Source: Pseudodesulfovibrio sp. JC047
GTDB taxonomy: Bacteria > Desulfobacterota > Desulfovibrionia > Desulfovibrionales > Desulfovibrionaceae
Reading direction: 5' to 3'
DNA: 64,000 nt
Assembly: GCF_010468615.1 (NCBI RefSeq)
Contig: NZ_WUEH01000007.1
Location: 62,001 to 126,000, forward strand
Part shown: piece by piece, positions 1 through 64,000 of the stretch
Layout: every line of letters begins with the position of its first letter
Numbering within the stretch: position 1 is the first letter of the stretch
Notes under the pieces: generated by a model
Database searches by the model: none
What the model was told of the DNA's origin: nothing
The model's input: only the letters and a program-made list of their open reading frames with translations
Program-made: the position numbers and the translations under genes

Positions 1-88
1 ACCACGCGTAGATTGCACCGAGGCTGAGCTGGATGAGGATTGCGCCGATGACGACCAGCCAGCGATTCATGGGTTTTGTTCGAGCCAT
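1..88 (-). CDS. OFA-type MFS transporter, N-terminal fragment
   Basis: The first 29 codons of a gene that runs off the left edge are visible. They read MARTKPMNRWLVVIGAIL and continue into a stretch ending LSLGAIYAW. This N-terminal basic patch and first membrane helix are typical of the oxalate/formate antiporter (OFA) branch of the major facilitator superfamily, whose members carry small carboxylates such as oxalate, formate, lactate or pyruvate. The start is ATG at 86-88, with an AGGGAA ribosome site about 6 bases before it. The gene lies downstream of the acetate-type symporter in the same orientation, but a terminator separates them. The substrate cannot be judged from the fragment. Confidence 0.75.
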   Translation of the reverse strand, partial: MARTKPMNRWLVVIGAILIQLSLGAIYAW

Positions 89-159
89 TGTGTGTTCCCT
101 TTTGAGCGGATGGTTTTCCATGAAGAGTAAGACAGGGGTTGGGTTGAAAGTCAACAAAA

Positions 160-189
160 GAGCGGGACTGCTCAGTGTCAGTCCCGCTC
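160..189 (-). terminator. Intrinsic terminator after the symporter gene
   Basis: GAGCGGGACTG and CAGTCCCGCTC form an 11-bp perfect stem with an 8-base loop. Read on the minus strand it is followed by TTTTGTTG. It lies 23 bases past the stop of the symporter gene. Confidence 0.8.
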
Positions 190-211
190 GTGAGGATGAT
201 GGTTTGGATAA

Positions 212-1786
212 TCAGGCGGTTTCCGGGCCGTGGAGAATGGCCATGACTTCCGCAGTGTCAGGGGGCAGTGCCGCCTCGCCTTTGGAAGCGTATTCCATTT
301 TTGAAACCGCATAGATAGCGATGAATGTCAGGATCATGACAAAACCGCCGGGGTTTTTGAATTGCAGGAATCCCGGGAGCAATCCTTTGCCGAGGATCAT
401 GAAAAACGAGCCAGTGATGCCGGTAATCAGACCTGCGCAGGCACCGTTTTTCGTCATCTTGGGCCACCAGACACCCATGACGAGCACCGGGAAGAACGTG
501 GACGCGGCAATGGCAAAGGCCAGTCCGACCAGGACCGCGATCTGCATGGATTCCGCCCAGAAACCGAGCGGGATACCGAGCAGTCCGACAATGATGGAGG
601 CGATACGCGCCACGGTGACGCGGGATCGTTCCGGCATGTCCGGGTTGAAGACGTTGACCACCAGGTCGTGACCGATGGCTCCGGCGCAGGCGATAATCAG
701 TCCGGCCACGGTGGACAGGATGGCCGCAAACGCTCCGGCGACCACGATACCGAGCAGAAGTTGTCCACCGAAGTAAGACCCTGCGACCGGGACAGCCAGA
801 TTTTTGCCGTTGTCCGCCAGCCAGTGCATCAGGTGGGGCGAGACACCCATGGCCTCGCCGCGCAGGAAGGCGTAGCGAATGACATGGCCGACATATGGGC
901 TTAAAATGTAGAACATGCCGATGAGCAGCAGGACATAAATGACCGTTTTGCGGGCGGCCCGGCCATCCGGGGCAGTGTAGAAACGAACGAGAATATGAGG
1001 CAGCCCAGCGGTGCCGAACATCAGGGCCAACAACAGGGACAGAGTGTCTTTCAAATTGGTCAACCAGTAGGCGGGAGCAGTGTATGCCGCGCCGTCAAAT
1101 GCTTGGCCTGTCACGGGTTCCGCGCCTTTGAATCCATGGATGAACTGGACCACTTCAGTATAGGTGTATCCTTTGACCATGAAGGGAATGAAGGCGAGCA
1201 GAAACATGGCGCCAAAGAGAATCCAGAATTGGACCAACTGGTTGACGGTTGTCGCCTTCATGCCGCCGATCGTGACATACAGCGTGATGATACAGGCGAT
1301 GATGACGATGGAGGTTTCATATTCCAGATTTAACAACAGGCCCATGACCTTGCCCGCGCCGAGCATCTGTGGGGCCATGTAGAAGAGGGAAACGAACAGG
1401 ACGCCGATCACGCCGAGAATCCGTGCCCGTTTTGAGTGAAATCGTTCGGAAACGAAATCAGGCACGGTGTATCGGCCGAATTTTCGCAGCGGTGAGGCCA
1501 GAAACAGCAACAGGGCAATGTACCCCACAAAGAAGCCGAGGGCATAGATGATGCCGTCGAATCCGAACAGGAATGCGACGCCGGCCACGCCGAGAAAGGA
1601 CGCGGCAGACAGATAGTCTGACGAAATGGCTGATGCGTTGATAAAGGAATTGACCTTGCGGCCCGCCAGATAATAGTCCGCAGAGGTTTTTTGGCGGCGG
1701 AACATGAAGGTCGTGACCACGGTGAAGGCCAACATGCAGCCAATCAGGACCAGCGCGGTGAAGGGGATTTGATAGCCGGTTTCCAT
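212..1786 (-). CDS. Sodium/solute symporter, acetate permease (ActP) type
   Basis: This 524-residue inner-membrane protein has about 13 hydrophobic segments and the sodium:solute symporter (SSSF) pattern. Family features visible are YYLAGRKVN near residue 40, the SAASFLGVAG segment, GGMKATTVNQLVQFW, and FGTAGLPHILVRFYT in the middle, which is close to ActP-type carriers of acetate and other short monocarboxylates. The ATG start directly follows the stop of the small partner gene, so the two are co-transcribed. Pairing of an SSSF carrier with a small two-helix protein and a nearby DUF294 protein is a recurring arrangement in proteobacteria. Acetate, propionate or pyruvate is the likely substrate, but this is inference. 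Confidence 0.88.
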   Translation of the reverse strand: METGYQIPFTALVLIGCMLAFTVVTTFMFRRQKTSADYYLAGRKVNSFINASAISSDYLSAASFLGVAGVAFLFGFDGIIYALGFFVGYIALLLFLASPLRKFGRYTVPDFVSERFHSKRARILGVIGVLFVSLFYMAPQMLGAGKVMGLLLNLEYETSIVIIACIITLYVTIGGMKATTVNQLVQFWILFGAMFLLAFIPFMVKGYTYTEVVQFIHGFKGAEPVTGQAFDGAAYTAPAYWLTNLKDTLSLLLALMFGTAGLPHILVRFYTAPDGRAARKTVIYVLLLIGMFYILSPYVGHVIRYAFLRGEAMGVSPHLMHWLADNGKNLAVPVAGSYFGGQLLLGIVVAGAFAAILSTVAGLIIACAGAIGHDLVVNVFNPDMPERSRVTVARIASIIVGLLGIPLGFWAESMQIAVLVGLAFAIAASTFFPVLVMGVWWPKMTKNGACAGLITGITGSFFMILGKGLLPGFLQFKNPGGFVMILTFIAIYAVSKMEYASKGEAALPPDTAEVMAILHGPETA

Positions 1787-1787
1787 G

Positions 1788-2057
1788 CTATTTTTCTCCT
1801 TTGAGTTTTCTGGCGATGTCGTCTTCCATGGCGTTCGCTTTATGGACGTACCAGATGAAGAGCACCCAGGTTATCGGATAGATTGCGATGGCGACCAGCC
1901 AATAGTGGAGGGGAAAGCCCATGATGGAGATTCGAGCGACGGTCTCACCTGCCAGATAGACCAGCAGGAAAATGCCGATGACACCGGCGAAATACGGAAT
2001 GCCGACGCTCAGGGCAAAGGCGAGTTGCTTTTTGCGGATGGTTTCAAATTGGTCCAT
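1788..2057 (-). CDS. Small membrane partner of the symporter (DUF4212/DUF485-like)
   Basis: This is an 89-residue protein with two hydrophobic helices (about residues 18-40 and 48-68) and a charged C-terminus. The segment FPLHYWLVAIAIYPITWVLF and the following YVHKANAMEDDIA resemble the small proteins (YjcH/DUF485, DUF4212) encoded immediately before ActP-type symporters. It is the first gene of the two-gene operon, ending one base before the symporter start. A GAGGAGGG-like ribosome site precedes its ATG. Its role is probably to support assembly or activity of the carrier. Whether it belongs to DUF485 or DUF4212 cannot be settled by eye. Confidence 0.75.
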   Translation of the reverse strand: MDQFETIRKKQLAFALSVGIPYFAGVIGIFLLVYLAGETVARISIMGFPLHYWLVAIAIYPITWVLFIWYVHKANAMEDDIARKLKGEK

Positions 2058-2120
2058 GATCTGGCCCTCCTCTCTGGTTGTGATGTTTGCTGTTGTCCTC
2101 CTTTTATCGTAGTGGAGAGG

Positions 2121-2139
2121 CTGAAAGCAGTGCTTTCAG
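2121..2139. promoter_or_regulatory. Perfect 19-bp palindrome between divergent genes
   Basis: CTGAAAGCAGTGCTTTCAG is a perfect 9-1-9 inverted repeat in the 282-bp space between the symporter operon (minus) and the DUF294 gene (plus). It could be an operator for a dimeric regulator controlling one or both sides. No U-run follows on either strand, so it is not a standard terminator. Confidence 0.45.
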
Positions 2140-2339
2140 GTAAACGGTCAAACTCGCTTGGTCATTGGTCAGGCGTGTTTGAAACAGACGGCTAACGGGT
2201 GATTTTTTCCGGTTAACGGTTGATTCGTCAGTCCCGGAGATGCGTAGTGTCCACCAATTCAGGGGAAAAACCGACGGTCAGAGGTCGTGACAGAAGGCGT
2301 TTTGACACGTCCGGAGGGGATATCCCCGGGCTGTTTTCC

Positions 2340-3323
2340 ATGGTTCGGAGCGGCGATCTGACCCGTATTCGACATATCCGTTGTATCCGGGTGGAGGAGT
2401 GGGTTTCGAGCGGTGTGTCTGCCGAGACCATGTGCATTCGTCTTTCCCGATTCAACCGGGATGTCATTGCGGCAGTGATGGAAGCCCATGCCGAAACGTA
2501 TCCATGGCTTCGGTTGTGTACGGTCCTTGAATTCGGTTCCGGCGGGCGGGATGAACAGGTACTTGGGTCGGATCAGGACAATGGGCTGCTCATGGCGGTG
2601 TCGCCGGATGCGGATGTCTTGGATGAATGTACGCAATCCATTGTCATGGCACTGGACGGTGCAGGGCTGCCCTTGTGTGATGGCGGTGTCATGATGAGTC
2701 TCGCTCAATGGCGGGGCCGATATGACGAATGGGCGGACCGACTGATGCAGTGGTTGGCCAATCCTGCTGAAAAGGGAGCGTGGCAATCCGGGCTTATTCT
2801 GGATTTTGCGGCGATCCCCGAGACTGATGCCGCCGTGGAACTGCTGCGGGATCGATTGTGGAGTTTTGTTCAGACCAAACCGCTCGTGATTTCATTGCTT
2901 GTTCAGGAATTGATGGACTATCGGCTTCCGTTGACGTTTTATGGTGCGTTCGTGACGGAAAAAGAGGGGATCTGGCAGGGATATTTGAATATCAAGAAAA
3001 GCGTACTTGCGCATTTGACCAACAGTGTTCGAATACTTGCCCTCAAATATTCGGTGGTTTCGTCCAATACGTGCGAACGCATCCGGGCCTTGACCCGGGC
3101 CGGGCATGTGTCGGCCAACCATGGGGTCCAGTTGTTGGAAGCGTGGGAATATGTCCAGCACAAGCGGTTTGCGATCGGTCTGGAATGTGCCCGTGAGTTG
3201 TTGCCTCCGCATAATTACGTCAACCCGGCGTATCTTGATTCGGAGGAGAAAAAACAGTTGAAAGCGTCCATTCATGCCGTTGAAAAACTGGTTCGTTTGG
3301 TTCAGGCCGGAACCTGGATGTGA
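2340..3323 (+). CDS. DUF294 nucleotidyltransferase-like protein without CBS domains
   Basis: The core contains FGSGGRDEQVLGSDQDN, matching the GS..GR.EQ....D.DN signature of the DUF294/GlnD-like nucleotidyltransferase fold; its two Asp residues are expected metal ligands. The C-terminal half (SLLVQELMDYRLPLTFYGAF to the end) corresponds to the helical DUF294_C substrate-binding domain. Relatives usually carry an N-terminal cyclic-nucleotide-binding domain and two CBS domains; here almost nothing precedes the catalytic domain. I chose ATG 2340 because the 40 codons upstream, from a TTG at 2220, look non-coding and Arg-rich; no strong ribosome site decides it. Its position opposite an ActP-type symporter suggests a role in acetate sensing or regulation, but the function is unproven. 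Confidence 0.75.
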   Translation: MVRSGDLTRIRHIRCIRVEEWVSSGVSAETMCIRLSRFNRDVIAAVMEAHAETYPWLRLCTVLEFGSGGRDEQVLGSDQDNGLLMAVSPDADVLDECTQSIVMALDGAGLPLCDGGVMMSLAQWRGRYDEWADRLMQWLANPAEKGAWQSGLILDFAAIPETDAAVELLRDRLWSFVQTKPLVISLLVQELMDYRLPLTFYGAFVTEKEGIWQGYLNIKKSVLAHLTNSVRILALKYSVVSSNTCERIRALTRAGHVSANHGVQLLEAWEYVQHKRFAIGLECARELLPPHNYVNPAYLDSEEKKQLKASIHAVEKLVRLVQAGTWM

Positions 3324-3398
3324 TTTCGGCGTCAATTTTGCATTTCCCTGTCTGTCTGACGCAATTTCGACGGATGGTTGTTTATAAGGATACTGTTT

Positions 3399-4952
3399 GT
3401 GAATGTTCTGATTATCAATTTGACCCGTTTTGGGGATCTCATTCAAACCCAGCCCGTTATTTCCGGTTTCAAGCGACAGGGACAGACGGTGGGCGTGGTC
3501 TGTCTTGAAAATTTCGCGTCCGTCATGCACCTGCTTGACGGCGTGGACCGCACGTTCCCTTTTCCGGGAAATCAGGTTCTGTCCGGCGTGCGTGACGATT
3601 GGCGGCTGGCTGCACGGGATATCGCTGCATTCAAAAAAACTATTTTTGACATGTTTTTGCCTGACTTGACGGTGAATTTGACGCCGTCTGTTGCCTCCCG
3701 TTTGTTGGCGTATCACCTGACTTCTGAACACGGACAGACCGTTGGGTTCACCGTTGATTCGTTCGGGTTCAACGCGGACACCTCCTCCTGGGCGGCATTT
3801 CTTCAGATGGCCGGAGCCAACCGGGGGGCCAGTCCCTTCAATATTAGCGATGTCTTTTGCCGAACAGCGGGGGTGGATGGGCAGGATGGTTCCCTGGACC
3901 TGGCCGCGCCCGGGCATGATGACCTGGCCGTGGCCGATCAGTTGTTGCAATCGAGACCGCAGGGGACACAGGGGTTTGTCGGGTTGCAACTCGGGGCCAG
4001 TGAAGACCGCCGTCGGTGGCCCGTGTCATATTTTATTGAGACCGCCCAGATGCTTTGGGAGCGGGACGGCTTGCTTCCTGTATTACTCGGTTCTGAGAGT
4101 GAGCAGGAGCTTGGCGACCGATTTGTCGAAGGCGCGACGTGTCCGCGTCTCAACTGCATGGGCCGAACGTCTTTGGGACAACTGGCTGGCGTGCTGTCCC
4201 GGTGTGCGGTGCTGGTGACCAATGATACCGGCACCATGCACCTTGCCGCCGGACTCGGGGTGCCGGTGTGTGCCGTGTTTCTTGCAACAGCGCAGCCATG
4301 GGATACGGGACCGTATCGGGCGGGTGCTCTCTGCCTGGAACCGGATATGGCCTGTCATCCCTGCGAATTTGAGACGGAATGTCCGCATGATTTTGTATGT
4401 CGCAAGGCCGTGCCCCCGGAAACCATGTACGCGGCGGCACATCAATTGGTCTCGCCGGAAACAGCGGGTGTCATAGATGGCGCGCGGGTGTGGCGCACGA
4501 CATTTGGTCAGGATGGCTTGATGGGGTTGGATTCCATATCCGGTCACGAAAGGACAGACGGGGCCGTTTGGATCTCGATTCAGCGGGCCGCCTTTTCGGC
4601 ATTCCTTGACGGGCGACAACAGGCTGACACCCATGGGCAGGGGATGACGCTTCGGCCGGAATTTCGAGAGAAAATATCCAAAATTTTGACAAATGCCATG
4701 GGTGTGCTTTTTTTGTTGTCACAACAGGCCCACCTGTTGCAACTCCAACCCCGCCCTGGAATAAAAAGTAAATTCATGGCTTCATGGCAGCTGTTTCAAA
4801 ATATGCTGTCTTCCAGTGAACACCTTAAAATCATAGCGTTATTATGGATGTTCGAGACGCAGCAACATGGGGATGACCTTTCGTCTTTGCGAGGTCTGAT
4901 TGATCGATACACCCACCTTTTGACTGCCTTGCGTGACAGCCTGAGCGTCTAG
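3399..4952 (+). CDS. Glycosyltransferase family 9 (heptosyltransferase-like)
   Basis: The N-terminus NVLIINLTRFGDLIQTQPVI is the first Rossmann strand and loop of GT9 enzymes (ADP-heptose:LPS heptosyltransferases and relatives). The nucleotide-sugar half has GLQLGASEDRRRWP followed by TNDTGTMHLAAGLGVP, the usual donor-site motif. A Cys cluster (CHPCEFETECPHDFVC) follows, as in many GT9 proteins. The last 150 or so residues are an extra helical region of unknown role. I prefer GTG 3399, about 9 bases after AAGGA, over the TTG at 3378. Two small genes follow in the same direction. The acceptor could be LPS or flagellin; the sequence does not decide. Confidence 0.82.
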   Translation: MNVLIINLTRFGDLIQTQPVISGFKRQGQTVGVVCLENFASVMHLLDGVDRTFPFPGNQVLSGVRDDWRLAARDIAAFKKTIFDMFLPDLTVNLTPSVASRLLAYHLTSEHGQTVGFTVDSFGFNADTSSWAAFLQMAGANRGASPFNISDVFCRTAGVDGQDGSLDLAAPGHDDLAVADQLLQSRPQGTQGFVGLQLGASEDRRRWPVSYFIETAQMLWERDGLLPVLLGSESEQELGDRFVEGATCPRLNCMGRTSLGQLAGVLSRCAVLVTNDTGTMHLAAGLGVPVCAVFLATAQPWDTGPYRAGALCLEPDMACHPCEFETECPHDFVCRKAVPPETMYAAAHQLVSPETAGVIDGARVWRTTFGQDGLMGLDSISGHERTDGAVWISIQRAAFSAFLDGRQQADTHGQGMTLRPEFREKISKILTNAMGVLFLLSQQAHLLQLQPRPGIKSKFMASWQLFQNMLSSSEHLKIIALLWMFETQQHGDDLSSLRGLIDRYTHLLTALRDSLSV

Positions 4953-5029
4953 GCACGAATCTTGAATAATTCCGGAAGAGCCGATAAAAGCGGCACATTG
5001 TATCATACCCTTTCGAAGAGGAGATCAGC

Positions 5030-5638
5030 ATGATCATTATTGACGGTAAACAGTATGACATCGGTTCCCATAATTTTGAGAACCTTGAGCAAGTTTTTGA
5101 AAAAGTGCTAGAAGATGGGCATCTTGAAGACCGCGTTGTGACCAACGTGGCAGTAAATTCCGAGCCGTTTTCGGAGATATATCCCCATCAGGCCGAAGAT
5201 ATGGAAATGGCTGACATCCAGTCCGTGGAAATCACCACCATGGCGACCAATGAGATGGCCGTGGAAATCACCTTGGAATTGTACAAAGTGGTCAACATCA
5301 TGGCTGAGGGTGGCAAGCGGGTTGCCGACTTGTTTCGTCAGGCTGATGACGCCGAGGCCCTTGAAACGTATCAGGACCTGATTGATGTCATTCGGAATTT
5401 TCTTACCATGGTTGGTGTACTGCGCGATGAATATTCGCTCAAGGATTATCCTGAATATGCCTCCAGCGCAGAAGCCATGAATGAGATGTTCACGGAAATG
5501 GGGAACGTGTTGGAGAATGAGGATTGGATTCTTCTGGCCGATTTGCTCGAATATGAATTTCTTCCGGCGGTGGAAAAATGGAAAAAGGTCATCAAGCAGT
5601 TGCGGGACGACATTCGACTCACGACGAGGGAGATATGA
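5030..5638 (+). CDS. Conserved-looking protein of unknown function, acidic and helical
   Basis: This 202-residue soluble acidic protein starts at an ATG with GAGGAG seven bases upstream. It has no signal peptide or membrane segment. The first 60 residues look like a small beta-rich domain (MIIIDGKQYDIG..), and the rest is strongly helical with many Glu/Asp and Met residues. The last codons overlap the ATG of the next gene by 4 bases, implying translational coupling. I do not recognise the family. The GT9 gene upstream and the FlgN/FliT-like gene downstream make a flagellar or surface-glycosylation role conceivable. Confidence 0.7.
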   Translation: MIIIDGKQYDIGSHNFENLEQVFEKVLEDGHLEDRVVTNVAVNSEPFSEIYPHQAEDMEMADIQSVEITTMATNEMAVEITLELYKVVNIMAEGGKRVADLFRQADDAEALETYQDLIDVIRNFLTMVGVLRDEYSLKDYPEYASSAEAMNEMFTEMGNVLENEDWILLADLLEYEFLPAVEKWKKVIKQLRDDIRLTTREI

Positions 5639-5991
5639 CAGCTCGCAGTCTCATGTTGGACAAGGCGCTGTCTATTGGCCGCCGAGAACTCGGCTGCTTG
5701 TCGGAAGGAGATGTCTTTGCGGCGGAAAAGCTTGCGCATGATCGGGAACGGATTCTCGATGAAGCCATCGGAGATTTGTCCAGGGAGTCACTTCAGGTAC
5801 TGGCAGACAAATTGGTCGAAATGAAATCCCTGCATGATGAAATCACGGATGAAGCCCGACGACTTCGTGAAACGCTCAGGCAGGACCTGACTAGTATGAA
5901 ACGAAAGAATCGTCGTATCGCCGGCTACAGCTACGGAGCTGGCAATATGCCACGGTTGGCAAAAGAACGTTTTTTGAACAAGGAAAGTTAG
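5635..5991 (+). CDS. Small helical protein, possible FlgN/FliT-like chaperone
   Basis: This is a 118-residue, almost fully helical protein rich in Glu, Lys and Leu, beginning MTARSLMLDKALSIGRREL. Its start ATG overlaps the stop of the preceding gene (ATGA). The size, helical heptads and a conserved-looking tail (YSYGAGNMPRLAKERFLNKE) resemble flagellar export chaperones of the FlgN/FliT type and small Desulfovibrio flagellar-cluster proteins, but no diagnostic motif is present. A terminator follows directly, ending the unit that starts with the GT9 gene. Confidence 0.6.
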   Translation: MTARSLMLDKALSIGRRELGCLSEGDVFAAEKLAHDRERILDEAIGDLSRESLQVLADKLVEMKSLHDEITDEARRLRETLRQDLTSMKRKNRRIAGYSYGAGNMPRLAKERFLNKES

Positions 5992-6013
5992 TTCTTCAAA
6001 GGGTATGTCATGA

Positions 6014-6043
6014 AAAAGCCCCGGCCTGGCGGTCGGGGCTTTT
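6014..6043. terminator. Bidirectional intrinsic terminator between convergent genes
   Basis: AAAAGCCCCGGCC and GGTCGGGGCTTTT form a 13-bp stem (one G-U type mismatch) around a TGGC loop. A T-run follows on both strands, which fits the convergent genes ending at 5991 and 6050. Confidence 0.88.
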
Positions 6044-6049
6044 GTGTGT

Positions 6050-6985
6050 TTATTCCTCTGAACGGTTGGCCCAGTTGAGGCGGCCGGTGGATGGGTCGGG
6101 GGTGGCTGTGGCCGTGAATTCGATGCCCATGCGGGTGAACCCGGGGCGGCTTTCTTCCAGTGAACGAATGGTCCCGGCATACCAATAGGGCTTGAAGGCT
6201 TTTTCTTTGAAATTGAACATGAATAGGTTGATGACAACCGGCGAATCCGGGCCGCAGTCATTCGGAATCAGGCTGTTGGTGATGCTTAATCCAACGCCGC
6301 CGTTTGAGATGTTGACCACACCATTGGCATTGTGTGCCGTGTTTTCTGAAGAAAAGGAGTTCACCCCGATCTGAGGGATGGCGTCCTGATACGATGTATC
6401 CGAGAAAATCGGGTCTTCCAACCAAAGTTTGACGCGGATGAATTGTTGATCCGCCACTTTTTTCCGGGCGTGCTTACGACGGGAATTCATGGTGTAGCGC
6501 GTTGGGACCGACAGAACCATGAGGTTGGCTGTTCTGGTGGAGTGGCCCAGTTTCAGCAGCGTCGTTGAGAATGAATTGACCGTGCCTTTCGGTGTTTTTA
6601 TGGGAGCAAAAACACAGAAGAGCTTCCGGTTTTTGTCTGTGGTAAACGGTCCGATTCGTTCGATGATTTCACAGGTTATCTTGTTGGTTTTTACGGCCGT
6701 GATGACACAGCGCAGGGAAATTTCATTGGTATCCGGGCCGTTCATGATGTCAATCACGGTTCCCTTTTCCCGTAAGGCACGGGGGATGTTTATTCTGGAT
6801 GCGCTGTTCTTCTTTTTTGGACGCCGCAGGAGCACGAGGCCAAGGAGCAGCAGGATGATGGCCAGAAGTGCGAGCACGAGAGCCTCGCCATATCGGATGG
6901 TTTCATCCGGTATCCCTGGAAAGAGGCGTTGGCCCAGGTCGGTCAGTAGTGTGGTCAGGGAAAAAACGGTTTCCTGTGTTTTCAT
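6050..6985 (-). CDS. Membrane-anchored PilZ-domain protein
   Basis: A hydrophobic helix at about residues 33-54 (EALVLALLAIILLLLGLVLL), followed by RRPKKK, anchors the protein. The middle region (about 70-160) resembles the N-terminal YcgR-like barrel. The C-terminal PilZ domain shows the c-di-GMP signature: SRRKHARKK (RxxxR type) near residue 170 and NISNGGVGLS (D/NxSxxG) near 225. It should bind c-di-GMP at the inner membrane and act on motility or surface attachment. It faces the GT9 unit tail to tail. A c-di-GMP receptor near a giant adhesin gene is suggestive, but the adhesin lies 17 kb away. Confidence 0.85.
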   Translation of the reverse strand: MKTQETVFSLTTLLTDLGQRLFPGIPDETIRYGEALVLALLAIILLLLGLVLLRRPKKKNSASRINIPRALREKGTVIDIMNGPDTNEISLRCVITAVKTNKITCEIIERIGPFTTDKNRKLFCVFAPIKTPKGTVNSFSTTLLKLGHSTRTANLMVLSVPTRYTMNSRRKHARKKVADQQFIRVKLWLEDPIFSDTSYQDAIPQIGVNSFSSENTAHNANGVVNISNGGVGLSITNSLIPNDCGPDSPVVINLFMFNFKEKAFKPYWYAGTIRSLEESRPGFTRMGIEFTATATPDPSTGRLNWANRSEE

Positions 6986-6997
6986 TGCATCTGTGGA

Positions 6998-8155
6998 CTA
7001 GAAGTTGACGAAGTGTTTCTTGGCTTCAAGCACTTTTCCAAGATAACGGCGCGTTTCAGCGTAGGGGGTCTTTGTGCGAAGCGTGGTATAGATTTCGCCC
7101 GGTGACAGCCTGTTTATGGTTTGTGCCGCTTTTTTCGTGTTTTTGTCAAAGGTTCTGAAAACGGTTCCGGCTCCGCCATTGTATCCCGCGATCACGCAAT
7201 ATTCGCGTGAGACCGGATTGACGACACCCTTGAGGAATCGGGTGTCCAAAAGATGCAGATAGGCCGCTCCATAGGTGATGTTGGTTTGGGCACCCAGCAA
7301 ATCCTTGGTGGACGGTTGGCCTTTTCGACCGTGCAGGTACCGATAGACATCGCTTCCCGCAGTGGCCGGGACAACCTGCATCAGCCCGATCGCATTGGCC
7401 GAGCTGAGTGCGAACGGATTGAAATCGGATTCGACTTTCATGATGGCAAAGATCAGATTTTTACTGACATTGAATCGTTTGGCGGTGGACGTGACCAGAG
7501 AGGCGTATTTTCTGGCCCGGACGTCCAGATGATCCTTGACCATGTGAAATGTGACGAAATGGGCAGTTTTCCCTGAAATCGTTCGAGTCTTCAATGCGGT
7601 CTGAATGAGCCTGTCCGCAAACTGGCTGGCCCGCCATTCCCAGCGAATGTCTTGGGATTTATGGTCTTTGACTTCTCCGAGCAAAAATGGCGTGTCCCCG
7701 AGTGTGATGGTCTCGGCGGAATACAGGTTGACGGCCCGGGGATCATTGGGTGTCAGCAGGGTGGTGACAATCGCTGTGTGGAGACTTTTTAACGGAGCCG
7801 TGTTGTCCAGTGTCTCCACAGTGATATTGCCGGTATCGAAATCAACACTGGCGCGAGAGAGATAATTTTGTGTATATTTGACATACTCCTTGGGACGCGG
7901 AACACGAATGTCGTCTTTGCCCCAGATGGATCGGATTGCCTCGACAAAATCCTCGACACATTTTTGGACGTGTTGCACGTCGGTCTTGATGGATGTTGGG
8001 TTCGAGGCATATTGGACCGCTTTGTCCCGTGCCAATGTTTCGGCAACAGCGGCAGGATCGCCAGAAACCGTGGCCCGGGCGATTCGTATGGCGTCGGAGC
8101 GGGAACATCCGGTAAGGAATATCACTGTGAGAAGGAGAATGAGGATTCGTGTCAT
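6998..8155 (-). CDS. Lipoprotein lytic transglycosylase, MltC-like
   Basis: I set the start at ATG 8155 because it gives a lipoprotein signal (MTRILILLLTVIFLTGCS) with lipobox Cys17; the reading frame extends further upstream without support. Residues about 25-190 correspond to the N-terminal domain of MltC. Residues 215-380 are the SLT domain: IFAIMKVESDFNPFA carries the catalytic Glu242, followed by AIGLMQVVPATAG and AGYNGGAG. The enzyme cleaves glycan strands of peptidoglycan from the outer membrane, giving 1,6-anhydro ends. It ends 12 bases before the PilZ gene start, so the two may be co-transcribed. Confidence 0.9.
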   Translation of the reverse strand: MTRILILLLTVIFLTGCSRSDAIRIARATVSGDPAAVAETLARDKAVQYASNPTSIKTDVQHVQKCVEDFVEAIRSIWGKDDIRVPRPKEYVKYTQNYLSRASVDFDTGNITVETLDNTAPLKSLHTAIVTTLLTPNDPRAVNLYSAETITLGDTPFLLGEVKDHKSQDIRWEWRASQFADRLIQTALKTRTISGKTAHFVTFHMVKDHLDVRARKYASLVTSTAKRFNVSKNLIFAIMKVESDFNPFALSSANAIGLMQVVPATAGSDVYRYLHGRKGQPSTKDLLGAQTNITYGAAYLHLLDTRFLKGVVNPVSREYCVIAGYNGGAGTVFRTFDKNTKKAAQTINRLSPGEIYTTLRTKTPYAETRRYLGKVLEAKKHFVNF

Positions 8156-8278
8156 TTCGTTGTAAAGAGTAGAGGTTTTGACAGACCTGAGTCTGCCATT
8201 AATGGTCTTCATCGCTATAGTTTTCTTTGAGAATATGTTCAAGCCCGTGCACACGATTGCACCATAGAGTACCACAGT

Positions 8279-8587
8279 ATGCCAGATTCTCCTGTTGTTG
8301 AACGCATTGCCCCCGAGTTTGAAGCCTTGCTTCCCCGTTTTTTCGAGATTTCGAAAGGGGATGCGGAAGAGATGCGAACGGCCTTGAACAATGGAGATTT
8401 TGAGACCCTGAATCGATTGGGACATACGACACGGGGGACCGGGTGTGGTTATGGGTTCAAGGGCATGGGCGAGATTGCCCGGAGTATTGAACTCGCGGCC
8501 AAGGCCCGTGATTTTGACAAGGGACAGGAACAGATTGGCCGTCTTTTTCGATATCTTGAAAGCGTCCAGATCGAATTCGGCGAGTAG
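8279..8587 (+). CDS. Stand-alone Hpt phosphotransfer protein
   Basis: This 102-residue helical protein carries GHTTRGTGCGYGF, matching the HxLKGxxxxxG motif of histidine phosphotransfer domains, with phospho-accepting His49. Nothing else is fused to it. It would shuttle phosphate between hybrid kinases and response regulators, and the hybrid kinase at 15.7 kb, which has no Hpt of its own, is a possible partner. The gene stands alone, divergent from the MltC-like gene, with a terminator just behind it. Confidence 0.85.
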   Translation: MPDSPVVERIAPEFEALLPRFFEISKGDAEEMRTALNNGDFETLNRLGHTTRGTGCGYGFKGMGEIARSIELAAKARDFDKGQEQIGRLFRYLESVQIEFGE

Positions 8588-8592
8588 TTTTT

Positions 8593-8630
8593 GTGGGCGG
8601 ACATGAGTGTCCACCCACGATACGTTTTTT
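8593..8630 (+). terminator. Terminator of the Hpt gene
   Basis: GTGGGCGGACA pairs with TGTCCACCCAC (one mismatch) around TGAG. A run of seven T follows at 8624-8630 on the plus strand. Confidence 0.75.
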
Positions 8631-8635
8631 TGCGT

Positions 8636-9427
8636 CTACAGGAGCTGCATGGCAGCATCCACTTCCCAATTCTCATGAACGATCTTGTTGAGAGCCGCCA
8701 CGATGTGGGCGGGTTTTTTGTGTTGGAAGATGTTCCTGCCGACCGACAGACCAGCCCCTCCGGCCTGAATTGAATCGTAGACCATCTGGACCAGGTCCCG
8801 ATCACTTTCCAGCTTGGGACCACCTGCAATGACGACTGGCACACAACATCCTTTCACGACTTTTTTGAAGGATTGCGGGTCGCCCGTATAATTGACCTTG
8901 ATGATGTCAGCTCCCAGTTCCACACCGACACGAGCGCAGTGTGCCACGATATTCGGCGCGTATTCATTGTCGATTTTCGGGCCGCGTGCGTACATCATGG
9001 CCAGAACAGGCATTCCCCATTCGTTGGCTTCAGCACACAGTGAACCCAGGTCTGCCAACATGTTTGGTTCTGTTTCATCGCCCAGGTTGACGTGAACGGA
9101 TATGGCGTCTGCCCCGAGTTTGAGTGCATCGGCCACCGTGCCGACCAATGCCTTGGCATTGGGATGGGGTGACAGTGATGTTGAGGCGGAGAGATGAATG
9201 ATCAGTCCGATATCCTTGCCGCCTGCCCGGTGGGAACAGCGGGGAATTCCCTTGTGCATGAGCATGGCGTTGGCACCGCCTTCGGCCACTTGATCCACGG
9301 TTTTGCGAAGGTCAACCAGTCCATAGATGGGACCGACTGTCACGCCATGATCCAATGGGACGATAATGGTTCGCCCGTTGTTGCGATTCATGATTCGTTC
9401 CATGCGAATGGCTTTTCCGAGATGCAT
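8636..9427 (-). CDS. 2-amino-3,7-dideoxy-D-threo-hept-6-ulosonate synthase (DhnA/class I aldolase family)
   Basis: This 263-residue TIM-barrel aldolase has [13 protein letters not shown] near residue 21 (Asp26-His27), [15 protein letters not shown] at 146-150 and the Schiff-base lysine in [11 protein letters not shown] (Lys177), then VIAGGPK and GRNIFQ for phosphate binding. These are hallmarks of the ADTH synthase/archaeal-type FBA family. In organisms lacking DAHP synthase, such as methanogens and desulfovibrios, ADTH synthase makes the first C7 intermediate toward 3-dehydroquinate and aromatic amino acids. The ATG is preceded by AAGGAG at good spacing. Upstream lies a terminator and a Phe-rich leader peptide, indicating attenuation. 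A true fructose-bisphosphate aldolase role is the main alternative. Confidence 0.82.
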
Positions 9428-9469
9428 AGGTGCTCCTTGTTTTGAAGGCCAGCAAAGCGGCGTCTCCCC

Positions 9470-9503
9470 AAAAAAAAGAGGCCGCAGATCGATCTGCGGC
9501 CTC
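9470..9503 (-). terminator. Attenuator terminator before the ADTH synthase gene
   Basis: Read on the minus strand, GAGGCCGCAGATC and GATCTGCGGCCTC pair perfectly and are followed by eight U (9477-9470), 42 bases before the start codon of the synthase. It is in the right place to stop transcription before the gene. Its 5' arm can instead pair with an upstream segment (9542-9549) to form an antiterminator. Confidence 0.85.
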
Positions 9504-9527
9504 TTGGGTGTGTATTCGGGCTAAAGA

Positions 9528-9590
9528 CTAGCGCACACCATGACCGCAGGCGTTCCTAAATATAAAAGCACAAAAAAAGCGTGTCGTCAT
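9528..9590 (-). CDS. Candidate Phe-rich leader peptide of an attenuator
   Basis: This is a 20-codon frame, MTTRFFCAFIFRNACGHGVR, with four Phe codons (all TTT) within seven positions at 9558-9578, then a TAG stop. It can also start 9 bases earlier at an in-frame ATG (9599). The segment FFCAFIF resembles the Phe runs in the enterobacterial pheA and pheST leaders. The frame lies between a sigma70-like -35 box and the terminator in front of the ADTH synthase gene. RNA segments within it form the alternative pairings expected of a translation-coupled attenuator. The weak point is the lack of a clear Shine-Dalgarno sequence before either ATG. Confidence 0.6.
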   Translation of the reverse strand: MTTRFFCAFIFRNACGHGVR

Positions 9591-9605
9591 GGTGTTCATT
9601 GTCAA

Positions 9606-9635
9606 TATGTATCCGTTTGTTTTGTCGCCTGTCAA
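9606..9635 (-). promoter_or_regulatory. Candidate promoter of the leader/ADTH synthase unit
   Basis: On the minus strand a perfect TTGACA (9635-9630) is followed after 18 bases by TACATA (9611-9606), a weak -10. Transcription would begin close to the leader ATGs. Read-through from the ridA gene, which ends at 9673, is also possible. Confidence 0.45.
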
Positions 9636-9672
9636 GTTGTGTTCAGTGATGGTGCTGGTGATTCGGAGCGAT

Positions 9673-10056
9673 TTATTTCGCTAACGCAATGCACTTTAGT
9701 TCGACCAGTCCACCCAATGGCAGACCGCCAACCTGGATGGCCGCCCGGGCAGGTTTATGATTGGCGAAATATTCAGCATAGATGGCATTCAGATCAGCGA
9801 ATTTTCCCATATCCATGACAAAGACGTCCACGCTCAGGACTTTTTCGAGAGAAGAACCGGCTTCTTCAAGAATGGCCTTCATGTTTTCCAGTGCCTGTCT
9901 GGTCTGGGCTTCAAACCCGTCCGCGAGTGTGCCTTCACTGGGAATGATGCCGAGTTGGCCGGAGACATAGACCACGCCGTTGGCTGTGGTTGCCTGTGAG
10001 TACGGGCCGACAGCCGCAGGGGCCGTGTCTGTGTGAATCAAGGTGATGTCTGACAT
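9673..10056 (-). CDS. ridA: RidA family enamine/imine deaminase
   Basis: This 127-residue protein has the full RidA (YjgF/YER057c/UK114) pattern: APAAVGPYSQAT at the N-terminus, VYVSGQLGI, the ENMKAILEEAGSSLEKV helix, VFVMDMGKFADLNAIYAEYF and the signature PARAAIQVGGLPLGGLVEL with the conserved Arg. It hydrolyses reactive 2-aminoacrylate-type enamines released by PLP enzymes, giving 2-oxoacids and ammonia in the cytosol. An AAGGAG site lies 6 bases before ATG 10056. It follows the nucleoside-gate gene by 21 bases and is probably in one transcript with it. Confidence 0.93.
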   Translation of the reverse strand: MSDITLIHTDTAPAAVGPYSQATTANGVVYVSGQLGIIPSEGTLADGFEAQTRQALENMKAILEEAGSSLEKVLSVDVFVMDMGKFADLNAIYAEYFANHKPARAAIQVGGLPLGGLVELKCIALAK

Positions 10057-10077
10057 GAGTTGCTCCTTTATTTGGTA

Positions 10078-11046
10078 CTATGTGTTTGCTTTTCCCCAAA
10101 GATATGCGTCACTCAGCGCGTCCGGGAGACGGCGGGTGATCGGGACAAGAATGGCCATGGCCACAAGACCGAAAGTCAATCGTCCCCAAAAGATGCCACT
10201 GAGTTGGGCACCGATGAGCATCATGAGGAGTGTGTCTTCGATCATGGAATGGCAAAATCCCATCAAGGTCAGCGAATAGAAAACATCCTTGCGGTCAATA
10301 CGTCCGGACTGCGATTCATTGATGATGAGTCCGCCACCGTAGGCGAGTCCGAGCGTGAAGCCGATGATGGTGATGGTGGAGGCCTTGGGTCCGATCCCGA
10401 TGAGTTTCAGGATGGGGCGGAGCAGGGTGTTCATGAGATCCACCGCTCGAATGGCTGTCAGAATCCGCATCATGACCATCAGCCCGAGAACGATACCGAA
10501 GATTGAAAGCAGATTCTTTGTTTCACCCCAAGCCCATTGAAGCAGAGTTGGATCGACAGGGCCCTCGCTGTGAAAAAGAATGACGGCTGGTTCCTGTAGG
10601 GTGCCGCTGGCTGAATAAATCCAATGTAAAATCAGGCCGAGCGTGAAAGCCCCGATGAGTCGGGAAAGAATTTGAAAGGCGAATTTGGCACCGGATCGCT
10701 GTGCAATGGCTCCTTCCACGAGGAATCCGTGGCCGACGAGGAGCAGAACGGCGAACACCGTAACCTGTTCCGTGTTCAATGACATGTCGCGGGCCAGCGA
10801 GAGAAAGACAATCAGTCCGGCATACATGGAATTGACCATGGCGGTTGCCCAAGCCAGTCCGAGTTCAGCGGGAAGCCCGAGAAGCCCCATGATCGGTTTG
10901 AGCGGCATGGCCACATATTGAATGAGATCGAATTCTTGAAGTAGTTTAACCCCGATAATGACGGGGATCATGATCTTGAAAAGCTCGAAACAGGCGAAAA
11001 AAGCGTCGCGAATGAGGTCGTGTGTAATGGAAAAAATTTTATGCAT
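10078..11046 (-). CDS. Nucleoside-recognition (Gate) domain membrane protein
   Basis: This is a 322-residue polytopic protein with about eight hydrophobic segments and two copies of the Gate/nucleoside-recognition pattern. The first is FKIMIPVIIGVKLLQEF with VNSMYAGLIV; the second is LLSIFGIVLGLMVMMRIL with TLGLAYGGGLIINESQ and FCHSMIEDTLLMMLIGA. Related families are the spore-maturation SpmA/SpmB proteins and the transmembrane part of nucleoside transporters. The substrate is not predictable. An AAGGAGTATC ribosome site precedes the ATG. It leads a probable two-gene unit with ridA. Confidence 0.82.
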   Translation of the reverse strand: MHKIFSITHDLIRDAFFACFELFKIMIPVIIGVKLLQEFDLIQYVAMPLKPIMGLLGLPAELGLAWATAMVNSMYAGLIVFLSLARDMSLNTEQVTVFAVLLLVGHGFLVEGAIAQRSGAKFAFQILSRLIGAFTLGLILHWIYSASGTLQEPAVILFHSEGPVDPTLLQWAWGETKNLLSIFGIVLGLMVMMRILTAIRAVDLMNTLLRPILKLIGIGPKASTITIIGFTLGLAYGGGLIINESQSGRIDRKDVFYSLTLMGFCHSMIEDTLLMMLIGAQLSGIFWGRLTFGLVAMAILVPITRRLPDALSDAYLWGKANT

Positions 11047-11142
11047 GATACTCCTTAAGTCGAAGCGACCATAGAGTATCTTTTATTAAAAGAAAAGAGT
11101 GTCTGAAAGAGGGTGTCGATGTGACCGACGTTTTGGGGGGGC

Positions 11143-11180
11143 GACACGCTGAGGGACTTTTCAGGGCCTCTCAGCGTGTC
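11143..11180. terminator. Hairpin downstream of feoB
   Basis: GACACGCTGAG and CTCAGCGTGTC form an 11-bp stem just past the feoB stop at 11199. The T-run is on the plus strand (11173-11180), while feoB reads on the minus strand, so as a U-tract terminator it points the wrong way. It may still end the feoB mRNA as a U-less hairpin. Confidence 0.5.
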
Positions 11181-11198
11181 GGTATTTTTTTTGAGATG

Positions 11199-13334
11199 TT
11201 AGAGTATTGATTTGGCGATGTGGAAGACCACGATTGCCATGCCGAATGCCAATGTGGTTGATCCCACGACGCTGAAGGCGGCCCATTTCCAACTGGATTC
11301 CCGTGCCATGGTCACCACCGTCACGAAGCAGGGGGCGTAGAGCATGGTGAAGATGATGAGAGCCAAGGCCGACGCTTCCGAGAAGAGTGGGTCAGCGACC
11401 AGCTTTTCCGATAACGGTTGGGATTCTTCTGCGTCAATTTCACCCAGAGAATAGGCGGTGCCGAGGGTCGAGACAATGACTTCCTTGGCCGCGAATCCGC
11501 CGGTCAGAGCGATGTTGATGCGCCAGTTGAATCCGGCCAGTTGGGTCATTGGTTCAAGAGCGGTACCGATCCGGCCTGCGAAAGTGTGCCTGATGGCTTC
11601 TTCGGCTTCGGCGTTGTCGATTTGGGCAATATTATCTTCAACCTGTGCTTGTGCCCGCAGCGATTCATAATGGGCGAGGCGTTCTTCCGGCAATTGCGGG
11701 AAGGTCATCAAGGCCCAGAGCAATATGGAGATCCCGAGAATGACGGTTCCCGCCTTCTTGGCATATTCCCAAGTGCGTTCCCATGTGTGGATCAGGACCC
11801 CGCGCAAAGTCGGCATACGGTAAGGCGGCAGTTCCATGACAAACGGGGTGGACGCACCTTTGATGACGGTGGAGCGAAGGATTCGAGCCACGATGAGGGC
11901 CATCATCCAGGCGCACAATGTAATCAGGAGCATGACCGTTGCTGCGTGTTGGGGAAAGAAGGCTGCGGTGAGCATGAGGAACACCGGAACTTTGGCCCCG
12001 CAGGTCATGTATGGAGCAACAAAGAGTGTTGCCAATTTTTCTTTGGGACTCCGCAAGGTGCGGGCAGCCATGACACCGGGGACAGCGCAGCCCCCGGCGA
12101 TGCCTCCTGAAACAATAAACGGAAGAACGGATGTTCCGTGCAAGCCGAAGACCTTGAAAATACGGTCGAGCATGTAGGCCATACGGGCGATGTACCCGGA
12201 GTCTTCCAGTGCGGAAATCATCAGGAACATGAACATGATGAGTGGCACGAAGCCGAGGACGCCGCCGACACCATCGATGATACCGGAGACCACCAGTGAA
12301 CGCAGGTGTCCATCCGGCAAGGCATTATAGGCTGTATCTCCCATCCATCCGAAAAGTGCTTCCAACCATCCCATGGGTATTTCGCCGACGGTAAAAGTGA
12401 CTTTGTAGATCAAGTAGACGATGGCCAGCATAATCGCTGGACCGAGAAAACGGTGGGTGAGCACTCTGTCCATTTTGTCTGACCGACTGATACGGTCTTC
12501 GTCCAGCACCGGATAGGAGACAACGTCTTTTATCATGCCTGCGATGAATCCATACCGATGGTCGGCGATGAGGGCATCTGGCCGAGCTTTCAACGTTTTT
12601 TCAGTGTGGTCCGCAACATCGATCGCCATTTTCTCGAGCGTATCTGACAAGGATGTATTGGTCATGCGTCCCTTGATAACCACATCTTCATCGCGTTCGA
12701 GATATTTGATGCCGGTCCAGCGGGCTGGGACTTTGTCTGTCAGAAAGCCTTCTGCTTCAATAAGTTTGACCATTTCATCCAGAACAGGGTCAAGGTCCGG
12801 GCCATAGGAGATATTAAGCGGTTTCCATGCACCGTCTTGTTCCTTGGCTAATTCAAGGGTCTTTTTCAGGAGCTTTTGGGTTCCTTGATCGTTTCGTGCC
12901 ACGGTTTCAACCACCGAGCATCCGGAAAGTTTGGCGAGCCGTTCACTATCGATGTGCTTGCCGCTGCTGCGGACTTCATCCATCATGTTGAGACCGAGGA
13001 CGAGAGGAACGCCGAGTTCCATGATTTGGACAGCCAGATAGAGGTTTCTTTCCAGCGCGTCGGCATTCATGATGTCAATGACGACTTCAGGGCGTTCATC
13101 GACTAAAAAGTTTCGGGCGACCAGTTCTTCCTGCGTATAGGCCGTCAGCGAGTATGTCCCTGGCAGATCCACGAGGACAACGGAATCGCCATTCATGGTG
13201 ATGTGACCGGTCTTTTTTTCAACGGTCACTCCTGGCCAGTTGGCGACATGCTGTCGTGCGCCAGTGAGCGAGTTGAACATGGTGGTTTTACCGCAGTTCG
13301 GATTCCCTGCGATACCAATGGTAAATTCTGTCAT
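11199..13334 (-). CDS. feoB: Ferrous iron transporter FeoB (first copy)
   Basis: This 711-residue protein has an N-terminal G domain with GNPNCGKTT (G1), the threonine of PGVTVEKK (G2), DLPGTYSL (G3) and LNMMD (G4), a helical GDI-like region, and a membrane part with two Gate segments (GSGGIAGGCAVPGVMAARTL-like and ALTGGFAAKEVIVSTLGT). It imports Fe2+ across the inner membrane. The start ATG lies 3 bases after the feoA stop. It is the last gene of a three-gene operon (Cys-rich peptide, feoA, feoB). The length is normal for the family, and it is clearly distinct from the longer FeoB at 54.5 kb. Confidence 0.96.
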   Translation of the reverse strand: MTEFTIGIAGNPNCGKTTMFNSLTGARQHVANWPGVTVEKKTGHITMNGDSVVLVDLPGTYSLTAYTQEELVARNFLVDERPEVVIDIMNADALERNLYLAVQIMELGVPLVLGLNMMDEVRSSGKHIDSERLAKLSGCSVVETVARNDQGTQKLLKKTLELAKEQDGAWKPLNISYGPDLDPVLDEMVKLIEAEGFLTDKVPARWTGIKYLERDEDVVIKGRMTNTSLSDTLEKMAIDVADHTEKTLKARPDALIADHRYGFIAGMIKDVVSYPVLDEDRISRSDKMDRVLTHRFLGPAIMLAIVYLIYKVTFTVGEIPMGWLEALFGWMGDTAYNALPDGHLRSLVVSGIIDGVGGVLGFVPLIMFMFLMISALEDSGYIARMAYMLDRIFKVFGLHGTSVLPFIVSGGIAGGCAVPGVMAARTLRSPKEKLATLFVAPYMTCGAKVPVFLMLTAAFFPQHAATVMLLITLCAWMMALIVARILRSTVIKGASTPFVMELPPYRMPTLRGVLIHTWERTWEYAKKAGTVILGISILLWALMTFPQLPEERLAHYESLRAQAQVEDNIAQIDNAEAEEAIRHTFAGRIGTALEPMTQLAGFNWRINIALTGGFAAKEVIVSTLGTAYSLGEIDAEESQPLSEKLVADPLFSEASALALIIFTMLYAPCFVTVVTMARESSWKWAAFSVVGSTTLAFGMAIVVFHIAKSIL

Positions 13335-13337
13335 GGG

Positions 13338-13580
13338 TTAGTCCTCCAACAGCGTGACAGTAATATGATCGGCTTCGCTATTGCGAAGGGTCAAGGTAAA
13401 ATCCTTGAGTCGCAGGGCAACGGGGTCCTTGAGCGGTGCTTTGCCAATGACATGGACTTCGGTACCGGAGATTAATCCCATATCCCGAATGCGTCTTCCG
13501 AGTTCCCCCTCGGCCGCAACGGTTTTAATTTTGAGTTTCTGGTTGACCTTGGCTTTTCTTAAACAAAAATCTTGAGACAT
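13338..13580 (-). CDS. feoA: FeoA (first operon)
   Basis: This is an 80-residue SH3-like protein: MSQDFCLRKAKVNQKLKI, then LGRRIRDMGLISGTEVHVIGKAPLKDPVALRLKDFTLTL, the classic FeoA core. It acts at the cytoplasmic face with FeoB. I start it at ATG 13580, where AAGGAA lies 7 bases upstream; the frame continues further up without family similarity. It is separated from feoB by 3 bases. Confidence 0.93.
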   Translation of the reverse strand: MSQDFCLRKAKVNQKLKIKTVAAEGELGRRIRDMGLISGTEVHVIGKAPLKDPVALRLKDFTLTLRNSEADHITVTLLED

Positions 13581-13638
13581 GATGTATTCCTTAGACTGTT
13601 CTGGTTGATAAAGGATATCAACAATGGTGCAAAAAAAA

Positions 13639-13821
13639 TTAGTGAGAGCCTGGACAACCTTTCGAGTGTGGTTTGTTTTGAATGCTGGAGCATGAGCCAG
13701 CCTGTCCGCATCCCGCACAACCGCAGGAAGCACCCGTAGTCCTAAACTGTCGGACAAGCCGACGTCCAACGAAAAACGCAGCAATAATGACGATGCCAAT
13801 GGCAAGAAGTGTGTCTATCAT
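13639..13821 (-). CDS. FeoB-associated Cys-rich membrane peptide
   Basis: This 60-residue protein has one N-terminal membrane helix (residues 3-20), then basic residues and a Cys-rich tail containing CGCAGCGQAGSC and one more Cys. This matches the small FeoB-associated Cys-rich proteins (FeoC-position peptides of anaerobes). It may bind Fe2+ or an Fe-S cluster beside the transporter. It is the first gene of the operon, with GAGGGG before its ATG. Confidence 0.88.
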   Translation of the reverse strand: MIDTLLAIGIVIIAAFFVGRRLVRQFRTTGASCGCAGCGQAGSCSSIQNKPHSKGCPGSH

Positions 13822-13881
13822 TTTTTCCCCTCAAAGTTATACCCTGAAATTCAGGCGAGACAAGTGGGTTGTAATGATGTT

Positions 13882-13905
13882 GAGAATCAGTGTCAAGTGA
13901 TTCTC
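13882..13905. promoter_or_regulatory. Inverted repeat upstream of the first feo operon (Fur-like operator)
   Basis: GAGAATCA and TGATTCTC are perfect 8-bp inverted repeats separated by 8 bases, centred about 70 bases before the first gene of the feo operon. The GAGAAT half site resembles Fur-type boxes, and control by Fur is expected for feo genes. It matches the 19-bp E. coli Fur consensus only in part. Confidence 0.5.
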
Positions 13906-14045
13906 GGTAAAAAAACATACCATGATGGGAGGCGATTGTCTTTTGTGCAACTTGTGCTCGTTGTTATTTTATGCTGAGATGCCCATCAACACAGGCTGCG
14001 GAATCGTGAAGGTTAAAAAGTAAAAGAGTGTGAATGGAGTCAGGT

Positions 14046-14249
14046 ATGGATGAAGATTCAAGAGATTTTATGCGATGGATCGATGCTCTTGCCAAGGGAA
14101 TCATTGCCGGGGCAGCGATAGGGTATTTGTTCAGCCTGACCGACATGATGCCCCCCGGCAAAGCCGTCGTCCTCGGGGGCCTCGCCGGCTGCCTTGCCGC
14201 AATCACCTTCAAAAATCGTCAGGATGATAAGAAGGACGACGAAAAATAA
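14046..14249 (+). CDS. Small membrane protein of unknown function
   Basis: This roughly 67-residue protein reads MDEDSRDFMRWIDALAKGII and then has two hydrophobic stretches (about 17-32 and 40-55) with small residues (GAAIGYLF, GGLAGCLAAITF), ending in a charged tail (NRQDDKKDDEK). The start at 14046 is favoured because GGAG sits 7 bases upstream; an ATG at 14034 is the alternative. It stands alone between the feo operon and a glycosyltransferase. I do not recognise a family. Confidence 0.6.
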   Translation: MDEDSRDFMRWIDALAKGIIAGAAIGYLFSLTDMMPPGKAVVLGGLAGCLAAITFKNRQDDKKDDEK

Positions 14250-14391
14250 AGCTATTTTTTAGGTTCGCTGAGAAACGTGTTCAGACACAGTTGGGTGGCC
14301 ACGCTTGAAAACAAAAATATATCATTTTGAATCGTTTCATGGCGTGTCTTTGTCATGGTCAATTCTGAACTTTTTGTGATGGTATAGATTT

Positions 14392-15444
14392 TTATCCTTC
14401 ATCCTCATTATGTGTATCGAGTCTATTCCCGATCAAACGGAGCGCCTCATCAATACATTCTTCCGGGTGAAATGTTTCTAGGCATTCACGGGTCTTGCAT
14501 TGGTTTTTGTTGCAGAAATGGCACGGAAGACCTTTGTCTACGCTGACATGTTCATCAGAGGGGTATTTCCAGCCCAATCCGGTGGCACCGTGAATGACCA
14601 GTGAGGGTGTGTTGACCGCGACTGCAAGGTGGCGGGGGGCGGAACAGTTGCCGATGTGCAGGGTGGCCTGTGATTGCACTGCGGCCATCTCTCGGAGAGA
14701 AAGCATTTTTTGTGAAATGACCACACCTTCTCCAGCAAGTCTGCCGACTTCTTCAGCGACTGGCAGTTCTCCCGGACCGTATAAAATGAAGAATTTCAGC
14801 TTTGGATACTGAGCGTGGATGAGTTTGATGAGTCCTGCAAAATGGCGTTCTGGCCATTTGCGGGTGATACGTCGGTGGCTAGGGTCAATCGTCACGAACT
14901 GGTGTGCCTGCATCCCCTGAGACTGGACGAATTCTGAGGCCCACTGTTTTTCGGCATCGGTGAAAAAGACTTCAGGCGGTTCTCCATTCCATTCGATCCC
15001 CAGCGGACGCAGTACGCTTGCCTTGCATTTCGCCGCATACCCGTTGAGTGGAGTGCTCCAATGGCTATAGAGATGACGATTATACCATGGAGGCGTGAAG
15101 GTCAGGCGGACTGGAGCATCCGAGAAGCGGACAACCCATTTGCATCGTGGAAGTTGTTGGAAATCCACAATAAGATCATACCCACTCTTGCCGACTTTTC
15201 GGTAATAACGAAGTGCGGTGAGAGGATTTCTCAAGGCCTTTTTGTCAATGGTCCAGACATGGTTGATGTGTGGGTTGTTTTCAAGCACCGATGCGCATTT
15301 CTTTTCGGTCAATACGTCAAGTTTGGCTTCGGGGTATCGTTCCTTGAGAAGCCTGAAAGAAGGGGTGGCGAGAACAACATCGCCGATTTGCCGAAGTTGA
15401 CAGGCGAGAATCCTTTGAGGGGCTATATTCGTAATATCGTTCAT
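14392..15444 (-). CDS. Glycosyltransferase family 9
   Basis: This 350-residue GT9 protein begins with RILACQLRQIGDVVLATPSF, the N-terminal Rossmann motif of heptosyltransferases. The second domain has VTIDPSHRRITRKWPERHFAGLI and a degenerate donor loop, LHIGNCSAPRHLAVAVNTPSLVIHG, where most relatives have a D-TG or D-SG pattern. Near the end is a Cys motif (CHFCNKNQCKTRECL), as in other GT9 enzymes. It probably adds a sugar to LPS core or another glycan on the cytoplasmic side of the inner membrane. It is monocistronic and divergent from the hybrid kinase. Confidence 0.85.
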   Translation of the reverse strand: MNDITNIAPQRILACQLRQIGDVVLATPSFRLLKERYPEAKLDVLTEKKCASVLENNPHINHVWTIDKKALRNPLTALRYYRKVGKSGYDLIVDFQQLPRCKWVVRFSDAPVRLTFTPPWYNRHLYSHWSTPLNGYAAKCKASVLRPLGIEWNGEPPEVFFTDAEKQWASEFVQSQGMQAHQFVTIDPSHRRITRKWPERHFAGLIKLIHAQYPKLKFFILYGPGELPVAEEVGRLAGEGVVISQKMLSLREMAAVQSQATLHIGNCSAPRHLAVAVNTPSLVIHGATGLGWKYPSDEHVSVDKGLPCHFCNKNQCKTRECLETFHPEECIDEALRLIGNRLDTHNEDEG

Positions 15445-15727
15445 TCTCTGTATAATCTTTGTGAAATTGTCGTGTCTTTTTTACGTTTTCCCGCTGGGCG
15501 GTTAACCGCTTTTTCATGCATCATAAAATATACGGTGAAGATACGCGTTTGTATACGTGTTTTTATTCCTGCACAAGTCCAAGAGAAGGCCTGACCGAGT
15601 CTGGTGCTTTTCTGGAACGATAATACGGCGTTCTCCCTTGGAAAATAGTCGCTTTAACGGGGTGACGGCTGATCGGTGCTTATGGTAACCGATGGGGTGT
15701 CGAATCAATGTGTGAGGGAGATGTTTC

Positions 15728-17299
15728 ATGCCGACAGAGAAGATTCTGCTTGTGGAAGACGACGCCATAGCCCGATTGGATATTCAGGTCGCCCTGGAGC
15801 GGGCTGGATATGGTGTCGCCGGGTATGCCGCAAGTGGAGAAAAAGCAATTGAGATGACGGACTCATTGAGCCCGGATCTTGTGCTTATGGATATTCAGCT
15901 TGAAGGCGCCATGGATGGTGTTGAGGCCGCTCGGGAAATACTTCGGAAGTTTGATGTCCCGGTCATTTATCTGACCGTTTTGGTTGATGAAGACACGCTG
16001 CACTGGGCAAAAACTACAGGGCCCTTGGGGTACTTGGTCAAACCTGTCGATCACAATGAGTTGAAGGCTGCGATCGAAATAGGACTGTACAGGCACCAGA
16101 TGGAGCGCGAGCTTCGTAAGGCCAAACGTGAGGCCGAGGCCGCAAGCCGGGCCAAAACATCTTTTTTGGCAACAGTGAGTCATGAGCTTCGGACACCCAT
16201 GAATGGGGTCTTGGGCATGACGGAGTTGTTGCTCATGTCGGATCTCGGAGATCCGTATCGGGAAAATGTCCGATTGATTCGAGAGTCGTCCATGTCGCTG
16301 TTGTCTGTGTTGAACCAGATCATCGATTATTCGAAAATGGAGGCCAGCTCTCTTTCTGTACGGAACATGGATTTTCGTTTGGAAGATCTTGTCACCGGGC
16401 TTGTGTCCCAATATTCGCGGACGGCCATGGCAAAGGAAATTGCTTTGACGTCGTCCATTGCTCCTGAAACGCCGAGTTGGATCAAGGGGGATTCTCCGAA
16501 AATTCGGCAGATTTTGGGGAATCTCATCAATAATGCCGTGAAGTTTACGGCGAACGGGCAGGTCTTGGTGGATGTTGCGCCGTTGGTTGAAGAGGTGCCC
16601 TCAGGGCGTGATGAACAGGAGAAGACCGTCGCAATTCAGATTTTGATTCAGGATACTGGTATCGGTATCCCCTCGGCTCAATTGACCGATATCTTCGAGA
16701 GTTTCAATTTGGCCGAGGACCATCTCTGTCACGCGACTGGTGGATTGGGGTTGGGATTGGCCATTGTCAGTCGGTTGGTCACTGTTCTTGGGGGGACGAT
16801 CACGTGCTCCAGCGAAGAAGGAGTAGGAAGTACCTTTTCCGTGATTTTACCCTGTCTTCGAAGCCGGTATGAGGACCAGGCTCCGTCCACATTTGTTCTT
16901 GGGGATCAGTCGCCACTCAAGGGCGCACGCGTTCTCGTCGTTGAAGATGATCTGGTCAATCAACGGTATATCATCAGGCTGCTTGAAAAAATGGGGTGCA
17001 ATGTCGTTCTGGCAGAAAATGGGGCTGATGCGATTGAGGCCCTCAAGGAACGACCCTTTGATATTATTTTTATGGATGTGGAAATGCCGACCATGAATGG
17101 CATTGAGGCAACTCGGCGTATTCGCAAGCCGGAGACCGGATGCTTGAACCCAGACGTGCCGATTGTGGCTTTGACGGCCCGGGCCATGTGGGGCGATGAA
17201 CAGCGGTGTCTTCAAGTGGGAATGGATGATTACGTTGCCAAACCCGTGGATGTTGATACAATAGCCGCAATTATCCAATCGATTTTAAACCATGAATAG
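15728..17299 (+). CDS. Hybrid sensor kinase, REC-HisKA-HATPase-REC
   Basis: This is a 523-residue cytosolic hybrid kinase. The first receiver domain (1-120) has EDD at 10-12, phospho-Asp55 in LVLMDIQ and Lys105. HisKA carries SHELRTPMNG with His152. The ATPase domain has the N box (ILGNLINNAVKFTANG), DTGIGIP and GGLGLGLAIV. The second receiver (about 400-523) has VVEDD, phospho-Asp near 450 in IIFMDVEMPTMNG and a Lys near 505. There is no membrane helix or PAS domain, so input arrives through the N-terminal receiver. No Hpt domain is attached; the Hpt protein at 8.3 kb could complete a relay. A good ribosome site (GAGGGAGATG) lies before the ATG. Confidence 0.93.
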   Translation: MPTEKILLVEDDAIARLDIQVALERAGYGVAGYAASGEKAIEMTDSLSPDLVLMDIQLEGAMDGVEAAREILRKFDVPVIYLTVLVDEDTLHWAKTTGPLGYLVKPVDHNELKAAIEIGLYRHQMERELRKAKREAEAASRAKTSFLATVSHELRTPMNGVLGMTELLLMSDLGDPYRENVRLIRESSMSLLSVLNQIIDYSKMEASSLSVRNMDFRLEDLVTGLVSQYSRTAMAKEIALTSSIAPETPSWIKGDSPKIRQILGNLINNAVKFTANGQVLVDVAPLVEEVPSGRDEQEKTVAIQILIQDTGIGIPSAQLTDIFESFNLAEDHLCHATGGLGLGLAIVSRLVTVLGGTITCSSEEGVGSTFSVILPCLRSRYEDQAPSTFVLGDQSPLKGARVLVVEDDLVNQRYIIRLLEKMGCNVVLAENGADAIEALKERPFDIIFMDVEMPTMNGIEATRRIRKPETGCLNPDVPIVALTARAMWGDEQRCLQVGMDDYVAKPVDVDTIAAIIQSILNHE

Positions 17300-17338
17300 A
17301 CGTGTCGCTTCTTCGACGCACTGTGAGCTTCCTAAAAT

Positions 17339-18445
17339 ATGAGCACTAACAAGAACCCGGTCCCTTTGCTGGACGGAGGAATCTACAAGGTCTTTTTTCT
17401 GCTGCTTTTTTCACTGTCCCTCTATTTGGGGTTTTCCTTGATCGCGCCCTTTTTGCATACGTTGCTATTTTCCACGGTCCTTGCTGTCCTTTTTGCGCCA
17501 GTGTTCGTGTGGGCTCTCAGAATTTGCAAGGGACAGCGGACCCTCGCATCCGTCATGACGGTCAGCATCATTGTTTTTGCCTTGATTCTACCCATGGCGT
17601 TTCTCTTTATGGCTCTTATCGGGCAGGGCGTGGAGTCGCTTGTTTCCTTGAATCAATGGGTGGCGCAAGGGCTGTACAAATCGCATCTCAGTCTTGATAT
17701 GCTGGATAAATATGTTGATATGCTGAACCAGGAATTGCCATTTTTACGGATAGACGAAGTTGATATCCAGGCAAGCTTTATTGAATATTCCAGACAGTTT
17801 GCTCAGGGGATGCTTTCTTTCGGGACAGACTTGGTCAGAAATGGCACGAAATTTATCCTGCATTTTCTGCTGATGGTGTTCATTCTGTTCTATTTCCTGC
17901 GAGACGGTGTGAAGATGGTCAAGTATCTCAAGCATCTGTCTCCCTTGAGAAGTCGCCAGGAAGACTACATCATCGATTCGCTCAAACGAGTGTCCCGTGG
18001 AGTCCTTATGGGGTGTCTGCTCGTGGCCGTGTTACAGGGCATTGCCGGTGGAGTCGGTTTGGCCATTGTCGGGATTCCCGCCTTTTTCTGGGGGGCCATG
18101 ATGGCGTTGTCCTCCTTGATTCCGGTGATAGGAACCGGATTGGTCTGGGTGCCGGCTGTCATTTACCTTTTCTTGGTTGGTGATTGGAAAATGGCGTTGT
18201 TTTTGGGGTTGTATTGCGGAATTTTCGTGGTTGGAATCGATACGATCCTTCGACCCATTTTTATGCGTGAAGCGGCTCGAGTTTCCACATTCTATATTCT
18301 TTTGGCCATTCTCGGCGGCGTCTATTCTTTTGGTATGCTCGGTATCTTTTATGGTCCGCTTATCTTGAGTTTCGTCATGGTCATGCTGCAAATCTATATT
18401 GAGGAATATGCCGAAGACCTCAAGAAGTCCGAGGAATGTGACTAA
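17339..18445 (+). CDS. AI-2E family transporter (PerM/UPF0118)
   Basis: This 368-residue membrane protein has the PerM/TqsA topology: an N-terminal helix pair, a soluble loop around residues 115-160, and a C-terminal bundle. It contains the family motif FLLMVFILFYFLRDG, then GVLMGCLLVAVLQGIAGGVGLAIVGIPAFFWG and SLIPVIGTGLVWVPA. Family members export or exchange small molecules or ions; the AI-2 assignment rests on a few members only. It starts 40 bases after the kinase gene, and its TAA stop overlaps the ATG of the mltA gene by one base. Confidence 0.9.
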   Translation: MSTNKNPVPLLDGGIYKVFFLLLFSLSLYLGFSLIAPFLHTLLFSTVLAVLFAPVFVWALRICKGQRTLASVMTVSIIVFALILPMAFLFMALIGQGVESLVSLNQWVAQGLYKSHLSLDMLDKYVDMLNQELPFLRIDEVDIQASFIEYSRQFAQGMLSFGTDLVRNGTKFILHFLLMVFILFYFLRDGVKMVKYLKHLSPLRSRQEDYIIDSLKRVSRGVLMGCLLVAVLQGIAGGVGLAIVGIPAFFWGAMMALSSLIPVIGTGLVWVPAVIYLFLVGDWKMALFLGLYCGIFVVGIDTILRPIFMREAARVSTFYILLAILGGVYSFGMLGIFYGPLILSFVMVMLQIYIEEYAEDLKKSEECD

Positions 18446-19665
18446 TGCGTGTATCCCGGTTGTGTACTTTTTGTTTGATCGTGCTTGTGTTGATTTGTGC
18501 TGGTTGTGGACCGGAAATGTCCCCGCAACCGGTACTGGACGGGCAACCGACGTATGTTCCGCTTGAGGCGGATGAGGCCGAGGATCGTGCCAATACATTG
18601 TCCGGACATATGCAGGGACTGGAGTCCTGGACCGACCTTAAACCGGCATTGGAGCGGAGTCTGCGATATATTCGTTCTCGACCTGCTGACACCGTGTGTG
18701 TGGATCAACCGGGATTGCGATTGACATGGGCGCAACTTGGCGAGTCCGTGACCGAACTGCTTGGGATGTTAGAGGCATTGGATGAAGATATCGACCTCGT
18801 TGCCGAACGGTTTCAGTGGTTTAAGCTTGCGCCTCGAACACTCTTGACCGGGTATTATGAGCCGTGGTTGGATGCCTCTCTGACTCAGGATGAAAAATAC
18901 GCGTATCCGATGTATGGGGTGCCTGATGACCTTCAGACGTCCCGTTTGGGGGCTTTCCATCCTCGATGGAAAGGAGAGTCTTTGGTCTATCGAATGGGTG
19001 AAAATGGGATTGAACCGTATTATGATCGTACCGCCATTGATCGGGACGGTGCTCTGGCTGGCCGTGGGCATGAAATTGCGTGGGGAGCGGATCGTGTCGA
19101 TGTCTTTTTCCTTCAGATCGAAGGGTCAGGGCGGTTGGCTTTCCCCGATGGAAGCGCCAAGCATATTTTGTATGCGGGAAAGAATGGTCGTCAATACGTC
19201 TCAATTGGCCGTCTGCTCATAGATCAGGGATATATTCCGAAAGAAGCAATGAGTATGCAGCGTATCCGTTCGTTTTTGGAGGAGCATCCCGAGAAGATCG
19301 AAGAGATTTTGTACGCCAATCCGAGCTATGTCTTTTTCCGATTGGCCGATGAAGGGCCGTATGGTTCATTTGGGAATATTTTGACGCCACGGGTCAGTGT
19401 GGCTGTGGACCGGACCATGATTCCACTGGGGAGTGTGCTTGCGTTGAAAACGTCTTTGCTCGCCACTGATGGAACAACAGAGCCGTTCATGTCATTGGTG
19501 CTGGCCCATGATACGGGCGGTGCCATCAAGGGCACACGGATGGATTTGTTTTGTGGGTCCGGCGAAGATGCCGCGTATGTGGCGGGACATCTCCAGGCCG
19601 ATTCCGAAGTCTTCATGCTGGTGAGTAAAAAGGTGCTCTCAGCGACATCCGAAGCCAAAAATTGA
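18445..19665 (+). CDS. mltA: Membrane-bound lytic murein transglycosylase A (MltA)
   Basis: This 406-residue lipoprotein has signal and lipobox MRVSRLCTFCLIVLVLICAGCG. The MltA domain follows, with the LTGYYEPWLDASL stretch after FQWFKLAPRTL, the DVFFLQIEGSGRLAFPDG region, and a C-terminal 3D domain containing SLVLAHDTGGAIKGTRMDLFCGSGEDA, whose Asp residues include the catalytic one. It cleaves peptidoglycan glycan strands from the outer membrane. It is translationally coupled to the AI-2E transporter gene upstream. Confidence 0.93.
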   Translation: MRVSRLCTFCLIVLVLICAGCGPEMSPQPVLDGQPTYVPLEADEAEDRANTLSGHMQGLESWTDLKPALERSLRYIRSRPADTVCVDQPGLRLTWAQLGESVTELLGMLEALDEDIDLVAERFQWFKLAPRTLLTGYYEPWLDASLTQDEKYAYPMYGVPDDLQTSRLGAFHPRWKGESLVYRMGENGIEPYYDRTAIDRDGALAGRGHEIAWGADRVDVFFLQIEGSGRLAFPDGSAKHILYAGKNGRQYVSIGRLLIDQGYIPKEAMSMQRIRSFLEEHPEKIEEILYANPSYVFFRLADEGPYGSFGNILTPRVSVAVDRTMIPLGSVLALKTSLLATDGTTEPFMSLVLAHDTGGAIKGTRMDLFCGSGEDAAYVAGHLQADSEVFMLVSKKVLSATSEAKN

Positions 19666-19704
19666 ACGAAGGGCAGGGACATCCCTGCAAAAAAGGATAA
19701 TTGA

Positions 19705-20106
19705 ATGCAGTATGTCGGATTATTTGAGAAGGACAAGCAGGGCTATTCGGTGACTTTTCCGGATTTTCCCGCATGTACAACGTGCGGGGAGACGATGGAT
19801 GAGGCCGTGGACCATGCGCATGAGGCGTTGGCCATGTTTGTTGAGTTTTTGGTTGAAGAAGGCACGACGTTGCCAGAGCCTTCTGACAAGAAAGCAATCA
19901 TGGCGCAGGCGGCTCATTCATCCAAAAAAGCCATTAATATAACGGTCAAAGGGGATGGCAGTGATTTTGAAGAGTTCGAACTCGTCATGCATTCCCACCT
20001 GTTGGCACGGATCGAGAAATGTTGCCGGAAAAATAATATTTCCCCGGCTGATTTTTTGGCCATGGCCGCGAGAAAGGCGCTTGATTCGGCGGAGTTTGCC
20101 GGTTGA
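19705..20106 (+). CDS. HicB-family antitoxin-like protein without HicA
   Basis: This 133-residue protein opens with a HicB partial RNase H fold (MQYVGLFEKDKQGYSVTFPD, then ACTTCGETMDEAVDHAHEAL) and ends with a short helical DNA-binding segment (HSHLLARIEKCCRKNNISPADFLAMAARKAL). HicB proteins neutralise HicA mRNA interferases and repress their own operon. No HicA-sized gene lies on either side: MltA ends 40 bases upstream, and a terminator and a DUF922 gene follow. It is therefore an orphan or a stand-alone regulator. AAAGGA precedes the ATG. Confidence 0.85.
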   Translation: MQYVGLFEKDKQGYSVTFPDFPACTTCGETMDEAVDHAHEALAMFVEFLVEEGTTLPEPSDKKAIMAQAAHSSKKAINITVKGDGSDFEEFELVMHSHLLARIEKCCRKNNISPADFLAMAARKALDSAEFAG

Positions 20107-20166
20107 ACCGCTGAGTTTTTACCATGTCGGTTTCGTAAATCGTCGGATGGACTATAAAAATGAAAA

Positions 20167-20196
20167 AAGGGCAGTGAATTGATTTTCACTGCCCTT
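20167..20196. terminator. Bidirectional terminator between hicB-like and DUF922 genes
   Basis: AAGGGCAGTGAA pairs with TTCACTGCCCTT (12 bp, loop TTGATT). A-rich and T-rich flanks on both sides allow it to work for both convergent genes. Confidence 0.8.
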
Positions 20197-20209
20197 GAAT
20201 TTTGTTGGG

Positions 20210-20782
20210 TTATCGGGGGTATCGCCCCATGTTTCTTTCTTGTTTCAAGCCGTGCTGTGTCAGCTTGTCATAGTCCTGTTGATCGCGTTTCATTCGGTCC
20301 AGAATTCGTGTTGCACGTCGTTTGACGACTTCCTTGAAAGAAGCGCAATCAGTTGGCGGAAACGCTTCCAATACATCGTCGAGTTCGTGTGCTGCCTTGA
20401 TCGAAATTTCCCCATGGATGAGTTCATGTTCTTCCAGTTTGATCATGAATTTCTTCCACCATTTTCGGGTTGCATAATCTACGCTATGAATGAGCTTCGG
20501 ATACAGATAGGTCAGGTGAAGATAGACCGTTACCTGTTCGGGAGAACACTGTTTCCCCCGGTGTCTCCATTTGAAACTGTATCTGAGATCCGTGCGAGTG
20601 TGCGCCTGATAGGTTGAGCTGCCCTCATTGAGCGGGGAATGGTGTTTCAGGTTGTCGAAAATGTTTTTCGGATCATGGCCGTCCACGGGATAATACTCTG
20701 TGCTGACGGTCTTGACGACGTCGGCACAGGCGGTCGAGACTCCAAAGAGGAGTATGAACAATACCAGCATTAAACGGCGCAT
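20210..20782 (-). CDS. Secreted DUF922-family Zn-protease-like protein
   Basis: This 190-residue protein has a signal peptide (MRRLMLVLFILLFGVSTACA) and the DUF922 core: VDGHDPKNIFDNLKHHSP, then a transthyretin-like middle, and EEHELIHGEIS with the HELIH zinc motif. The family is predicted to comprise periplasmic Zn-dependent proteases; activity is unproven. It starts 9 bases after the MsbA-like gene stop and is probably in the same transcript. Confidence 0.8.
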   Translation of the reverse strand: MRRLMLVLFILLFGVSTACADVVKTVSTEYYPVDGHDPKNIFDNLKHHSPLNEGSSTYQAHTRTDLRYSFKWRHRGKQCSPEQVTVYLHLTYLYPKLIHSVDYATRKWWKKFMIKLEEHELIHGEISIKAAHELDDVLEAFPPTDCASFKEVVKRRATRILDRMKRDQQDYDKLTQHGLKQERNMGRYPR

Positions 20783-20791
20783 GATTTCCCT

Positions 20792-22570
20792 TTATTCGTC
20801 CTCCGAATCACAGAGATTTTCAAATTGCATCTGATAGAGTCGTTTGTACAGGGGACAGGTCTCAAGCAATTCTTCATGTTTGCCCTGGGCCACGATGTGC
20901 CCTTTTTCCATAACCACGATAACATCTGCGGACATGATCGTCGATAACCTGTGCGCAATGACAATGGACGTTCTGTCCTCAATCAGGTTGTCCAAGGCCT
21001 TTTGGACAATTCTTTCGGATTCGGTATCCAATGCACTGGTCGCTTCGTCCAGAATGAGCAAGCTCGGGTTTTTCATGATGGCCCGGGCAATGGTCAGACG
21101 CTGTTTCTGTCCGCCGGATATCTTGACACCACCTTCACCGACGAGGGTGTCGTAGCCTTCGGGCATTTGCATGATGAATTCGTGGGCAAATGCTCCCTGG
21201 GCCGCCTGTTGCACCGTTCCCATTTCGTATTCATCCTGCGCATACGCGATGTTTTCCGTCACAGAGGCGTTGAAAAGGAACGTCTCCTGTGAGACCAGAC
21301 CAAGGTTGAGACGCAGGCTGTCTAGCGTATACGCTTGGAGCGGTGTTCCATTGATTCTGATGTCACCTTGTTGGGCCAGATAGAATCGGGGAATCAGGTT
21401 GACCAGTGTTGTTTTGCCCGAACCGCTGGGACCGACAATGGCTACCCTTTGTCCAGCCTTGATGGACAGAGACAGGTCTGTGATCGCGGGCTCTTCCGTA
21501 TTCGGATAGGTGAAGCTGACATTGTTGAATTCCAGTGTTTCGAGCTTGCCGTTAAATGCAATGTCTCCATCTTTTTCTTCAAGAATTTCAGGTGAATCAA
21601 GGATGTCGAAAACGCGTTCGGCACCGGCGAGGCCTCCCTGGATTTGATGGTTGGAAGCGTTGAGTTTTTTGATCGGATCATACAACTGGACAAGACAGAC
21701 GAGAAAAGCGGTGAGATCGCCCGGCGACATCAGTCCGTTGATGACACGCGTACCGCCAACCCAGAGAACGGTCCCGCCAGCAATCGCGGCGATGAAATCC
21801 ATGATTCTGGAAGATCCTTCACTGTACAGGATACGGCGGATAATCATTCGTGTCAGGCTGTTGTTTTCCTTGTTGAATTTTCCCTGCTCCCGGCGTTCAT
21901 TGGCAAAGGCCTTGATGACCTTGATGCCAGAGAAGCTTTCTTCGAGAACAACGTTGATACCTGAAAGTTCGGCCTGCATTTTTCGTCCATATTTACGGAT
22001 CTTTTGTCCGAAGAAGACAAAGGGATATATGGCTATTGGCATAACGATCAAGCTCCAGAAAGCCAGATAGGAATCAAGGTAAATCGTTGTGCCGATGAGA
22101 CCGACCAGCGTGAAGATCTGGCGGACAAACATGATCCCACTCGGCAAGCATACCCTGACTGCCACGACATCAGATACAATGCGACTCATCAGCATACCGA
22201 TTTCACTTTCCGCGAAATAGGGCATTGGGAGACGAATGATTTTTCGAAACAGATCGTGTCGTAAGTCTCGCAAGACCAAAACGCCAGTGGCGTTCATGAC
22301 ATAGACCTGTCCTAATTGGAGGGTTCCTTTGAGGATGATGAGCGTTGCAAAGCCGAATATACACAGCTTGAGCATGTGGATATCTTTGGCAATCAGGACT
22401 TCGTCAGTTACAAATTTTGTTAACCAGGCCAGCGCCGGGGCAATCGGGGCATATAGAAGCATGGCAAGAACGGCTATAATGACGCGTCCTTTGTATGGAG
22501 CAAAATATCCGACACTGCGTTTGAGCAGGTATCGGTTGGTCATGGAATGAAGTTCTACGTTTCGGGCCAA
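20792..22570 (-). CDS. ABC exporter of the MsbA type
   Basis: This is a full-length half-transporter of about 592 residues: six helices in the first 310 residues, then an ATPase with VGPSGSGKTTL (Walker A), ISGGQKQRLTIARA (signature), LLILDEATSALD (Walker B) and the IVIAHRLST switch. It most resembles MsbA/lipid A flippases. I prefer TTG 22570, which has AGGAG about 6 bases upstream; the next choice is ATG 22543, which has no clear ribosome site. It is not adjacent to T1SS partner genes, so it is unlikely to be the exporter for the adhesin. A downstream DUF922 gene follows in the same direction. Confidence 0.88.
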   Translation of the reverse strand: MARNVELHSMTNRYLLKRSVGYFAPYKGRVIIAVLAMLLYAPIAPALAWLTKFVTDEVLIAKDIHMLKLCIFGFATLIILKGTLQLGQVYVMNATGVLVLRDLRHDLFRKIIRLPMPYFAESEIGMLMSRIVSDVVAVRVCLPSGIMFVRQIFTLVGLIGTTIYLDSYLAFWSLIVMPIAIYPFVFFGQKIRKYGRKMQAELSGINVVLEESFSGIKVIKAFANERREQGKFNKENNSLTRMIIRRILYSEGSSRIMDFIAAIAGGTVLWVGGTRVINGLMSPGDLTAFLVCLVQLYDPIKKLNASNHQIQGGLAGAERVFDILDSPEILEEKDGDIAFNGKLETLEFNNVSFTYPNTEEPAITDLSLSIKAGQRVAIVGPSGSGKTTLVNLIPRFYLAQQGDIRINGTPLQAYTLDSLRLNLGLVSQETFLFNASVTENIAYAQDEYEMGTVQQAAQGAFAHEFIMQMPEGYDTLVGEGGVKISGGQKQRLTIARAIMKNPSLLILDEATSALDTESERIVQKALDNLIEDRTSIVIAHRLSTIMSADVIVVMEKGHIVAQGKHEELLETCPLYKRLYQMQFENLCDSEDE

Positions 22571-22718
22571 AATATCTCCTCGGATATTTTTGTTAGGGGG
22601 CGTAACCCACAATGCCATTATCAAATAAGGTCTTGGGGCTTCTTAGTAAAGAGGAATTGAAGGCCGAAGGCATACTTGATGGCGGTTAGCCGTGTTCATG
22701 ACAAAGTATGAAAATGCG

Positions 22719-23351
22719 TTACCCGGCTTGAGCGTAGGTGGAATCTTTTGGATGCGTCAGGGCCGCATTGGTAAATTCACGTTTGCGTCTTTCCAGTTCG
22801 AGAGTGGCGAGTTCACGCGATGTGTCGCACGAGAAAAAACCGTCCCGGTCTATTTGATTGTGTATTTTATCATGAAGAAAGTGGGGATCGAATTTGAATC
22901 GTTCCACGTCCGCGTCAAATCCGGTTTTTGAAAATCGCCAGAGTTTGTCTGCGTCGCGAACCAGTCCTTCATTTTTCGAAATGAATCCCTGTCTGGTGTC
23001 ATGTTCAGCGATTATTTCTAGTATTTCAACTGTCTGGATGGAGGGATACTCCATTTCCTGCAAAACGCGTTGGGCAATTTTGACACTCTCTTCCTGATGC
23101 CGAAGCCGGACAACCATTTCCTGTTCAGGCGTGCTGTCCGTATCGAAAACCACGAGCCATTCTGCTCGGGAAAGTTGGCTCCAGCCAGTGTCATGTAAGA
23201 TGATGGCGGGGAGGATGACATCGGCTTTTCCCTGTTCGAGATCGACGAGCTGTTTGGCAAATTCCAGGGTGATGAACGCGTGCCCTGCATCATCTCGTTT
23301 ATCCTGATAGGGCAGGGCCTTTTCCCATATATGGGTGTATATTTTCTTCAT
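22719..23351 (-). CDS. HD-domain phosphohydrolase-like protein
   Basis: This 210-residue soluble protein carries the HD fold: GHAFITLEFAKQL (first His), LPAIILHDTG with the His-Asp pair, RLRHQEESVKIAQRVL, and EIIAEHDTRQG with a further HD. The substrate is unknown; such proteins hydrolyse nucleotides or phosphate esters. No strong ribosome site precedes the ATG. It is the first of three co-directional genes (HD, MsbA-like, DUF922), about 150 bases apart from the second. Confidence 0.75.
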   Translation of the reverse strand: MKKIYTHIWEKALPYQDKRDDAGHAFITLEFAKQLVDLEQGKADVILPAIILHDTGWSQLSRAEWLVVFDTDSTPEQEMVVRLRHQEESVKIAQRVLQEMEYPSIQTVEILEIIAEHDTRQGFISKNEGLVRDADKLWRFSKTGFDADVERFKFDPHFLHDKIHNQIDRDGFFSCDTSRELATLELERRKREFTNAALTHPKDSTYAQAG

Positions 23352-23863
23352 TTCTTATAATATATCCATAAAAAATAGTAGGTTGTAAATTGTGGCTATT
23401 TTTAATTTGGGTTGCCGGATTTCCCTTTATTGAGGAAAGGAGATGCTGTCAATTCAATATTTATCCTCTTTTTGAAGGATAAAAGTGGACACTTCGGTTT
23501 GAGCTTTTTGGCGTTTTTGATGGAGTGTGTCATGAAAGGGTCTGTCATATTTGAATTTTGGGAGACGAAGTGCGCGAAATTTTACGACACAAAGAAATTG
23601 AGAAAAGTTTTGGTAGGAAATTATTTTTATAAAAAAAAGATGGTATTTTAGACGGTTGAAGCCCTTAGATAGGATTAGTTATTGAGTGGAGAATAAGAAT
23701 TTTGAGAGCAAGTTTTAAACAAAAGGCTGTGGAGAATGAATTAAATTAGTAATAAAATGCTTCATATGAGGTATGGTTCAATTATCATAAACTCAGAGCC
23801 TTTTGACTATGCACATCTATTTCTCCACATCCTAACATATTAGTTTGTTGTGTCTTTTTATGT
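23352..23863. other. AT-rich intergenic region upstream of the adhesin
   Basis: This stretch of roughly 510 bases is much richer in A and T than the neighbouring genes. Short reading frames here (for example 23412-23651 on the plus strand) have AT-driven codon use and no family similarity. It contains many A/T tracts. It may be a regulatory region for the adhesin gene, for instance a target of nucleoid proteins, but no specific operator is recognised. Confidence 0.5.
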
Positions 23864-23892
23864 TTGACTAAAAAAAGGCCAATATGTATAAA
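23864..23892 (+). promoter_or_regulatory. Strong sigma70-type promoter of the adhesin gene
   Basis: TTGACT (23864-23869) and TATAAA (23887-23892) are separated by exactly 17 bases, lying 57 bases before the adhesin ATG. The match to consensus is close. The 5' untranslated leader would be about 50 bases. Confidence 0.75.
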
Positions 23893-23948
23893 ATCTATCA
23901 TCTAGCTCGAATGTTTTTGCGCGCTCAATATATCTAGTGGAGGACCTA

Positions 23949-26900
23949 ATGACCGATTCCCAGACAAAGACTGTACAAGTAATACTCCCCGGTGCCGGAC
24001 AAACGGCATCGTACCAATTAGCTGCCGATATTCCTGTCAAATTTACGTTTGATCTTTCGGAGGCAGTTTTTTCTGGTGACAATGGGAATTTGACAATCGC
24101 CATTGAAGGCGGAGGAACGGTTGTTCTTGAAGGGTACCAGGCTCTTGCTGATGCCGGCACTATGCCGGTGTTTGAGATGCTGGATGGGGAGCAGGTTGCT
24201 GGTGATGTGTATTTGTTTGCCTTTGCAGATGGCGTAGATGGGGCGGACGCAACTTTGGAAACGGCTGGCGAGGGTTCATCTGGAGGGTCCGGAGCTGGTG
24301 ATTATTCGGATGATGCTGGTCAGATTGGTGACGGGGTTAATGCTCTCGATGGGCAAAGCGAAGCGTATGGCCAACGTTCCGTGACTCCGCTTAGCTCGGA
24401 CGATGGTGCGGTTGGCAATCTCGCTCCTGAAGCGGCCGATGATTTCAATGAAATCAGCGAATCCGGTCATATCTACGTACAGGATGGCGAGGACTATGAA
24501 ACGTTGGCCCCCAATACCGTACAGGGCAATGTCCTTGCCAATGATACGGATGTGGACAACGCGCAAAGTGATTTGTCGGTGGTTGACGGTTCTGGCAGCG
24601 GAGCGACTTCCAGCGAGAACGGAGTGCTGACCATTGAAGGTGAGTACGGTACACTGACGTTGAATCCTGACGGCTCCTATACGTATGCATTGAATAATGA
24701 TCTGGCCGCGACACAGGCCATGAACGACGGACAGAGTTATACCGAGACATTCGAATACGTGGTGTCCGACAACGAGGCATTGAACAATTCTGATTCCGCT
24801 TCCTTGACCATTTCCATTACCGGGGCCAATGACCAGGCCTTCATCACCGAAGCGTTGAATAACGCGGGCACTGAAGATGTCGTGACCGTGATCGATGGGG
24901 AAGACATGGTGGTGGCGTCCGGGAAGCTGGATTCCGTGGACGTCGATCAGGAGCATTCCGGTCAATTCCTGGCCGCAGACAATCCAGATCAGGTGGATGC
25001 CAACGGTGGGACGTTTCATATCAACCCGGATGGCAGTTGGACGTACACCATTGCCAACGACGCCATTCAGTATCTGGACAGCGCGCCTGATGCCGATCCG
25101 AGCGGCGCGACTTTGTCCATCAATCCCGAATTTACCGTGGTGACCGATGACGGCACGAGCCATACCATTACCGTGACAGTCAACGGGGCCAATGACGCGC
25201 CTGACGTTTTCGATGATGCGCTCGACGGTGCGAGCGAAAGTAATGACAGTAACGATGCGGCCTTGTTGCTCGGCAATGTGCTGGCAGATAACGGCGCTGG
25301 CGCGGACACGGATGTGGATGCCGGTGATTCCATTGTTTCCGTTGAGGGTGTGGGCACGCTGCCTGCCGGTGTGACGATCAATCCTGACGGGACTGTGTAT
25401 TTCGATGCCACGGACCCGGCCTATAACGGACTGGCAACCGATCAGACGCAAACAGTCACCTTCCAGTATCGGGCCTATGACGGCACCGAGTATTCCGATC
25501 CAGCAACCGTGACATTTACCGTGACAGGAACCAATGATGCGGCGGAAATTTCCGTTGTTGAGGGGACGCTCAACGCGGAGGGCGTTGTTGTTGCTTCGGT
25601 GAATGAGATCGATGATAATGCCAATACGCTTGAAGATGCTCCAGACGGTGCTCAGTATCAGTCTGGGAGTGACATGGTCGAGCCGGATGGCACCGCGTTG
25701 ACCGTCGATGGCGTGCTTCAGGTGAGTGATCCTGATGTGCATCAGGTGAACCCTGACCCGACGGATTCCGGAAATACGAATCCCGATATTGAAGATACAT
25801 TTCAGTCGTTTTCCGATGTGTCCGGGGATAACGGATATGGTTCGTTTTCCATGGATGCGAATGGACACTGGACGTACTCGGCCAGTAATGACCAGGCCGC
25901 TATTCAACAGCTTGCTGAGGGTGAATTCTTGACGGATTCTGTGACTGTCACTTCGTATGACGGAACAGATTCGCAGGTCATTACCGTGACAATCAATGGG
26001 ACCAATGACGCTCCGGTGATCACGAGTGTTTTTGCCCCGGTGGAAGACTTTGAAGATGGGGCGAATGGTTGGCTGGTTAATGGCGGCGATGTCCCCGTGA
26101 CGGAAACAGACGGTCCTTTGACGGATTATCTTGGACGCCTTGGCGGAAATGATACACTGACGAAGACGTTTGCGGTTGCTGATGGAACCGATTCGATGAC
26201 CATTGAATTCGATCTGTATGAAATCGATTCGTGGGACAACGAGAATTTTGTCATGTCGATCAATGGTGAAACCGCTGAGTTTTCATTGGCGCACAATGAT
26301 GCCTTTAACGGAGAGATTCTGCCATGGCGTGGTGAAGATGGAGCGATCACGGACGGAACGTTTACCGGGCCAAATGGCATCACTTTTACTGTGACGCCCA
26401 TGACTGGCGATGCGGAAAATCTGGAGCCAGGTGATACTTGGCAGTGGGGCACCGACCAGATTCACCATGTGACGATCACCATTCCGAATCCGGACGGTCA
26501 GGTTCACCTTGAATTTTCCGCTGATTTGGATAGCCGGTTGGATGATGAATCCTTTGGGCTTGATAACTTGACGGCCAGTTCGGTTGATGCTGATGGGAAT
26601 CCGGTCTTTACGGTCATTGAAAATGCGACAGGGCCCGTCGCGGTGGCGCAGCTTGCCTCCAGTGACATGGAAGGGCAGGACGTTCATTATGTCATTAACA
26701 GAATTGAAGTTTCAGATTCGGAATATGTCGAGCTTGGGGCTGACGGGCACTACTATGATCAGGACGGAGTCCTTGTCGATGGTGCCGATCTGTTGTTTGC
26801 CGTTGACGGCGACCGGATTGTGACGGCTGATGGTGCGAGTTTTGATTATGAGGCCACTAGCCAGTACACCGTGTCTGTGTCTCCGGTCGATACGCAGGGC

Positions 26901-29900
26901 GGAGTCGGTCAGCCTGTCGATATCACGGTTCAGGTTGGGAATGTGAATGAAGCCCCGAGTGGGGAAGATTTTACCATGACGGTCGGCCTTGATGGTGGGG
27001 CTGTCGAATTTTTCGGGGCGGATGGCTCTGAGGGCGGTGTTGGCGAAAATGCCGACCATGTTGCTGATCCAGAAGATTCCTCCGAAGCCCTTGATGTCAT
27101 GATTACGGAGCTGCCGACTGGTGGCGGGACACTGATGTATAATGGTCGAGCAGTTACTGAAGCCGATCTGGCGACGGATGCTGACGGTGATGGCGTGATC
27201 GATGGAAACGGGACACAATTTGATTTGAATGGATTAACATATGTACCCGATTCCGATGGAATAGATGGCGTGCTCCTCGGTTCTCGTCTGGCTGGAGACG
27301 CCAGTTTGGATAACTGGGGTGAAGCAGATGGCTTGACTCGGGTTATGACTCTTGGTGACGGCGTTTCTGTCACCACCAGCGTGACGAGTGGCGGCGAGGC
27401 TGCGGGGCTTGAACAGTTCCATGGTCAGCAGAATCATATTGGGTACGGTATTGCTGATGCGACGGGAAATGGTGGAAATGACAAGGGATTGAATGCCGGT
27501 CCAGGACGGCCCGGGAGTGATGAATTAACGGTCTCTTTTGAAGGCGCGACGGTTTCATTTGCGGAAATTGGCTTTGACGGTCTTGGTGGGCATTTTGATC
27601 CGGAAAGCGGTAATTATGAAAATGCAACAGCCGAGTGGACTGCGTATTTGAACGGTGTGGCCGTTGATTCCGGTTCGGTCAGTAGTGATGGAGATCTTTT
27701 CAATTCCATCACCATCTCGGGTGTTGAATTCGATTCAATCGTTTTCAGCACGAATTCTGATGTCAACGGTTCGAACTGGGAATTGCGGTATATTGATGCC
27801 GAATTTACTGGCTCGGATTCCTTTGAGTATATCCCGATCGATTCCGGTCAGCCTGGAAGTGACGGACCACTGGTAGACCCTGATGGTGCATCCACGGTGA
27901 CTGTGGAGATTCAGCCTGACAGACCAGTGAATCAGGACATTCAGGCGCAGGACGACTTCCTGTCAATCAACGAGAATGATGCTTCACCGACAGATTTGAA
28001 TGTCGGGACAAATGATATCGATTTGGATAACACGTTGGGTGAATTGCGATTTTCGCTGGATAATCCGGATGATGCCCCAGAAGGCCTGACGTTCAATGAA
28101 GATGGTTCGTATACCTTTGATACTTCATTATACCAGTCGTTGGCAGACGGAGAAGTGTTCGGTGGTGGGCCGATCAAGGTCGATTACACGGCTTCTGATG
28201 GCGAGAATTCGTCTCAAGCATCATTATATATTACGATTACCGGCTCCAACGATACGCCGACACTAGATTTGACGGCGGATGCGGCGGGTGTCGATTTTGC
28301 TAATACCTATGTTGAAAACGCGGTCTCGATTTCCATCACGGGCAATGCGGCTATCGCTGATGTTGACGCGGGCGCGCAAATGTCCAAGGCGACTGTTTCC
28401 TACACACCGCTTGAAAACGCTGATGAAAGTGCATTGCACCTGAATCTGCCGAGCGGATGGAGTGCAGCTGAATCCGTTGATTCTGTCACCGGAGAAATTA
28501 CTTGGACTATCACCGGACCGAATGGTGATGCTGCGAGCATGGGCGATTTCGAATCGGTTTTGGATGGAATTACTTTTGGGAATGCCGGGGATGATGCTCC
28601 TTTGGCCGGTGACCGGGAATTCGCGATCACCGTTTTTGATGATCATGGGGCACCGAGCAATACTGTGGTTTCCACTATTTCTGTCGAGTCCGTGAACGAC
28701 GCACCCGATGCGGTCGCAGATGTGGTCGAGACCTTGGAAGATACGCCGGTGACGCTGGATGTGTTGGACAATGATACTGATGTTGATGGCGACAGCCTGA
28801 CCATCGTCAGCGCAGAAGACTCGGCCAATAGCGTGACGGCTCCGGTCGCCGCCAACGGCACGGTGGAAATCGTGACCGTCAATGGCGAGCAGCAGCTCCA
28901 GTATACCCCGGATGCCAATTCCAACGGCGAGGACACGATCACATATTCCGTCTCTGACGGGAATGGCGGGTTCGATACCACCACCGTGACAGTCTCGGTC
29001 GGCGCGGTGAATGACGCACCCGATGCGGTCGCAGATGTGGTCGAGACCTTGGAAGATACGCCGGTGACGCTGGATGTGTTGGACAATGATACTGATGTTG
29101 ATGGCGACAGCCTGACCATCGTCAGCGCAGAAGACTCGGCCAATAGTGTGACGGCTCCGGTCGCCGCCAACGGCACGGTTGAAATCGTGACCGTGAATGG
29201 CGAGCAGCAGCTCCAGTATACTCCGGATGCCAATTTCAACGGCGAGGACACGATCACGTATTCCGTCTCTGACGGGAATGGCGGGTTCGATACCACCACC
29301 GTGACTGTCACCGTTGGCGCGGTGAACGACGCTCCCGATGCGGTCGCAGATGTGGTCGAGACCTTGGAAGACACGCCGGTGACGTTGGATGTGCTTGATA
29401 ACGACACGGATATCGACGGCGACAGCCTGACCATCGTCAGCGTAGAAGACACTGCCAATGGCGTGACGGTGCCGACCGCCGCCAACGGCACGGTTGAAAT
29501 CGTGACCGTCAATGGCGAGCAGCAGCTCCAGTATACCCCGGATGCCAATTTCAACGGCGAGGATACGATCACGTATTCCGTCTCTGACGGGAATGGCGGG
29601 TTCGATACCACCACCGTGACTGTCACCGTTGGCGCGGTGAACGACGCTCCCGATGCGGTCGCAGATGTGGTCGAGACCTTGGAAGACACGCCGGTGACGT
29701 TGGATGTGCTTGATAACGACACGGATATCGACGGCGACAGCCTGACCATCGTCAGCGTAGAAGACACTGCCAATGGCGTGACGGTGCCGACCGCCGCCAA
29801 CGGCACGGTTGAAATCGTGACCGTCAATGGCGAGCAGCAGCTCCAGTATACCCCGGATGCCAATTTCAACGGCGAGGATACGATCACGTATTCCGTCTCT

Positions 29901-32900
29901 GACGGGAATGGCGGGTTCGATACCACCACCGTGACTGTCACCGTTGGCGCGGTGAATGACGCACCCGATGCGGTTGGTGATCATTATGGTGAATTTGTCC
30001 CTGGTACGACGGCGACTTTCGCCGCTGCGAATGTGGATGTCAGCGGGCGTCAACTTGCTGTTGCCGAGAATGGAATAACCGTCTCTGCAAACATGATTCA
30101 CGAACATGTAGATGGGACTTTGGAACCGCGTAATGAACCGTATTTCCAGCTTGATTTGAGTACCAAGCAGGGTGGGATAGGGATCAGCGGCCGTAATGAT
30201 ATTGATGCTGGAGAAGTGTCGTTGCGGGATGGAAACAATTGGCACAGTCAGGCAGATGAAGGACTGGTGATTGATCTTGGTGACACTGCGGCACCTTCGG
30301 TAACCGTCGAACTCGGGCTTTTGTATCAGAACGGCCCTGATGGTGCCTATACGGAATTGGCGCGTGTGGTTGCCCTTGATGAAAATGGGAATGTCCTGAG
30401 TGATGAGACTGTTTCCGGGACATCGGATGGCACTGTTTTTGTCGAACTGGATGGTGGAGCCTCTGATATCGCTCAAGTCATTGTCATGCCAGTTGATAAT
30501 GGTGCAGGGCTTGTCGGTAATAATTCTGACTTTGTGTTGAATTCCGTGACCGCTGAACGTCCGGGATATTATGAATATCTTGAAGATGGTGGCACTATCG
30601 TTTTGGACGCGACCAACAGTGAAGGCTCCGGTATTTTGGACAATGATTTCGACGCTGATGGCGACGCTTTGAGCATCGTGTTGTTCGAAGATGGGACACA
30701 TCCTGTCGTTGGCGGCAGTGTCACTGTGGACGCGGCAGGTCAGGTGATCTTTTCTCCTGCTGAAAATTTCAACAGTGAACAGAACGGCGACGCATCGTTC
30801 TGGTACCGGGCGTTTGATGGTGAAAGTTATTCCGATCCTGTTGAAGTGACCGTGAAAATCGGTGCAGTAAACGACGCACCCGATGCGGTCGCAGACGTCG
30901 TCGAGACATTGGAAGACACGCCGGTGACACTGGATGTGTTGGATAATGATACCGATGTTGATGGTGACAGCCTGACCATCGTCAGCGCAGAAGACTCGGC
31001 CAACAACGTGGCGGCTCCGATTGCCGCCAATGGCACGGTGGAAATTGTGACTGTCAATGGCGAAGAACAACTCCAGTATACCCCGGACGCCAATTTCAAC
31101 GGCGAGGACACGATCACATATTCCGTCTCTGACGGGAATGGCGGGTTCGATACCACCACCGTGACTGTCACGGTCGGTTCGGTGGATGATCCGACGACAA
31201 TTACCGGGCATACCGATGGTGCTGTGCATGAGGATGACCCTGCCGATTTGGATGGCAGCGGTTTTCTCGTCGAGACCGGCAGTGTCTCGTTGACCGATGT
31301 GGACAACGATGGAGCCATGGATACCACACGAATCGAAGCGGTTGATGCAGATGGTAATGTTTTGAATGCTGACAATCTCGGTTCCCTGACCATCACTGAA
31401 GGTGGAACCTGGGAATATTCGATCGATAATTCTCTGGATGCTGTGCAGGATCAGAATGATGGTGAGAGTTTTAACGAGTATTTCAGGGTCTATACTGAAG
31501 ATGGTTCAAGTTTTACCGATATCAAGGTGACAGTGCATGGCGAAGACGATAATCATGCGCCGTTAGCTGTTGACGATGTGGCGGACGCTGTGACTGAAAG
31601 TGGTGCTACAACTGCGAGTAGCTCGTCGGATTATATGTTGATGGTGGATACGTCCGGGTCCATTTCGCATTCGGAAATGGAACAGACAAAGGCCGCTCTC
31701 AACGAGATGCTTGAAACTTTGCAAACGAGTTTGGCCGTTGGTGAAACGTCGACCGTCAGCATTATCAACTTCTGGGATCAAACCGTTTCCCGTACCTTTA
31801 CCTTGACAGGTGGCGATGATCATGAATGCCATGCGGCACATCGTTTCATCGGGAGATTCGAAGAAGGTGGAGGCACGAACTATACGCTGGCATTCGAGGT
31901 TGCGACGAACTTGCTCGCAACGCATCATCCTGATGCCACACAGGTCATTTTCATGTCAGACGGAGAACCGACAGAGGGCGGAGACGGGTGGAAGCAGTTG
32001 ATTACCCCGATTCAGGACGATCCTGATGTCACGCTTGTTGCGGTCGGTGTTGATATGCCTGCCGAATATGAAGGGACAATGGATCTTATTGATGAAGGGC
32101 ATGATGCGTCCATGTTGCATTCGGCAAACGATTTGAATGGGTTGCTGCATGATATCCTTTTGCAGACGATTGTCCCGGCGACAACGGCTGAAGGCACTGT
32201 ACTGGGAAATGATTCCGACCCGGATAGCGACCTTTTGACCGTTGTGTCCATCGCAAACGAGACCGAGAGTGTCGATCTCGTTGATACCACCAACGACGGC
32301 GTGGACAATCCGTCCGCGACAATGGTCGGGACCTATGGAACGTTGACTATTCACAGTGACGGTTCGTACGAATACACGCCGGATCAGTCTGCGGCCGAAG
32401 CTTTGGCGCAGGGCGACTCTGCAACCGAATCTTTCACGTACACCATTTCTGATGGCAATGGCGGCGAAGATTCGGCCTCGCTCAGTTTTGCCGTGAATGG
32501 TGCGAACGATCTCCCGGTGGCTATCGACGACAGTTATCATGGTCTTGTGGTCAATACGCATACCGATGTAGTGACTGATTGGAACGCTGCCGATGGGCAG
32601 ACATCGTATACGGCAAATGGGATGACCTTCACGGCAAAGTCTCAGGGTGACCCGACTGTCTGGCTGGATTCTCGGGATGATGGTGATGATTTAGGCGTGA
32701 ATAATGGAGGAACAGATAATAGCAAGAAGATTGATAGTTATGGGCAAAAGGACTCTGTTCTGGTTGATTTTGCCGAAAGCAAGGATTCCGTGACCATTGA
32801 ATTTGGAAGTTGGAGCGATCATGATGATGCTCGGATTTTCATTAATGGGGTTGCATGGGGCGTGTATTCGAATAATTCCGATACGTTCACTCTGACAGCA

Positions 32901-33746
32901 GCAGATGATAATGGGGGTGTCCCGATTGATTCTATTGAAATCAAGGCTGTGACACGTGGCGATTTATCGAGTTCCTTTACGCTTGATCGCATTGAAGCCT
33001 CGTCGCATTCGGCGGACACTGCCTCTGGTGACCTTCTTTCCAATGATTTTGATGTCGATGCCGGGGATATCTTGAGCGTGACGGCAGTGGATGGGCACGA
33101 TGTCAGTACAACCGGACAGACCACGATTCATGGCGAATTCGGTGATCTGTCGATTCATGCGGATGGTTCATATGAGTACGTTTTGCATGACGGGTGGCAG
33201 ACGTTGTCTCATTCCGAGACCGAAACCTTTGAATATACGGTGACGGACGCCCATGGAGCCATGGATACCGCGAATCTTGAAATTCCGATTCATGTCAATG
33301 CCAATGTGGTCTCTGCGGTGGATGCGGGCACAACCGAGATGACCGGAACCGTTGGTGAGGATCTCTTCTATGTGTCGGATGATGCCACTATGGTTTCCCT
33401 GTCGGATGGCGGTGATGATACCATCTTTGTCGATCCTCAATACATTGGGAACGCGGGTGGTGAGATCACGGTGTCTGGTTTTGGAGAAGGGGATGAATTG
33501 GTCCTGAACGATATGGGCGACATGTTTATTTCCATTGATCAGTCGGGATCAGATACGGTGCTGACCATTAACGACGGTCCAGGTGATGTCCAGCCCGCTG
33601 ATGATTTTACCATCACCTTGACGGATTATTCATTGCACGGCACGGATCAGATCGATTTGCCTGCTGGTCATATGGATATTGGCAGTGACCATGAATCATT
33701 GAATTCGCTCATTCAGACCATCATTGATTCACCGGATAAGAATTAG
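23949..33746 (+). CDS. Giant VCBS/cadherin-like/vWA surface adhesin, probable type I secretion substrate
   Basis: This is a 3265-residue acidic, Cys-poor protein. ATG 23949 follows GGAGG by 5 bases. In order: a retention-like N-terminus (to about 24400); VCBS/cadherin-like repeats with the GT/GANDAP linker; lectin-like inserts near 26030-26590, 27270-27830, 29970-30570 and 32540-33000; five 105-residue Ig-like repeats (28692-29951 and 30867-31181); a von Willebrand A domain (about 31625-32170) with MIDAS motif DTSGSIS, GGGTNYT and MSDGEPTEGGD; and a C-terminal Asp/Gly-rich region (33300-33746), the likely T1SS signal. There is no Sec signal peptide and no clear RTX nonamer array. It should mediate attachment or biofilm formation. 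T1SS, LapD and LapG genes are absent from the window. Confidence 0.9.
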   Translation: MTDSQTKTVQVILPGAGQTASYQLAADIPVKFTFDLSEAVFSGDNGNLTIAIEGGGTVVLEGYQALADAGTMPVFEMLDGEQVAGDVYLFAFADGVDGADATLETAGEGSSGGSGAGDYSDDAGQIGDGVNALDGQSEAYGQRSVTPLSSDDGAVGNLAPEAADDFNEISESGHIYVQDGEDYETLAPNTVQGNVLANDTDVDNAQSDLSVVDGSGSGATSSENGVLTIEGEYGTLTLNPDGSYTYALNNDLAATQAMNDGQSYTETFEYVVSDNEALNNSDSASLTISITGANDQAFITEALNNAGTEDVVTVIDGEDMVVASGKLDSVDVDQEHSGQFLAADNPDQVDANGGTFHINPDGSWTYTIANDAIQYLDSAPDADPSGATLSINPEFTVVTDDGTSHTITVTVNGANDAPDVFDDALDGASESNDSNDAALLLGNVLADNGAGADTDVDAGDSIVSVEGVGTLPAGVTINPDGTVYFDATDPAYNGLATDQTQTVTFQYRAYDGTEYSDPATVTFTVTGTNDAAEISVVEGTLNAEGVVVASVNEIDDNANTLEDAPDGAQYQSGSDMVEPDGTALTVDGVLQVSDPDVHQVNPDPTDSGNTNPDIEDTFQSFSDVSGDNGYGSFSMDANGHWTYSASNDQAAIQQLAEGEFLTDSVTVTSYDGTDSQVITVTINGTNDAPVITSVFAPVEDFEDGANGWLVNGGDVPVTETDGPLTDYLGRLGGNDTLTKTFAVADGTDSMTIEFDLYEIDSWDNENFVMSINGETAEFSLAHNDAFNGEILPWRGEDGAITDGTFTGPNGITFTVTPMTGDAENLEPGDTWQWGTDQIHHVTITIPNPDGQVHLEFSADLDSRLDDESFGLDNLTASSVDADGNPVFTVIENATGPVAVAQLASSDMEGQDVHYVINRIEVSDSEYVELGADGHYYDQDGVLVDGADLLFAVDGDRIVTADGASFDYEATSQYTVSVSPVDTQGGVGQPVDITVQVGNVNEAPSGEDFTMTVGLDGGAVEFFGADGSEGGVGENADHVADPEDSSEALDVMITELPTGGGTLMYNGRAVTEADLATDADGDGVIDGNGTQFDLNGLTYVPDSDGIDGVLLGSRLAGDASLDNWGEADGLTRVMTLGDGVSVTTSVTSGGEAAGLEQFHGQQNHIGYGIADATGNGGNDKGLNAGPGRPGSDELTVSFEGATVSFAEIGFDGLGGHFDPESGNYENATAEWTAYLNGVAVDSGSVSSDGDLFNSITISGVEFDSIVFSTNSDVNGSNWELRYIDAEFTGSDSFEYIPIDSGQPGSDGPLVDPDGASTVTVEIQPDRPVNQDIQAQDDFLSINENDASPTDLNVGTNDIDLDNTLGELRFSLDNPDDAPEGLTFNEDGSYTFDTSLYQSLADGEVFGGGPIKVDYTASDGENSSQASLYITITGSNDTPTLDLTADAAGVDFANTYVENAVSISITGNAAIADVDAGAQMSKATVSYTPLENADESALHLNLPSGWSAAESVDSVTGEITWTITGPNGDAASMGDFESVLDGITFGNAGDDAPLAGDREFAITVFDDHGAPSNTVVSTISVESVNDAPDAVADVVETLEDTPVTLDVLDNDTDVDGDSLTIVSAEDSANSVTAPVAANGTVEIVTVNGEQQLQYTPDANSNGEDTITYSVSDGNGGFDTTTVTVSVGAVNDAPDAVADVVETLEDTPVTLDVLDNDTDVDGDSLTIVSAEDSANSVTAPVAANGTVEIVTVNGEQQLQYTPDANFNGEDTITYSVSDGNGGFDTTTVTVTVGAVNDAPDAVADVVETLEDTPVTLDVLDNDTDIDGDSLTIVSVEDTANGVTVPTAANGTVEIVTVNGEQQLQYTPDANFNGEDTITYSVSDGNGGFDTTTVTVTVGAVNDAPDAVADVVETLEDTPVTLDVLDNDTDIDGDSLTIVSVEDTANGVTVPTAANGTVEIVTVNGEQQLQYTPDANFNGEDTITYSVSDGNGGFDTTTVTVTVGAVNDAPDAVGDHYGEFVPGTTATFAAANVDVSGRQLAVAENGITVSANMIHEHVDGTLEPRNEPYFQLDLSTKQGGIGISGRNDIDAGEVSLRDGNNWHSQADEGLVIDLGDTAAPSVTVELGLLYQNGPDGAYTELARVVALDENGNVLSDETVSGTSDGTVFVELDGGASDIAQVIVMPVDNGAGLVGNNSDFVLNSVTAERPGYYEYLEDGGTIVLDATNSEGSGILDNDFDADGDALSIVLFEDGTHPVVGGSVTVDAAGQVIFSPAENFNSEQNGDASFWYRAFDGESYSDPVEVTVKIGAVNDAPDAVADVVETLEDTPVTLDVLDNDTDVDGDSLTIVSAEDSANNVAAPIAANGTVEIVTVNGEEQLQYTPDANFNGEDTITYSVSDGNGGFDTTTVTVTVGSVDDPTTITGHTDGAVHEDDPADLDGSGFLVETGSVSLTDVDNDGAMDTTRIEAVDADGNVLNADNLGSLTITEGGTWEYSIDNSLDAVQDQNDGESFNEYFRVYTEDGSSFTDIKVTVHGEDDNHAPLAVDDVADAVTESGATTASSSSDYMLMVDTSGSISHSEMEQTKAALNEMLETLQTSLAVGETSTVSIINFWDQTVSRTFTLTGGDDHECHAAHRFIGRFEEGGGTNYTLAFEVATNLLATHHPDATQVIFMSDGEPTEGGDGWKQLITPIQDDPDVTLVAVGVDMPAEYEGTMDLIDEGHDASMLHSANDLNGLLHDILLQTIVPATTAEGTVLGNDSDPDSDLLTVVSIANETESVDLVDTTNDGVDNPSATMVGTYGTLTIHSDGSYEYTPDQSAAEALAQGDSATESFTYTISDGNGGEDSASLSFAVNGANDLPVAIDDSYHGLVVNTHTDVVTDWNAADGQTSYTANGMTFTAKSQGDPTVWLDSRDDGDDLGVNNGGTDNSKKIDSYGQKDSVLVDFAESKDSVTIEFGSWSDHDDARIFINGVAWGVYSNNSDTFTLTAADDNGGVPIDSIEIKAVTRGDLSSSFTLDRIEASSHSADTASGDLLSNDFDVDAGDILSVTAVDGHDVSTTGQTTIHGEFGDLSIHADGSYEYVLHDGWQTLSHSETETFEYTVTDAHGAMDTANLEIPIHVNANVVSAVDAGTTEMTGTVGEDLFYVSDDATMVSLSDGGDDTIFVDPQYIGNAGGEITVSGFGEGDELVLNDMGDMFISIDQSGSDTVLTINDGPGDVQPADDFTITLTDYSLHGTDQIDLPAGHMDIGSDHESLNSLIQTIIDSPDKN
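28692..29951 (+). repeat. Four tandem 315-bp repeats inside the adhesin gene
   Basis: Four units start at 28692, 29007, 29322 and 29637. Each encodes a 105-residue Ig/cadherin-like domain beginning VNDAPDAVADVVETLEDTPV. By base-by-base reading, units 3 and 4 appear identical over all 315 bp. Units 1 and 2 differ from each other at only a few positions. Confidence 0.95.
30867..31181 (+). repeat. Fifth, separated 315-bp repeat of the adhesin gene
   Basis: This is a fifth copy of the 105-residue unit, exactly 315 bp, more diverged at synonymous sites. It is separated from the tandem block by about 900 bp encoding a lectin-like and an Ig-like domain. Confidence 0.92.
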
Positions 33747-33766
33747 TTGATTAATGCAACACAATC

Positions 33767-33800
33767 CCGGAATCGGCAGATGCTGATTCCGGTTTTTTTT
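33767..33800 (+). terminator. Terminator of the adhesin gene
   Basis: CCGGAATC and GATTCCGG form an 8-bp stem with a 10-base loop. Eight T follow, and the hairpin starts 20 bases past the adhesin stop. Confidence 0.88.
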
Positions 33801-33827
33801 GCGATGAATTGAAGGCACGAGCTCGAC

Positions 33828-33860
33828 AAAAAGGCCCGGAAGAATATCTTCCGGGCCTTT
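33828..33860 (-). terminator. Terminator of the KDG-type operon
   Basis: AAAGGCCCGGAAGA and TCTTCCGGGCCTTT form a 14-bp stem around ATAT. Read on the minus strand it is followed by a T-run. It lies past the aminotransferase stop at 33914. Confidence 0.85.
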
Positions 33861-33913
33861 GAGCATTGATTGGTCGGGCTATCCGTGTCCTGTGGGAGAC
33901 GGGAAAAGCGGTA

Positions 33914-35062
33914 TTAGACTCTACTTTTGTAGAACGTGCAGAAGCGGTCGATACCTTCTTTGATCTGTGCGGTGTCTGCGCAGAAAGAGAACCGGATGAA
34001 TTTGTCTGAATCCTGACCAAAAGTCAGGCCCGGAGCCGTGGCGACACCGGTTTCCTTGAGCAGTTCCTTGGCAAAGGTGTAGGAATCCATTCCGGCCTTG
34101 GAGACGTTTGCCATGAGGTAGAAAGCACCTTTCGGCGTGGAGAACTCAAATCCTTCGGCCCTGAGCTTGTCCAGAACCAGATCACGGCGTTCACGATATG
34201 CTTCGACCATGGTGCCGATGCAGTCCTGAGGTCCGTTCAGTGCGGCTTCGGCCGCTTTTTGCGAGACTGCGGATGCGCAGGACACATAGGGTTCGAGGAT
34301 TTTGTTCATCTGTGCCGCAACCTGTGTCGGTGCGCTGTAGTAGCCCAAGCGCCAGCCAGTCATGGCATATGCCTTGGACACGCCGTAAATGGAGATGATG
34401 TTGCCATTGGGGTCGATGTTTAGCGGCGAATGGTGCTCACCATCAAAAACGATTTTGTCATAGACTTCATCAGAGATAATGTAGATGTCGTGTTTTTTGG
34501 CGAATTCGACAAGCTTTTCGACCGTTTCTTTGGAATACACGCCGCCGGTCGGATTGGACGGTGTGTTGACGATCATGACCCGTGTTCTGGGCGTGATGAG
34601 CGGTTCGAGGTCTTCGATGCGTGGTTCGAAATTATTTTCTTCACGCAAGGGGTAGAAGACAGGGGTGCGCTCTGTGGCGATAACTTGCATATAGTAGTTA
34701 GGCCAGCCCGGATCGGACAGCAAGACTTCGTCGCCGGGGTTGGTCACGGCCATCATGGCTTGTGCCAAGGCAAAGACTGATCCCGGAGCAATACCGATTT
34801 GGTCGATGTTGATGTCGGCGCCATCTCTGGTTATTTTGTTCAACGCAGCCTCACGGGTGGAGAGCATACCGTTGTTGGCGGTGTATTTTGTGAAACCATC
34901 ATGGATTGCTTTGCAGGCGGCTTCCTTGATGTGGTCCGGGGTCTGGAAACCAGGTTCCCCAAGTTCCATATGGATGACATCGTCCATTCCCATGGCCAGG
35001 TCCATGATGACACGGATTCCGGAACGGGGCATCTTGTTCAGGGATTCGCAGAGAGTCTTCAT
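33914..35062 (-). CDS. Class I/II PLP aminotransferase
   Basis: This 382-residue protein is of the aspartate-aminotransferase fold (AspC/AlaT-like subgroup Igamma). Visible motifs are MELGEPGFQTPDHI and KYTANNGMLSTREA at the N-terminus, NTPSNPTGGVYS, IISDEVYDKIVFDG, and the PLP lysine in GVSKAYAMTGWRLGYYSAP, followed by the C-terminal FIRFSFCADT with the carboxylate-binding Arg. It is the last gene of an RpiR-controlled operon with KDG kinase and KDPG aldolase. In that setting it may transaminate a 2-amino sugar acid to a 2-oxo acid, or use the pyruvate released by the aldolase. The substrate is inference. Confidence 0.9.
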   Translation of the reverse strand: MKTLCESLNKMPRSGIRVIMDLAMGMDDVIHMELGEPGFQTPDHIKEAACKAIHDGFTKYTANNGMLSTREAALNKITRDGADINIDQIGIAPGSVFALAQAMMAVTNPGDEVLLSDPGWPNYYMQVIATERTPVFYPLREENNFEPRIEDLEPLITPRTRVMIVNTPSNPTGGVYSKETVEKLVEFAKKHDIYIISDEVYDKIVFDGEHHSPLNIDPNGNIISIYGVSKAYAMTGWRLGYYSAPTQVAAQMNKILEPYVSCASAVSQKAAEAALNGPQDCIGTMVEAYRERRDLVLDKLRAEGFEFSTPKGAFYLMANVSKAGMDSYTFAKELLKETGVATAPGLTFGQDSDKFIRFSFCADTAQIKEGIDRFCTFYKSRV

Positions 35063-35086
35063 AATTTCTTCCTGTAATACTGTTGG

Positions 35087-36112
35087 TTATCGTTGGTCAC
35101 GACCCGCTGCACCATCGGCAAGGGCCTGTATTTCTGCTTCGGTCGCACGGAGGAAGTCGCCGGGAATAGAGTGTTTCATGGCCCCGGCGGCTCCTGCAAA
35201 ATCAATGGTTTTCTGGCAGACACCATGTTTGTCCAAGGCGTACAGAAAACCTGTGGTGAAGGCATCGCCGCCGCCAATGCGGTCAACAATGTCCTTGATC
35301 TCAAAAATGGGAGAAATCCACATTTCGTCACGTGTTGCCAGAATTGCGGCAGTGGACTGATGGTCAGCCGACACGGTCCTGCGGACAGTGATCGCAATCT
35401 TTTGGATATTCGGCCACTTGGCAAAGACTTCATCGGCCATGGGACGATATGCGGACGGATTGTCGTGGATATCATTTTCAGCAACGCGTGCAGACAGGCC
35501 AAGACAGGATTCGAAGTGTCCTTCGTTGCCGACCAGCACGTCAACGTATTCCATCATTTGACGGTAGACATCGATGTGTTTGACTCCATACTGCCACAAG
35601 GCGGCCCGCAAGTTCAGGTCGCAGGAAACAGTCAATCCCATTTCCTTGGCAGTTTTCATGGCGTCGAGAGTGCAACGCATGGCGGTTTCCGAAATCGCCG
35701 GAGTGATACCGGTGATGTGGAACCAATCACGGTCTGCCAACAGCTCTTTCCAGTCAAACGCGCTTGGGTCTACCTTGGCAATGCAGGAATCAGCCCGGTC
35801 ATAGACGACTTTGATGGGACGATGGTTTGCCCCTGTTTCGACGAAGTATAGGCCGAGTCGTCCTTCTTGGAACACGGTCTTGGAGATATCAACACCGTGT
35901 TTTCGCAGCTCATCACGGACGGTGTCGCCAAGTTCATTTTTTGGCAGTGCGGTGATGAAAGAGACATCTTCGTCAAAGCGTCCGAGACCGACAGCCACAT
36001 TGGCTTCAGCACCGGCCATGGTCACTTCGAGTGTGGGGGTCTGGAACAGTCGCTCAAAGCCCGGGGCCTTGAGACGCATCATGATTTCACCCAACATGGC
36101 ATATCGAGTCAT
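35087..36112 (-). CDS. kdgK: PfkB-family sugar kinase, probable 2-dehydro-3-deoxygluconokinase
   Basis: This 341-residue ribokinase-fold protein has the N-terminal GEIMMRLKAPGFERLFQ and AGAEANVAVGLGRF typical of KDG kinases, and the catalytic C-terminal GGGDAFTTGFLYAL with its base Asp. It phosphorylates 2-dehydro-3-deoxy-D-gluconate with ATP to KDPG. The neighbouring KDPG aldolase, only 8 bases upstream in transcription order, strongly supports this assignment over a fructokinase. Confidence 0.85.
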   Translation of the reverse strand: MTRYAMLGEIMMRLKAPGFERLFQTPTLEVTMAGAEANVAVGLGRFDEDVSFITALPKNELGDTVRDELRKHGVDISKTVFQEGRLGLYFVETGANHRPIKVVYDRADSCIAKVDPSAFDWKELLADRDWFHITGITPAISETAMRCTLDAMKTAKEMGLTVSCDLNLRAALWQYGVKHIDVYRQMMEYVDVLVGNEGHFESCLGLSARVAENDIHDNPSAYRPMADEVFAKWPNIQKIAITVRRTVSADHQSTAAILATRDEMWISPIFEIKDIVDRIGGGDAFTTGFLYALDKHGVCQKTIDFAGAAGAMKHSIPGDFLRATEAEIQALADGAAGRDQR

Positions 36113-36120
36113 GGTGTCTC

Positions 36121-37041
36121 CTACTGTTTTTCGATGAGTTGGATTGCAATGCCGCCGGCTGTTTCAGCCATCCAGACGGAATTGTTCTCTGTGTCGATCG
36201 TTTTGACCTGCTGGCCAAGGCTTTCCAGCCAGACCGCGGCCCGAAGGACGTTGTTGCACGCAATGCGCAGGGTACCAGGAGCGTCGCCCGTGGCGGCCAG
36301 TGGGGAGAGACCCGGAATGGAAGACGGAGCAAAGGCCATGGCAAGGGTGTTGAGCATGTTTGAACCGACTTCGTCAGCCCCGGTGCCGATCTCAGCACTG
36401 ACCAATTCAAAGCCGTGCAGCAGGGCCATGGCTTCTTTGGCGTTTTTGGTGATTTGTTCGAACTGACCGGCTCGGATGTACTTTTGTTTGGCAATCCATG
36501 TTCCGCCAACAGCCAGAACAGCGTCGCTTTGCGCATAGTCGGTGATATTGTCAGGACTGATGCCGCCGAGAGGCAGGAATTTCATCCGTTTTTTGAAGGG
36601 ACCTGCCATGGAGGTCAGCCCTTTCATGCCACCTCTGGATTCGGCTGGGAAGAATTTGACCGCTGGCAGACCGGCTTCAAGGGCCAACTCGATGCCAGTG
36701 GGGCTGTCAATGCCGGGAATGATGAGGAAGTCGTTGTCAACACAGTGGCGGACAACCCGTGGGTTGAAGCCGGGAGTGACGATGTAACAGGCTCCAGCGG
36801 CCTGAACTTCTTCAACCTGCTCGGGTGTCAGGACCGTTCCTGCTCCGACCAGCATGTCCGGAAAGGCTTCCAGAACCGCTTTGATTGCGTCGCAGGCAAC
36901 GTCTGTTCTCAGAGTGATTTCCATGGCGGCAATACCACCATCTTTCAAGGCCTTGGCCACAGGTACGGCATCTTCGAGCCGTTCGATTTCAACGACAGGG
37001 AAAATGCCTGCTGTCTGGATTGCCTTCAATATTTTTTGCAT
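36121..37041 (-). CDS. eda: KDPG/KHG aldolase with a C-terminal extension
   Basis: Residues 1-210 are a class I KDPG aldolase: MEITLRT with Glu41, GAGTVLTPEQ, TPGFNP, and PAVKFFPAE with Schiff-base Lys129, then LPLGGISPDN and VGGTWIA. It splits KDPG to pyruvate and glyceraldehyde 3-phosphate. The remaining 95 or so residues (from about HGFELVSAEIGTGADEVG to the end) are an extra domain ending in NSVWMAETAGGIAIQLIEKQ, which resembles half of a glyoxalase/VOC fold; typical Eda is about 210 residues. It is followed by the kinase gene in the same operon. Confidence 0.88.
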   Translation of the reverse strand: MQKILKAIQTAGIFPVVEIERLEDAVPVAKALKDGGIAAMEITLRTDVACDAIKAVLEAFPDMLVGAGTVLTPEQVEEVQAAGACYIVTPGFNPRVVRHCVDNDFLIIPGIDSPTGIELALEAGLPAVKFFPAESRGGMKGLTSMAGPFKKRMKFLPLGGISPDNITDYAQSDAVLAVGGTWIAKQKYIRAGQFEQITKNAKEAMALLHGFELVSAEIGTGADEVGSNMLNTLAMAFAPSSIPGLSPLAATGDAPGTLRIACNNVLRAAVWLESLGQQVKTIDTENNSVWMAETAGGIAIQLIEKQ

Positions 37042-37064
37042 TGTCTTTCCTTGTATATGGGAGA

Positions 37065-37799
37065 TTAGTCGTGCGTAATCTGGTGCATGAATTGGCGTGT
37101 GCGTTCGTGCTGGGGATTGTCGATGAGTTGGCTAGGAGCACCTTCTTCGACGATGACGCCACCGTCCATGAAGATCATTCGGTCAGCGGCCTTGCGGGCA
37201 AATCCCATCTCATGAGTGACCACGAGCATGGTCATGCCGGAGTTGCTCAGTTCGTCCATGACATCGAGGATGCCGCCGGTTAATTCCGGGTCCAGTGCGG
37301 ACGTGGGTTCGTCAAACAGCATGACGTGCGGGTTCATGGCCAAGCCACGGGCAATGGCTGCTCGCTGCTGTTGCCCGCCGGACAGATTGTCCGGATATAC
37401 GTCAACCTTGTCGACAATACCGACTTTTTCCAACAGGTTTCGACCGATTTCATGGGCTTCATCCAGCTCCATGTTCAGGACTTTTGTCAGAGGCATGGTG
37501 ATGTTTTCAATGATCGTCAAATGTGGAAACAGGTTGTATCCCTGAAAGACCATTCCGATTCTGCGGCGCAGGTCAAGAAGGTTGGTTTCCGGGGTGTGGA
37601 CCGATGTCCCATCGACGATGACTTCGCCTGCCTGTATTTTTTCAAGTGCGTTGATGCAGCGCAGCAGAGTGGATTTTCCCGAGCCACTGGGACCCGCGAA
37701 AATAACGGTTTCTCCTGGTTCAACATCAAAGCTGACGCCTCGAAGCACTTCAAGTGCTCCGAAACTTTTATGGAGGTCGCGAACAGAGACTATAGGCAT
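37065..37799 (-). CDS. Amino-acid-type ABC importer, ATPase
   Basis: This 244-residue ATPase of the polar amino acid uptake (PAAT/GlnQ) class has GPSGSGKSTLLRC (Walker A), GMVFQGYNLFPHLT (Q loop), LSGGQQQRAAIARGLAMNP (signature) and VMLFDEPTSALDPE (Walker B). I chose ATG 37799 with AAGGAA upstream; the frame continues further without homology. It energises the two permeases encoded just before it. Confidence 0.93.
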   Translation of the reverse strand: MPIVSVRDLHKSFGALEVLRGVSFDVEPGETVIFAGPSGSGKSTLLRCINALEKIQAGEVIVDGTSVHTPETNLLDLRRRIGMVFQGYNLFPHLTIIENITMPLTKVLNMELDEAHEIGRNLLEKVGIVDKVDVYPDNLSGGQQQRAAIARGLAMNPHVMLFDEPTSALDPELTGGILDVMDELSNSGMTMLVVTHEMGFARKAADRMIFMDGGVIVEEGAPSQLIDNPQHERTRQFMHQITHD

Positions 37800-37815
37800 G
37801 ATATATTCCTTGAAA

Positions 37816-38475
37816 CTAGAGTGTCTTTTGTTTGAGTCGTTTTTCCAGATTCGCCGAAAAATGGAGAATCGGGTAGCAGAGTGCAAAGTAGAACACGGAC
37901 AAGACCGCAAAAGTAATCAACGGTTCCATGTTGGACTGCATTTGCACTCGGGCAACGCGAGTCAACTCTGTCAGGGCGATGACGGAAACAACGGACGTGT
38001 CTTTGATGTGCAGGACGATTTGACCGGACAAAGGCGGCAAAGTGAGCTTGAAGGCTTGTGGAATGATGACATACCGCATTCTCTGGTATGTGCTCATGGC
38101 AAGTACTTTGGCGGCTTCGTGCTGAACGGTCGGGATCGACTGAAGTGCACTGCGTATGATTTCGGAAACATAGGCACCTGAGTGCATGGACAAGGCTAAA
38201 ATACCTGTTGTCAATGCAGAGAGCCGAAGACCGAAGAAAGGCAAGACGTAGAACAGGAAGAACAGGATCATCAAGAATGGGAGACCCCGCATGAAATCAA
38301 CATAGACACGAAGGACTTGGGAAAGGACCGGAACCTTGAGAAAACGGATCAGGCCGGTGAAAGTTCCGAACAGGATAGCCACGATAAATCCGGCCACGGC
38401 CAGAAGGAGAGTGGGCGGAAGTCCTCGTTCAGCGAAGAGGACAAAAAGATTACCTATCAATGTGAGGGTTTCCAT
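37816..38475 (-). CDS. Amino-acid-type ABC importer, permease 2
   Basis: This 219-residue inner-membrane protein has about five helices and the PAAT permease (HisM/GlnP) EAA loop, EAAKVLAMSTYQRMRYVIIPQAFKLTLPPLSGQ. The YVDFMRGLPFLMILFF segment near the start matches the conserved FIRGTPLL region. It lies 4 bases downstream of the partner permease gene. Confidence 0.92.
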   Translation of the reverse strand: METLTLIGNLFVLFAERGLPPTLLLAVAGFIVAILFGTFTGLIRFLKVPVLSQVLRVYVDFMRGLPFLMILFFLFYVLPFFGLRLSALTTGILALSMHSGAYVSEIIRSALQSIPTVQHEAAKVLAMSTYQRMRYVIIPQAFKLTLPPLSGQIVLHIKDTSVVSVIALTELTRVARVQMQSNMEPLITFAVLSVFYFALCYPILHFSANLEKRLKQKTL

Positions 38476-38479
38476 GATC

Positions 38480-39139
38480 TTACCATCTCCTCATGCGTTT
38501 TTCGAGGAACGAGGTCCCGTAGATAAGAGTCAGGATGATGACGAGGTAAAAGACCATTGCCGGAAGAAAGGCTTCCATGGGCCGAAATGTCACAGCCTGG
38601 GTCACTGCTGCGGCCTTTGTCAAATCAACGACACCCATGACGGAGACGAGTGCTGAGTCTTTGACCAGGTAGGACGCCTGCCCGATGAGTGGCGGGAAAA
38701 TGTTTCGGAATGCCTGGGGCAGGATGACGTACCGCATTTTTTGCGAGTAGGACATGGCCAAGCAATCGGCTGCTTCATACTGCGTGAGGTGAATGGATTC
38801 GATACCCGCACGGATGATTTCCGCAGCATAGGCTCCTGAGTTGAGCATCAGAGCGATAACTCCGACCAGGAAAGCCGGAAGAATGATGCCGAATTCGGGC
38901 AGTCCGAAAAAGAGGAAATACACTTGCACTAGAAGTGGCGTCGAGCGGATGAATTCCACATAAGCGGTTGCCGCTCGTTTCAGCCAGGGCTTATGTGAGA
39001 GTCGGGCCAAGGCGACCAGGACACCCCACAAGACAGAAAGCACGATGCTGATGAGGGAAATGAGGATGGTATTTTGCAAGCCTGTCAAAATGTCAGGCAT
39101 GTAGTTGACCATCATTTGAAAATTGAAATCGTAATTCAT
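38480..39139 (-). CDS. Amino-acid-type ABC importer, permease 1
   Basis: This 219-residue permease is of the same family and length, with YVEFIRSTPLLVQVYFLFFG and the EAA loop YEAADCLAMSYSQKMRYVILPQAFRNIFPPLIGQ. It heterodimerises with the other permease. It is the first gene after the intra-operon hairpin that follows the binding-protein gene. Confidence 0.92.
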   Translation of the reverse strand: MNYDFNFQMMVNYMPDILTGLQNTILISLISIVLSVLWGVLVALARLSHKPWLKRAATAYVEFIRSTPLLVQVYFLFFGLPEFGIILPAFLVGVIALMLNSGAYAAEIIRAGIESIHLTQYEAADCLAMSYSQKMRYVILPQAFRNIFPPLIGQASYLVKDSALVSVMGVVDLTKAAAVTQAVTFRPMEAFLPAMVFYLVIILTLIYGTSFLEKRMRRW

Positions 39140-39164
39140 TGTATGGACCGTTTTAACAGGTGAA

Positions 39165-39191
39165 AAAACGGGGCAGGAATGCTCCTGCCCC
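39165..39191 (-). terminator. Intra-operon terminator after the binding-protein gene
   Basis: GGGGCAGGA and TCCTGCCCC form a 9-bp stem. On the minus strand a run of six T follows (39169-39164 region). It lies between the binding-protein gene and the first permease gene, so it probably lowers expression of the distal genes relative to the binding protein. Confidence 0.75.
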
Positions 39192-39212
39192 GGTGAAATG
39201 AACCATTATTGT

Positions 39213-40019
39213 CTACGGATGCATGTTCCAATCGGCCTGCCAGGGCTTGCCGAGCCACTTCTCATAGATTTCACCGTATTCGCCGGTGCGCATGATCGTC
39301 GCAAAGAACAGATCGAGCCAATTTTTCATCCGGTAGGATTCGAAATCGGGACGAACGGCGTAGGCATATGCGTCAGGCTGAATGTTGCCTTCAAGCATGG
39401 TCAGTCCCTGCACCTTTTTGGGGAATGTCATGACAATGAGTTCGTCGTTCAAGGCGGCGTCAATACGGCCATCCTTGAGTGCTTTCAACTGGTCGCCATC
39501 CAGTTCATAGGTGACGAGTTCTGCGTTCGGCAGCTTTTTCTTGGCAACGGTGGCGCCGATGGCTCCAGCGATGGCACAAACTTTTACGCCGGGTTTGTTC
39601 AGGTCTTCCCAGCTCTTGAAGCCTTTGCCATCACGAGCAACTGCAAAAGTACCGGTCATGAGCCAGGGATGCGCAAAGACGACTTTGGTGGCGCGTTCCA
39701 TGGTGGCGGACATACGAGCACCAACCAGGTCGATACGTTGGGAAAGCAGGGCCGGAATCAGGCCGCCCCATGCCATGTCGGCAACTTCGACTTCAACGCC
39801 CATGTATTCGCCGAGTTTATTCATGATATCGATTTCAAAGCCTTCTGGTTCGCCTTTGTCATTGCGATAGGCAAAGGGCGGAGCCGCCAAAGTGGTGCCG
39901 ATAACGATTTTGCCGTCGGCTTTGATTCTATCCAGAAGATCAGTCTGGGCAGACGCCACAGAACTGAGACTGAAGGTCAATATGAGAGCCAAGGCGACAA
40001 GTGACCAGATTTTACGCAT
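39213..40019 (-). CDS. Periplasmic binding protein of the amino-acid-type importer
   Basis: This 268-residue SBP (family 3, PAAT type) has a signal peptide MRKIWSLVALALILTFSLSS cleaved near VASAQ. It continues with GKIVIGTTLAAPPFAYRNDKGEPEGFEIDIM, ARMSATMERATKVVFAHPW and a C-terminal lobe. Start ATG 40019 follows AGGAGG at ideal spacing. PAAT binding proteins usually take amino acids; given the KDG-type enzymes in the operon, the ligand may be an acidic or amino sugar acid. The ligand cannot be read from sequence. Confidence 0.9.
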   Translation of the reverse strand: MRKIWSLVALALILTFSLSSVASAQTDLLDRIKADGKIVIGTTLAAPPFAYRNDKGEPEGFEIDIMNKLGEYMGVEVEVADMAWGGLIPALLSQRIDLVGARMSATMERATKVVFAHPWLMTGTFAVARDGKGFKSWEDLNKPGVKVCAIAGAIGATVAKKKLPNAELVTYELDGDQLKALKDGRIDAALNDELIVMTFPKKVQGLTMLEGNIQPDAYAYAVRPDFESYRMKNWLDLFFATIMRTGEYGEIYEKWLGKPWQADWNMHP

Positions 40020-40073
40020 AGGAATCCTCCTGCTTTTAATGATTGAACCGCAATTTTTAATCCACACCTAAGA

Positions 40074-40100
40074 CCGTACACAACCGAAAGGGGTGTACGG
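40074..40100. other. Hairpin between the regulator and binding-protein genes
   Basis: CCGTACAC and GTGTACGG form an 8-bp perfect stem directly at the end of the rpiR-like gene. No U-run follows on the minus strand. It may end or protect the regulator mRNA. Confidence 0.5.
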
Positions 40101-40940
40101 TTAAATAATTTTTCCAAGAAGCGCGTGTTTTACCTTGTCCAGACGTTCGAACCCCTTATCGCCGACGATCCGCATGGCCACTGCAACAAAAAGCGTATCG
40201 AGGAGGGCCAACTGCATGAGCCGACCGGCTTTTGGGGCGAGCCGCAGTGCTATTTCTCGAGAAGAGACACACAGGGGGATATCGCAGTGTTTTGCGACTT
40301 CGGAATTCCTTTTTCCAAGAATGCCGATGATTGTGGCCCCGGTTTTTTTTGCTATTTCGGCTGATTCGATGATGTCTTTTGTGGCTCCGGAATGGGAAAT
40401 GACAACGGCAACGGCTGTCTCGTCGAGCTGTGCAGCACTCATGACCTGCATGTGCGAGTCATTGTAGGCGACACACGGCACGCCAAGACGGAAAAATTTG
40501 TGATGGGCATCAAGTGCAATGATGCCGGAACCGCCCATGCCGTAAAATTCCCACCGCTTGGCCGCAACCAATGCGTCCACGGCATCTTCAAGGAGGCGTC
40601 TGTCCATGCCGCGTTCGGTGCTGCTGACCGCTTCAACCACAGAGCGCATGACATTGGTGAAAATGGAGTTGACTGAATCGGTCTCGGTGATGTCTTCGAG
40701 CACGGTTTTGTCGAGTGGATGCGCACTGGCCAGACGGAGCTTGAGTTCCATGAACCCCTTCAGCCCTAACTGTTTGCAGAACCGGACAACCGTGGGGTCA
40801 CTTGTCCCAGCGAGGGAGGCTGCTTCGGATATGGAATTGTTCATGACAATGTCGGGAGACGTCAGCACGAGGTCGGCAACTTTTTGTTCCGATTTTCGCA
40901 TCGTCGGCATTTCAGACCGAATTGTTTCAAAAATATCCAT
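40101..40940 (-). CDS. RpiR-family transcriptional regulator (HTH plus SIS)
   Basis: Residues 1-77 are the RpiR helix-turn-helix (MRKSEQKVADLVLTSPD, then SISEAASLAGTSDPTVVRFCKQLGLKGF). Residues about 125-255 are a sugar isomerase (SIS) domain (EFYGMGGSGIIALDAHHKFFRLG and VVISHSGATKDIIESAEIAKKTGATIIGI) that senses a phosphosugar. It heads the importer/KDPG operon and probably controls it in response to KDPG or a related sugar phosphate, as HexR does for the Entner-Doudoroff genes of other proteobacteria. Confidence 0.92.
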   Translation of the reverse strand: MDIFETIRSEMPTMRKSEQKVADLVLTSPDIVMNNSISEAASLAGTSDPTVVRFCKQLGLKGFMELKLRLASAHPLDKTVLEDITETDSVNSIFTNVMRSVVEAVSSTERGMDRRLLEDAVDALVAAKRWEFYGMGGSGIIALDAHHKFFRLGVPCVAYNDSHMQVMSAAQLDETAVAVVISHSGATKDIIESAEIAKKTGATIIGILGKRNSEVAKHCDIPLCVSSREIALRLAPKAGRLMQLALLDTLFVAVAMRIVGDKGFERLDKVKHALLGKII

Positions 40941-40989
40941 GTGCCCACTCCCCTGTTGTGTCGCTGATAAATTCGTCAGTCAGTCGTTC

Positions 40990-41003
40990 TTGTAAAATTA
41001 CAA
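40990..41003. promoter_or_regulatory. Palindromic operator candidate for the RpiR regulator
   Basis: TTGTAAAATTACAA is a perfect 6-2-6 palindrome 49 bases upstream of the rpiR-like start. It resembles the TTGTAAT-ATTACAA type half sites of HexR/RpiR regulators. A second overlapping TTACA/TATTACA segment follows immediately, and a further TGTAAT occurs near 41070. Confidence 0.5.
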
Positions 41004-41428
41004 CATTATTACATTGTCGTGTCAATATGACTTTCTCTTTTTGTCTAACGTATGTAAAGTGTTTATATAATGTAATAAGTTTTTAGTTGCTGAGAGATAA
41101 AAATATTACAAGTCCGCCCGAAGCGGGGGGAATTGTTGAAGGAAGAGCATCTGGTTTGCTTTTTTTGTAGTTTTATTCGGCTTTGGTTCTGGGGCATGGC
41201 GATATCAGCCGATAATGATACTTTTCGGCAAAAAAAGGTGGATCTCAGGGCTTGTTCTCGTCCTGAGTTGTGAGTGAGTGGAGCTTGGAGAACTGCCTGG
41301 AATGGGCCGCGTTTTTCTTATTGAGTCAGAAGCGTGTGCGTGTTGACACGCTGCTCATGCGAAATTTTAGCCATATAAGACAGAGGGGCTGGGGCGATAA
41401 CCGAATTGAGTCGGTTGGGTGTGCATTT
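41004..41428. other. Intergenic region between the RpiR and LysR genes
   Basis: This stretch of about 425 bases has no supported gene. The first 100 bases are AT-rich with TGTAAT-like segments and probably hold the promoter of the rpiR operon. The remainder lies downstream of the LysR gene, which is transcribed toward it. A plus-strand frame from 41270 runs into the LysR gene in antisense and is not credible. No strong terminator is seen. Confidence 0.4.
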
Positions 41429-42436
41429 TCAAGTCGGGTCGTCTGTGGGGATCGGGTCCGGGTAAATGAATCGCAATCCAAGCCGTTGTCCTCGTGGAGT
41501 TTGTCGCGAGTCATCGCTAATTTTTTTGGCGGCCCTGATAATGTGGTTGAGAAAAAGTTTTTCTCTCATCGTTTCCGGTTTATTCGCCAGCTTGAGAATG
41601 GAAATATTGTTGGTTGGGTGTTTGGCTTTTTCCCGAATGATGATGACTTCATTGCGTTTGACCAGCCGTTGCACCAGATGGGGCGCAATGATTCCCAATC
41701 CGAGGTGACTGCGGACTGCGGTCATGATTGCCTTGTGGTTTGAGACGTTCAGGATGACGTGGACTTTTTCCACCTTGGCATCAAATTGGTGTTTGAACCA
41801 TTTCTTGATTGAGAGTTTTCCATATTGTTGTGTCAGGTAAGACGCCTTGAGCAATGATTCCAGTGAATGATCGTTTTTGAGGACTGATTCATTGTATTCA
41901 CGGGAACAGACCAGTGCCACACGTTCTTCGAGCAGCGGCGTCACCTTCAAGCCTGACCAGATGTCTTTTTTGTTTTTTGTCGGGAAATCGTCAATGAAGG
42001 CAAAATCGATGTCTCCCTGCTCGACGAGGCGGGCGAGTTTGTCGGGTCGTCCCAGCTTCATATCAAAAGTCACCTTGTCATATTTTTCCCTGAAATCTCC
42101 GATAAGCCGGGTTATATGACTGCCCCCAAAAATGATCGGTGCGCCGAACGTGATCTTGCCAGACGGTTCGTTTCGTTCCTGATCCATCTGTTCCATACTT
42201 TGCTGTAACCCTTCCATGAGCGGTGCGACTATTTCGAACAGCCGGTTTGCACTGCTCGTGGGAATCAGGCGTTTATGAAAGCGGGTAAAAAGCACGGTCC
42301 GAAGCTCTTCTTCAAGCTTTTTCAGTTGTTGACTGACAGCGGACGGCGTTACAAAAAGATCCTCGGCAGCAACGGAAATGCCTTGGCATTTGTACACATA
42401 ATAAAAAACTCTCAAGCGGTTCATATCGATTTGCAT
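41429..42436 (-). CDS. LysR-family transcriptional regulator
   Basis: This 335-residue LTTR has the N-terminal winged helix MNRLRVFYYVYKCQGISVAA, followed by LFVTPSAVSQQLKKLEEEL, and a periplasmic-binding-like effector domain (about 95-300). The tail after residue 310 is basic and Pro-rich. It is divergent from the Nramp-like carrier, with 228 bases between the starts, so it probably regulates the carrier/IOR/ACD genes in response to the imported acid. Confidence 0.92.
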   Translation of the reverse strand: MQIDMNRLRVFYYVYKCQGISVAAEDLFVTPSAVSQQLKKLEEELRTVLFTRFHKRLIPTSSANRLFEIVAPLMEGLQQSMEQMDQERNEPSGKITFGAPIIFGGSHITRLIGDFREKYDKVTFDMKLGRPDKLARLVEQGDIDFAFIDDFPTKNKKDIWSGLKVTPLLEERVALVCSREYNESVLKNDHSLESLLKASYLTQQYGKLSIKKWFKHQFDAKVEKVHVILNVSNHKAIMTAVRSHLGLGIIAPHLVQRLVKRNEVIIIREKAKHPTNNISILKLANKPETMREKLFLNHIIRAAKKISDDSRQTPRGQRLGLRFIYPDPIPTDDPT

Positions 42437-42664
42437 TAGTCACGCTTAATACAGTTTAAAATTATTGTAAATTGCTCTAAGTCAAAAATGTGATTAAACC
42501 GTATTTCGCAGGTGTTGATTGTCTGCAACGGGAAATCGATTACACATGGAATCGACTCTGAGGGGAGGGGACCGTTGTTGTGGCGAAGAGAACTTCAGAA
42601 GTGGGCGGAGAGTCCTCAGTCACTTTTGATTGGTGCGCAGAGTACAAACCTGGAGGCTGAGTTC

Positions 42665-43936
42665 ATGGCTGTTGGAACTGGTTCGACTGAACGCAAAATC
42701 TTCGAAATAATTGGCCCTGGAATTCTCTATGCCGCAGCCGCTGTTGGCGTATCTCACCTTGTGCAGGCAACCCGCGCCGGGGCCAATTTCGGATTGAGTC
42801 TGACGTTGGTTATCGTCATCGCCTGTGTTCTAAAATATCCCACGCTTCGTTTCGGAGGAATGTACTCCTCGGCAACCGGGGAAACCCTGATCGCCAGTTA
42901 TCGGCAGGATGGGTGGATTCCTTTCATCATTTATGCGGTTGCACAGATTTTCAGCATGGTTTTTGTCGTTGCCGCCCTCGGTCTTTTCACAACCGGTCTC
43001 ATTCAGGTCTCTCTCGGATTCAAGGTCAATAATATAATTGCGATCAGTGTCTTGCTCGCCTGCATCCTCCTGATGTTGCTAACAGGGAAGTATCGGGTTC
43101 TGGAAAAGGTGACCAAATACATCGTGGCCGCCTTTACCGTCATGATTGTCTTTGCGACCGCGTTGGTTCTTCCGAAAATTCATTGGTCCTTCGCCGCATT
43201 TGCTGTGCCTGAATTATCTTTTTCACTGGTTCCATTCCTTTTGGCTCTTATGGGATTCATGCCCACACCAGCGGAAGGGTCCGTGTTGCAATCGATTTGG
43301 ACATGTGCACGAGCCAAGGACTGCGGGCAGATGGCGAATCAGAAGGATGCCGCGCTGGATTTCAATTTCGGCTTTTGTATCACCATCGTCCTTGCCATGT
43401 GTTTTTTATTTCTGGGAGCCGGGGTCATGCACTCGGCCGGTGTTGAGGTCGTGAAAAGCAATTTCGGATTTTCTCGGCAATTGATGGAACTTTTTACCAA
43501 GACTATTGGTAGTTGGAGTTTTCCCCTTATTGCATTATCCTCGGTTTCGGTCATGTTTTCAACCATGTATACGGTGGTTGATGGCTATACACGAATTGTT
43601 GTCGAGCTTGTGGATAATGGCTTTCCGAATTCCACCATCTCGCGCAAGGGGCAGGGACAAAAGGCCTATGCGATTATCAGCATTATTTTGTGTATTGCCG
43701 CGGTATTAGTCTTGGCGACCATGATGCAGTCTTTTGCGACGTTCATGGATTTGACGTCTGTCATCGTCTTTGTGACCAGTCCGCTCATCGCCATTTTGAA
43801 TCATATGGCGGTGTTTGGTCGAAGAATGCCCGTGGCGCAACGCCCTGGGCCGGGAATGAAGCTGTGGAGTTATGTTGGAATTGCTTTTTTCAGCATTGTC
43901 ACGCTGATATATGTCTATGTAAAATTTATTCTGTGA
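42665..43936 (+). CDS. Nramp-superfamily transporter lacking the metal-binding motif
   Basis: This is a 423-residue polytopic protein with about 11 helices. The first helix region, GPGILYAAAAVGVSHLVQATRAGANFG, aligns with Nramp (GPGFLA....DPGN....GA.FGY), but the metal-binding DPGN is GVSH. In helix 6 the usual MPHN is replaced in FMPTPAEGS. It therefore belongs to the Nramp-related group unlikely to carry divalent metals. The start at ATG 42665 follows GGAGG by 7 bases; the frame extends upstream to 42512 without homology. It precedes the IOR gene and may import the substrate of that pathway. Confidence 0.8.
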   Translation: MAVGTGSTERKIFEIIGPGILYAAAAVGVSHLVQATRAGANFGLSLTLVIVIACVLKYPTLRFGGMYSSATGETLIASYRQDGWIPFIIYAVAQIFSMVFVVAALGLFTTGLIQVSLGFKVNNIIAISVLLACILLMLLTGKYRVLEKVTKYIVAAFTVMIVFATALVLPKIHWSFAAFAVPELSFSLVPFLLALMGFMPTPAEGSVLQSIWTCARAKDCGQMANQKDAALDFNFGFCITIVLAMCFLFLGAGVMHSAGVEVVKSNFGFSRQLMELFTKTIGSWSFPLIALSSVSVMFSTMYTVVDGYTRIVVELVDNGFPNSTISRKGQGQKAYAIISIILCIAAVLVLATMMQSFATFMDLTSVIVFVTSPLIAILNHMAVFGRRMPVAQRPGPGMKLWSYVGIAFFSIVTLIYVYVKFIL

Positions 43937-44039
43937 GGCCTTGGAAGGCCATCGATCGTCGTGTTGAGTTCAACAATGCAAACACAACCAGTATGAATAC
44001 TGACTGTTGGTATTCAAAAAAAGGATAGGCGGACGAATT

Positions 44040-46538
44040 ATGAGTCTTGTGAAGAAAATGTGTACAGACAAAGACAACGAATCTGTTGTCGCACAGGGAA
44101 ACATCGCTTTTGCTGCGGGCTGTGTTCGGGCGGGTATTCATGCTGCTGACGGATACCCCGGAACACCGAGTACCGAAGTGATCGACAAGGGATTGTCCCA
44201 GGTTCAAGATATGATTACGGTTGGTTGGTCACTCAATGAGGCCACCGCTGTCGGTTCTGGTGTTGGTCATACCCTGGCAGGCAGTGACTGTGTCGTGACC
44301 ATGAAGATCCCCGGATTGTTTCAGGCCGCTGACCCGGTCAGTTCGTCGGCCTGTTACACGTTGGAACGTGGTTCCCTCGTGTATTACATTGCCAGTGATT
44401 ACACGCCCAGTTCCACCCAACATTTGATTGATCCCCGGCATTTTCTGAAAAGTTGTTTCATCCCCATTTTTGAGCCGCGTAACCATCAGGAACTTCACGA
44501 AGCTGCAAAGATCGCCGCTGATTTGGGTCGTCGATTCTCTTCCCCCGTGGCTATCATCGCTTCCGGCGTGTTGTGTCATTCCGAGGGATTGGTCCAACTC
44601 ATGGAGAAGGAAACCCGCGAACGGGCCAATGTCCCTGACATCAGCAAGTTCATGACCTTGCCCGGTGCTGCTCGTGCCAATTATGACAAGGTCGTGACCG
44701 AACGGGTTCCTGCCATGATGGAGTATGTCGAGAAATCGTCATTAAACACCCGGAAGAAGGGCAGTGGCAAGATCGGTATCATTACCCACGGTGTCAACGA
44801 GTTGTTTATCGAGGAAGTACAGGCTGATTTTGATGTCGAGCTGGATGTGCTCTCTCTGGGTATCACGTATCCGTTGCCCATGGAACGTATTCGCGAATTC
44901 TATGAAAGCATTGATGGTGACGTTTATATCTTTGAAGACGGCCAACGGTACTTGCAAGATCAATTGGAAGCTGCGGGACTGAAAGTCATTGGCAAGACGG
45001 TGAATGATCCGTGTACCGAATGGACTCCGGTCCGCATTGCCGAAAGGTTGGGACACGCCATTGAAACGCCCTTTACGTCTTCGGTTGCCACGGTTGCCCG
45101 TCCGCCAATGATTTGTCCGGGGTGTCCATATCGTCTGTTTGGCGAAATGGTCGGCAAGATGCGTCAAAAGGGCACGTTGGAAGCCTGTTTCGGTGACATC
45201 GGGTGTAACACCCTGCTGCATTTCATGAAGGCTATGGATACCGCGCTGGCAATGGGTGGCAGTGAAGCCAAGCGGATGGGATATGTCTTGTCCAAACCGG
45301 AATCATCCACCAAATGCCTGTCCATTTTAGGTGATGGAACTGAATGTCACAGCGGACTCGACGCCACCCGGAATTCCATTTTCCGCAATGTGCCGGGCGT
45401 GAAGGTTATTTTGGATAACCGTTGGACCGCCATGACGGGTGGCCAGCCGTCCCCCAACTCGCCGGTCAACCTCGCCGGTGACGCCAATGTCTTCAGCCTG
45501 GAAGAGGTCTTGAAGGCCGAGGGTGCTCAGGTCACGACCGTGAGTGGCTATGATCGCAAGGGATTGCAAAAGACGCTGAAGGCTGCTTTGGCAAACAGTG
45601 AAGATGGGCGTCTGAATACCATTCTGGTTCAGGGTACCTGTATTCGCAAGGTCCCCAAGGATCAGTTCGGTGGCCAGATGGTTGTCAATGCAGACATCTG
45701 CAAGCGGTGTGGAATGTGCCAGATCTGTCCGGGTATCGAAGCGGATGAAGACGGACTGCCTTTCTTCAACAACCAGTGTTCGACCTGTGGTGGACAGTCT
45801 CCTGCCTGCGGCCAGATGTGCCCGGTAGACGCCATTTCAATGATTCGTCCCGACAAAAAGAAAACCGAGAAAAAAGCTGCGATTGCACCGGCTCCCGAGA
45901 GCATCAAACTGCCGTCTGTTGACGCTGGTAGCTTCCCGGAACGATTGGCTTTGGCTATTCGCGGCGTTGGCGGACAGGGCAACCTGTTCTTTGGCAGAGT
46001 CATGACGCAGTTGGCCAATCTGGCCGGATATGGTGATACCAATATTGTCAAGGGTGAGACCCATGGTATGGCCCAGCTTGGTGGTCCTGTTATCAGTACC
46101 TTTGCCTGCGGTAAGGTGAGCAGCCCCATTTACATGCCTGGCACCGCCGATTGCGTGGTCAGCATGGAACGGAGTGAAGTCTTGCGGCCCGGTTTCCCGG
46201 ATATGCTGCGCAAAGGCGGCACGGTCATCCTTGCGAAAACCGAAGTCCATCCGGCTAAAATGGCCAAGGATAGCTATCCGAAAGCCGATGATATTCGGTC
46301 GGCTTTGGCTGATTACACCGTTGTCGAAGTGGATGTTCTCAAGGCTGCGTTGGATCTTGGTGACGCGTCTGGCCGCAGTGCCAATGTCGTCATGATTGGC
46401 GTCCTGAGTACCATTGCTCCTTTTGATACCTTCCCCGAAGAATTGTGGCTCCAGGCTTTGAAAAACGTCAGCCCGAAACCGGCAATCTGGGCTGCGAACT
46501 ATGCCGCATTCAATGCCGGTCGTTCTTTAAGCAAGTAG
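44040..46538 (+). CDS. Indolepyruvate:ferredoxin oxidoreductase, alpha and beta subunits fused
   Basis: This 832-residue enzyme is normally two proteins. The first 620 or so residues are IorA: the pyrimidine-binding domain (GNIAFAAGCVRAGIHAADGYPGTPSTEV), the TPP domain (CPGCPYRLFGEM, CFGDIGCNTLLHF, ILGDGTECHSGL, ILDNRWTAMTGGQPSP) and a ferredoxin-like region with CKRCGMCQICP and CSTCGG....CGQMCP. From about residue 640 the IorB/gamma domain follows (ALAIRGVGGQGNLFFGRV, VKGETHGMAQLGGPV). It oxidises aryl 2-oxoacids with CoA to acyl-CoA, CO2 and reduced ferredoxin. Start ATG 44040 is the best in-frame choice. The fusion of both subunits is notable. Confidence 0.88.
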   Translation: MSLVKKMCTDKDNESVVAQGNIAFAAGCVRAGIHAADGYPGTPSTEVIDKGLSQVQDMITVGWSLNEATAVGSGVGHTLAGSDCVVTMKIPGLFQAADPVSSSACYTLERGSLVYYIASDYTPSSTQHLIDPRHFLKSCFIPIFEPRNHQELHEAAKIAADLGRRFSSPVAIIASGVLCHSEGLVQLMEKETRERANVPDISKFMTLPGAARANYDKVVTERVPAMMEYVEKSSLNTRKKGSGKIGIITHGVNELFIEEVQADFDVELDVLSLGITYPLPMERIREFYESIDGDVYIFEDGQRYLQDQLEAAGLKVIGKTVNDPCTEWTPVRIAERLGHAIETPFTSSVATVARPPMICPGCPYRLFGEMVGKMRQKGTLEACFGDIGCNTLLHFMKAMDTALAMGGSEAKRMGYVLSKPESSTKCLSILGDGTECHSGLDATRNSIFRNVPGVKVILDNRWTAMTGGQPSPNSPVNLAGDANVFSLEEVLKAEGAQVTTVSGYDRKGLQKTLKAALANSEDGRLNTILVQGTCIRKVPKDQFGGQMVVNADICKRCGMCQICPGIEADEDGLPFFNNQCSTCGGQSPACGQMCPVDAISMIRPDKKKTEKKAAIAPAPESIKLPSVDAGSFPERLALAIRGVGGQGNLFFGRVMTQLANLAGYGDTNIVKGETHGMAQLGGPVISTFACGKVSSPIYMPGTADCVVSMERSEVLRPGFPDMLRKGGTVILAKTEVHPAKMAKDSYPKADDIRSALADYTVVEVDVLKAALDLGDASGRSANVVMIGVLSTIAPFDTFPEELWLQALKNVSPKPAIWAANYAAFNAGRSLSK

Positions 46539-46654
46539 CTTTAACCTTCATAAAGCACCATTTTCCCTGTGCCATCCGCACGGCCTGATTACGGTCAGGC
46601 TGTGCGGAAACAGGAGAGGTGTATCCAATTTCCGTGAAGAAAAAGAGAAGACAC

Positions 46655-49042
46655 ATGATGAACCGAGTTGATTTTGACGCCCTGGCCGCACGATTTACGC
46701 AGGCCCACGAAGAGGGCCGTGGATTTTTGTACGAGTATGAAGTGTATGATTTCCTATCGCACCTTGGCGCGGAAACTCCGCCAAAATGCTCGCTGATTCT
46801 GAAAGGGATGCAGCCTTCTGACGAAGAAATCATGGCCATTCCCGGTGATCGCGCTGTTTTGAAGATCGTTTCACCGACCATTTTGCACAAAACTGAAGTC
46901 GGCGGCGTGCGTGTTGTTGAGAAGGAACCCAACAAGGTCCGTTCCGCCATTCGTCGAATGTTGTACGAAGTTCCGGAAAATTTTGCGGTGTGGATTGAAC
47001 ACAACCAGCAGGCCGCACCGGATGTGTACAAGGGATTGGTCGGGGAAGCTCTGGTTGCCGCCATTCGGAATGACCTCAAAGGTGTCTTGCATGTACAATT
47101 CATGCCACCGGATTCCAGTGCGTTCGGCAATGAATTGATTGTCGGATTGCGTCGAACTCGCGAATTCGGAACGGTTATCAGTGCCGGTCTTGGTGGAACG
47201 GATACGGAATTGTACGCCGAACGATTCAGGAAAGGGCAGGCAATTGTCGCCGCTTCAGTGGAAATGACTGACGGTCAGGAGTTTTTCGAGCTGTTTAAGA
47301 AAACAATTTCTTATCGAAAACTGGCTGGTTTGACTCGTGGACAGCGTCGAATCGTGACCGACGAGCAGTTGATTGAGTGCTTCAACGCCTTTATTTTGGC
47401 CGCCCGGTACTTCTCTCCTGCCAACCCGGATGCGCCATTTGTGATCGACGAATTGGAAATCAATCCGTTCGCGTTTACTGATTATCTCATGGTGCCGTTG
47501 GATGGTCTGTGCAAATTTTCGTTGCCCGGCGCACAGCCTGTTGCCCGGCCCGTCGAAAAGATCAAGGCCATCACAAATCCGAAAACTATCGGTATCATCG
47601 GCGTTTCATCCACTCGCATGAACTTTGGTCGCATCATCATGAACAGCATTTTAGATGCCGGTTATGATGCCAAGAAAGTGTATGCCATCAAACCCGGCAG
47701 TGATGAAGTGGATGGCGTGCGGTGCGTTCCTGATCTGAAGTCGCTGCCTGAACCTTTGGATTTATTTATTGTGGCAGTCGGTGCCCCGCAGGTTCCAGAC
47801 CTGGTTGATGAGATTCTGGAAGCCAACAATGTCAACGCTGTCATGCTGATTCCCGGCGGTATGGGCGAGACAGAAGAGAGCAAGGACCGTGCGGTCGAAT
47901 TGGCGGAAAAGATCAATGGAGCACATGCTTCCGGCACAGGGCCGGTCTTTTTGGGTGGCAATTGCATGGGCGTTATCTCGCATCCCGGGCAGTATGATTC
48001 CTGGTTTGTTCCTGAAAGCAAGCTGCCAAAAAGTTCTGGGAAAACGTATAAGCGCGCTGCTTTCATTTCACAATCAGGTGCGTTTATGGTCACTCGCATG
48101 GCCCAATGTCCGGAAATTGAGCCAGCATATTTGATTTCCATGGGCAATCAAAACGATTTGACGCTTGGTGATATGGCGAACTATTTCAAGAAGAGTGATG
48201 ATGTGGATGTCATTGCCATTTATGCGGAAGGGTTCAAGAATCTTGACGGACTGGCATTTTGTAAAGCCATTCGGGACGCTGTTTTGGCCGGAAAGGACGT
48301 TGTTTTCTACAAGGCCGGACGCACGCAGGAAGGCAAGAAAGCGACTGCCGGACATACCGCTTCTTTGGCTGGTGATTACATGGTCTGCGAATCATGCGTC
48401 CGTCAGGCCGGAGCTATCGTGGCCCGGAATTTCGCGGAATTCGAAAATCTCATCATGCTTGCACAGCGGCTGAACAGAAAAGTCGTCCGTGGGAACCGTC
48501 TTGGCGCGATTTCCTCTGCGGGTTTTGAAACGGTTGGCATGGCTGATTCCATCCATTCAGATGATTTTGATATGCAGTTGGCAACATTGAGTGAGAAGAC
48601 AACGGAAATACTCAATGAAGTCATTGTCAGGAAACGCCTTGATAAATTGGTGAACGTCCATAATCCTCTTGATATTAACCCCAGTGCGGATGATGAAGTC
48701 CATGCTATCGCGGCGCGTGCATTGTGCGACGATCCCGGTGTGGACGCCGTTGCACTGAGCCTTTTGCCCATGGCTCCGGCCATGTTCCCGGCATTGGACA
48801 ATCTTGACAAGCTCGATACCGAAGGGACCATCATTCCGTTGTTGAAGAAATTGTCGCAGGAAACCGAAACGCCGCTGGTGTGCTGCGTCAATGCCGGATC
48901 GTATTACGACAAACTCATTGAGACCATCGGTGAAGCTGACATCCCGGTTTTCAGATCGGCTGACAGTGCTGTGTCCGCATTGAGTCAATATATTGAAGGC
49001 CGTTTGAACGCCGCCCGGATTCGGGCCAGTTCGGAATTGTAA
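46655..49042 (+). CDS. ADP-forming acyl-CoA synthetase, fused in beta-alpha order
   Basis: This is a 795-residue NDP-forming acyl-CoA synthetase (ACD/acetate-CoA ligase). The ATP-grasp (beta) part comes first: ILKGMQPSDEEIMA, VLKIVSPTILHKTEVGGVRV, ELIVGLRRTREFGTVISAGLGGT. The CoA-binding domain follows (TIGIIGVSSTRMNFGRIIMNS), then the ligase domain with AAFISQSGAFM and the phospho-His in TAGHTASLAGDY. Many single-chain relatives have the alpha part first. It converts acyl-CoA, ADP and phosphate to acid, CoA and ATP. With the IOR gene 116 bases upstream it forms a complete ATP-yielding route from a 2-oxoacid. The exact start is uncertain because ribosome sites are weak. Confidence 0.87.
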   Translation: MMNRVDFDALAARFTQAHEEGRGFLYEYEVYDFLSHLGAETPPKCSLILKGMQPSDEEIMAIPGDRAVLKIVSPTILHKTEVGGVRVVEKEPNKVRSAIRRMLYEVPENFAVWIEHNQQAAPDVYKGLVGEALVAAIRNDLKGVLHVQFMPPDSSAFGNELIVGLRRTREFGTVISAGLGGTDTELYAERFRKGQAIVAASVEMTDGQEFFELFKKTISYRKLAGLTRGQRRIVTDEQLIECFNAFILAARYFSPANPDAPFVIDELEINPFAFTDYLMVPLDGLCKFSLPGAQPVARPVEKIKAITNPKTIGIIGVSSTRMNFGRIIMNSILDAGYDAKKVYAIKPGSDEVDGVRCVPDLKSLPEPLDLFIVAVGAPQVPDLVDEILEANNVNAVMLIPGGMGETEESKDRAVELAEKINGAHASGTGPVFLGGNCMGVISHPGQYDSWFVPESKLPKSSGKTYKRAAFISQSGAFMVTRMAQCPEIEPAYLISMGNQNDLTLGDMANYFKKSDDVDVIAIYAEGFKNLDGLAFCKAIRDAVLAGKDVVFYKAGRTQEGKKATAGHTASLAGDYMVCESCVRQAGAIVARNFAEFENLIMLAQRLNRKVVRGNRLGAISSAGFETVGMADSIHSDDFDMQLATLSEKTTEILNEVIVRKRLDKLVNVHNPLDINPSADDEVHAIAARALCDDPGVDAVALSLLPMAPAMFPALDNLDKLDTEGTIIPLLKKLSQETETPLVCCVNAGSYYDKLIETIGEADIPVFRSADSAVSALSQYIEGRLNAARIRASSEL

Positions 49043-49051
49043 ATGAAAAAG

Positions 49052-49078
49052 GTGGGCATCCGGCAGACGGATGCCCAC
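49052..49078 (+). terminator. Terminator after the acyl-CoA synthetase gene
   Basis: GTGGGCATCCG and CGGATGCCCAC form a perfect 11-bp stem with loop GCAGA, followed by TTATTTT. It separates the IOR/ACD unit from the next carrier gene. Confidence 0.85.
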
Positions 49079-49204
49079 TTATTTTGAAAAGGACCACCCC
49101 GTGCCTGGGGATGAGAAATTTATATCAAGATATCAGGGGGATGACGTACATAAAAAATGAAACAAACATGCTGTCTACAACCTTTTAATCTCGAGGAAAA
49201 GAGA

Positions 49205-50350
49205 GTGAAAAAAAACAATTCTGGATATTTTGCAATAGCATTTGTTTGGTTTAGTTCTCATTTTGGAGGAGGATTTGCTTCTGGACGACAGCTTGTTGAT
49301 TTCTATTTGGCGCATCAATGGACGTCGGTTTTCATGCCGGCCATATCCATGTTCATTATGGGATTGACCTTGTATTATTCCATGGTCATCGCGGCGAAAT
49401 TCAATGTTTTTGATTATAGCAAATGGTCGATCAAGGTCTATGGTCGTACCGGAGCTATCATGGCTCCGGCGTATGAGATCCTTTTTAATGGTGTGCTTGT
49501 ACTTGCGACAGCGGTTGCTTTTGCCACCGGCGGGTCAACGCTTGAAAAGGCCATTGGAACTCCCTATCTACTCAATACCGTCGTCATTGCCGGGGTTATT
49601 TTCGTCTTGACCATTTATGGATCGGCTTTGGTCAGAAAGGCGGCGACCGTGATTTCCTTGATTCTCATCGCCTGTATTTTTATTATCTACCTGCCGAATA
49701 TCATCTACTTTTTTCCGAAAATCCTGCACAACTTCGCTGCGTTGAAGAGTGGTGCATTTGATACAGGTGTTCACAGTTCTTTTGTTGACACCCTATGGTG
49801 GGGCGTCAAGTACGGCGCGCTGCAATGTTGTGCTGTCGGTGCATACATCGTTCACACGAAAGTCTGCCCTGACAAATCCTGTCTCAAGAAAGCGGCAATT
49901 CTTGGTTTCCTTATCAATACGGGGATTATGTACCTCACCTATTTTGGCATCATGGCTTTTCTCGATGAGGGGGTTTTGAAAGAGGCCGTTCCGTCCCTGT
50001 TTGTTGTCATGAATGGTGTTGGCGGTACCTGGATGACTGTGCTTATTACGGTGTGCATCGTGGTGGGAGCCGTTTCAACCGGCGTTGCTCTCGTCTATGG
50101 CACGACCAATCGGTTGACCAACTTTTTTGGCCGGAATCTGGATGAGGCGAAACGAGCTGAAAAGCGTGGATTCCATTCCATCATCGCGTCCATCATTCTT
50201 GTCGTCATTTGTTGGTTGGTCGCTCAACTTGGTCTCATTCCTCTCATCGGCAAAGGATACGGCAGTCTCGGCTGGGTCTCCATGCTCGTGGTGACAGTGC
50301 CGGTCGTCCTGAGAGGGCTTGGTCTCTGGAAGTTTTCTACGGAAAAATAA
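49205..50350 (+). CDS. YkvI-type membrane transporter
   Basis: This 381-residue polytopic protein has about ten helices, beginning VKKNNSGYFAIAFVWFSSHF and GGGFASGRQLVDFYL, the signature of YkvI-like proteins in the APC superfamily. Function and substrate of the family are not established. I start it at GTG 49205 after GAGGAAAAGAGA; an ATG at 49157 has no ribosome site and adds a poor N-terminus. It sits 17 bases before the 2-hydroxyacid dehydrogenase gene and is probably co-transcribed with it, which suggests uptake of a 2-hydroxy acid or amino acid. Confidence 0.8.
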   Translation: MKKNNSGYFAIAFVWFSSHFGGGFASGRQLVDFYLAHQWTSVFMPAISMFIMGLTLYYSMVIAAKFNVFDYSKWSIKVYGRTGAIMAPAYEILFNGVLVLATAVAFATGGSTLEKAIGTPYLLNTVVIAGVIFVLTIYGSALVRKAATVISLILIACIFIIYLPNIIYFFPKILHNFAALKSGAFDTGVHSSFVDTLWWGVKYGALQCCAVGAYIVHTKVCPDKSCLKKAAILGFLINTGIMYLTYFGIMAFLDEGVLKEAVPSLFVVMNGVGGTWMTVLITVCIVVGAVSTGVALVYGTTNRLTNFFGRNLDEAKRAEKRGFHSIIASIILVVICWLVAQLGLIPLIGKGYGSLGWVSMLVVTVPVVLRGLGLWKFSTEK

Positions 50351-50366
50351 AGCAAGGAGGTTCCCA

Positions 50367-53165
50367 TTGCTTACTCTTATACATGAAATGCAGAGTATTT
50401 TGTCCAAAGAATGTGTTCACGATAATCCCGCGTTGGTCGATACATACGCCGTTGACGCAAGTTTTTACAAACCCAAGGCCAAGTTGGTTGTTGACGCACA
50501 TTCTGTGAATGAAGTGTCACAGATTCTGGATGTGTGTACCCGGCATGATATTGGGGTGACGTTCCGAGGTTCAGGGACTGCCGTGAGCGGACAGACCTGT
50601 GGAGAGGGCGTCATTGTCCGGCTGCATGGATCGGCATGGGATGCCATTCGGGTGTTGGATGAGGGCAAACAATTCTGGGCTGGATGTGGTGTCATCGGTA
50701 GTGATGTCAATGTGGCACTGGCTCCGTTCAAACAGAAAATGGGTGCGGACCCCGCGTCCATTGCTTCTGCGACCATGGGCGGTATCATTGCCGATAACTC
50801 TGCCGGTATGTGTTGCATGGTCGAACAGAACAGCTATCACGCCATCAAGGGAATTCGGATGGTGTTGGCCGACGGCACCTATCTGGATACCACGGACGAG
50901 ATGAGTTGTGCCGCCTTTCGGAAGAGTCATGCAAAAACGCTCGAAAAGCTCGGAGCGATGCGCACGAAGATTCTGGCAGAACCCGAGGTGGTCGCCCGGA
51001 TCAAACGGAAGTATTCCATCAAGAATACCATCGGATACATGGTGAATTCCTTTGTGGACCATGAAGATCCCATGGATATTCTGTTGCATCTCATGGTTGG
51101 CTCGGAAGGAACCCTCGGGTTCATTCATGAAGTGCTCATGGACACGATTCCAACTCCACCCGTGCGGGCGACCGGCCTGATGTTTTTTCCCAGTTTGAAA
51201 GATGCGACGGACGCGGTCATCGAGTTGAAGGGAAGCTGCAACGCCGAGGCCGCTGAAGTCATGGATTGCATTTCCCTGCGAGCCTTGCAGGACGTCAAGG
51301 ATGCCCCGTCAATCTTGAAGGAACTTCCTGACGGTGCCTGTGCGGTTCTCATTGAAACAAAAGCATGGGATACTGATGGGTTGGAGAAAAATACCAGTGA
51401 GATTCTGAAGGCGTTGGGCCATTATCCGGCACTTATTCCCCATGCTTTTACCTCTGAAGACGCGGAATGCGAACGGTTGTGGAACGTCAGGCGTGGATTG
51501 TTTTCCGCCATTGCCAGTTATCGTGAGCCGGACGAGTATGTTTTGACAGAGGATATCAATATCCCAGTGCCAGAATTGGCCGATGGGTGTGATGCCTTCC
51601 AGGAGTTGTTTGATCGATATGGCTACAATGCTGGAATCATGGGGCACGCATTCCATGGGAATTTGCATTTTTCCATCCCGGTGAAAATCGCGGATGAGGA
51701 AGCGGTCAAGCGGCTCGATAATTTCATGATCGATCTGGTTGATCTTATTACCAAACGGTTCGACGGGTCGCTCAAGGCGGAACACGGAACCGGTCGGGCC
51801 ATGGCTCCATTTGTCCGCAATGAGTGGGGCGATTTCCTGTTCGAGATCATGTGTGACATCAAGAAGCTGTTTGACCCCAAGGGAATTTTGAATCCCGGAG
51901 TGCTGATCAATGAGGATAAGCAAGCGTATCTTGAAGGACTGAAAAATCCCGTGGCCACCCATCCGAGTGTGGATATGTGTGTTGAATGCGGTTTTTGCGA
52001 ATTGGCGTGTCCGTCTCGAAAGATCGCTCTCAGTCCGCGTCAACGGATCACGTTGGCCCGGTCCATCGCCAAATTGCGGATGGAAGGGGACACGCAGAAG
52101 GCCGATGAGTGGGAGACTATTTTCCATAAATACGGGGCTGATTTGTGCGCTACTGACGGACTGTGTCAATTGCGGTGCCCATTGGGCGCGGACGTGGCCA
52201 CAATGGTTCGCGACTATCGGGGCAGAAATGCGTCTGGCAAGGTCATTCGGTTGGCGGACTACGTGTCCCACCATTTTGGCGGTGTGTTGAAAACAGCGAC
52301 CATGGCCTTGAACGGCATGTCGTTGGCACAACGTATCATCGGCGACAAGGCTCTCGGGAAAATGGCGACTTCGGCCCGGTCTTTATCGGGGAACAAACTT
52401 CCGCAGTGGAATCCGGCCATGCCAAAAGGCGGCAGCAAGGCCCCGGTACAAACGCGGCCCGATGCGAACAAGGACTGCGTGGTCTATTTCCCGTCGTGCG
52501 CTGTCCGATCCATGGGACCGAGCAAGGGCGATGATTCGGAACCGTTGATGGATGTGACGGTCAAGCTCTTGAAACGGGCTGGATATCAGGTCATTTTTCC
52601 CCAGAATATGTCGAAGTTGTGTTGTGGCAAGGCCATGGAAACCAAAGGCTTGGCCGAACAGGCAGACGCCATGTCCGCTGAATTGAATGTGGCGTTGCTC
52701 GAAGCGAGTCAGAATGGAAAGTTCATGGTTCTGTGTGACACAAGCCCGTGTTTGGCCCGGATGAAGAAGACCTTGGATACGCGGATGACCCTGATGGATC
52801 CCATCGAATTCGCCATGAAAAATGTGGTCAATCGATTGCATGTCACGAAGTTGCCGCGCACGGTCGCATTGCATCCGACCTGCACCACGCGAAGCATGGG
52901 GTTGGCAGATATGTTTACGGAATTGGCCTCGAAATGCGCGGAAAAGGTGATTGTGCCCAAGGGAATCAATTGCTGTGGTTTCGCTGGAGACAAAGGGTTT
53001 CATAATCCAGAGTTGAATGCAGCGGCACTGAGCGGATTGCGTGAACAGATTGTCGAATGCGATGAAGGGTATAGCGTTTCTCGGACCTGTGAAATCGGTC
53101 TGACATTGCACGGCGGCAAGAATTATCGGAATATTCTGTATCTTGTCGAGGAAGCGACCCGATAA
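50367..53165 (+). CDS. FAD/Fe-S 2-hydroxyacid (D-lactate-type) dehydrogenase with CCG domains
   Basis: This 932-residue protein has an FAD-binding domain (about 35-230: GVTFRGSGTAVSGQ, ASATMGGIIADNSAGMC, VGSEGTLGFIHEV), an FAD-linked oxidase C-terminal domain (GHAFHGNLHFS, LKAEHGTGRAM), a 4Fe-4S region (CVECGFCELACPSR and CATDGLCQLRCP) and two CCG domains (FPSCAVRSMG...CCGKAM; HPTCTTRSMG...CCGFAGDK). The order matches one-chain D-lactate dehydrogenases of desulfovibrios. It passes electrons to the membrane pool. A TTG start at 50367 is best: AAGGAGG lies 6 bases before it. Whether the substrate is lactate or an aromatic 2-hydroxyacid is open. Confidence 0.9.
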   Translation: MLTLIHEMQSILSKECVHDNPALVDTYAVDASFYKPKAKLVVDAHSVNEVSQILDVCTRHDIGVTFRGSGTAVSGQTCGEGVIVRLHGSAWDAIRVLDEGKQFWAGCGVIGSDVNVALAPFKQKMGADPASIASATMGGIIADNSAGMCCMVEQNSYHAIKGIRMVLADGTYLDTTDEMSCAAFRKSHAKTLEKLGAMRTKILAEPEVVARIKRKYSIKNTIGYMVNSFVDHEDPMDILLHLMVGSEGTLGFIHEVLMDTIPTPPVRATGLMFFPSLKDATDAVIELKGSCNAEAAEVMDCISLRALQDVKDAPSILKELPDGACAVLIETKAWDTDGLEKNTSEILKALGHYPALIPHAFTSEDAECERLWNVRRGLFSAIASYREPDEYVLTEDINIPVPELADGCDAFQELFDRYGYNAGIMGHAFHGNLHFSIPVKIADEEAVKRLDNFMIDLVDLITKRFDGSLKAEHGTGRAMAPFVRNEWGDFLFEIMCDIKKLFDPKGILNPGVLINEDKQAYLEGLKNPVATHPSVDMCVECGFCELACPSRKIALSPRQRITLARSIAKLRMEGDTQKADEWETIFHKYGADLCATDGLCQLRCPLGADVATMVRDYRGRNASGKVIRLADYVSHHFGGVLKTATMALNGMSLAQRIIGDKALGKMATSARSLSGNKLPQWNPAMPKGGSKAPVQTRPDANKDCVVYFPSCAVRSMGPSKGDDSEPLMDVTVKLLKRAGYQVIFPQNMSKLCCGKAMETKGLAEQADAMSAELNVALLEASQNGKFMVLCDTSPCLARMKKTLDTRMTLMDPIEFAMKNVVNRLHVTKLPRTVALHPTCTTRSMGLADMFTELASKCAEKVIVPKGINCCGFAGDKGFHNPELNAAALSGLREQIVECDEGYSVSRTCEIGLTLHGGKNYRNILYLVEEATR

Positions 53166-53236
53166 TAGAGACCTTTCGGTCTCGGATGAAATGTTCCCCG
53201 TTGTTTGCGTGGGGATCGTCCTTATAGAATGTAATG

Positions 53237-53270
53237 GGAGCCTGCATGGATGTGCAAGCTCCTTTTTTTT
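53237..53270 (+). terminator. Terminator of the 2-hydroxyacid dehydrogenase gene
   Basis: GGAGC-TGCA pairs with TGCA-GCTCC around a short loop, with one mismatch, followed by eight T. It lies 70 bases past the stop and just before the convergent Fur-family gene. Confidence 0.8.
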
Positions 53271-53282
53271 GATACGGGGATG

Positions 53283-53747
53283 TTACTCGGTATCGTCTTC
53301 GGTTGGCGTCAAATCCAGACACATTTTCCCTTTGCACTCGTTGCACAATCCATACAGGACAGTGTGATATCGAAAGAGCGTGAACCCTTGTTGGCGGGCT
53401 GTTTCCTGTTGAATGCACTCAAAATAGGGGTTTTTGATAGGGATGGATCGACCGCAGCGTTCGCAGATCATCTGGCAACATTGGTCTCCCATTGATTCGT
53501 ACAGTGTTGTCCCGTCACTGTGGTGAATACAACGGGCTATTCCTGCGTTGTGCAGGTGCTTGATGGTTCGGTAGACCGTGGATCGACTGACCGTCTCGTC
53601 AAGGTCCTGCACTTTTGTCAACAATCCCTCGGGGCTTATCGGATTGTCGTTGCTCATGAAAACCTTGAAGATGAGCAGCCGCTGTTGCGTGAGTTTCAGA
53701 CTGTTCCCTGTCAGATATTCCTTGAATGATTTGAGTGCTTCCTGCAT
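53283..53747 (-). CDS. Fur-family metalloregulator
   Basis: This protein of about 154 residues has the Fur winged helix (KLTQQRLLIFKVFM, SRSTVYRTIKHLHNAGIARCI) and a dimerisation domain with two zinc CxxC pairs (CERCGRSI and CNECKGKMC). ATG 53747 gives a normal length; a TTG at 53777 would add ten residues. It is divergent from the feoA-feoA-feoB locus and probably controls it. Fur, PerR and Zur cannot be separated by eye; the feo and flavodoxin neighbours favour iron. Confidence 0.85.
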   Translation of the reverse strand: MQEALKSFKEYLTGNSLKLTQQRLLIFKVFMSNDNPISPEGLLTKVQDLDETVSRSTVYRTIKHLHNAGIARCIHHSDGTTLYESMGDQCCQMICERCGRSIPIKNPYFECIQQETARQQGFTLFRYHTVLYGLCNECKGKMCLDLTPTEDDTE

Positions 53748-53837
53748 TTTCCTGATCTTTTGTGGGCTGAATGTCAAAATGAGACCGCTTGTTGACGCGC
53801 TATCTCATTCCCGTTGAGTCTACCGTGTGTTTGTCCG

Positions 53838-53872
53838 AAGAAGTTGACACGAAGTTTCAACTTCTTTTTTTT
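53838..53872 (+). terminator. Terminator-like hairpin upstream of the second feo operon
   Basis: AAGAAGTTG and CAACTTCTT form a 9-bp perfect stem followed by eight T on the plus strand, two bases before the -35 box of the feo promoter. No plus-strand gene lies directly upstream for it to end. Confidence 0.65.
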
Positions 53873-53873
53873 G

Positions 53874-53922
53874 TTGACCCGTTGTGCGCCAAAGCATATC
53901 ACTGATACCGAAATTCATTATC
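53874..53922 (+). promoter_or_regulatory. Promoter with Fur box for the second feo operon
   Basis: TTGACC (53874-53879) and TATCAC (53897-53902) are 17 bases apart. The 19-mer GATACCGAAATTCATTATC at 53904-53922 matches the Fur consensus GATAATGATAATCATTATC at 15 of 19 positions and overlaps the expected start of transcription. It lies 36 bases before the first feoA ATG. Confidence 0.75.
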
Positions 53923-53957
53923 AATTGCAACGCCGAATAATAAAAGAGGGAAAAGCA

Positions 53958-54182
53958 ATGTCGATGCATCGAACACTCCAATCAGTTGTTCCGGGGGAAA
54001 CCACGCTTGTGGTCGCTATTGACGCTGGAATGCGTGCCAGAACACGGCTTGAGTCTCTTGGCCTTATTCCCGGTGCCAGCGTGGAGGTTTTTAACAATGG
54101 CCGTGGCCCACTGATTGTTTCTGTGGGGGAAGGGCGCATCATTGTTGAACGGGGTATTGCCGACAAAGTCCTTGTGGCCTGA
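53958..54182 (+). CDS. feoA: FeoA, first of two in the second operon
   Basis: This 74-residue SH3-like protein reads MSMHRTLQSVVPGETTLVV, then RARTRLESLGLIPGASVEVFNNGRGPLIVSVGEGRIIVERGIADKV, the compact FeoA core. GAGGGAAAAGC precedes the ATG. It lies just behind the Fur box and 51 bases before a second feoA. It probably acts with FeoB at the membrane. Confidence 0.92.
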   Translation: MSMHRTLQSVVPGETTLVVAIDAGMRARTRLESLGLIPGASVEVFNNGRGPLIVSVGEGRIIVERGIADKVLVA

Positions 54183-54233
54183 TGCATTCTGGTACTGAAC
54201 AAAGAGTAGACATTTTACAGAGGAAGGAGAGGT

Positions 54234-54455
54234 ATGACTCTTGATGAACTCAAACCCGGAATCAGTTGTGTCATGAAAGATCTGACGGCTGAAGGGGCAT
54301 TGTGTCAACGGTTGATGGACTTGGGTTTTTTCCCTGGTGCCGAGATTGAGGTTGTCCGTAACGCACCCTTGGTTGATCCTGTCGAATTGCAGCTCGACGG
54401 ATACCATGTTTCCATTCGGCACAACGAAGCCAGGGTGATCGAGGTGGAAGCGTAA
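54234..54455 (+). CDS. feoA: FeoA, second of two in the second operon
   Basis: This 73-residue FeoA begins MTLDELKPGISCVMKDLTAE and continues LMDLGFFPGAEIEVVRNAPLVDPVELQLDGYHVSIRHNEA. It is closer to the first-operon FeoA than to its neighbour. GGAAGGAGAGG lies before the ATG. The TAA stop overlaps the feoB ATG by one base, so translation is coupled. Confidence 0.93.
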   Translation: MTLDELKPGISCVMKDLTAEGALCQRLMDLGFFPGAEIEVVRNAPLVDPVELQLDGYHVSIRHNEARVIEVEA

Positions 54456-56962
54456 TGGGATCGAAGAATTTGCTCGTGGCGTTGGCTGGACAGCCAAATT
54501 GTGGAAAATCCACGGTTTTCAATATGTTGACAGGTGCCCGGCAACATGTGGCCAACTATCCTGGCGTGACGGTTGAAAAGAAAATGGGAACGTTTTCCAT
54601 TGATGGGAAACGGGTGGAGTTGGTTGACCTTCCCGGCACCTACAGTCTGACATCCTATTCCATGGAAGAGCGGGTTGCCCGTGATTTTTTGTTGGGGGAT
54701 ACTCCTGATGTCGTGGTTGATGTCGCCGATGCGTCCAATCTCAAACGGAATTTGTATCTGACACTCCAGTTGATGGAGATGGACGTTCCGACCATTCTCA
54801 ATCTGAATATGATGGATGTGGCGGAACGACGCGGTCAGGGGATTGATGTCAGGCAGCTTGAAGTTGTCCTTGATACGCCTGTGATTCCGACGAAAGCGAA
54901 ACGTGGTGAAGGCGGAGAAGCGCTGAAGGCAGCGATCAAGGATCTGTCCGAACATGGACGGAAATCCTCTTTCAAGATCGAATATGGTGCGCTTGAACCA
55001 TATATTGCCGAGCTTGAAGAGGTTTTGGTCAAAGAGCCGGTTTTGTGCGTTCAGTATCCTGTTCGGTGGGTTGCCATCAAGTTGTTGGAAAACGACGCTG
55101 GTGCCCTTGAATTGGTGGAGCGGACACATCCAGAAGCCGAGCAGGTCAAGACTTTGGTGGAGTCGTGCCGAGCGCGTTTTCATGAAGAAAAAGACCTCGT
55201 GGCAGAACGGCATATCGCGTTTACCCGTCATGCCGAGTGCGCCAAGATTGCCCGTGAAGTCGTGACATTGCCCACTGAGAAAAAGCGGAATTTGTCAGAC
55301 AAGGCTGATCGGTATGTGTGCAGCCGGTTTTTCGGGCCGATCATTTTGATTGGCATTTTGTTGATTCTCTATGAAATTTCGATTGTTTTTGGAAATTGGC
55401 TTGCGCTTCAGGCCTGGCCCATATGGGGCGGTTTGGAACGGTTGGCTGGTGACCTTTTGCCGCAGGCCGGATTCCTCAATGATCCGTTGTTGCGTTCATT
55501 GGGATTGTGGGTGGTCAAATCAACAACGGCTATCTTGAATTATCTGCCGATCTTTTTCTTGCTGTTTACCTTGATCGCCATCTTGGAAGACAGCGGATAC
55601 ATGCCGCGAATGGCGTTCATTCTGGATCGACTGTTCAGACGCTTCGGCCTGCACGGGCAATCCACGTTGCCCATGATCCTTGGTGGAGTGTATGTCGGTG
55701 GCTGCGCCATTCCTGGTGTCATGGCGACCAAGGCTATCCCTGACGAGCGTGCTCGACTGGCGACCATTCTGATCGTTCCGATGATGAATTGTCTTGCCAA
55801 AGTGCCGTTATATTTGATTTTGATCGGCGCGTATTTCGCCGATACCGGCGGGCTGGCCCTGTTCTTCATTGCGACCGTGACTTTGTTTATGGCTTTGCCG
55901 GTTGCTAAGTTGTTGTCTTTGACCGTTTTGAAAAAACAGCCTCAGGCGCCGTTTATCATGGAGATGCCGCCTTATCATATCCCGACGATATCCGGTGTGC
56001 TTCGCCGTGGCTTTGAACGGGTCTGGTTGTTTTTGAAAAAGATCGTGACCGTGGTCGTGGCTGTGGCTGTCGTGGTCTATGTGCTGATCAATTATCCCGG
56101 CCTGACTGAAAGCAGGGAGGCGCATTTTCAGCAGATGCAGGACGCTTCGATTTCCGCCTTCATGGCCGATGTGCAAAAGACCGGGTTGAAAGAAGCGGTC
56201 TCTGCCGATGACGTTCTGCCCATCATTTTGTTCGGAGAGTCGTTGAAACACGCGAAGATCGGTATCAAGGACAAGGAAAAGGCCGCGCAGGTCAATGCCG
56301 AATTCCAGGCAACCAATCCGACCTACTACTCTGTGGTGAAACGAGTCGGCAAAGATGGAAAGAAGCTGAATCGTTCGTTGAAGAAAGTGATCAAGGTCCG
56401 CAAGAAAGTCCGGCGTGAGGCCCGTGCCGAGCGATTTGAAACAAGTTTCCTCGGCGTCATGGGGCGCGCGCTTGAGCCAGTGACTCAATGGGCGGGATTC
56501 AATTGGCGTATCAATATTGCCTTGTTGTCCGCTTTTGCGGCCAAGGAAAACTCTGCGGCCACGCTCGGAGCCATTTATGGCATCGATGGGTCGGACCAGT
56601 CGGTCCAGCAGAGCATGAAGGAAGGCGAGAGTGGATTCACGCCGCTTCACGCCCTGGCCCTCATGTTGTTCATGGCCCTGTACCCGCCCTGCGTTCCCGC
56701 ATCCATCATGGTGCGTCATGAAGCCAATTCCACGAAATGGATGCTGTTTTCCATCGGGTATCAGACATTTCTCGGCCTGATTGTGGCCAGTCTGGTCTTT
56801 ACCGGAGGCCGTGTCCTTGGCCTGACGGGATTTCAAACCATGTGGGCGTTTTATGCCCTTTGTGTGGCGACCACGCTTGGCATGGCCATGATTCCCAATC
56901 CCGAAGATTCAATAAATGTGGCGACGTCCACAACCAATTCGTGCACGAAGAATTGCTCTTAA
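54455..56962 (+). CDS. feoB: Ferrous iron transporter FeoB (second copy, long form)
   Basis: This 835-residue protein has the G domain with GQPNCGKST, PGVTVEKK, DLPGTYSL and LNMMD, the GDI region and two Gate segments (LGGVYVGGCAIPGVMATKAI and LLSAFAAKENSAATLGAIYG). It is 124 residues longer than the first copy. The extra length lies mainly at about residues 555-660, a Lys-rich soluble insert between membrane helices. It imports Fe2+ or possibly Mn2+. It is followed 13 bases later by a small secreted protein, in an operon with metal-ABC genes. Confidence 0.95.
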   Translation: MGSKNLLVALAGQPNCGKSTVFNMLTGARQHVANYPGVTVEKKMGTFSIDGKRVELVDLPGTYSLTSYSMEERVARDFLLGDTPDVVVDVADASNLKRNLYLTLQLMEMDVPTILNLNMMDVAERRGQGIDVRQLEVVLDTPVIPTKAKRGEGGEALKAAIKDLSEHGRKSSFKIEYGALEPYIAELEEVLVKEPVLCVQYPVRWVAIKLLENDAGALELVERTHPEAEQVKTLVESCRARFHEEKDLVAERHIAFTRHAECAKIAREVVTLPTEKKRNLSDKADRYVCSRFFGPIILIGILLILYEISIVFGNWLALQAWPIWGGLERLAGDLLPQAGFLNDPLLRSLGLWVVKSTTAILNYLPIFFLLFTLIAILEDSGYMPRMAFILDRLFRRFGLHGQSTLPMILGGVYVGGCAIPGVMATKAIPDERARLATILIVPMMNCLAKVPLYLILIGAYFADTGGLALFFIATVTLFMALPVAKLLSLTVLKKQPQAPFIMEMPPYHIPTISGVLRRGFERVWLFLKKIVTVVVAVAVVVYVLINYPGLTESREAHFQQMQDASISAFMADVQKTGLKEAVSADDVLPIILFGESLKHAKIGIKDKEKAAQVNAEFQATNPTYYSVVKRVGKDGKKLNRSLKKVIKVRKKVRREARAERFETSFLGVMGRALEPVTQWAGFNWRINIALLSAFAAKENSAATLGAIYGIDGSDQSVQQSMKEGESGFTPLHALALMLFMALYPPCVPASIMVRHEANSTKWMLFSIGYQTFLGLIVASLVFTGGRVLGLTGFQTMWAFYALCVATTLGMAMIPNPEDSINVATSTTNSCTKNCS

Positions 56963-56975
56963 GGAGGAGTGAATA

Positions 56976-57293
56976 ATGAAAAAGTTGATGATTTGTTTGA
57001 CCCTGGCCGCTATGGTGGCGTTTTCCGGACAGGCCTTTGCCCACAGTCCGTTGATGAGCTGCTTTGACAATGGTGACAACACCGTAACCTGCGAAGGTGG
57101 TTTTTCCGACGGCTCATCCGCTTCTGGTGTGAAGATGCACATCAAGGATGGCGACGGCAAGACCATTTTGGAAACCAAAATGAATGAAGACAGCGAGTGC
57201 ACCTTCGACAAGCCTGCTGGAACGTACATGGTTCTTTTTGACGCTGGTGAAGGACACCGTGTTGAAGTGAACGGGGCCGACATCGTCGAATAG
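56976..57293 (+). CDS. Small secreted protein following feoB
   Basis: This 105-residue protein has a signal peptide (MKKLMICLTLAAMVAFSGQA, cleaved near FAHS). The mature part has one Cys pair candidate (CFDNGDNTVTCEGG) and a later Cys, and looks like a small beta sandwich similar in flavour to DUF4198/transthyretin-like domains (GVKMHIKDGDGKTILETKM, then CTFDKPAGTYMVLFDAGEGH). The N-terminal mature His followed by acidic residues could bind metal. I do not recognise a named family. AAGGAGGAG precedes the ATG, and a terminator follows. Confidence 0.75.
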   Translation: MKKLMICLTLAAMVAFSGQAFAHSPLMSCFDNGDNTVTCEGGFSDGSSASGVKMHIKDGDGKTILETKMNEDSECTFDKPAGTYMVLFDAGEGHRVEVNGADIVE

Positions 57294-57300
57294 TGGATTG

Positions 57301-57338
57301 AAAACGCAAGAGGAGTGTGTGTCCTTTTGCGTTTTTTT
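57301..57338 (+). terminator. Terminator inside the metal locus
   Basis: AAAACGCAAGAGGA pairs with TCCTTTTGCGTTTT (one G-U) and the stem runs into seven T. It separates the feo part from the DUF4198/ABC part of the locus. Confidence 0.8.
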
Positions 57339-57346
57339 ACAGTGGT

Positions 57347-57365
57347 AATAATGAGAATGGTATTC
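57347..57365 (+). promoter_or_regulatory. Second Fur-like box, before the DUF4198/ABC genes
   Basis: AATAATGAGAATGGTATTC matches the Fur consensus at 13 of 19 positions and follows the internal terminator. It suggests a second iron-controlled promoter for the downstream part. Confidence 0.45.
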
Positions 57366-57389
57366 AATTTCAAATTTGAGGAGTTTTTG

Positions 57390-58214
57390 ATGAAAAAACG
57401 TTTTATTCCCCTGCTGACCGCCTTGTGCGTGCTGGCTGTTGTCAGTTCTGCCTTTGCCCATTTCATGGTTGTGTACACCCCTGAAATCGCTTTGGATGAA
57501 GCACAGGATCTGGATATGCGGATCATGTTCACCCATCCTGCCGAGGCTGGTCACATGATGGATATGGGTGGAATCGAAGAGTTTTACGTTGTGAAACAGC
57601 GCGGAGACATGGCCGCCAAAAAAGTGGACCTGAAAAAATATCTCAAAGAGATCGTTTGGAAAAATCCCCATTCCAAGGCCCAGGCTTTTTCTGCCATGAT
57701 TCCCAAAAAGGAAATTCGCTCCATGGGTGACTACGTCTTCGTCATGAAGCCCGGTTACTACTTCGAGAAGGAAGAAGGCTTGTACATGCAGCAGATCACC
57801 AAGCTGATCCTCAATGTGGGCGGCATCCCGGGCAACTGGGCCGAACCTGTTGGCCTGCCGTGCGAAATCGTTCCCCTGATCAAACCCTACGGTTTGTGGA
57901 CCGGCAACGTCTTCAAGGCGCAGGTTCTGTCCGCTGGCAAGCCGGTGGCTGGTGCCGAGGTTGAGGTTGAATACATGAGCCACATGCCGAATCTGAAAGA
58001 TAACACCATGCCCGAGAAGTGCTCGGTGGATTATCCGCATGACGCGTTTGTGACCCAGACGATCTTCACCGATGACAATGGATATATCACCTTTGGTATT
58101 CCCAAGGCCGGTTGGTGGGGCTTTGCCGCTCTCGGTGTTGGTCCCGAGACCGAATACCAGGGCAAGGAACTTGGTCAGGACGCCGTGATTTGGGTCAAGG
58201 CCGAAGATATCTAG
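57390..58214 (+). CDS. DUF4198 periplasmic protein (first copy)
   Basis: This 274-residue protein has a signal peptide (MKKRFIPLLTALCVLAVVSS, cleaved near AFAHF). The DUF4198 domain begins HFMVVYTPEIAL with a near-N-terminal His in the mature protein, and has IMFTHPAEAGHMMDM rich in His and Met, then a carboxypeptidase-regulatory-like C-terminal domain (VLSAGKPVAGAEVEVEY, ITFGIPKAGWWGFAALG). DUF4198 proteins accompany nickel, cobalt and other metal transporters and are likely periplasmic metal binders. The start is ATG 57390 after GAGGAG. It leads the ABC part of the locus. Confidence 0.85.
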   Translation: MKKRFIPLLTALCVLAVVSSAFAHFMVVYTPEIALDEAQDLDMRIMFTHPAEAGHMMDMGGIEEFYVVKQRGDMAAKKVDLKKYLKEIVWKNPHSKAQAFSAMIPKKEIRSMGDYVFVMKPGYYFEKEEGLYMQQITKLILNVGGIPGNWAEPVGLPCEIVPLIKPYGLWTGNVFKAQVLSAGKPVAGAEVEVEYMSHMPNLKDNTMPEKCSVDYPHDAFVTQTIFTDDNGYITFGIPKAGWWGFAALGVGPETEYQGKELGQDAVIWVKAEDI

Positions 58215-58261
58215 CAAGGTCTTTGCAATCCCTGCATAAGGGAATGCGACTCTCCAAGACA

Positions 58262-58294
58262 GTGCGGCGGGTTCTAACCGTTTACCCGCCGCAC
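58262..58294. other. Long hairpin without U-run between DUF4198 and DUF6162-like genes
   Basis: GTGCGGCGGGT and ACCCGCCGCAC form a perfect 11-bp GC-rich stem with an 11-base loop. No T-run follows on either strand. It may be a processing or attenuation element in the long transcript. Confidence 0.55.
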
Positions 58295-58319
58295 CCCAAC
58301 AAGCAAAGGCAGTCGATAG

Positions 58320-58985
58320 ATGACCCTTCGTGATCGAAATATGGCTCCGGGATGTGAATGCGTTGTGCGCCCGGCAGGGGCGGGGGTGGAAACTCGGCTG
58401 GTCCTGTTGGTCGCTTTTTTAACGGTGATGGTGTGTGGCGGCAGTATTTTTCTCCGTACTTCCTCTGCTCGTGTGGCCGAGGTTTCAGGGTGGCAGGTTG
58501 ACGCCTTCAATGACTTGCGGGCCGAAGAGTTGGCTCTTTTCAACGGACTCTACACGGCGGCACCGGAGATCATGGCTTTTCATGATGATTCAAATGGACA
58601 GTGGCCGTCCGTGACCGATTTGGAAACCGATTTGATACCGCCTTTTATTCGGGATTCTGCCTGGCGGAAAAATGGAGCCATGGAATGGAGTAACAGTATC
58701 CTTTCCACGAAAGACAAGCATATCGCATTGTATGTCGGGCATCCGCAGGATTCGGATATTTCAGGCTCGTTTCTTTTGGTCATTCTGCATGACCATGTGA
58801 AGAAGGAAGGGAACGCCGGGGCTGCGACGCATGCTCCGTTTGAAGTCTGGTTACACCCTTCCCCAGTGGCCGAGACGCCGACCATGGTGACCGATCAGGC
58901 CCTGATCAACAAAGGTTGGCGGGAAGTCGTGGCTCGAAAGGGGGAAGATGAAATGAAACGAATGAAGGGCGAGGATTATCTCTGA
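58320..58985 (+). CDS. Single-pass membrane protein of the metal-ABC locus (DUF6162-like)
   Basis: This 221-residue protein has one membrane helix (about 27-46, LVLLVAFLTVMVCGGSIFL) and a periplasmic domain starting WQVDAFNDLRAEELALFNGL. The middle contains IRDSAWRKNGAMEWSNS, and a His-containing segment FLLVILHDHVKKEG follows. It resembles the DUF6162 proteins found next to metal ABC transporters; I am moderately sure. Its stop overlaps the ATG of the binding-protein gene by one base, so the two are coupled. Confidence 0.65.
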   Translation: MTLRDRNMAPGCECVVRPAGAGVETRLVLLVAFLTVMVCGGSIFLRTSSARVAEVSGWQVDAFNDLRAEELALFNGLYTAAPEIMAFHDDSNGQWPSVTDLETDLIPPFIRDSAWRKNGAMEWSNSILSTKDKHIALYVGHPQDSDISGSFLLVILHDHVKKEGNAGAATHAPFEVWLHPSPVAETPTMVTDQALINKGWREVVARKGEDEMKRMKGEDYL

Positions 58986-59932
58986 TGATGCGGAAGATAG
59001 GATTGGGATTTGTGCTTGTCTGTTGTTTGGCAAGCAGTGTTTTTGCAGCGGGAAAACCGCGTATCGGGATCACCTTGCACCCGTATTACAGTTTTGTCGC
59101 GGCGATTGTCGGTGATACCGCCGAGGTCGTGCCTTTGATCGGGGAAGGGTTCAATCCGCACAACTATCGGCCACAGCCCGAGGATATCAAGCGGTGCATG
59201 ACGCTTGACGCGTTGGTGGTCAATGGCATCGGGCATGACGAATTTGCATTCGAGTCAGTCAAGGCCGCCAATGTACAGGATTCATTACCCATCATTTTTG
59301 CCAACAAGGATGTCTCCCTGATTCCGGTTTCCGGCCATCTGGATGGGAAGAAGATCGTCAATCCGCACACGTTTGTTTCGGTCACGGCTTCGGTCAGACA
59401 GGTGTATACCATTGCAAAGGGATTGGGAGAGATTTTTCCGGAGCACGCTGCCTTGTATCGTGCAAATGCACGAAAATATGCAAAGAAATTGCGGAAACTC
59501 AAGGCGCGGTACATGAAGCGGATCGCGAATTTGCCCAGCATGGATTTTCGATGTGCAACCATTCACGGCGGGTACGATTATCTCTTTCAGGATTTTGGTC
59601 TGCAAGTGACCGCAGTCATTGAACCCGGGCACGGGTTGAAGCCCACGGCCAGTCAGCTTGCAAAGACCATCGATGAAATACAGCGGCTTGGTGTGGATGT
59701 CATTTTTACGGAAATGGCATTCCCTGACAAGTATGTGGAGACAATCCACGAGGAAACAGGAATTCGTATTCGGCATTTGTCGCATTTGACCAATGGGAAA
59801 TATACGGTGGATGGTTTTGAAAAAGGGTTGTCCGCCAATCTTGAAGCATTGACCAGCGCGCTCATTGATGCGCAATCCGTCAAACAGGGAGGGGCATGTG
59901 ACCAGAGTAACACATCTCGGCCGAGGTCCTGA
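58985..59932 (+). CDS. Metal ABC transporter binding protein (ZnuA/cluster A-I type)
   Basis: This 315-residue protein has a signal peptide (MMRKIGLGFVLVCCLASSVF, cleaved near AAGKP). Ligand-type histidines of cluster A-I SBPs are present: GITLHPYYSF, EGFNPHNYRPQPEDI and NPHTFVSV, then the backbone helix with many Lys and IFTEMAFPDKYVETIHEETG. It should bind Zn2+, Mn2+ or Fe2+ in the periplasm. The last 35 bases overlap the ATPase gene. In a Fur-controlled feo locus, Fe2+ or Mn2+ is more likely than zinc, but this is inference. Confidence 0.9.
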   Translation: MMRKIGLGFVLVCCLASSVFAAGKPRIGITLHPYYSFVAAIVGDTAEVVPLIGEGFNPHNYRPQPEDIKRCMTLDALVVNGIGHDEFAFESVKAANVQDSLPIIFANKDVSLIPVSGHLDGKKIVNPHTFVSVTASVRQVYTIAKGLGEIFPEHAALYRANARKYAKKLRKLKARYMKRIANLPSMDFRCATIHGGYDYLFQDFGLQVTAVIEPGHGLKPTASQLAKTIDEIQRLGVDVIFTEMAFPDKYVETIHEETGIRIRHLSHLTNGKYTVDGFEKGLSANLEALTSALIDAQSVKQGGACDQSNTSRPRS

Positions 59933-60626
59933 AATCCATTTTGACACGGTTGGTTTGAAGCTCGGCGGCAATACCATTCTGGATGATATCAGCTTCACCG
60001 TGAAACAGGGGACAATTCATTGCATCATCGGTCCAAATGGTGGCGGAAAGACGTCGCTTATCCGGTGCATGTTGGGACAGATGCCGCATACCGGCGATAT
60101 CCGTCTCTGCTGGGGAAATGAGTGCAGCATGGGATATGTGCCGCAAAAACTCGAATATGATGACACGCTGCCGATGACGGTGCGAGATTTCATGGCCATG
60201 ATCGGACAGCGCAGGCCTGCGTTTCTGGGATTGCGACGAGATCGTCGGTCTGCGGTCAATGCCGTGTTGGAGCGGGTGAACATGCTCGACAAGAAAGACC
60301 GTCCCTTTGGCTCTCTGTCCGGCGGCGAACGGCAACGCGTTCTTTTGGCTCAGGCCCTGTTGCCGGAGCCGAAGCTGTTGGTGCTCGATGAACCCGCAAC
60401 CGGGCTGGACAAGGCTGGATCAGCCATCATGCACGAGATTATCGGTGAATTGTCCGATGGCGGGACAACCATTGTCATTATCCATCATGATTTGGGTGTG
60501 GTGCGTGAATTGGCGCACGGTGTCACCTGTCTCAACCGTGAAATGGTGTTCTCTGGCGATCCGAAAACCGAATTGACGTCAGACCGGATTTTTTCGCTTT
60601 TTTCCTCTTCTCCCAAGGCTGCATAA
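59898..60626 (+). CDS. Metal ABC transporter ATPase (ZnuC type)
   Basis: This 242-residue ATPase has IIGPNGGGKTSLIRC (Walker A), GYVPQKLEYDDTLPMTV (Q loop), GSLSGGERQRVLLAQALL (signature) and LLVLDEPATGLDKAG (Walker B), with the IIHHDLG switch His. A GTG start at 59898 after GGGAGGGG is chosen; the upstream frame lies inside the binding-protein gene. It is followed 4 bases later by the permease gene. Confidence 0.92.
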   Translation: MTRVTHLGRGPEIHFDTVGLKLGGNTILDDISFTVKQGTIHCIIGPNGGGKTSLIRCMLGQMPHTGDIRLCWGNECSMGYVPQKLEYDDTLPMTVRDFMAMIGQRRPAFLGLRRDRRSAVNAVLERVNMLDKKDRPFGSLSGGERQRVLLAQALLPEPKLLVLDEPATGLDKAGSAIMHEIIGELSDGGTTIVIIHHDLGVVRELAHGVTCLNREMVFSGDPKTELTSDRIFSLFSSSPKAA

Positions 60627-60630
60627 TCAC

Positions 60631-61533
60631 ATGGAATTCTTCTACGACTTCATTCGCCAGCCGCTCATGGAATGGGCCAAGGCCGGGACGCTTCCCGAGT
60701 TTTTTCAATACGCCTTTGTCGTGAACGCGCTGTTATGCGCTGTCATTGCCGGGCCGCTTTTGGGCGGTATCGGGACTATGGTCGTTTCGAAACGTCTCGC
60801 CTTTTTTTCGCAAGCGGTGGGTCAGGCTGCCCTGACAGGTGTTGCGCTCGGCGTCATGCTTGGCGAGTCGGTGACCGCACCGTATGCGTCATTATTTGGT
60901 TTTTGCATTCTTTTTGCTTTGGCCATGAATTTTACCAGGAACCGCACGCGCATGAAACAAGACACGGTCATCGGGGTCTTCCTCTCCATCTCGTTGGCCG
61001 TGGGCGCGTGCGTGCTTCTGTATGTCACGGCACGTGTGAATATGCATGTGTTGGATAATATCCTGTTCGGGTCCATTCTCACGGTCAACGACACTGATAT
61101 GAACGTTTTGTTGAGTATTGCTTTTGTGTGTGTGGCTGTGGGGATTCCAACCTATAATCACATGTTGCTGGCCAGTTTCAATCCGAGTCTGGCCCAGGTG
61201 CGTGGGGTCAATGCAAAATTATATGACTATGTGTTTGTGTTGATGATTACCGTCATTACGGTGGCGTGCCTCAAAATCGTCGGTGCCGTCTTGGTCGAGG
61301 CGCTTCTGATTATTCCGGCTGCTTCGGCTCGAAATATCAGTCGTTCCATGAAAGGCTTCTTCTTTTATAGTGTAATTTTTGCGACCGCGAGTTGCCTGCT
61401 TGGAATCATCATCCCCATGCAGTTCGAGATTCCGGTTCCGTCCGGTGGAGCGATTATTCTGACCGCGTCCGTCTTTTTTGCCCTGACAGCCCTTGTTCAA
61501 GGGTTCTCAGGCGCGTTCAAGGAGGCGGCATGA
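60631..61533 (+). CDS. Metal ABC transporter permease (ZnuB type)
   Basis: This 300-residue permease of the ABC-3 family has about eight helices, with ALLCAVIAGPLLGGIGTMVVSKRLAFFSQ near the start (the family's conserved G..VV.R.AF...A.GQ..L.G), ALTGVALGVML, and VKIVGAVLVEALLIIPAASAR-like residues toward the end. It forms the channel for the ATPase encoded before it. The final codons overlap the next gene's ATG (ATGA). Confidence 0.92.
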   Translation: MEFFYDFIRQPLMEWAKAGTLPEFFQYAFVVNALLCAVIAGPLLGGIGTMVVSKRLAFFSQAVGQAALTGVALGVMLGESVTAPYASLFGFCILFALAMNFTRNRTRMKQDTVIGVFLSISLAVGACVLLYVTARVNMHVLDNILFGSILTVNDTDMNVLLSIAFVCVAVGIPTYNHMLLASFNPSLAQVRGVNAKLYDYVFVLMITVITVACLKIVGAVLVEALLIIPAASARNISRSMKGFFFYSVIFATASCLLGIIIPMQFEIPVPSGGAIILTASVFFALTALVQGFSGAFKEAA

Positions 61534-62444
61534 TCCGTTCCTTCATTTTATCCGTGCTGTTTTTTGTTGTAGGAATGACCTGTCCGGGGCTGGCCAGTGC
61601 CAAGGTGACTGTCTTGACGTCATTGGATGTGGTGCAGGCCTTGGGGATGGCCCTGACACAGGATACGTCCATTGAGGTCGTGAATGTCGTGCCCAAGGGG
61701 TATTTCATGATGGGGCAGGATGCGTATTTCAAGAAACATCAGAAGACCTTTTTTGCGCAGGCTGTCCGTGCAGATGCCGTTCTGACTATTGGCGCAGCCT
61801 GGCCAGCAGATTCGCTCTATAAATGGGCACGGCGCGGCAATATTCATGTTGTGAATATTGATGTGTCCCAACCGCTTGATGGATACGGGGCCGGTGTCCC
61901 GCTCATTGCGGTGGGGGAAGGCTTTTCTCCGTATGTCTGGCGAAGCCCCGCCAACCTGACTCGAATGGCGGCCATTGCCGCTGATGACCTGAGTCGACTG
62001 GTCCCTGCCGAAGCTCCGACCATTCTGGCAAACCTCAAGGCTCTGCAAACCCGCCTTTTCACGCTGCGCAATACCTATGAGCAGGCTTTTCTTGAACTTG
62101 ATGTGGTGGATGTCGCGGCCTTGACCAATGGATTTACGTATCTGACCGATGAGTTCGGTCTGAATATCGTGTTTTCTGTGATCGAGCCGGAAGAACACTG
62201 GACTGAAACCAGACAGACGACGATAGCCGGACAATTGAAGGAAGACATGCTTTCGACTGTCGTGTGTGCCTGGGAGCCGGGCGAGATTGCCAAAAGTGTT
62301 CTTGCCCGTGGCGGTGCTCATCCCGTTGTGTTGAAACGGTACGTCTTTTCTTCGACAGAGGCCCCGGACGTTTCATTGGTGAAATGGTATGAGGGGAATT
62401 TGTCACGGCTGCTCAAGGTATTGAAAACTGAATCTGGAGGATGA
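61530..62444 (+). CDS. Second, divergent cluster A-I binding protein
   Basis: This 304-residue protein has a signal peptide (MIRSFILSVLFFVVGMTCPG, cleaved near LASAK). The fold is that of ZnuA-like SBPs (VTVLTSLDVVQALGMAL, AVLTIGAAWPADSLY, VVDVAALTNGFTYLTDEFGL), but the usual metal-ligand histidines are missing: the PHDYEP position reads VVPKGYFMMGQ and the DPHVW position reads SPYVWRSP. It overlaps the permease gene by 4 bases, so it belongs to the same operon. It may bind a metal by other side chains, a metal complex, or act as an accessory subunit. Confidence 0.8.
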   Translation: MIRSFILSVLFFVVGMTCPGLASAKVTVLTSLDVVQALGMALTQDTSIEVVNVVPKGYFMMGQDAYFKKHQKTFFAQAVRADAVLTIGAAWPADSLYKWARRGNIHVVNIDVSQPLDGYGAGVPLIAVGEGFSPYVWRSPANLTRMAAIAADDLSRLVPAEAPTILANLKALQTRLFTLRNTYEQAFLELDVVDVAALTNGFTYLTDEFGLNIVFSVIEPEEHWTETRQTTIAGQLKEDMLSTVVCAWEPGEIAKSVLARGGAHPVVLKRYVFSSTEAPDVSLVKWYEGNLSRLLKVLKTESGG

Positions 62445-62446
62445 CA

Positions 62447-62632
62447 ATGGATACGTTCGTCGCCATAGCGATTATCGTGGTTGCCGCCTGTTTTGTTTTT
62501 GTCAAGATACGATCCCAGTTGCGGAATAAGGGAGGCGGTTGCGGGTGCTCGGGAGGATGCAGTAGTGGAGCGGAAATTGATTCCGGCGCATATTGTGTGA
62601 ATAAAGGAAAAGGGGAAAAGAATGAAAAGTAG
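62447..62632 (+). CDS. FeoB-associated Cys-rich membrane peptide (second copy)
   Basis: This 61-residue protein has an N-terminal helix (MDTFVAIAIIVVAACFVFV), basic residues, then GGGCGCSGGCSSG and one more Cys. It is of the same type as the peptide of the first feo operon. ATG 62447 follows GGAGG by 6 bases; an ATG at 62441 overlaps the preceding stop. It is 5.5 kb from the second feoB but in the same directional block. Confidence 0.85.
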   Translation: MDTFVAIAIIVVAACFVFVKIRSQLRNKGGGCGCSGGCSSGAEIDSGAYCVNKGKGEKNEK

Positions 62633-63506
62633 GAGCGTGTTGAAAGGACGGATTTCCGTTCGTCAATTGTGGGGAGGACTGGGCATTGTCGTGGTGCTGC
62701 TGTTCATGGTCGGAATAGACATGGCTTCGGCACATTCCCTGTATATTCAATCGGGACGGCACCGTGTGAGTGAGGGGAAGAAAACGCCGTTGTTTTTTGC
62801 CTATGGCCATCATTTCCCAGTGGATGACGGCGTGCGTGCGAACAAGCTCGATTCTATCAAGGTCTTCAGGCCTGACGGAGAAGCTGTTTCGATTGCCCCT
62901 CGTGCGGAAACCTGCCTGCAATCACAGATGGTGGAATATGATGTTCCGGGGACCTATGTCCTGACCGCTGAAACACACCCTGGGCATTATACCAAGTGGG
63001 TTGATCTGAAAGGGCGGAACCGGAATTCGATCAAACCCATGAGTGCGGTCAAAGATCAGGCCTCCAAGATCGTGAAGTCCTTGTATAGCAAGCAGTATGC
63101 GAAGACATATGTCCGCTGCGGCGAATCGGATGGACAGTATCTTGGTCGTGTGGGATTGCCATTGGAGTTGGTCCCCATGCAGGACCCCACCACATTGAAG
63201 CAGGGAAACACGTTGATTCTGAAGGTGTTTCGGGATGGCGCACGCTATACTGGTTCTGGCCATTGGGACGCGACCTACGGCGGGTATTCGACCGAGGCGG
63301 AAGATCTGTATCATCCCGGTAAAGATGTCCGAGGCGATACCTTCAAGGTCTCATTGGATCAGCCTGGGAAGTGGTTCATTCGGTATTTTATCAAAACCGA
63401 TGCCCCTGCGGATAAAAAAGATGAATATTTGCAAAGCAAACAAACGGCCACGTTGGTGGTGTTGGTTCCCAATGAGCGCAAACAGCCGTCGGCCAAGCAC
63501 CATTAA
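62622..63506 (+). CDS. DUF4198 periplasmic protein (second copy)
   Basis: This 294-residue protein has an N-terminal basic region and signal/membrane segment (about 16-36, QLWGGLGIVVVLLFMVGIDM, cleaved near ASAHS). The mature N-terminus begins HSLYIQSGRHRVSEG, followed by FFAYGHHFPVDDGVR, with several His residues, and PLELVPMQDPTTLKQGNTL and a GKWFIRYF end strand, as in DUF4198. Like the first copy it is probably a periplasmic metal-binding helper. Its start overlaps the Cys-rich peptide gene by 11 bases. Confidence 0.83.
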   Translation: MKSRSVLKGRISVRQLWGGLGIVVVLLFMVGIDMASAHSLYIQSGRHRVSEGKKTPLFFAYGHHFPVDDGVRANKLDSIKVFRPDGEAVSIAPRAETCLQSQMVEYDVPGTYVLTAETHPGHYTKWVDLKGRNRNSIKPMSAVKDQASKIVKSLYSKQYAKTYVRCGESDGQYLGRVGLPLELVPMQDPTTLKQGNTLILKVFRDGARYTGSGHWDATYGGYSTEAEDLYHPGKDVRGDTFKVSLDQPGKWFIRYFIKTDAPADKKDEYLQSKQTATLVVLVPNERKQPSAKHH

Positions 63507-63563
63507 AGGCCCATGGAGCGACTAGGTATGTATCGGCTTTTGACCATTCCTCACTGTATGTGA

Positions 63564-63600
63564 GGGGAGACCGCTCGCTTTGAGGGCGGACGGTTTCCCC
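63564..63600. other. Hairpin in the leader of the flavodoxin gene
   Basis: GGGGAGACCG pairs with CGGTTTCCCC (10 bp with one G-U) around a 17-base loop, preceded by a small CTCAC/GTGAG hairpin. It has no U-run. It could be an operon end or a structured 5' leader. Confidence 0.45.
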
Positions 63601-63622
63601 AGCGGCACTCTGTGTCGTGTGA

Positions 63623-64000
<378 letters not shown>

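Follow-up and report, generated by a model that had tools for sequence, protein, structure and literature searches.

Ribosome-mediated attenuation in response to Phe is known from Escherichia coli, in which it acts on pheA (through pheL) and on pheST. Division of the first step of aromatic amino acid biosynthesis among isozymes is known from the same organism, whose AroF, AroG and AroH are each assigned to a separate aromatic end product. An attenuator of a first-step gene, aroR-aroF of Corynebacterium glutamicum, was reportedly studied by Neshat et al. in 2014. According to the available text of two papers, C. glutamicum aroF is preceded by the AroR leader peptide, which contains Phe-Tyr-Phe, and is induced under Phe limitation (PMC11802643, PMC4046766). 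In Sinorhizobium meliloti, as the available text describes, the leader ORF of trpL is leaderless, its ATG being the very 5′ end of the transcript (PMC7298713). In addition, candidate regulatory upstream ORFs rich in Phe and Tyr have been predicted before shikimate genes; that study covered five other genomes, and Desulfovibrio is not named in its main text (PMC6429828).

Here we describe a leader in front of a gene for 2-amino-3,7-dideoxy-D-threo-hept-6-ulosonate (ADTH) synthase, located in a 64-kb stretch of Pseudodesulfovibrio DNA (hereafter, the window). Like E. coli pheA and pheST, this locus has a Phe-rich leader ORF, a scheme of alternative pairings between four segments (1:2, 2:3 and 3:4) and a terminator just upstream of the gene, and it would share the response to charged tRNA-Phe. 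In contrast to these systems, its target is the enzyme of the alternative first step and not pheA or PheRS; moreover, it occurs in another phylum, its leader ORF is probably leaderless, and it has no Rfam match. With C. glutamicum aroR-aroF it shares a leader peptide ahead of a first-step gene. However, that gene, as presented in the available text, belongs to an actinobacterium and codes for an unrelated enzyme, DAHP synthase, and its leader has short mixed codons instead of a long Phe run; that text reports no series of isozymes whose leaders were re-coded to Phe, to Tyr or to all three amino acids. The leader of S. meliloti trpL, as far as its available description goes, resembles the window locus in being leaderless (a probable feature of the latter) and differs in its Trp codons, its target trpE(G) and its alphaproteobacterial host. 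The original prediction had stated that no attenuator was known for ADTH synthase, and none was found in the open-licence literature, nor did that literature yield an attenuator or leader peptide of Desulfovibrio matching this element. Within that literature, four aspects appear to be new: the enzyme that is targeted, the lineage, a probable leaderless design as the general rule, and re-coding of the leader by isozyme.

The ADTH synthase gene and its leader

The product of the structural gene scored 401.1 bits against TIGR01949, above the curated equivalog cut-off of 299.45, and could be aligned over its full length with MJ0400 (2qjg). The gene stands by itself: upstream lies ridA, which ends about 170 nt away on the same strand, and downstream lies a converging gene. 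Elsewhere in this part of the window, a small Hpt-like gene (8279-8587, plus strand) is antisense to the 5′ extension of an MltC-like ORF (6998-8614, minus strand); translation of the latter probably starts far downstream of the annotated ORF start.

Table 1. Features of the window locus and of another Phe-type attenuator of this genome
Feature	Position	Strand	Remarks
ADTH synthase, stand-alone	8636..9427	(-)	TIGR01949 and MJ0400 alignment
-35 box TTGACA	9630..9635	(-)	36 nt upstream of leader ATG; from sequence
Probable -10 box TACATA	9606..9611	(-)	3/6 matches
Leader peptide ORF, probably leaderless	9528..9599	(-)	23 codons; MNTMTTRFFCAFIFRNACGHGVR, then stop
Phe codons 8, 9, 12, 14	9578-9576, 9575-9573, 9566-9564, 9560-9558	(-)	each UUU
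Segment 1	9586..9595	(-)	ACACCATGAC; partner is segment 2
Segment 2	9535..9549	(-)	9535-9544 (GTCATGGTGT) with segment 1; 9542-9549 with segment 3
Inner hairpin within 2:3 helix	9507..9539	(-)	9539-9534 with 9512-9507; predicted
Segment 3, terminator 5′ arm	9493..9505	(-)	9494-9501 pairs with segment 2
Segment 4, terminator 3′ arm	9476..9488	(-)	
U8 tract	9470..9477	(-)	two U inside terminator stem
Shine-Dalgarno AAGGAG of structural gene	9433..9438	(-)	from sequence
Second Phe-type attenuator (L221)	G000:C8:77950-78046		leader MNTSKNRLRFFFFMDFRFFSGAYGLGVSV; TTGAC 36 nt before ATG
SSS sodium:solute symporter	G000:C8:78241		

Features of the leader are given in Table 1. The perfect TTGACA box that had been predicted is present, and so is the 13-bp terminator followed by U8 (9505-9476, with a 4-nt loop), which ends about 50 nt 5′ of the gene. 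The predicted Phe-rich frame also proved real, including its four Phe codons (spanning 9558..9578), but its length of 20 codons had been counted from an inner ATG at 9590; we chose the ATG at 9599 on the basis of the conserved distance between promoter and ATG. Counted from this ATG, segment 1 spans nt 5-14 and the first Phe codon starts at nt 22; segment 2 follows at nt 51-65, the stop codon at nt 70-72 and the terminator at nt 95-124. Segment 2 is within the leader ORF, shortly 5′ of its stop codon. Both pairings were confirmed at their predicted lengths: segments 1 and 2 form 10 perfect pairs (9595-9586 with 9544-9535), and the overlapping part of segment 2 forms 8 pairs with the terminator 5′ arm (9549-9542 with 9501-9494), one of them G-U.

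No other ORF of 12-36 codons beginning with ATG, on either strand of the window, had 4 or more Phe within 7 codons. The pairing at this locus alone is not beyond chance, and a case built on the single sequence is suggestive only: the window has a perfect 10-bp inverted repeat roughly every 2 kb, and shuffled versions of the locus reached the energy of 2:3 at p=0.045 and that of 1:2 at p=0.215. With these values, 4 Phe codons and a 2:3 helix of 8 bp, the window copy is the weakest of its paralogue group. An Rfam search of the window, which included the curated amino-acid leaders, found no family at gathering score. What makes the element secure is its conservation and covariation, not the window sequence by itself.

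Promoter and probable transcription start of the leader

Promoter geometry was compared across 138 distinct leaders. The spacing between TTGAC and the leader ATG was 35-40 nt, a range that is partly a product of selection, given that only loci with TTGAC at 33-42 nt were counted; the narrow peak inside it, 36-37 nt in 113 of the 138, is not. The base at -1 of the ATG was a pyrimidine in 134 leaders. Pairing with the anti-Shine-Dalgarno sequence was seen upstream of the leader ATG in 8 of 138 loci, the same number as in a control stretch, and at the start of the structural gene in 130 of 138. The -10 box is as poor as had been predicted, yet its TA falls at -12/-11 when the A of the leader ATG is counted as +1, and this is the best-conserved TA pair among relatives with 36-nt spacing (frequencies of 0.74 and 0.80).

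The simplest interpretation of these features is a probably leaderless ORF, with a transcript that would start at the leader AUG or immediately beside it. The original prediction had listed the missing Shine-Dalgarno sequence as a weak point. The sequence is indeed absent, as it is in 130 of 138 leaders, but a leaderless ORF would account for this absence, which is better read in that way than as a weakness. The leader might instead be carried on a longer mRNA, made from an upstream promoter or by readthrough from ridA, and be initiated in the ordinary way or without a Shine-Dalgarno sequence; the attenuator itself would be retained. We consider this rather unlikely, since the tight spacing, the pyrimidine at -1 and the background level of Shine-Dalgarno pairing all speak against it, and the poor -10 box is the feature in its favor.

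Conservation and covariation of the pairing segments

The genus of the window includes genomes deposited as Pseudodesulfovibrio, and 33 orthologous loci of the genus were compared. Alignment of the regions upstream of the orthologous gene, the check proposed with the original prediction, gave a positive answer: the Phe-rich leader, the 2:3 (antiterminator) segments and the terminator were retained in all 33 loci, and compensatory changes were present. Leaders of these orthologues (e.g., MHNITARFFFFFSFYFRNACGLGVH) contained 4-10 Phe (4 in the window, 6-10 in the others) and 0-2 Tyr; a single Trp was found in the whole set. Third positions of the Phe codons switched between TTT and TTC in relatives, with the amino acid unchanged. 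In our first sample, the terminator and the 2:3 pairing were present in 90 of 90 loci.

Covariation was evident for two of the three pairings. In an alignment of 85 sequences, 80 cells of the 3:4 helix were changed on both sides compared to 22.5 in shuffles, and the corresponding values for 2:3 were 41 and 7.0. When the partner columns were slid, the fraction of cells paired fell from 88-91% to 28-60%. The most informative position was pair 13:100 of the 2:3 helix, which occurred as U-A (32), C-G (31), U-G (17) and A-U (1) and was broken in 1 of 82 sequences. Its segment-3 base is unpaired within the terminator in 58 of 85 sequences, implying that selection acts on the antiterminator independently of the terminator. 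The same behavior was seen in a 51-sequence alignment, which overlaps partly with the first in its sequences. Within the genus alone, covariation of 1:2 and 2:3 was weak because the sequences are too alike.

The remaining pairing, 1:2, was assessed by shuffling. Values of p ≤0.05 were obtained for 30 of 33 orthologues of the window type and for 20 of 23 leaders from other families, but for only 7 of 34 leaders of the aro operon in the same genus. The 1:2 pairing is thus convincing for the paralogue group of the window, although the window copy itself stands at p=0.215, and it is not clearly conserved in the aro-operon copies of the genus.

Putative attenuators of other ADTH synthases and of a symporter

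The genome codes for three ADTH synthases. One of them heads a single operon in the order ADTHS-DHQ synthase II-pheA-aroA-tyrA-trpE-trpG-trpD-trpC-trpF-trpB-trpA (gene names taken from translations), whose leader, MNSTTVFNASFSNFTFWYWYSHARGLGRGTL, mixes Phe, Tyr and Trp. All three amino acids were found in 57 of 57 aro-operon leaders, taken from this genus and from further families of its order, whereas a broader sample included a few leaders that lacked Trp. The aro genes were present downstream of the operon ADTHS wherever the retrieved DNA reached far enough. No comparable leader or terminator was found at the third paralogue (G000:C2), and no attenuator at the second ADTH synthase copies of another family (L059-L063).

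Stand-alone copies with Phe leaders were also found at nine loci in other genera of the same family (L143, L144, L145, L149, L164, L168, L211, L216 and L217), and 20 stand-alone copies in three other genera of the family had Tyr leaders with runs like PYYYYGLRARG. In a quick protein tree, some nodes of which are weak, 36 copies with Phe leaders formed one supported group, copies with Tyr leaders and one Phe/Tyr copy formed another, and other Phe-leader copies were placed elsewhere. From this scatter, Phe specificity may have had more than one origin. In Desulfobacterales, too, ADTH synthases were found behind leaders with many aromatic codons (L121, L124 and L142).

When the antiterminator and terminator were built into a covariance model, three strong sites were obtained in the genome: the aro operon, the window locus and a second Phe-type attenuator (Table 1). 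The latter is followed first by a symporter small accessory protein (NF045580) and then by a sodium:solute symporter of the SSS family (PF00474), a candidate Phe transporter. Its pairing core reads CTACGG / CCGTAG / TTACGG, compared to CTGCGG / CCGCAG / CTGCGG at the window locus, i.e., changes are matched in all three segments. The orthologue of this symporter was preceded by a Phe leader in nearly all of 30 genus loci examined.

Taken together, comparison of these loci makes it likely that in Desulfovibrionales the first committed aromatic step is under a family of leaderless attenuators that was re-coded after duplication, with the aro-trp copy responding to all three amino acids and stand-alone copies to Phe only or Tyr only, and that the Phe version is also used for a putative Phe transporter.

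Leader peptides with functions in trans are already known, as described in the available text on S. meliloti peTrpL (PMC7298713), and the C-terminal peptide of our leaders (RNACGLGV-like) is conserved. The leader ORF could accordingly be read as a trans-acting small protein to which the RNA structure is secondary. This is very unlikely: the conserved C-terminus falls on RNA segment 2, a segment showing covariation with segment 3, the peptide is variable apart from segment 2 and the regulatory codons, and the codon run differs by paralogue (Phe, Tyr or Phe/Tyr/Trp).

Replacement of the run by Tyr codons in paralogues also bears on the idea of a riboswitch or a protein-bound U-rich element acting in place of ribosome stalling. 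The locus does have a U-rich tract and alternative hairpins, but codons and reading frame are what is conserved, and the window has no Rfam family at gathering score. We regard such an element as extremely unlikely, and a U-tract RNA element was ruled out by the Tyr-coded (TAT/TAC) versions found at the same place.

That the hairpin is merely the terminator of ridA, the end of which is indeed close by on the same strand, and the Phe-rich ORF a chance product of the kind that pyrimidine tracts can yield, has a virtually negligible probability and was ruled out, because the leader is kept not only in orthologues but also in paralogues and before unrelated target genes, with differing neighbors (aro-trp operon, SSS transporter), is always accompanied by the promoter spacing and the 2:3 pairing, and in its Tyr-coded form (TAT TAT TAT TAC) is no pyrimidine tract.

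Proposed mechanism

On this comparative basis, the window locus is very probably a ribosome-mediated transcription attenuator that ties expression of ADTH synthase to charged tRNA-Phe; we infer transcription start, translation of the leader, stalling and the response to Phe. Transcription would begin at the leader AUG or within about 3 nt of it, and ribosomes would load onto the leaderless mRNA. When Phe-tRNA is scarce, a ribosome would stall at Phe codons 8/9, over segment 1, leaving segment 2 free to capture segment 3 ahead of the synthesis of segment 4; the terminator would then be blocked and the gene transcribed. When Phe-tRNA is ample, the ribosome would reach the stop codon and mask segment 2, 3:4 would form, and transcription would stop about 50 nt short of the gene. 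If the leader is not translated at all, 1:2 would form and the gene would be off.

The predicted fold of the RNA before segment 4 consists of the 2:3 helix enclosing a second hairpin, with -23.1 kcal/mol in all, and this inner hairpin is predicted to stabilize the antiterminator until segment 4 is made. Under equilibrium folding the terminator won in every state tested, even with segment 1 masked. Antitermination was thus not reproduced by equilibrium folding with a masking ribosome, and only the co-transcriptional state before segment 4 gave the antiterminator. It follows that antitermination must rest on co-transcriptional timing, i.e., be kinetic, as in known attenuators.

Implications for aromatic amino acid biosynthesis

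Our analysis extends classical attenuation to an archaeal-type ADTH synthase and to a lineage for which no case was found in the open-licence literature. The predicted Phe regulon consists of an ADTH synthase isozyme and a sodium:solute symporter as a candidate Phe transporter. Assignment of isozymes to end products relies on repressors and allostery for the E. coli DAHP synthases AroF, AroG and AroH, whereas for the ADTH synthases studied here it apparently relies on the codon composition of the attenuator. If the re-coding reading is true, it would parallel the E. coli division at the level of codons. The loci would also provide a series from nature in which a single attenuator architecture acquired different codons after duplication, making the evolution of attenuator specificity directly testable.

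In Desulfovibrio hydrothermalis, as the available text reports, high hydrostatic pressure coordinately lowers an aro operon whose first gene codes for an "uncharacterized aldolase" resembling ADTH synthase, and that text gives no regulatory mechanism for the effect (PMC4162548). An attenuator could be the shared control point for this change.

Related leaders in the phylum

Several additional loci were noted. In three genomes of the same family (L152, L153 and L155), tandem ADTH synthase paralogues are flanked by an aromatic-codon leader on one side and DHQ synthase II on the other. Elsewhere in the phylum, the leader MKTYSRFYFSGWFFFGGFFTKSARPAEV precedes a DAHP-synthase-like gene (L256), placing an aromatic leader on the canonical first enzyme as well, and a Trp-codon leader, MNSISNRKAWANWRWRQTAFACAPVL, with TTGAC 37 nt from its ATG, precedes a gene that looks like trpE (L242). 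In other families of the phylum, short Leu-rich ORFs with the same style of terminator were seen before leuA-looking genes (L241, L247 and L252).
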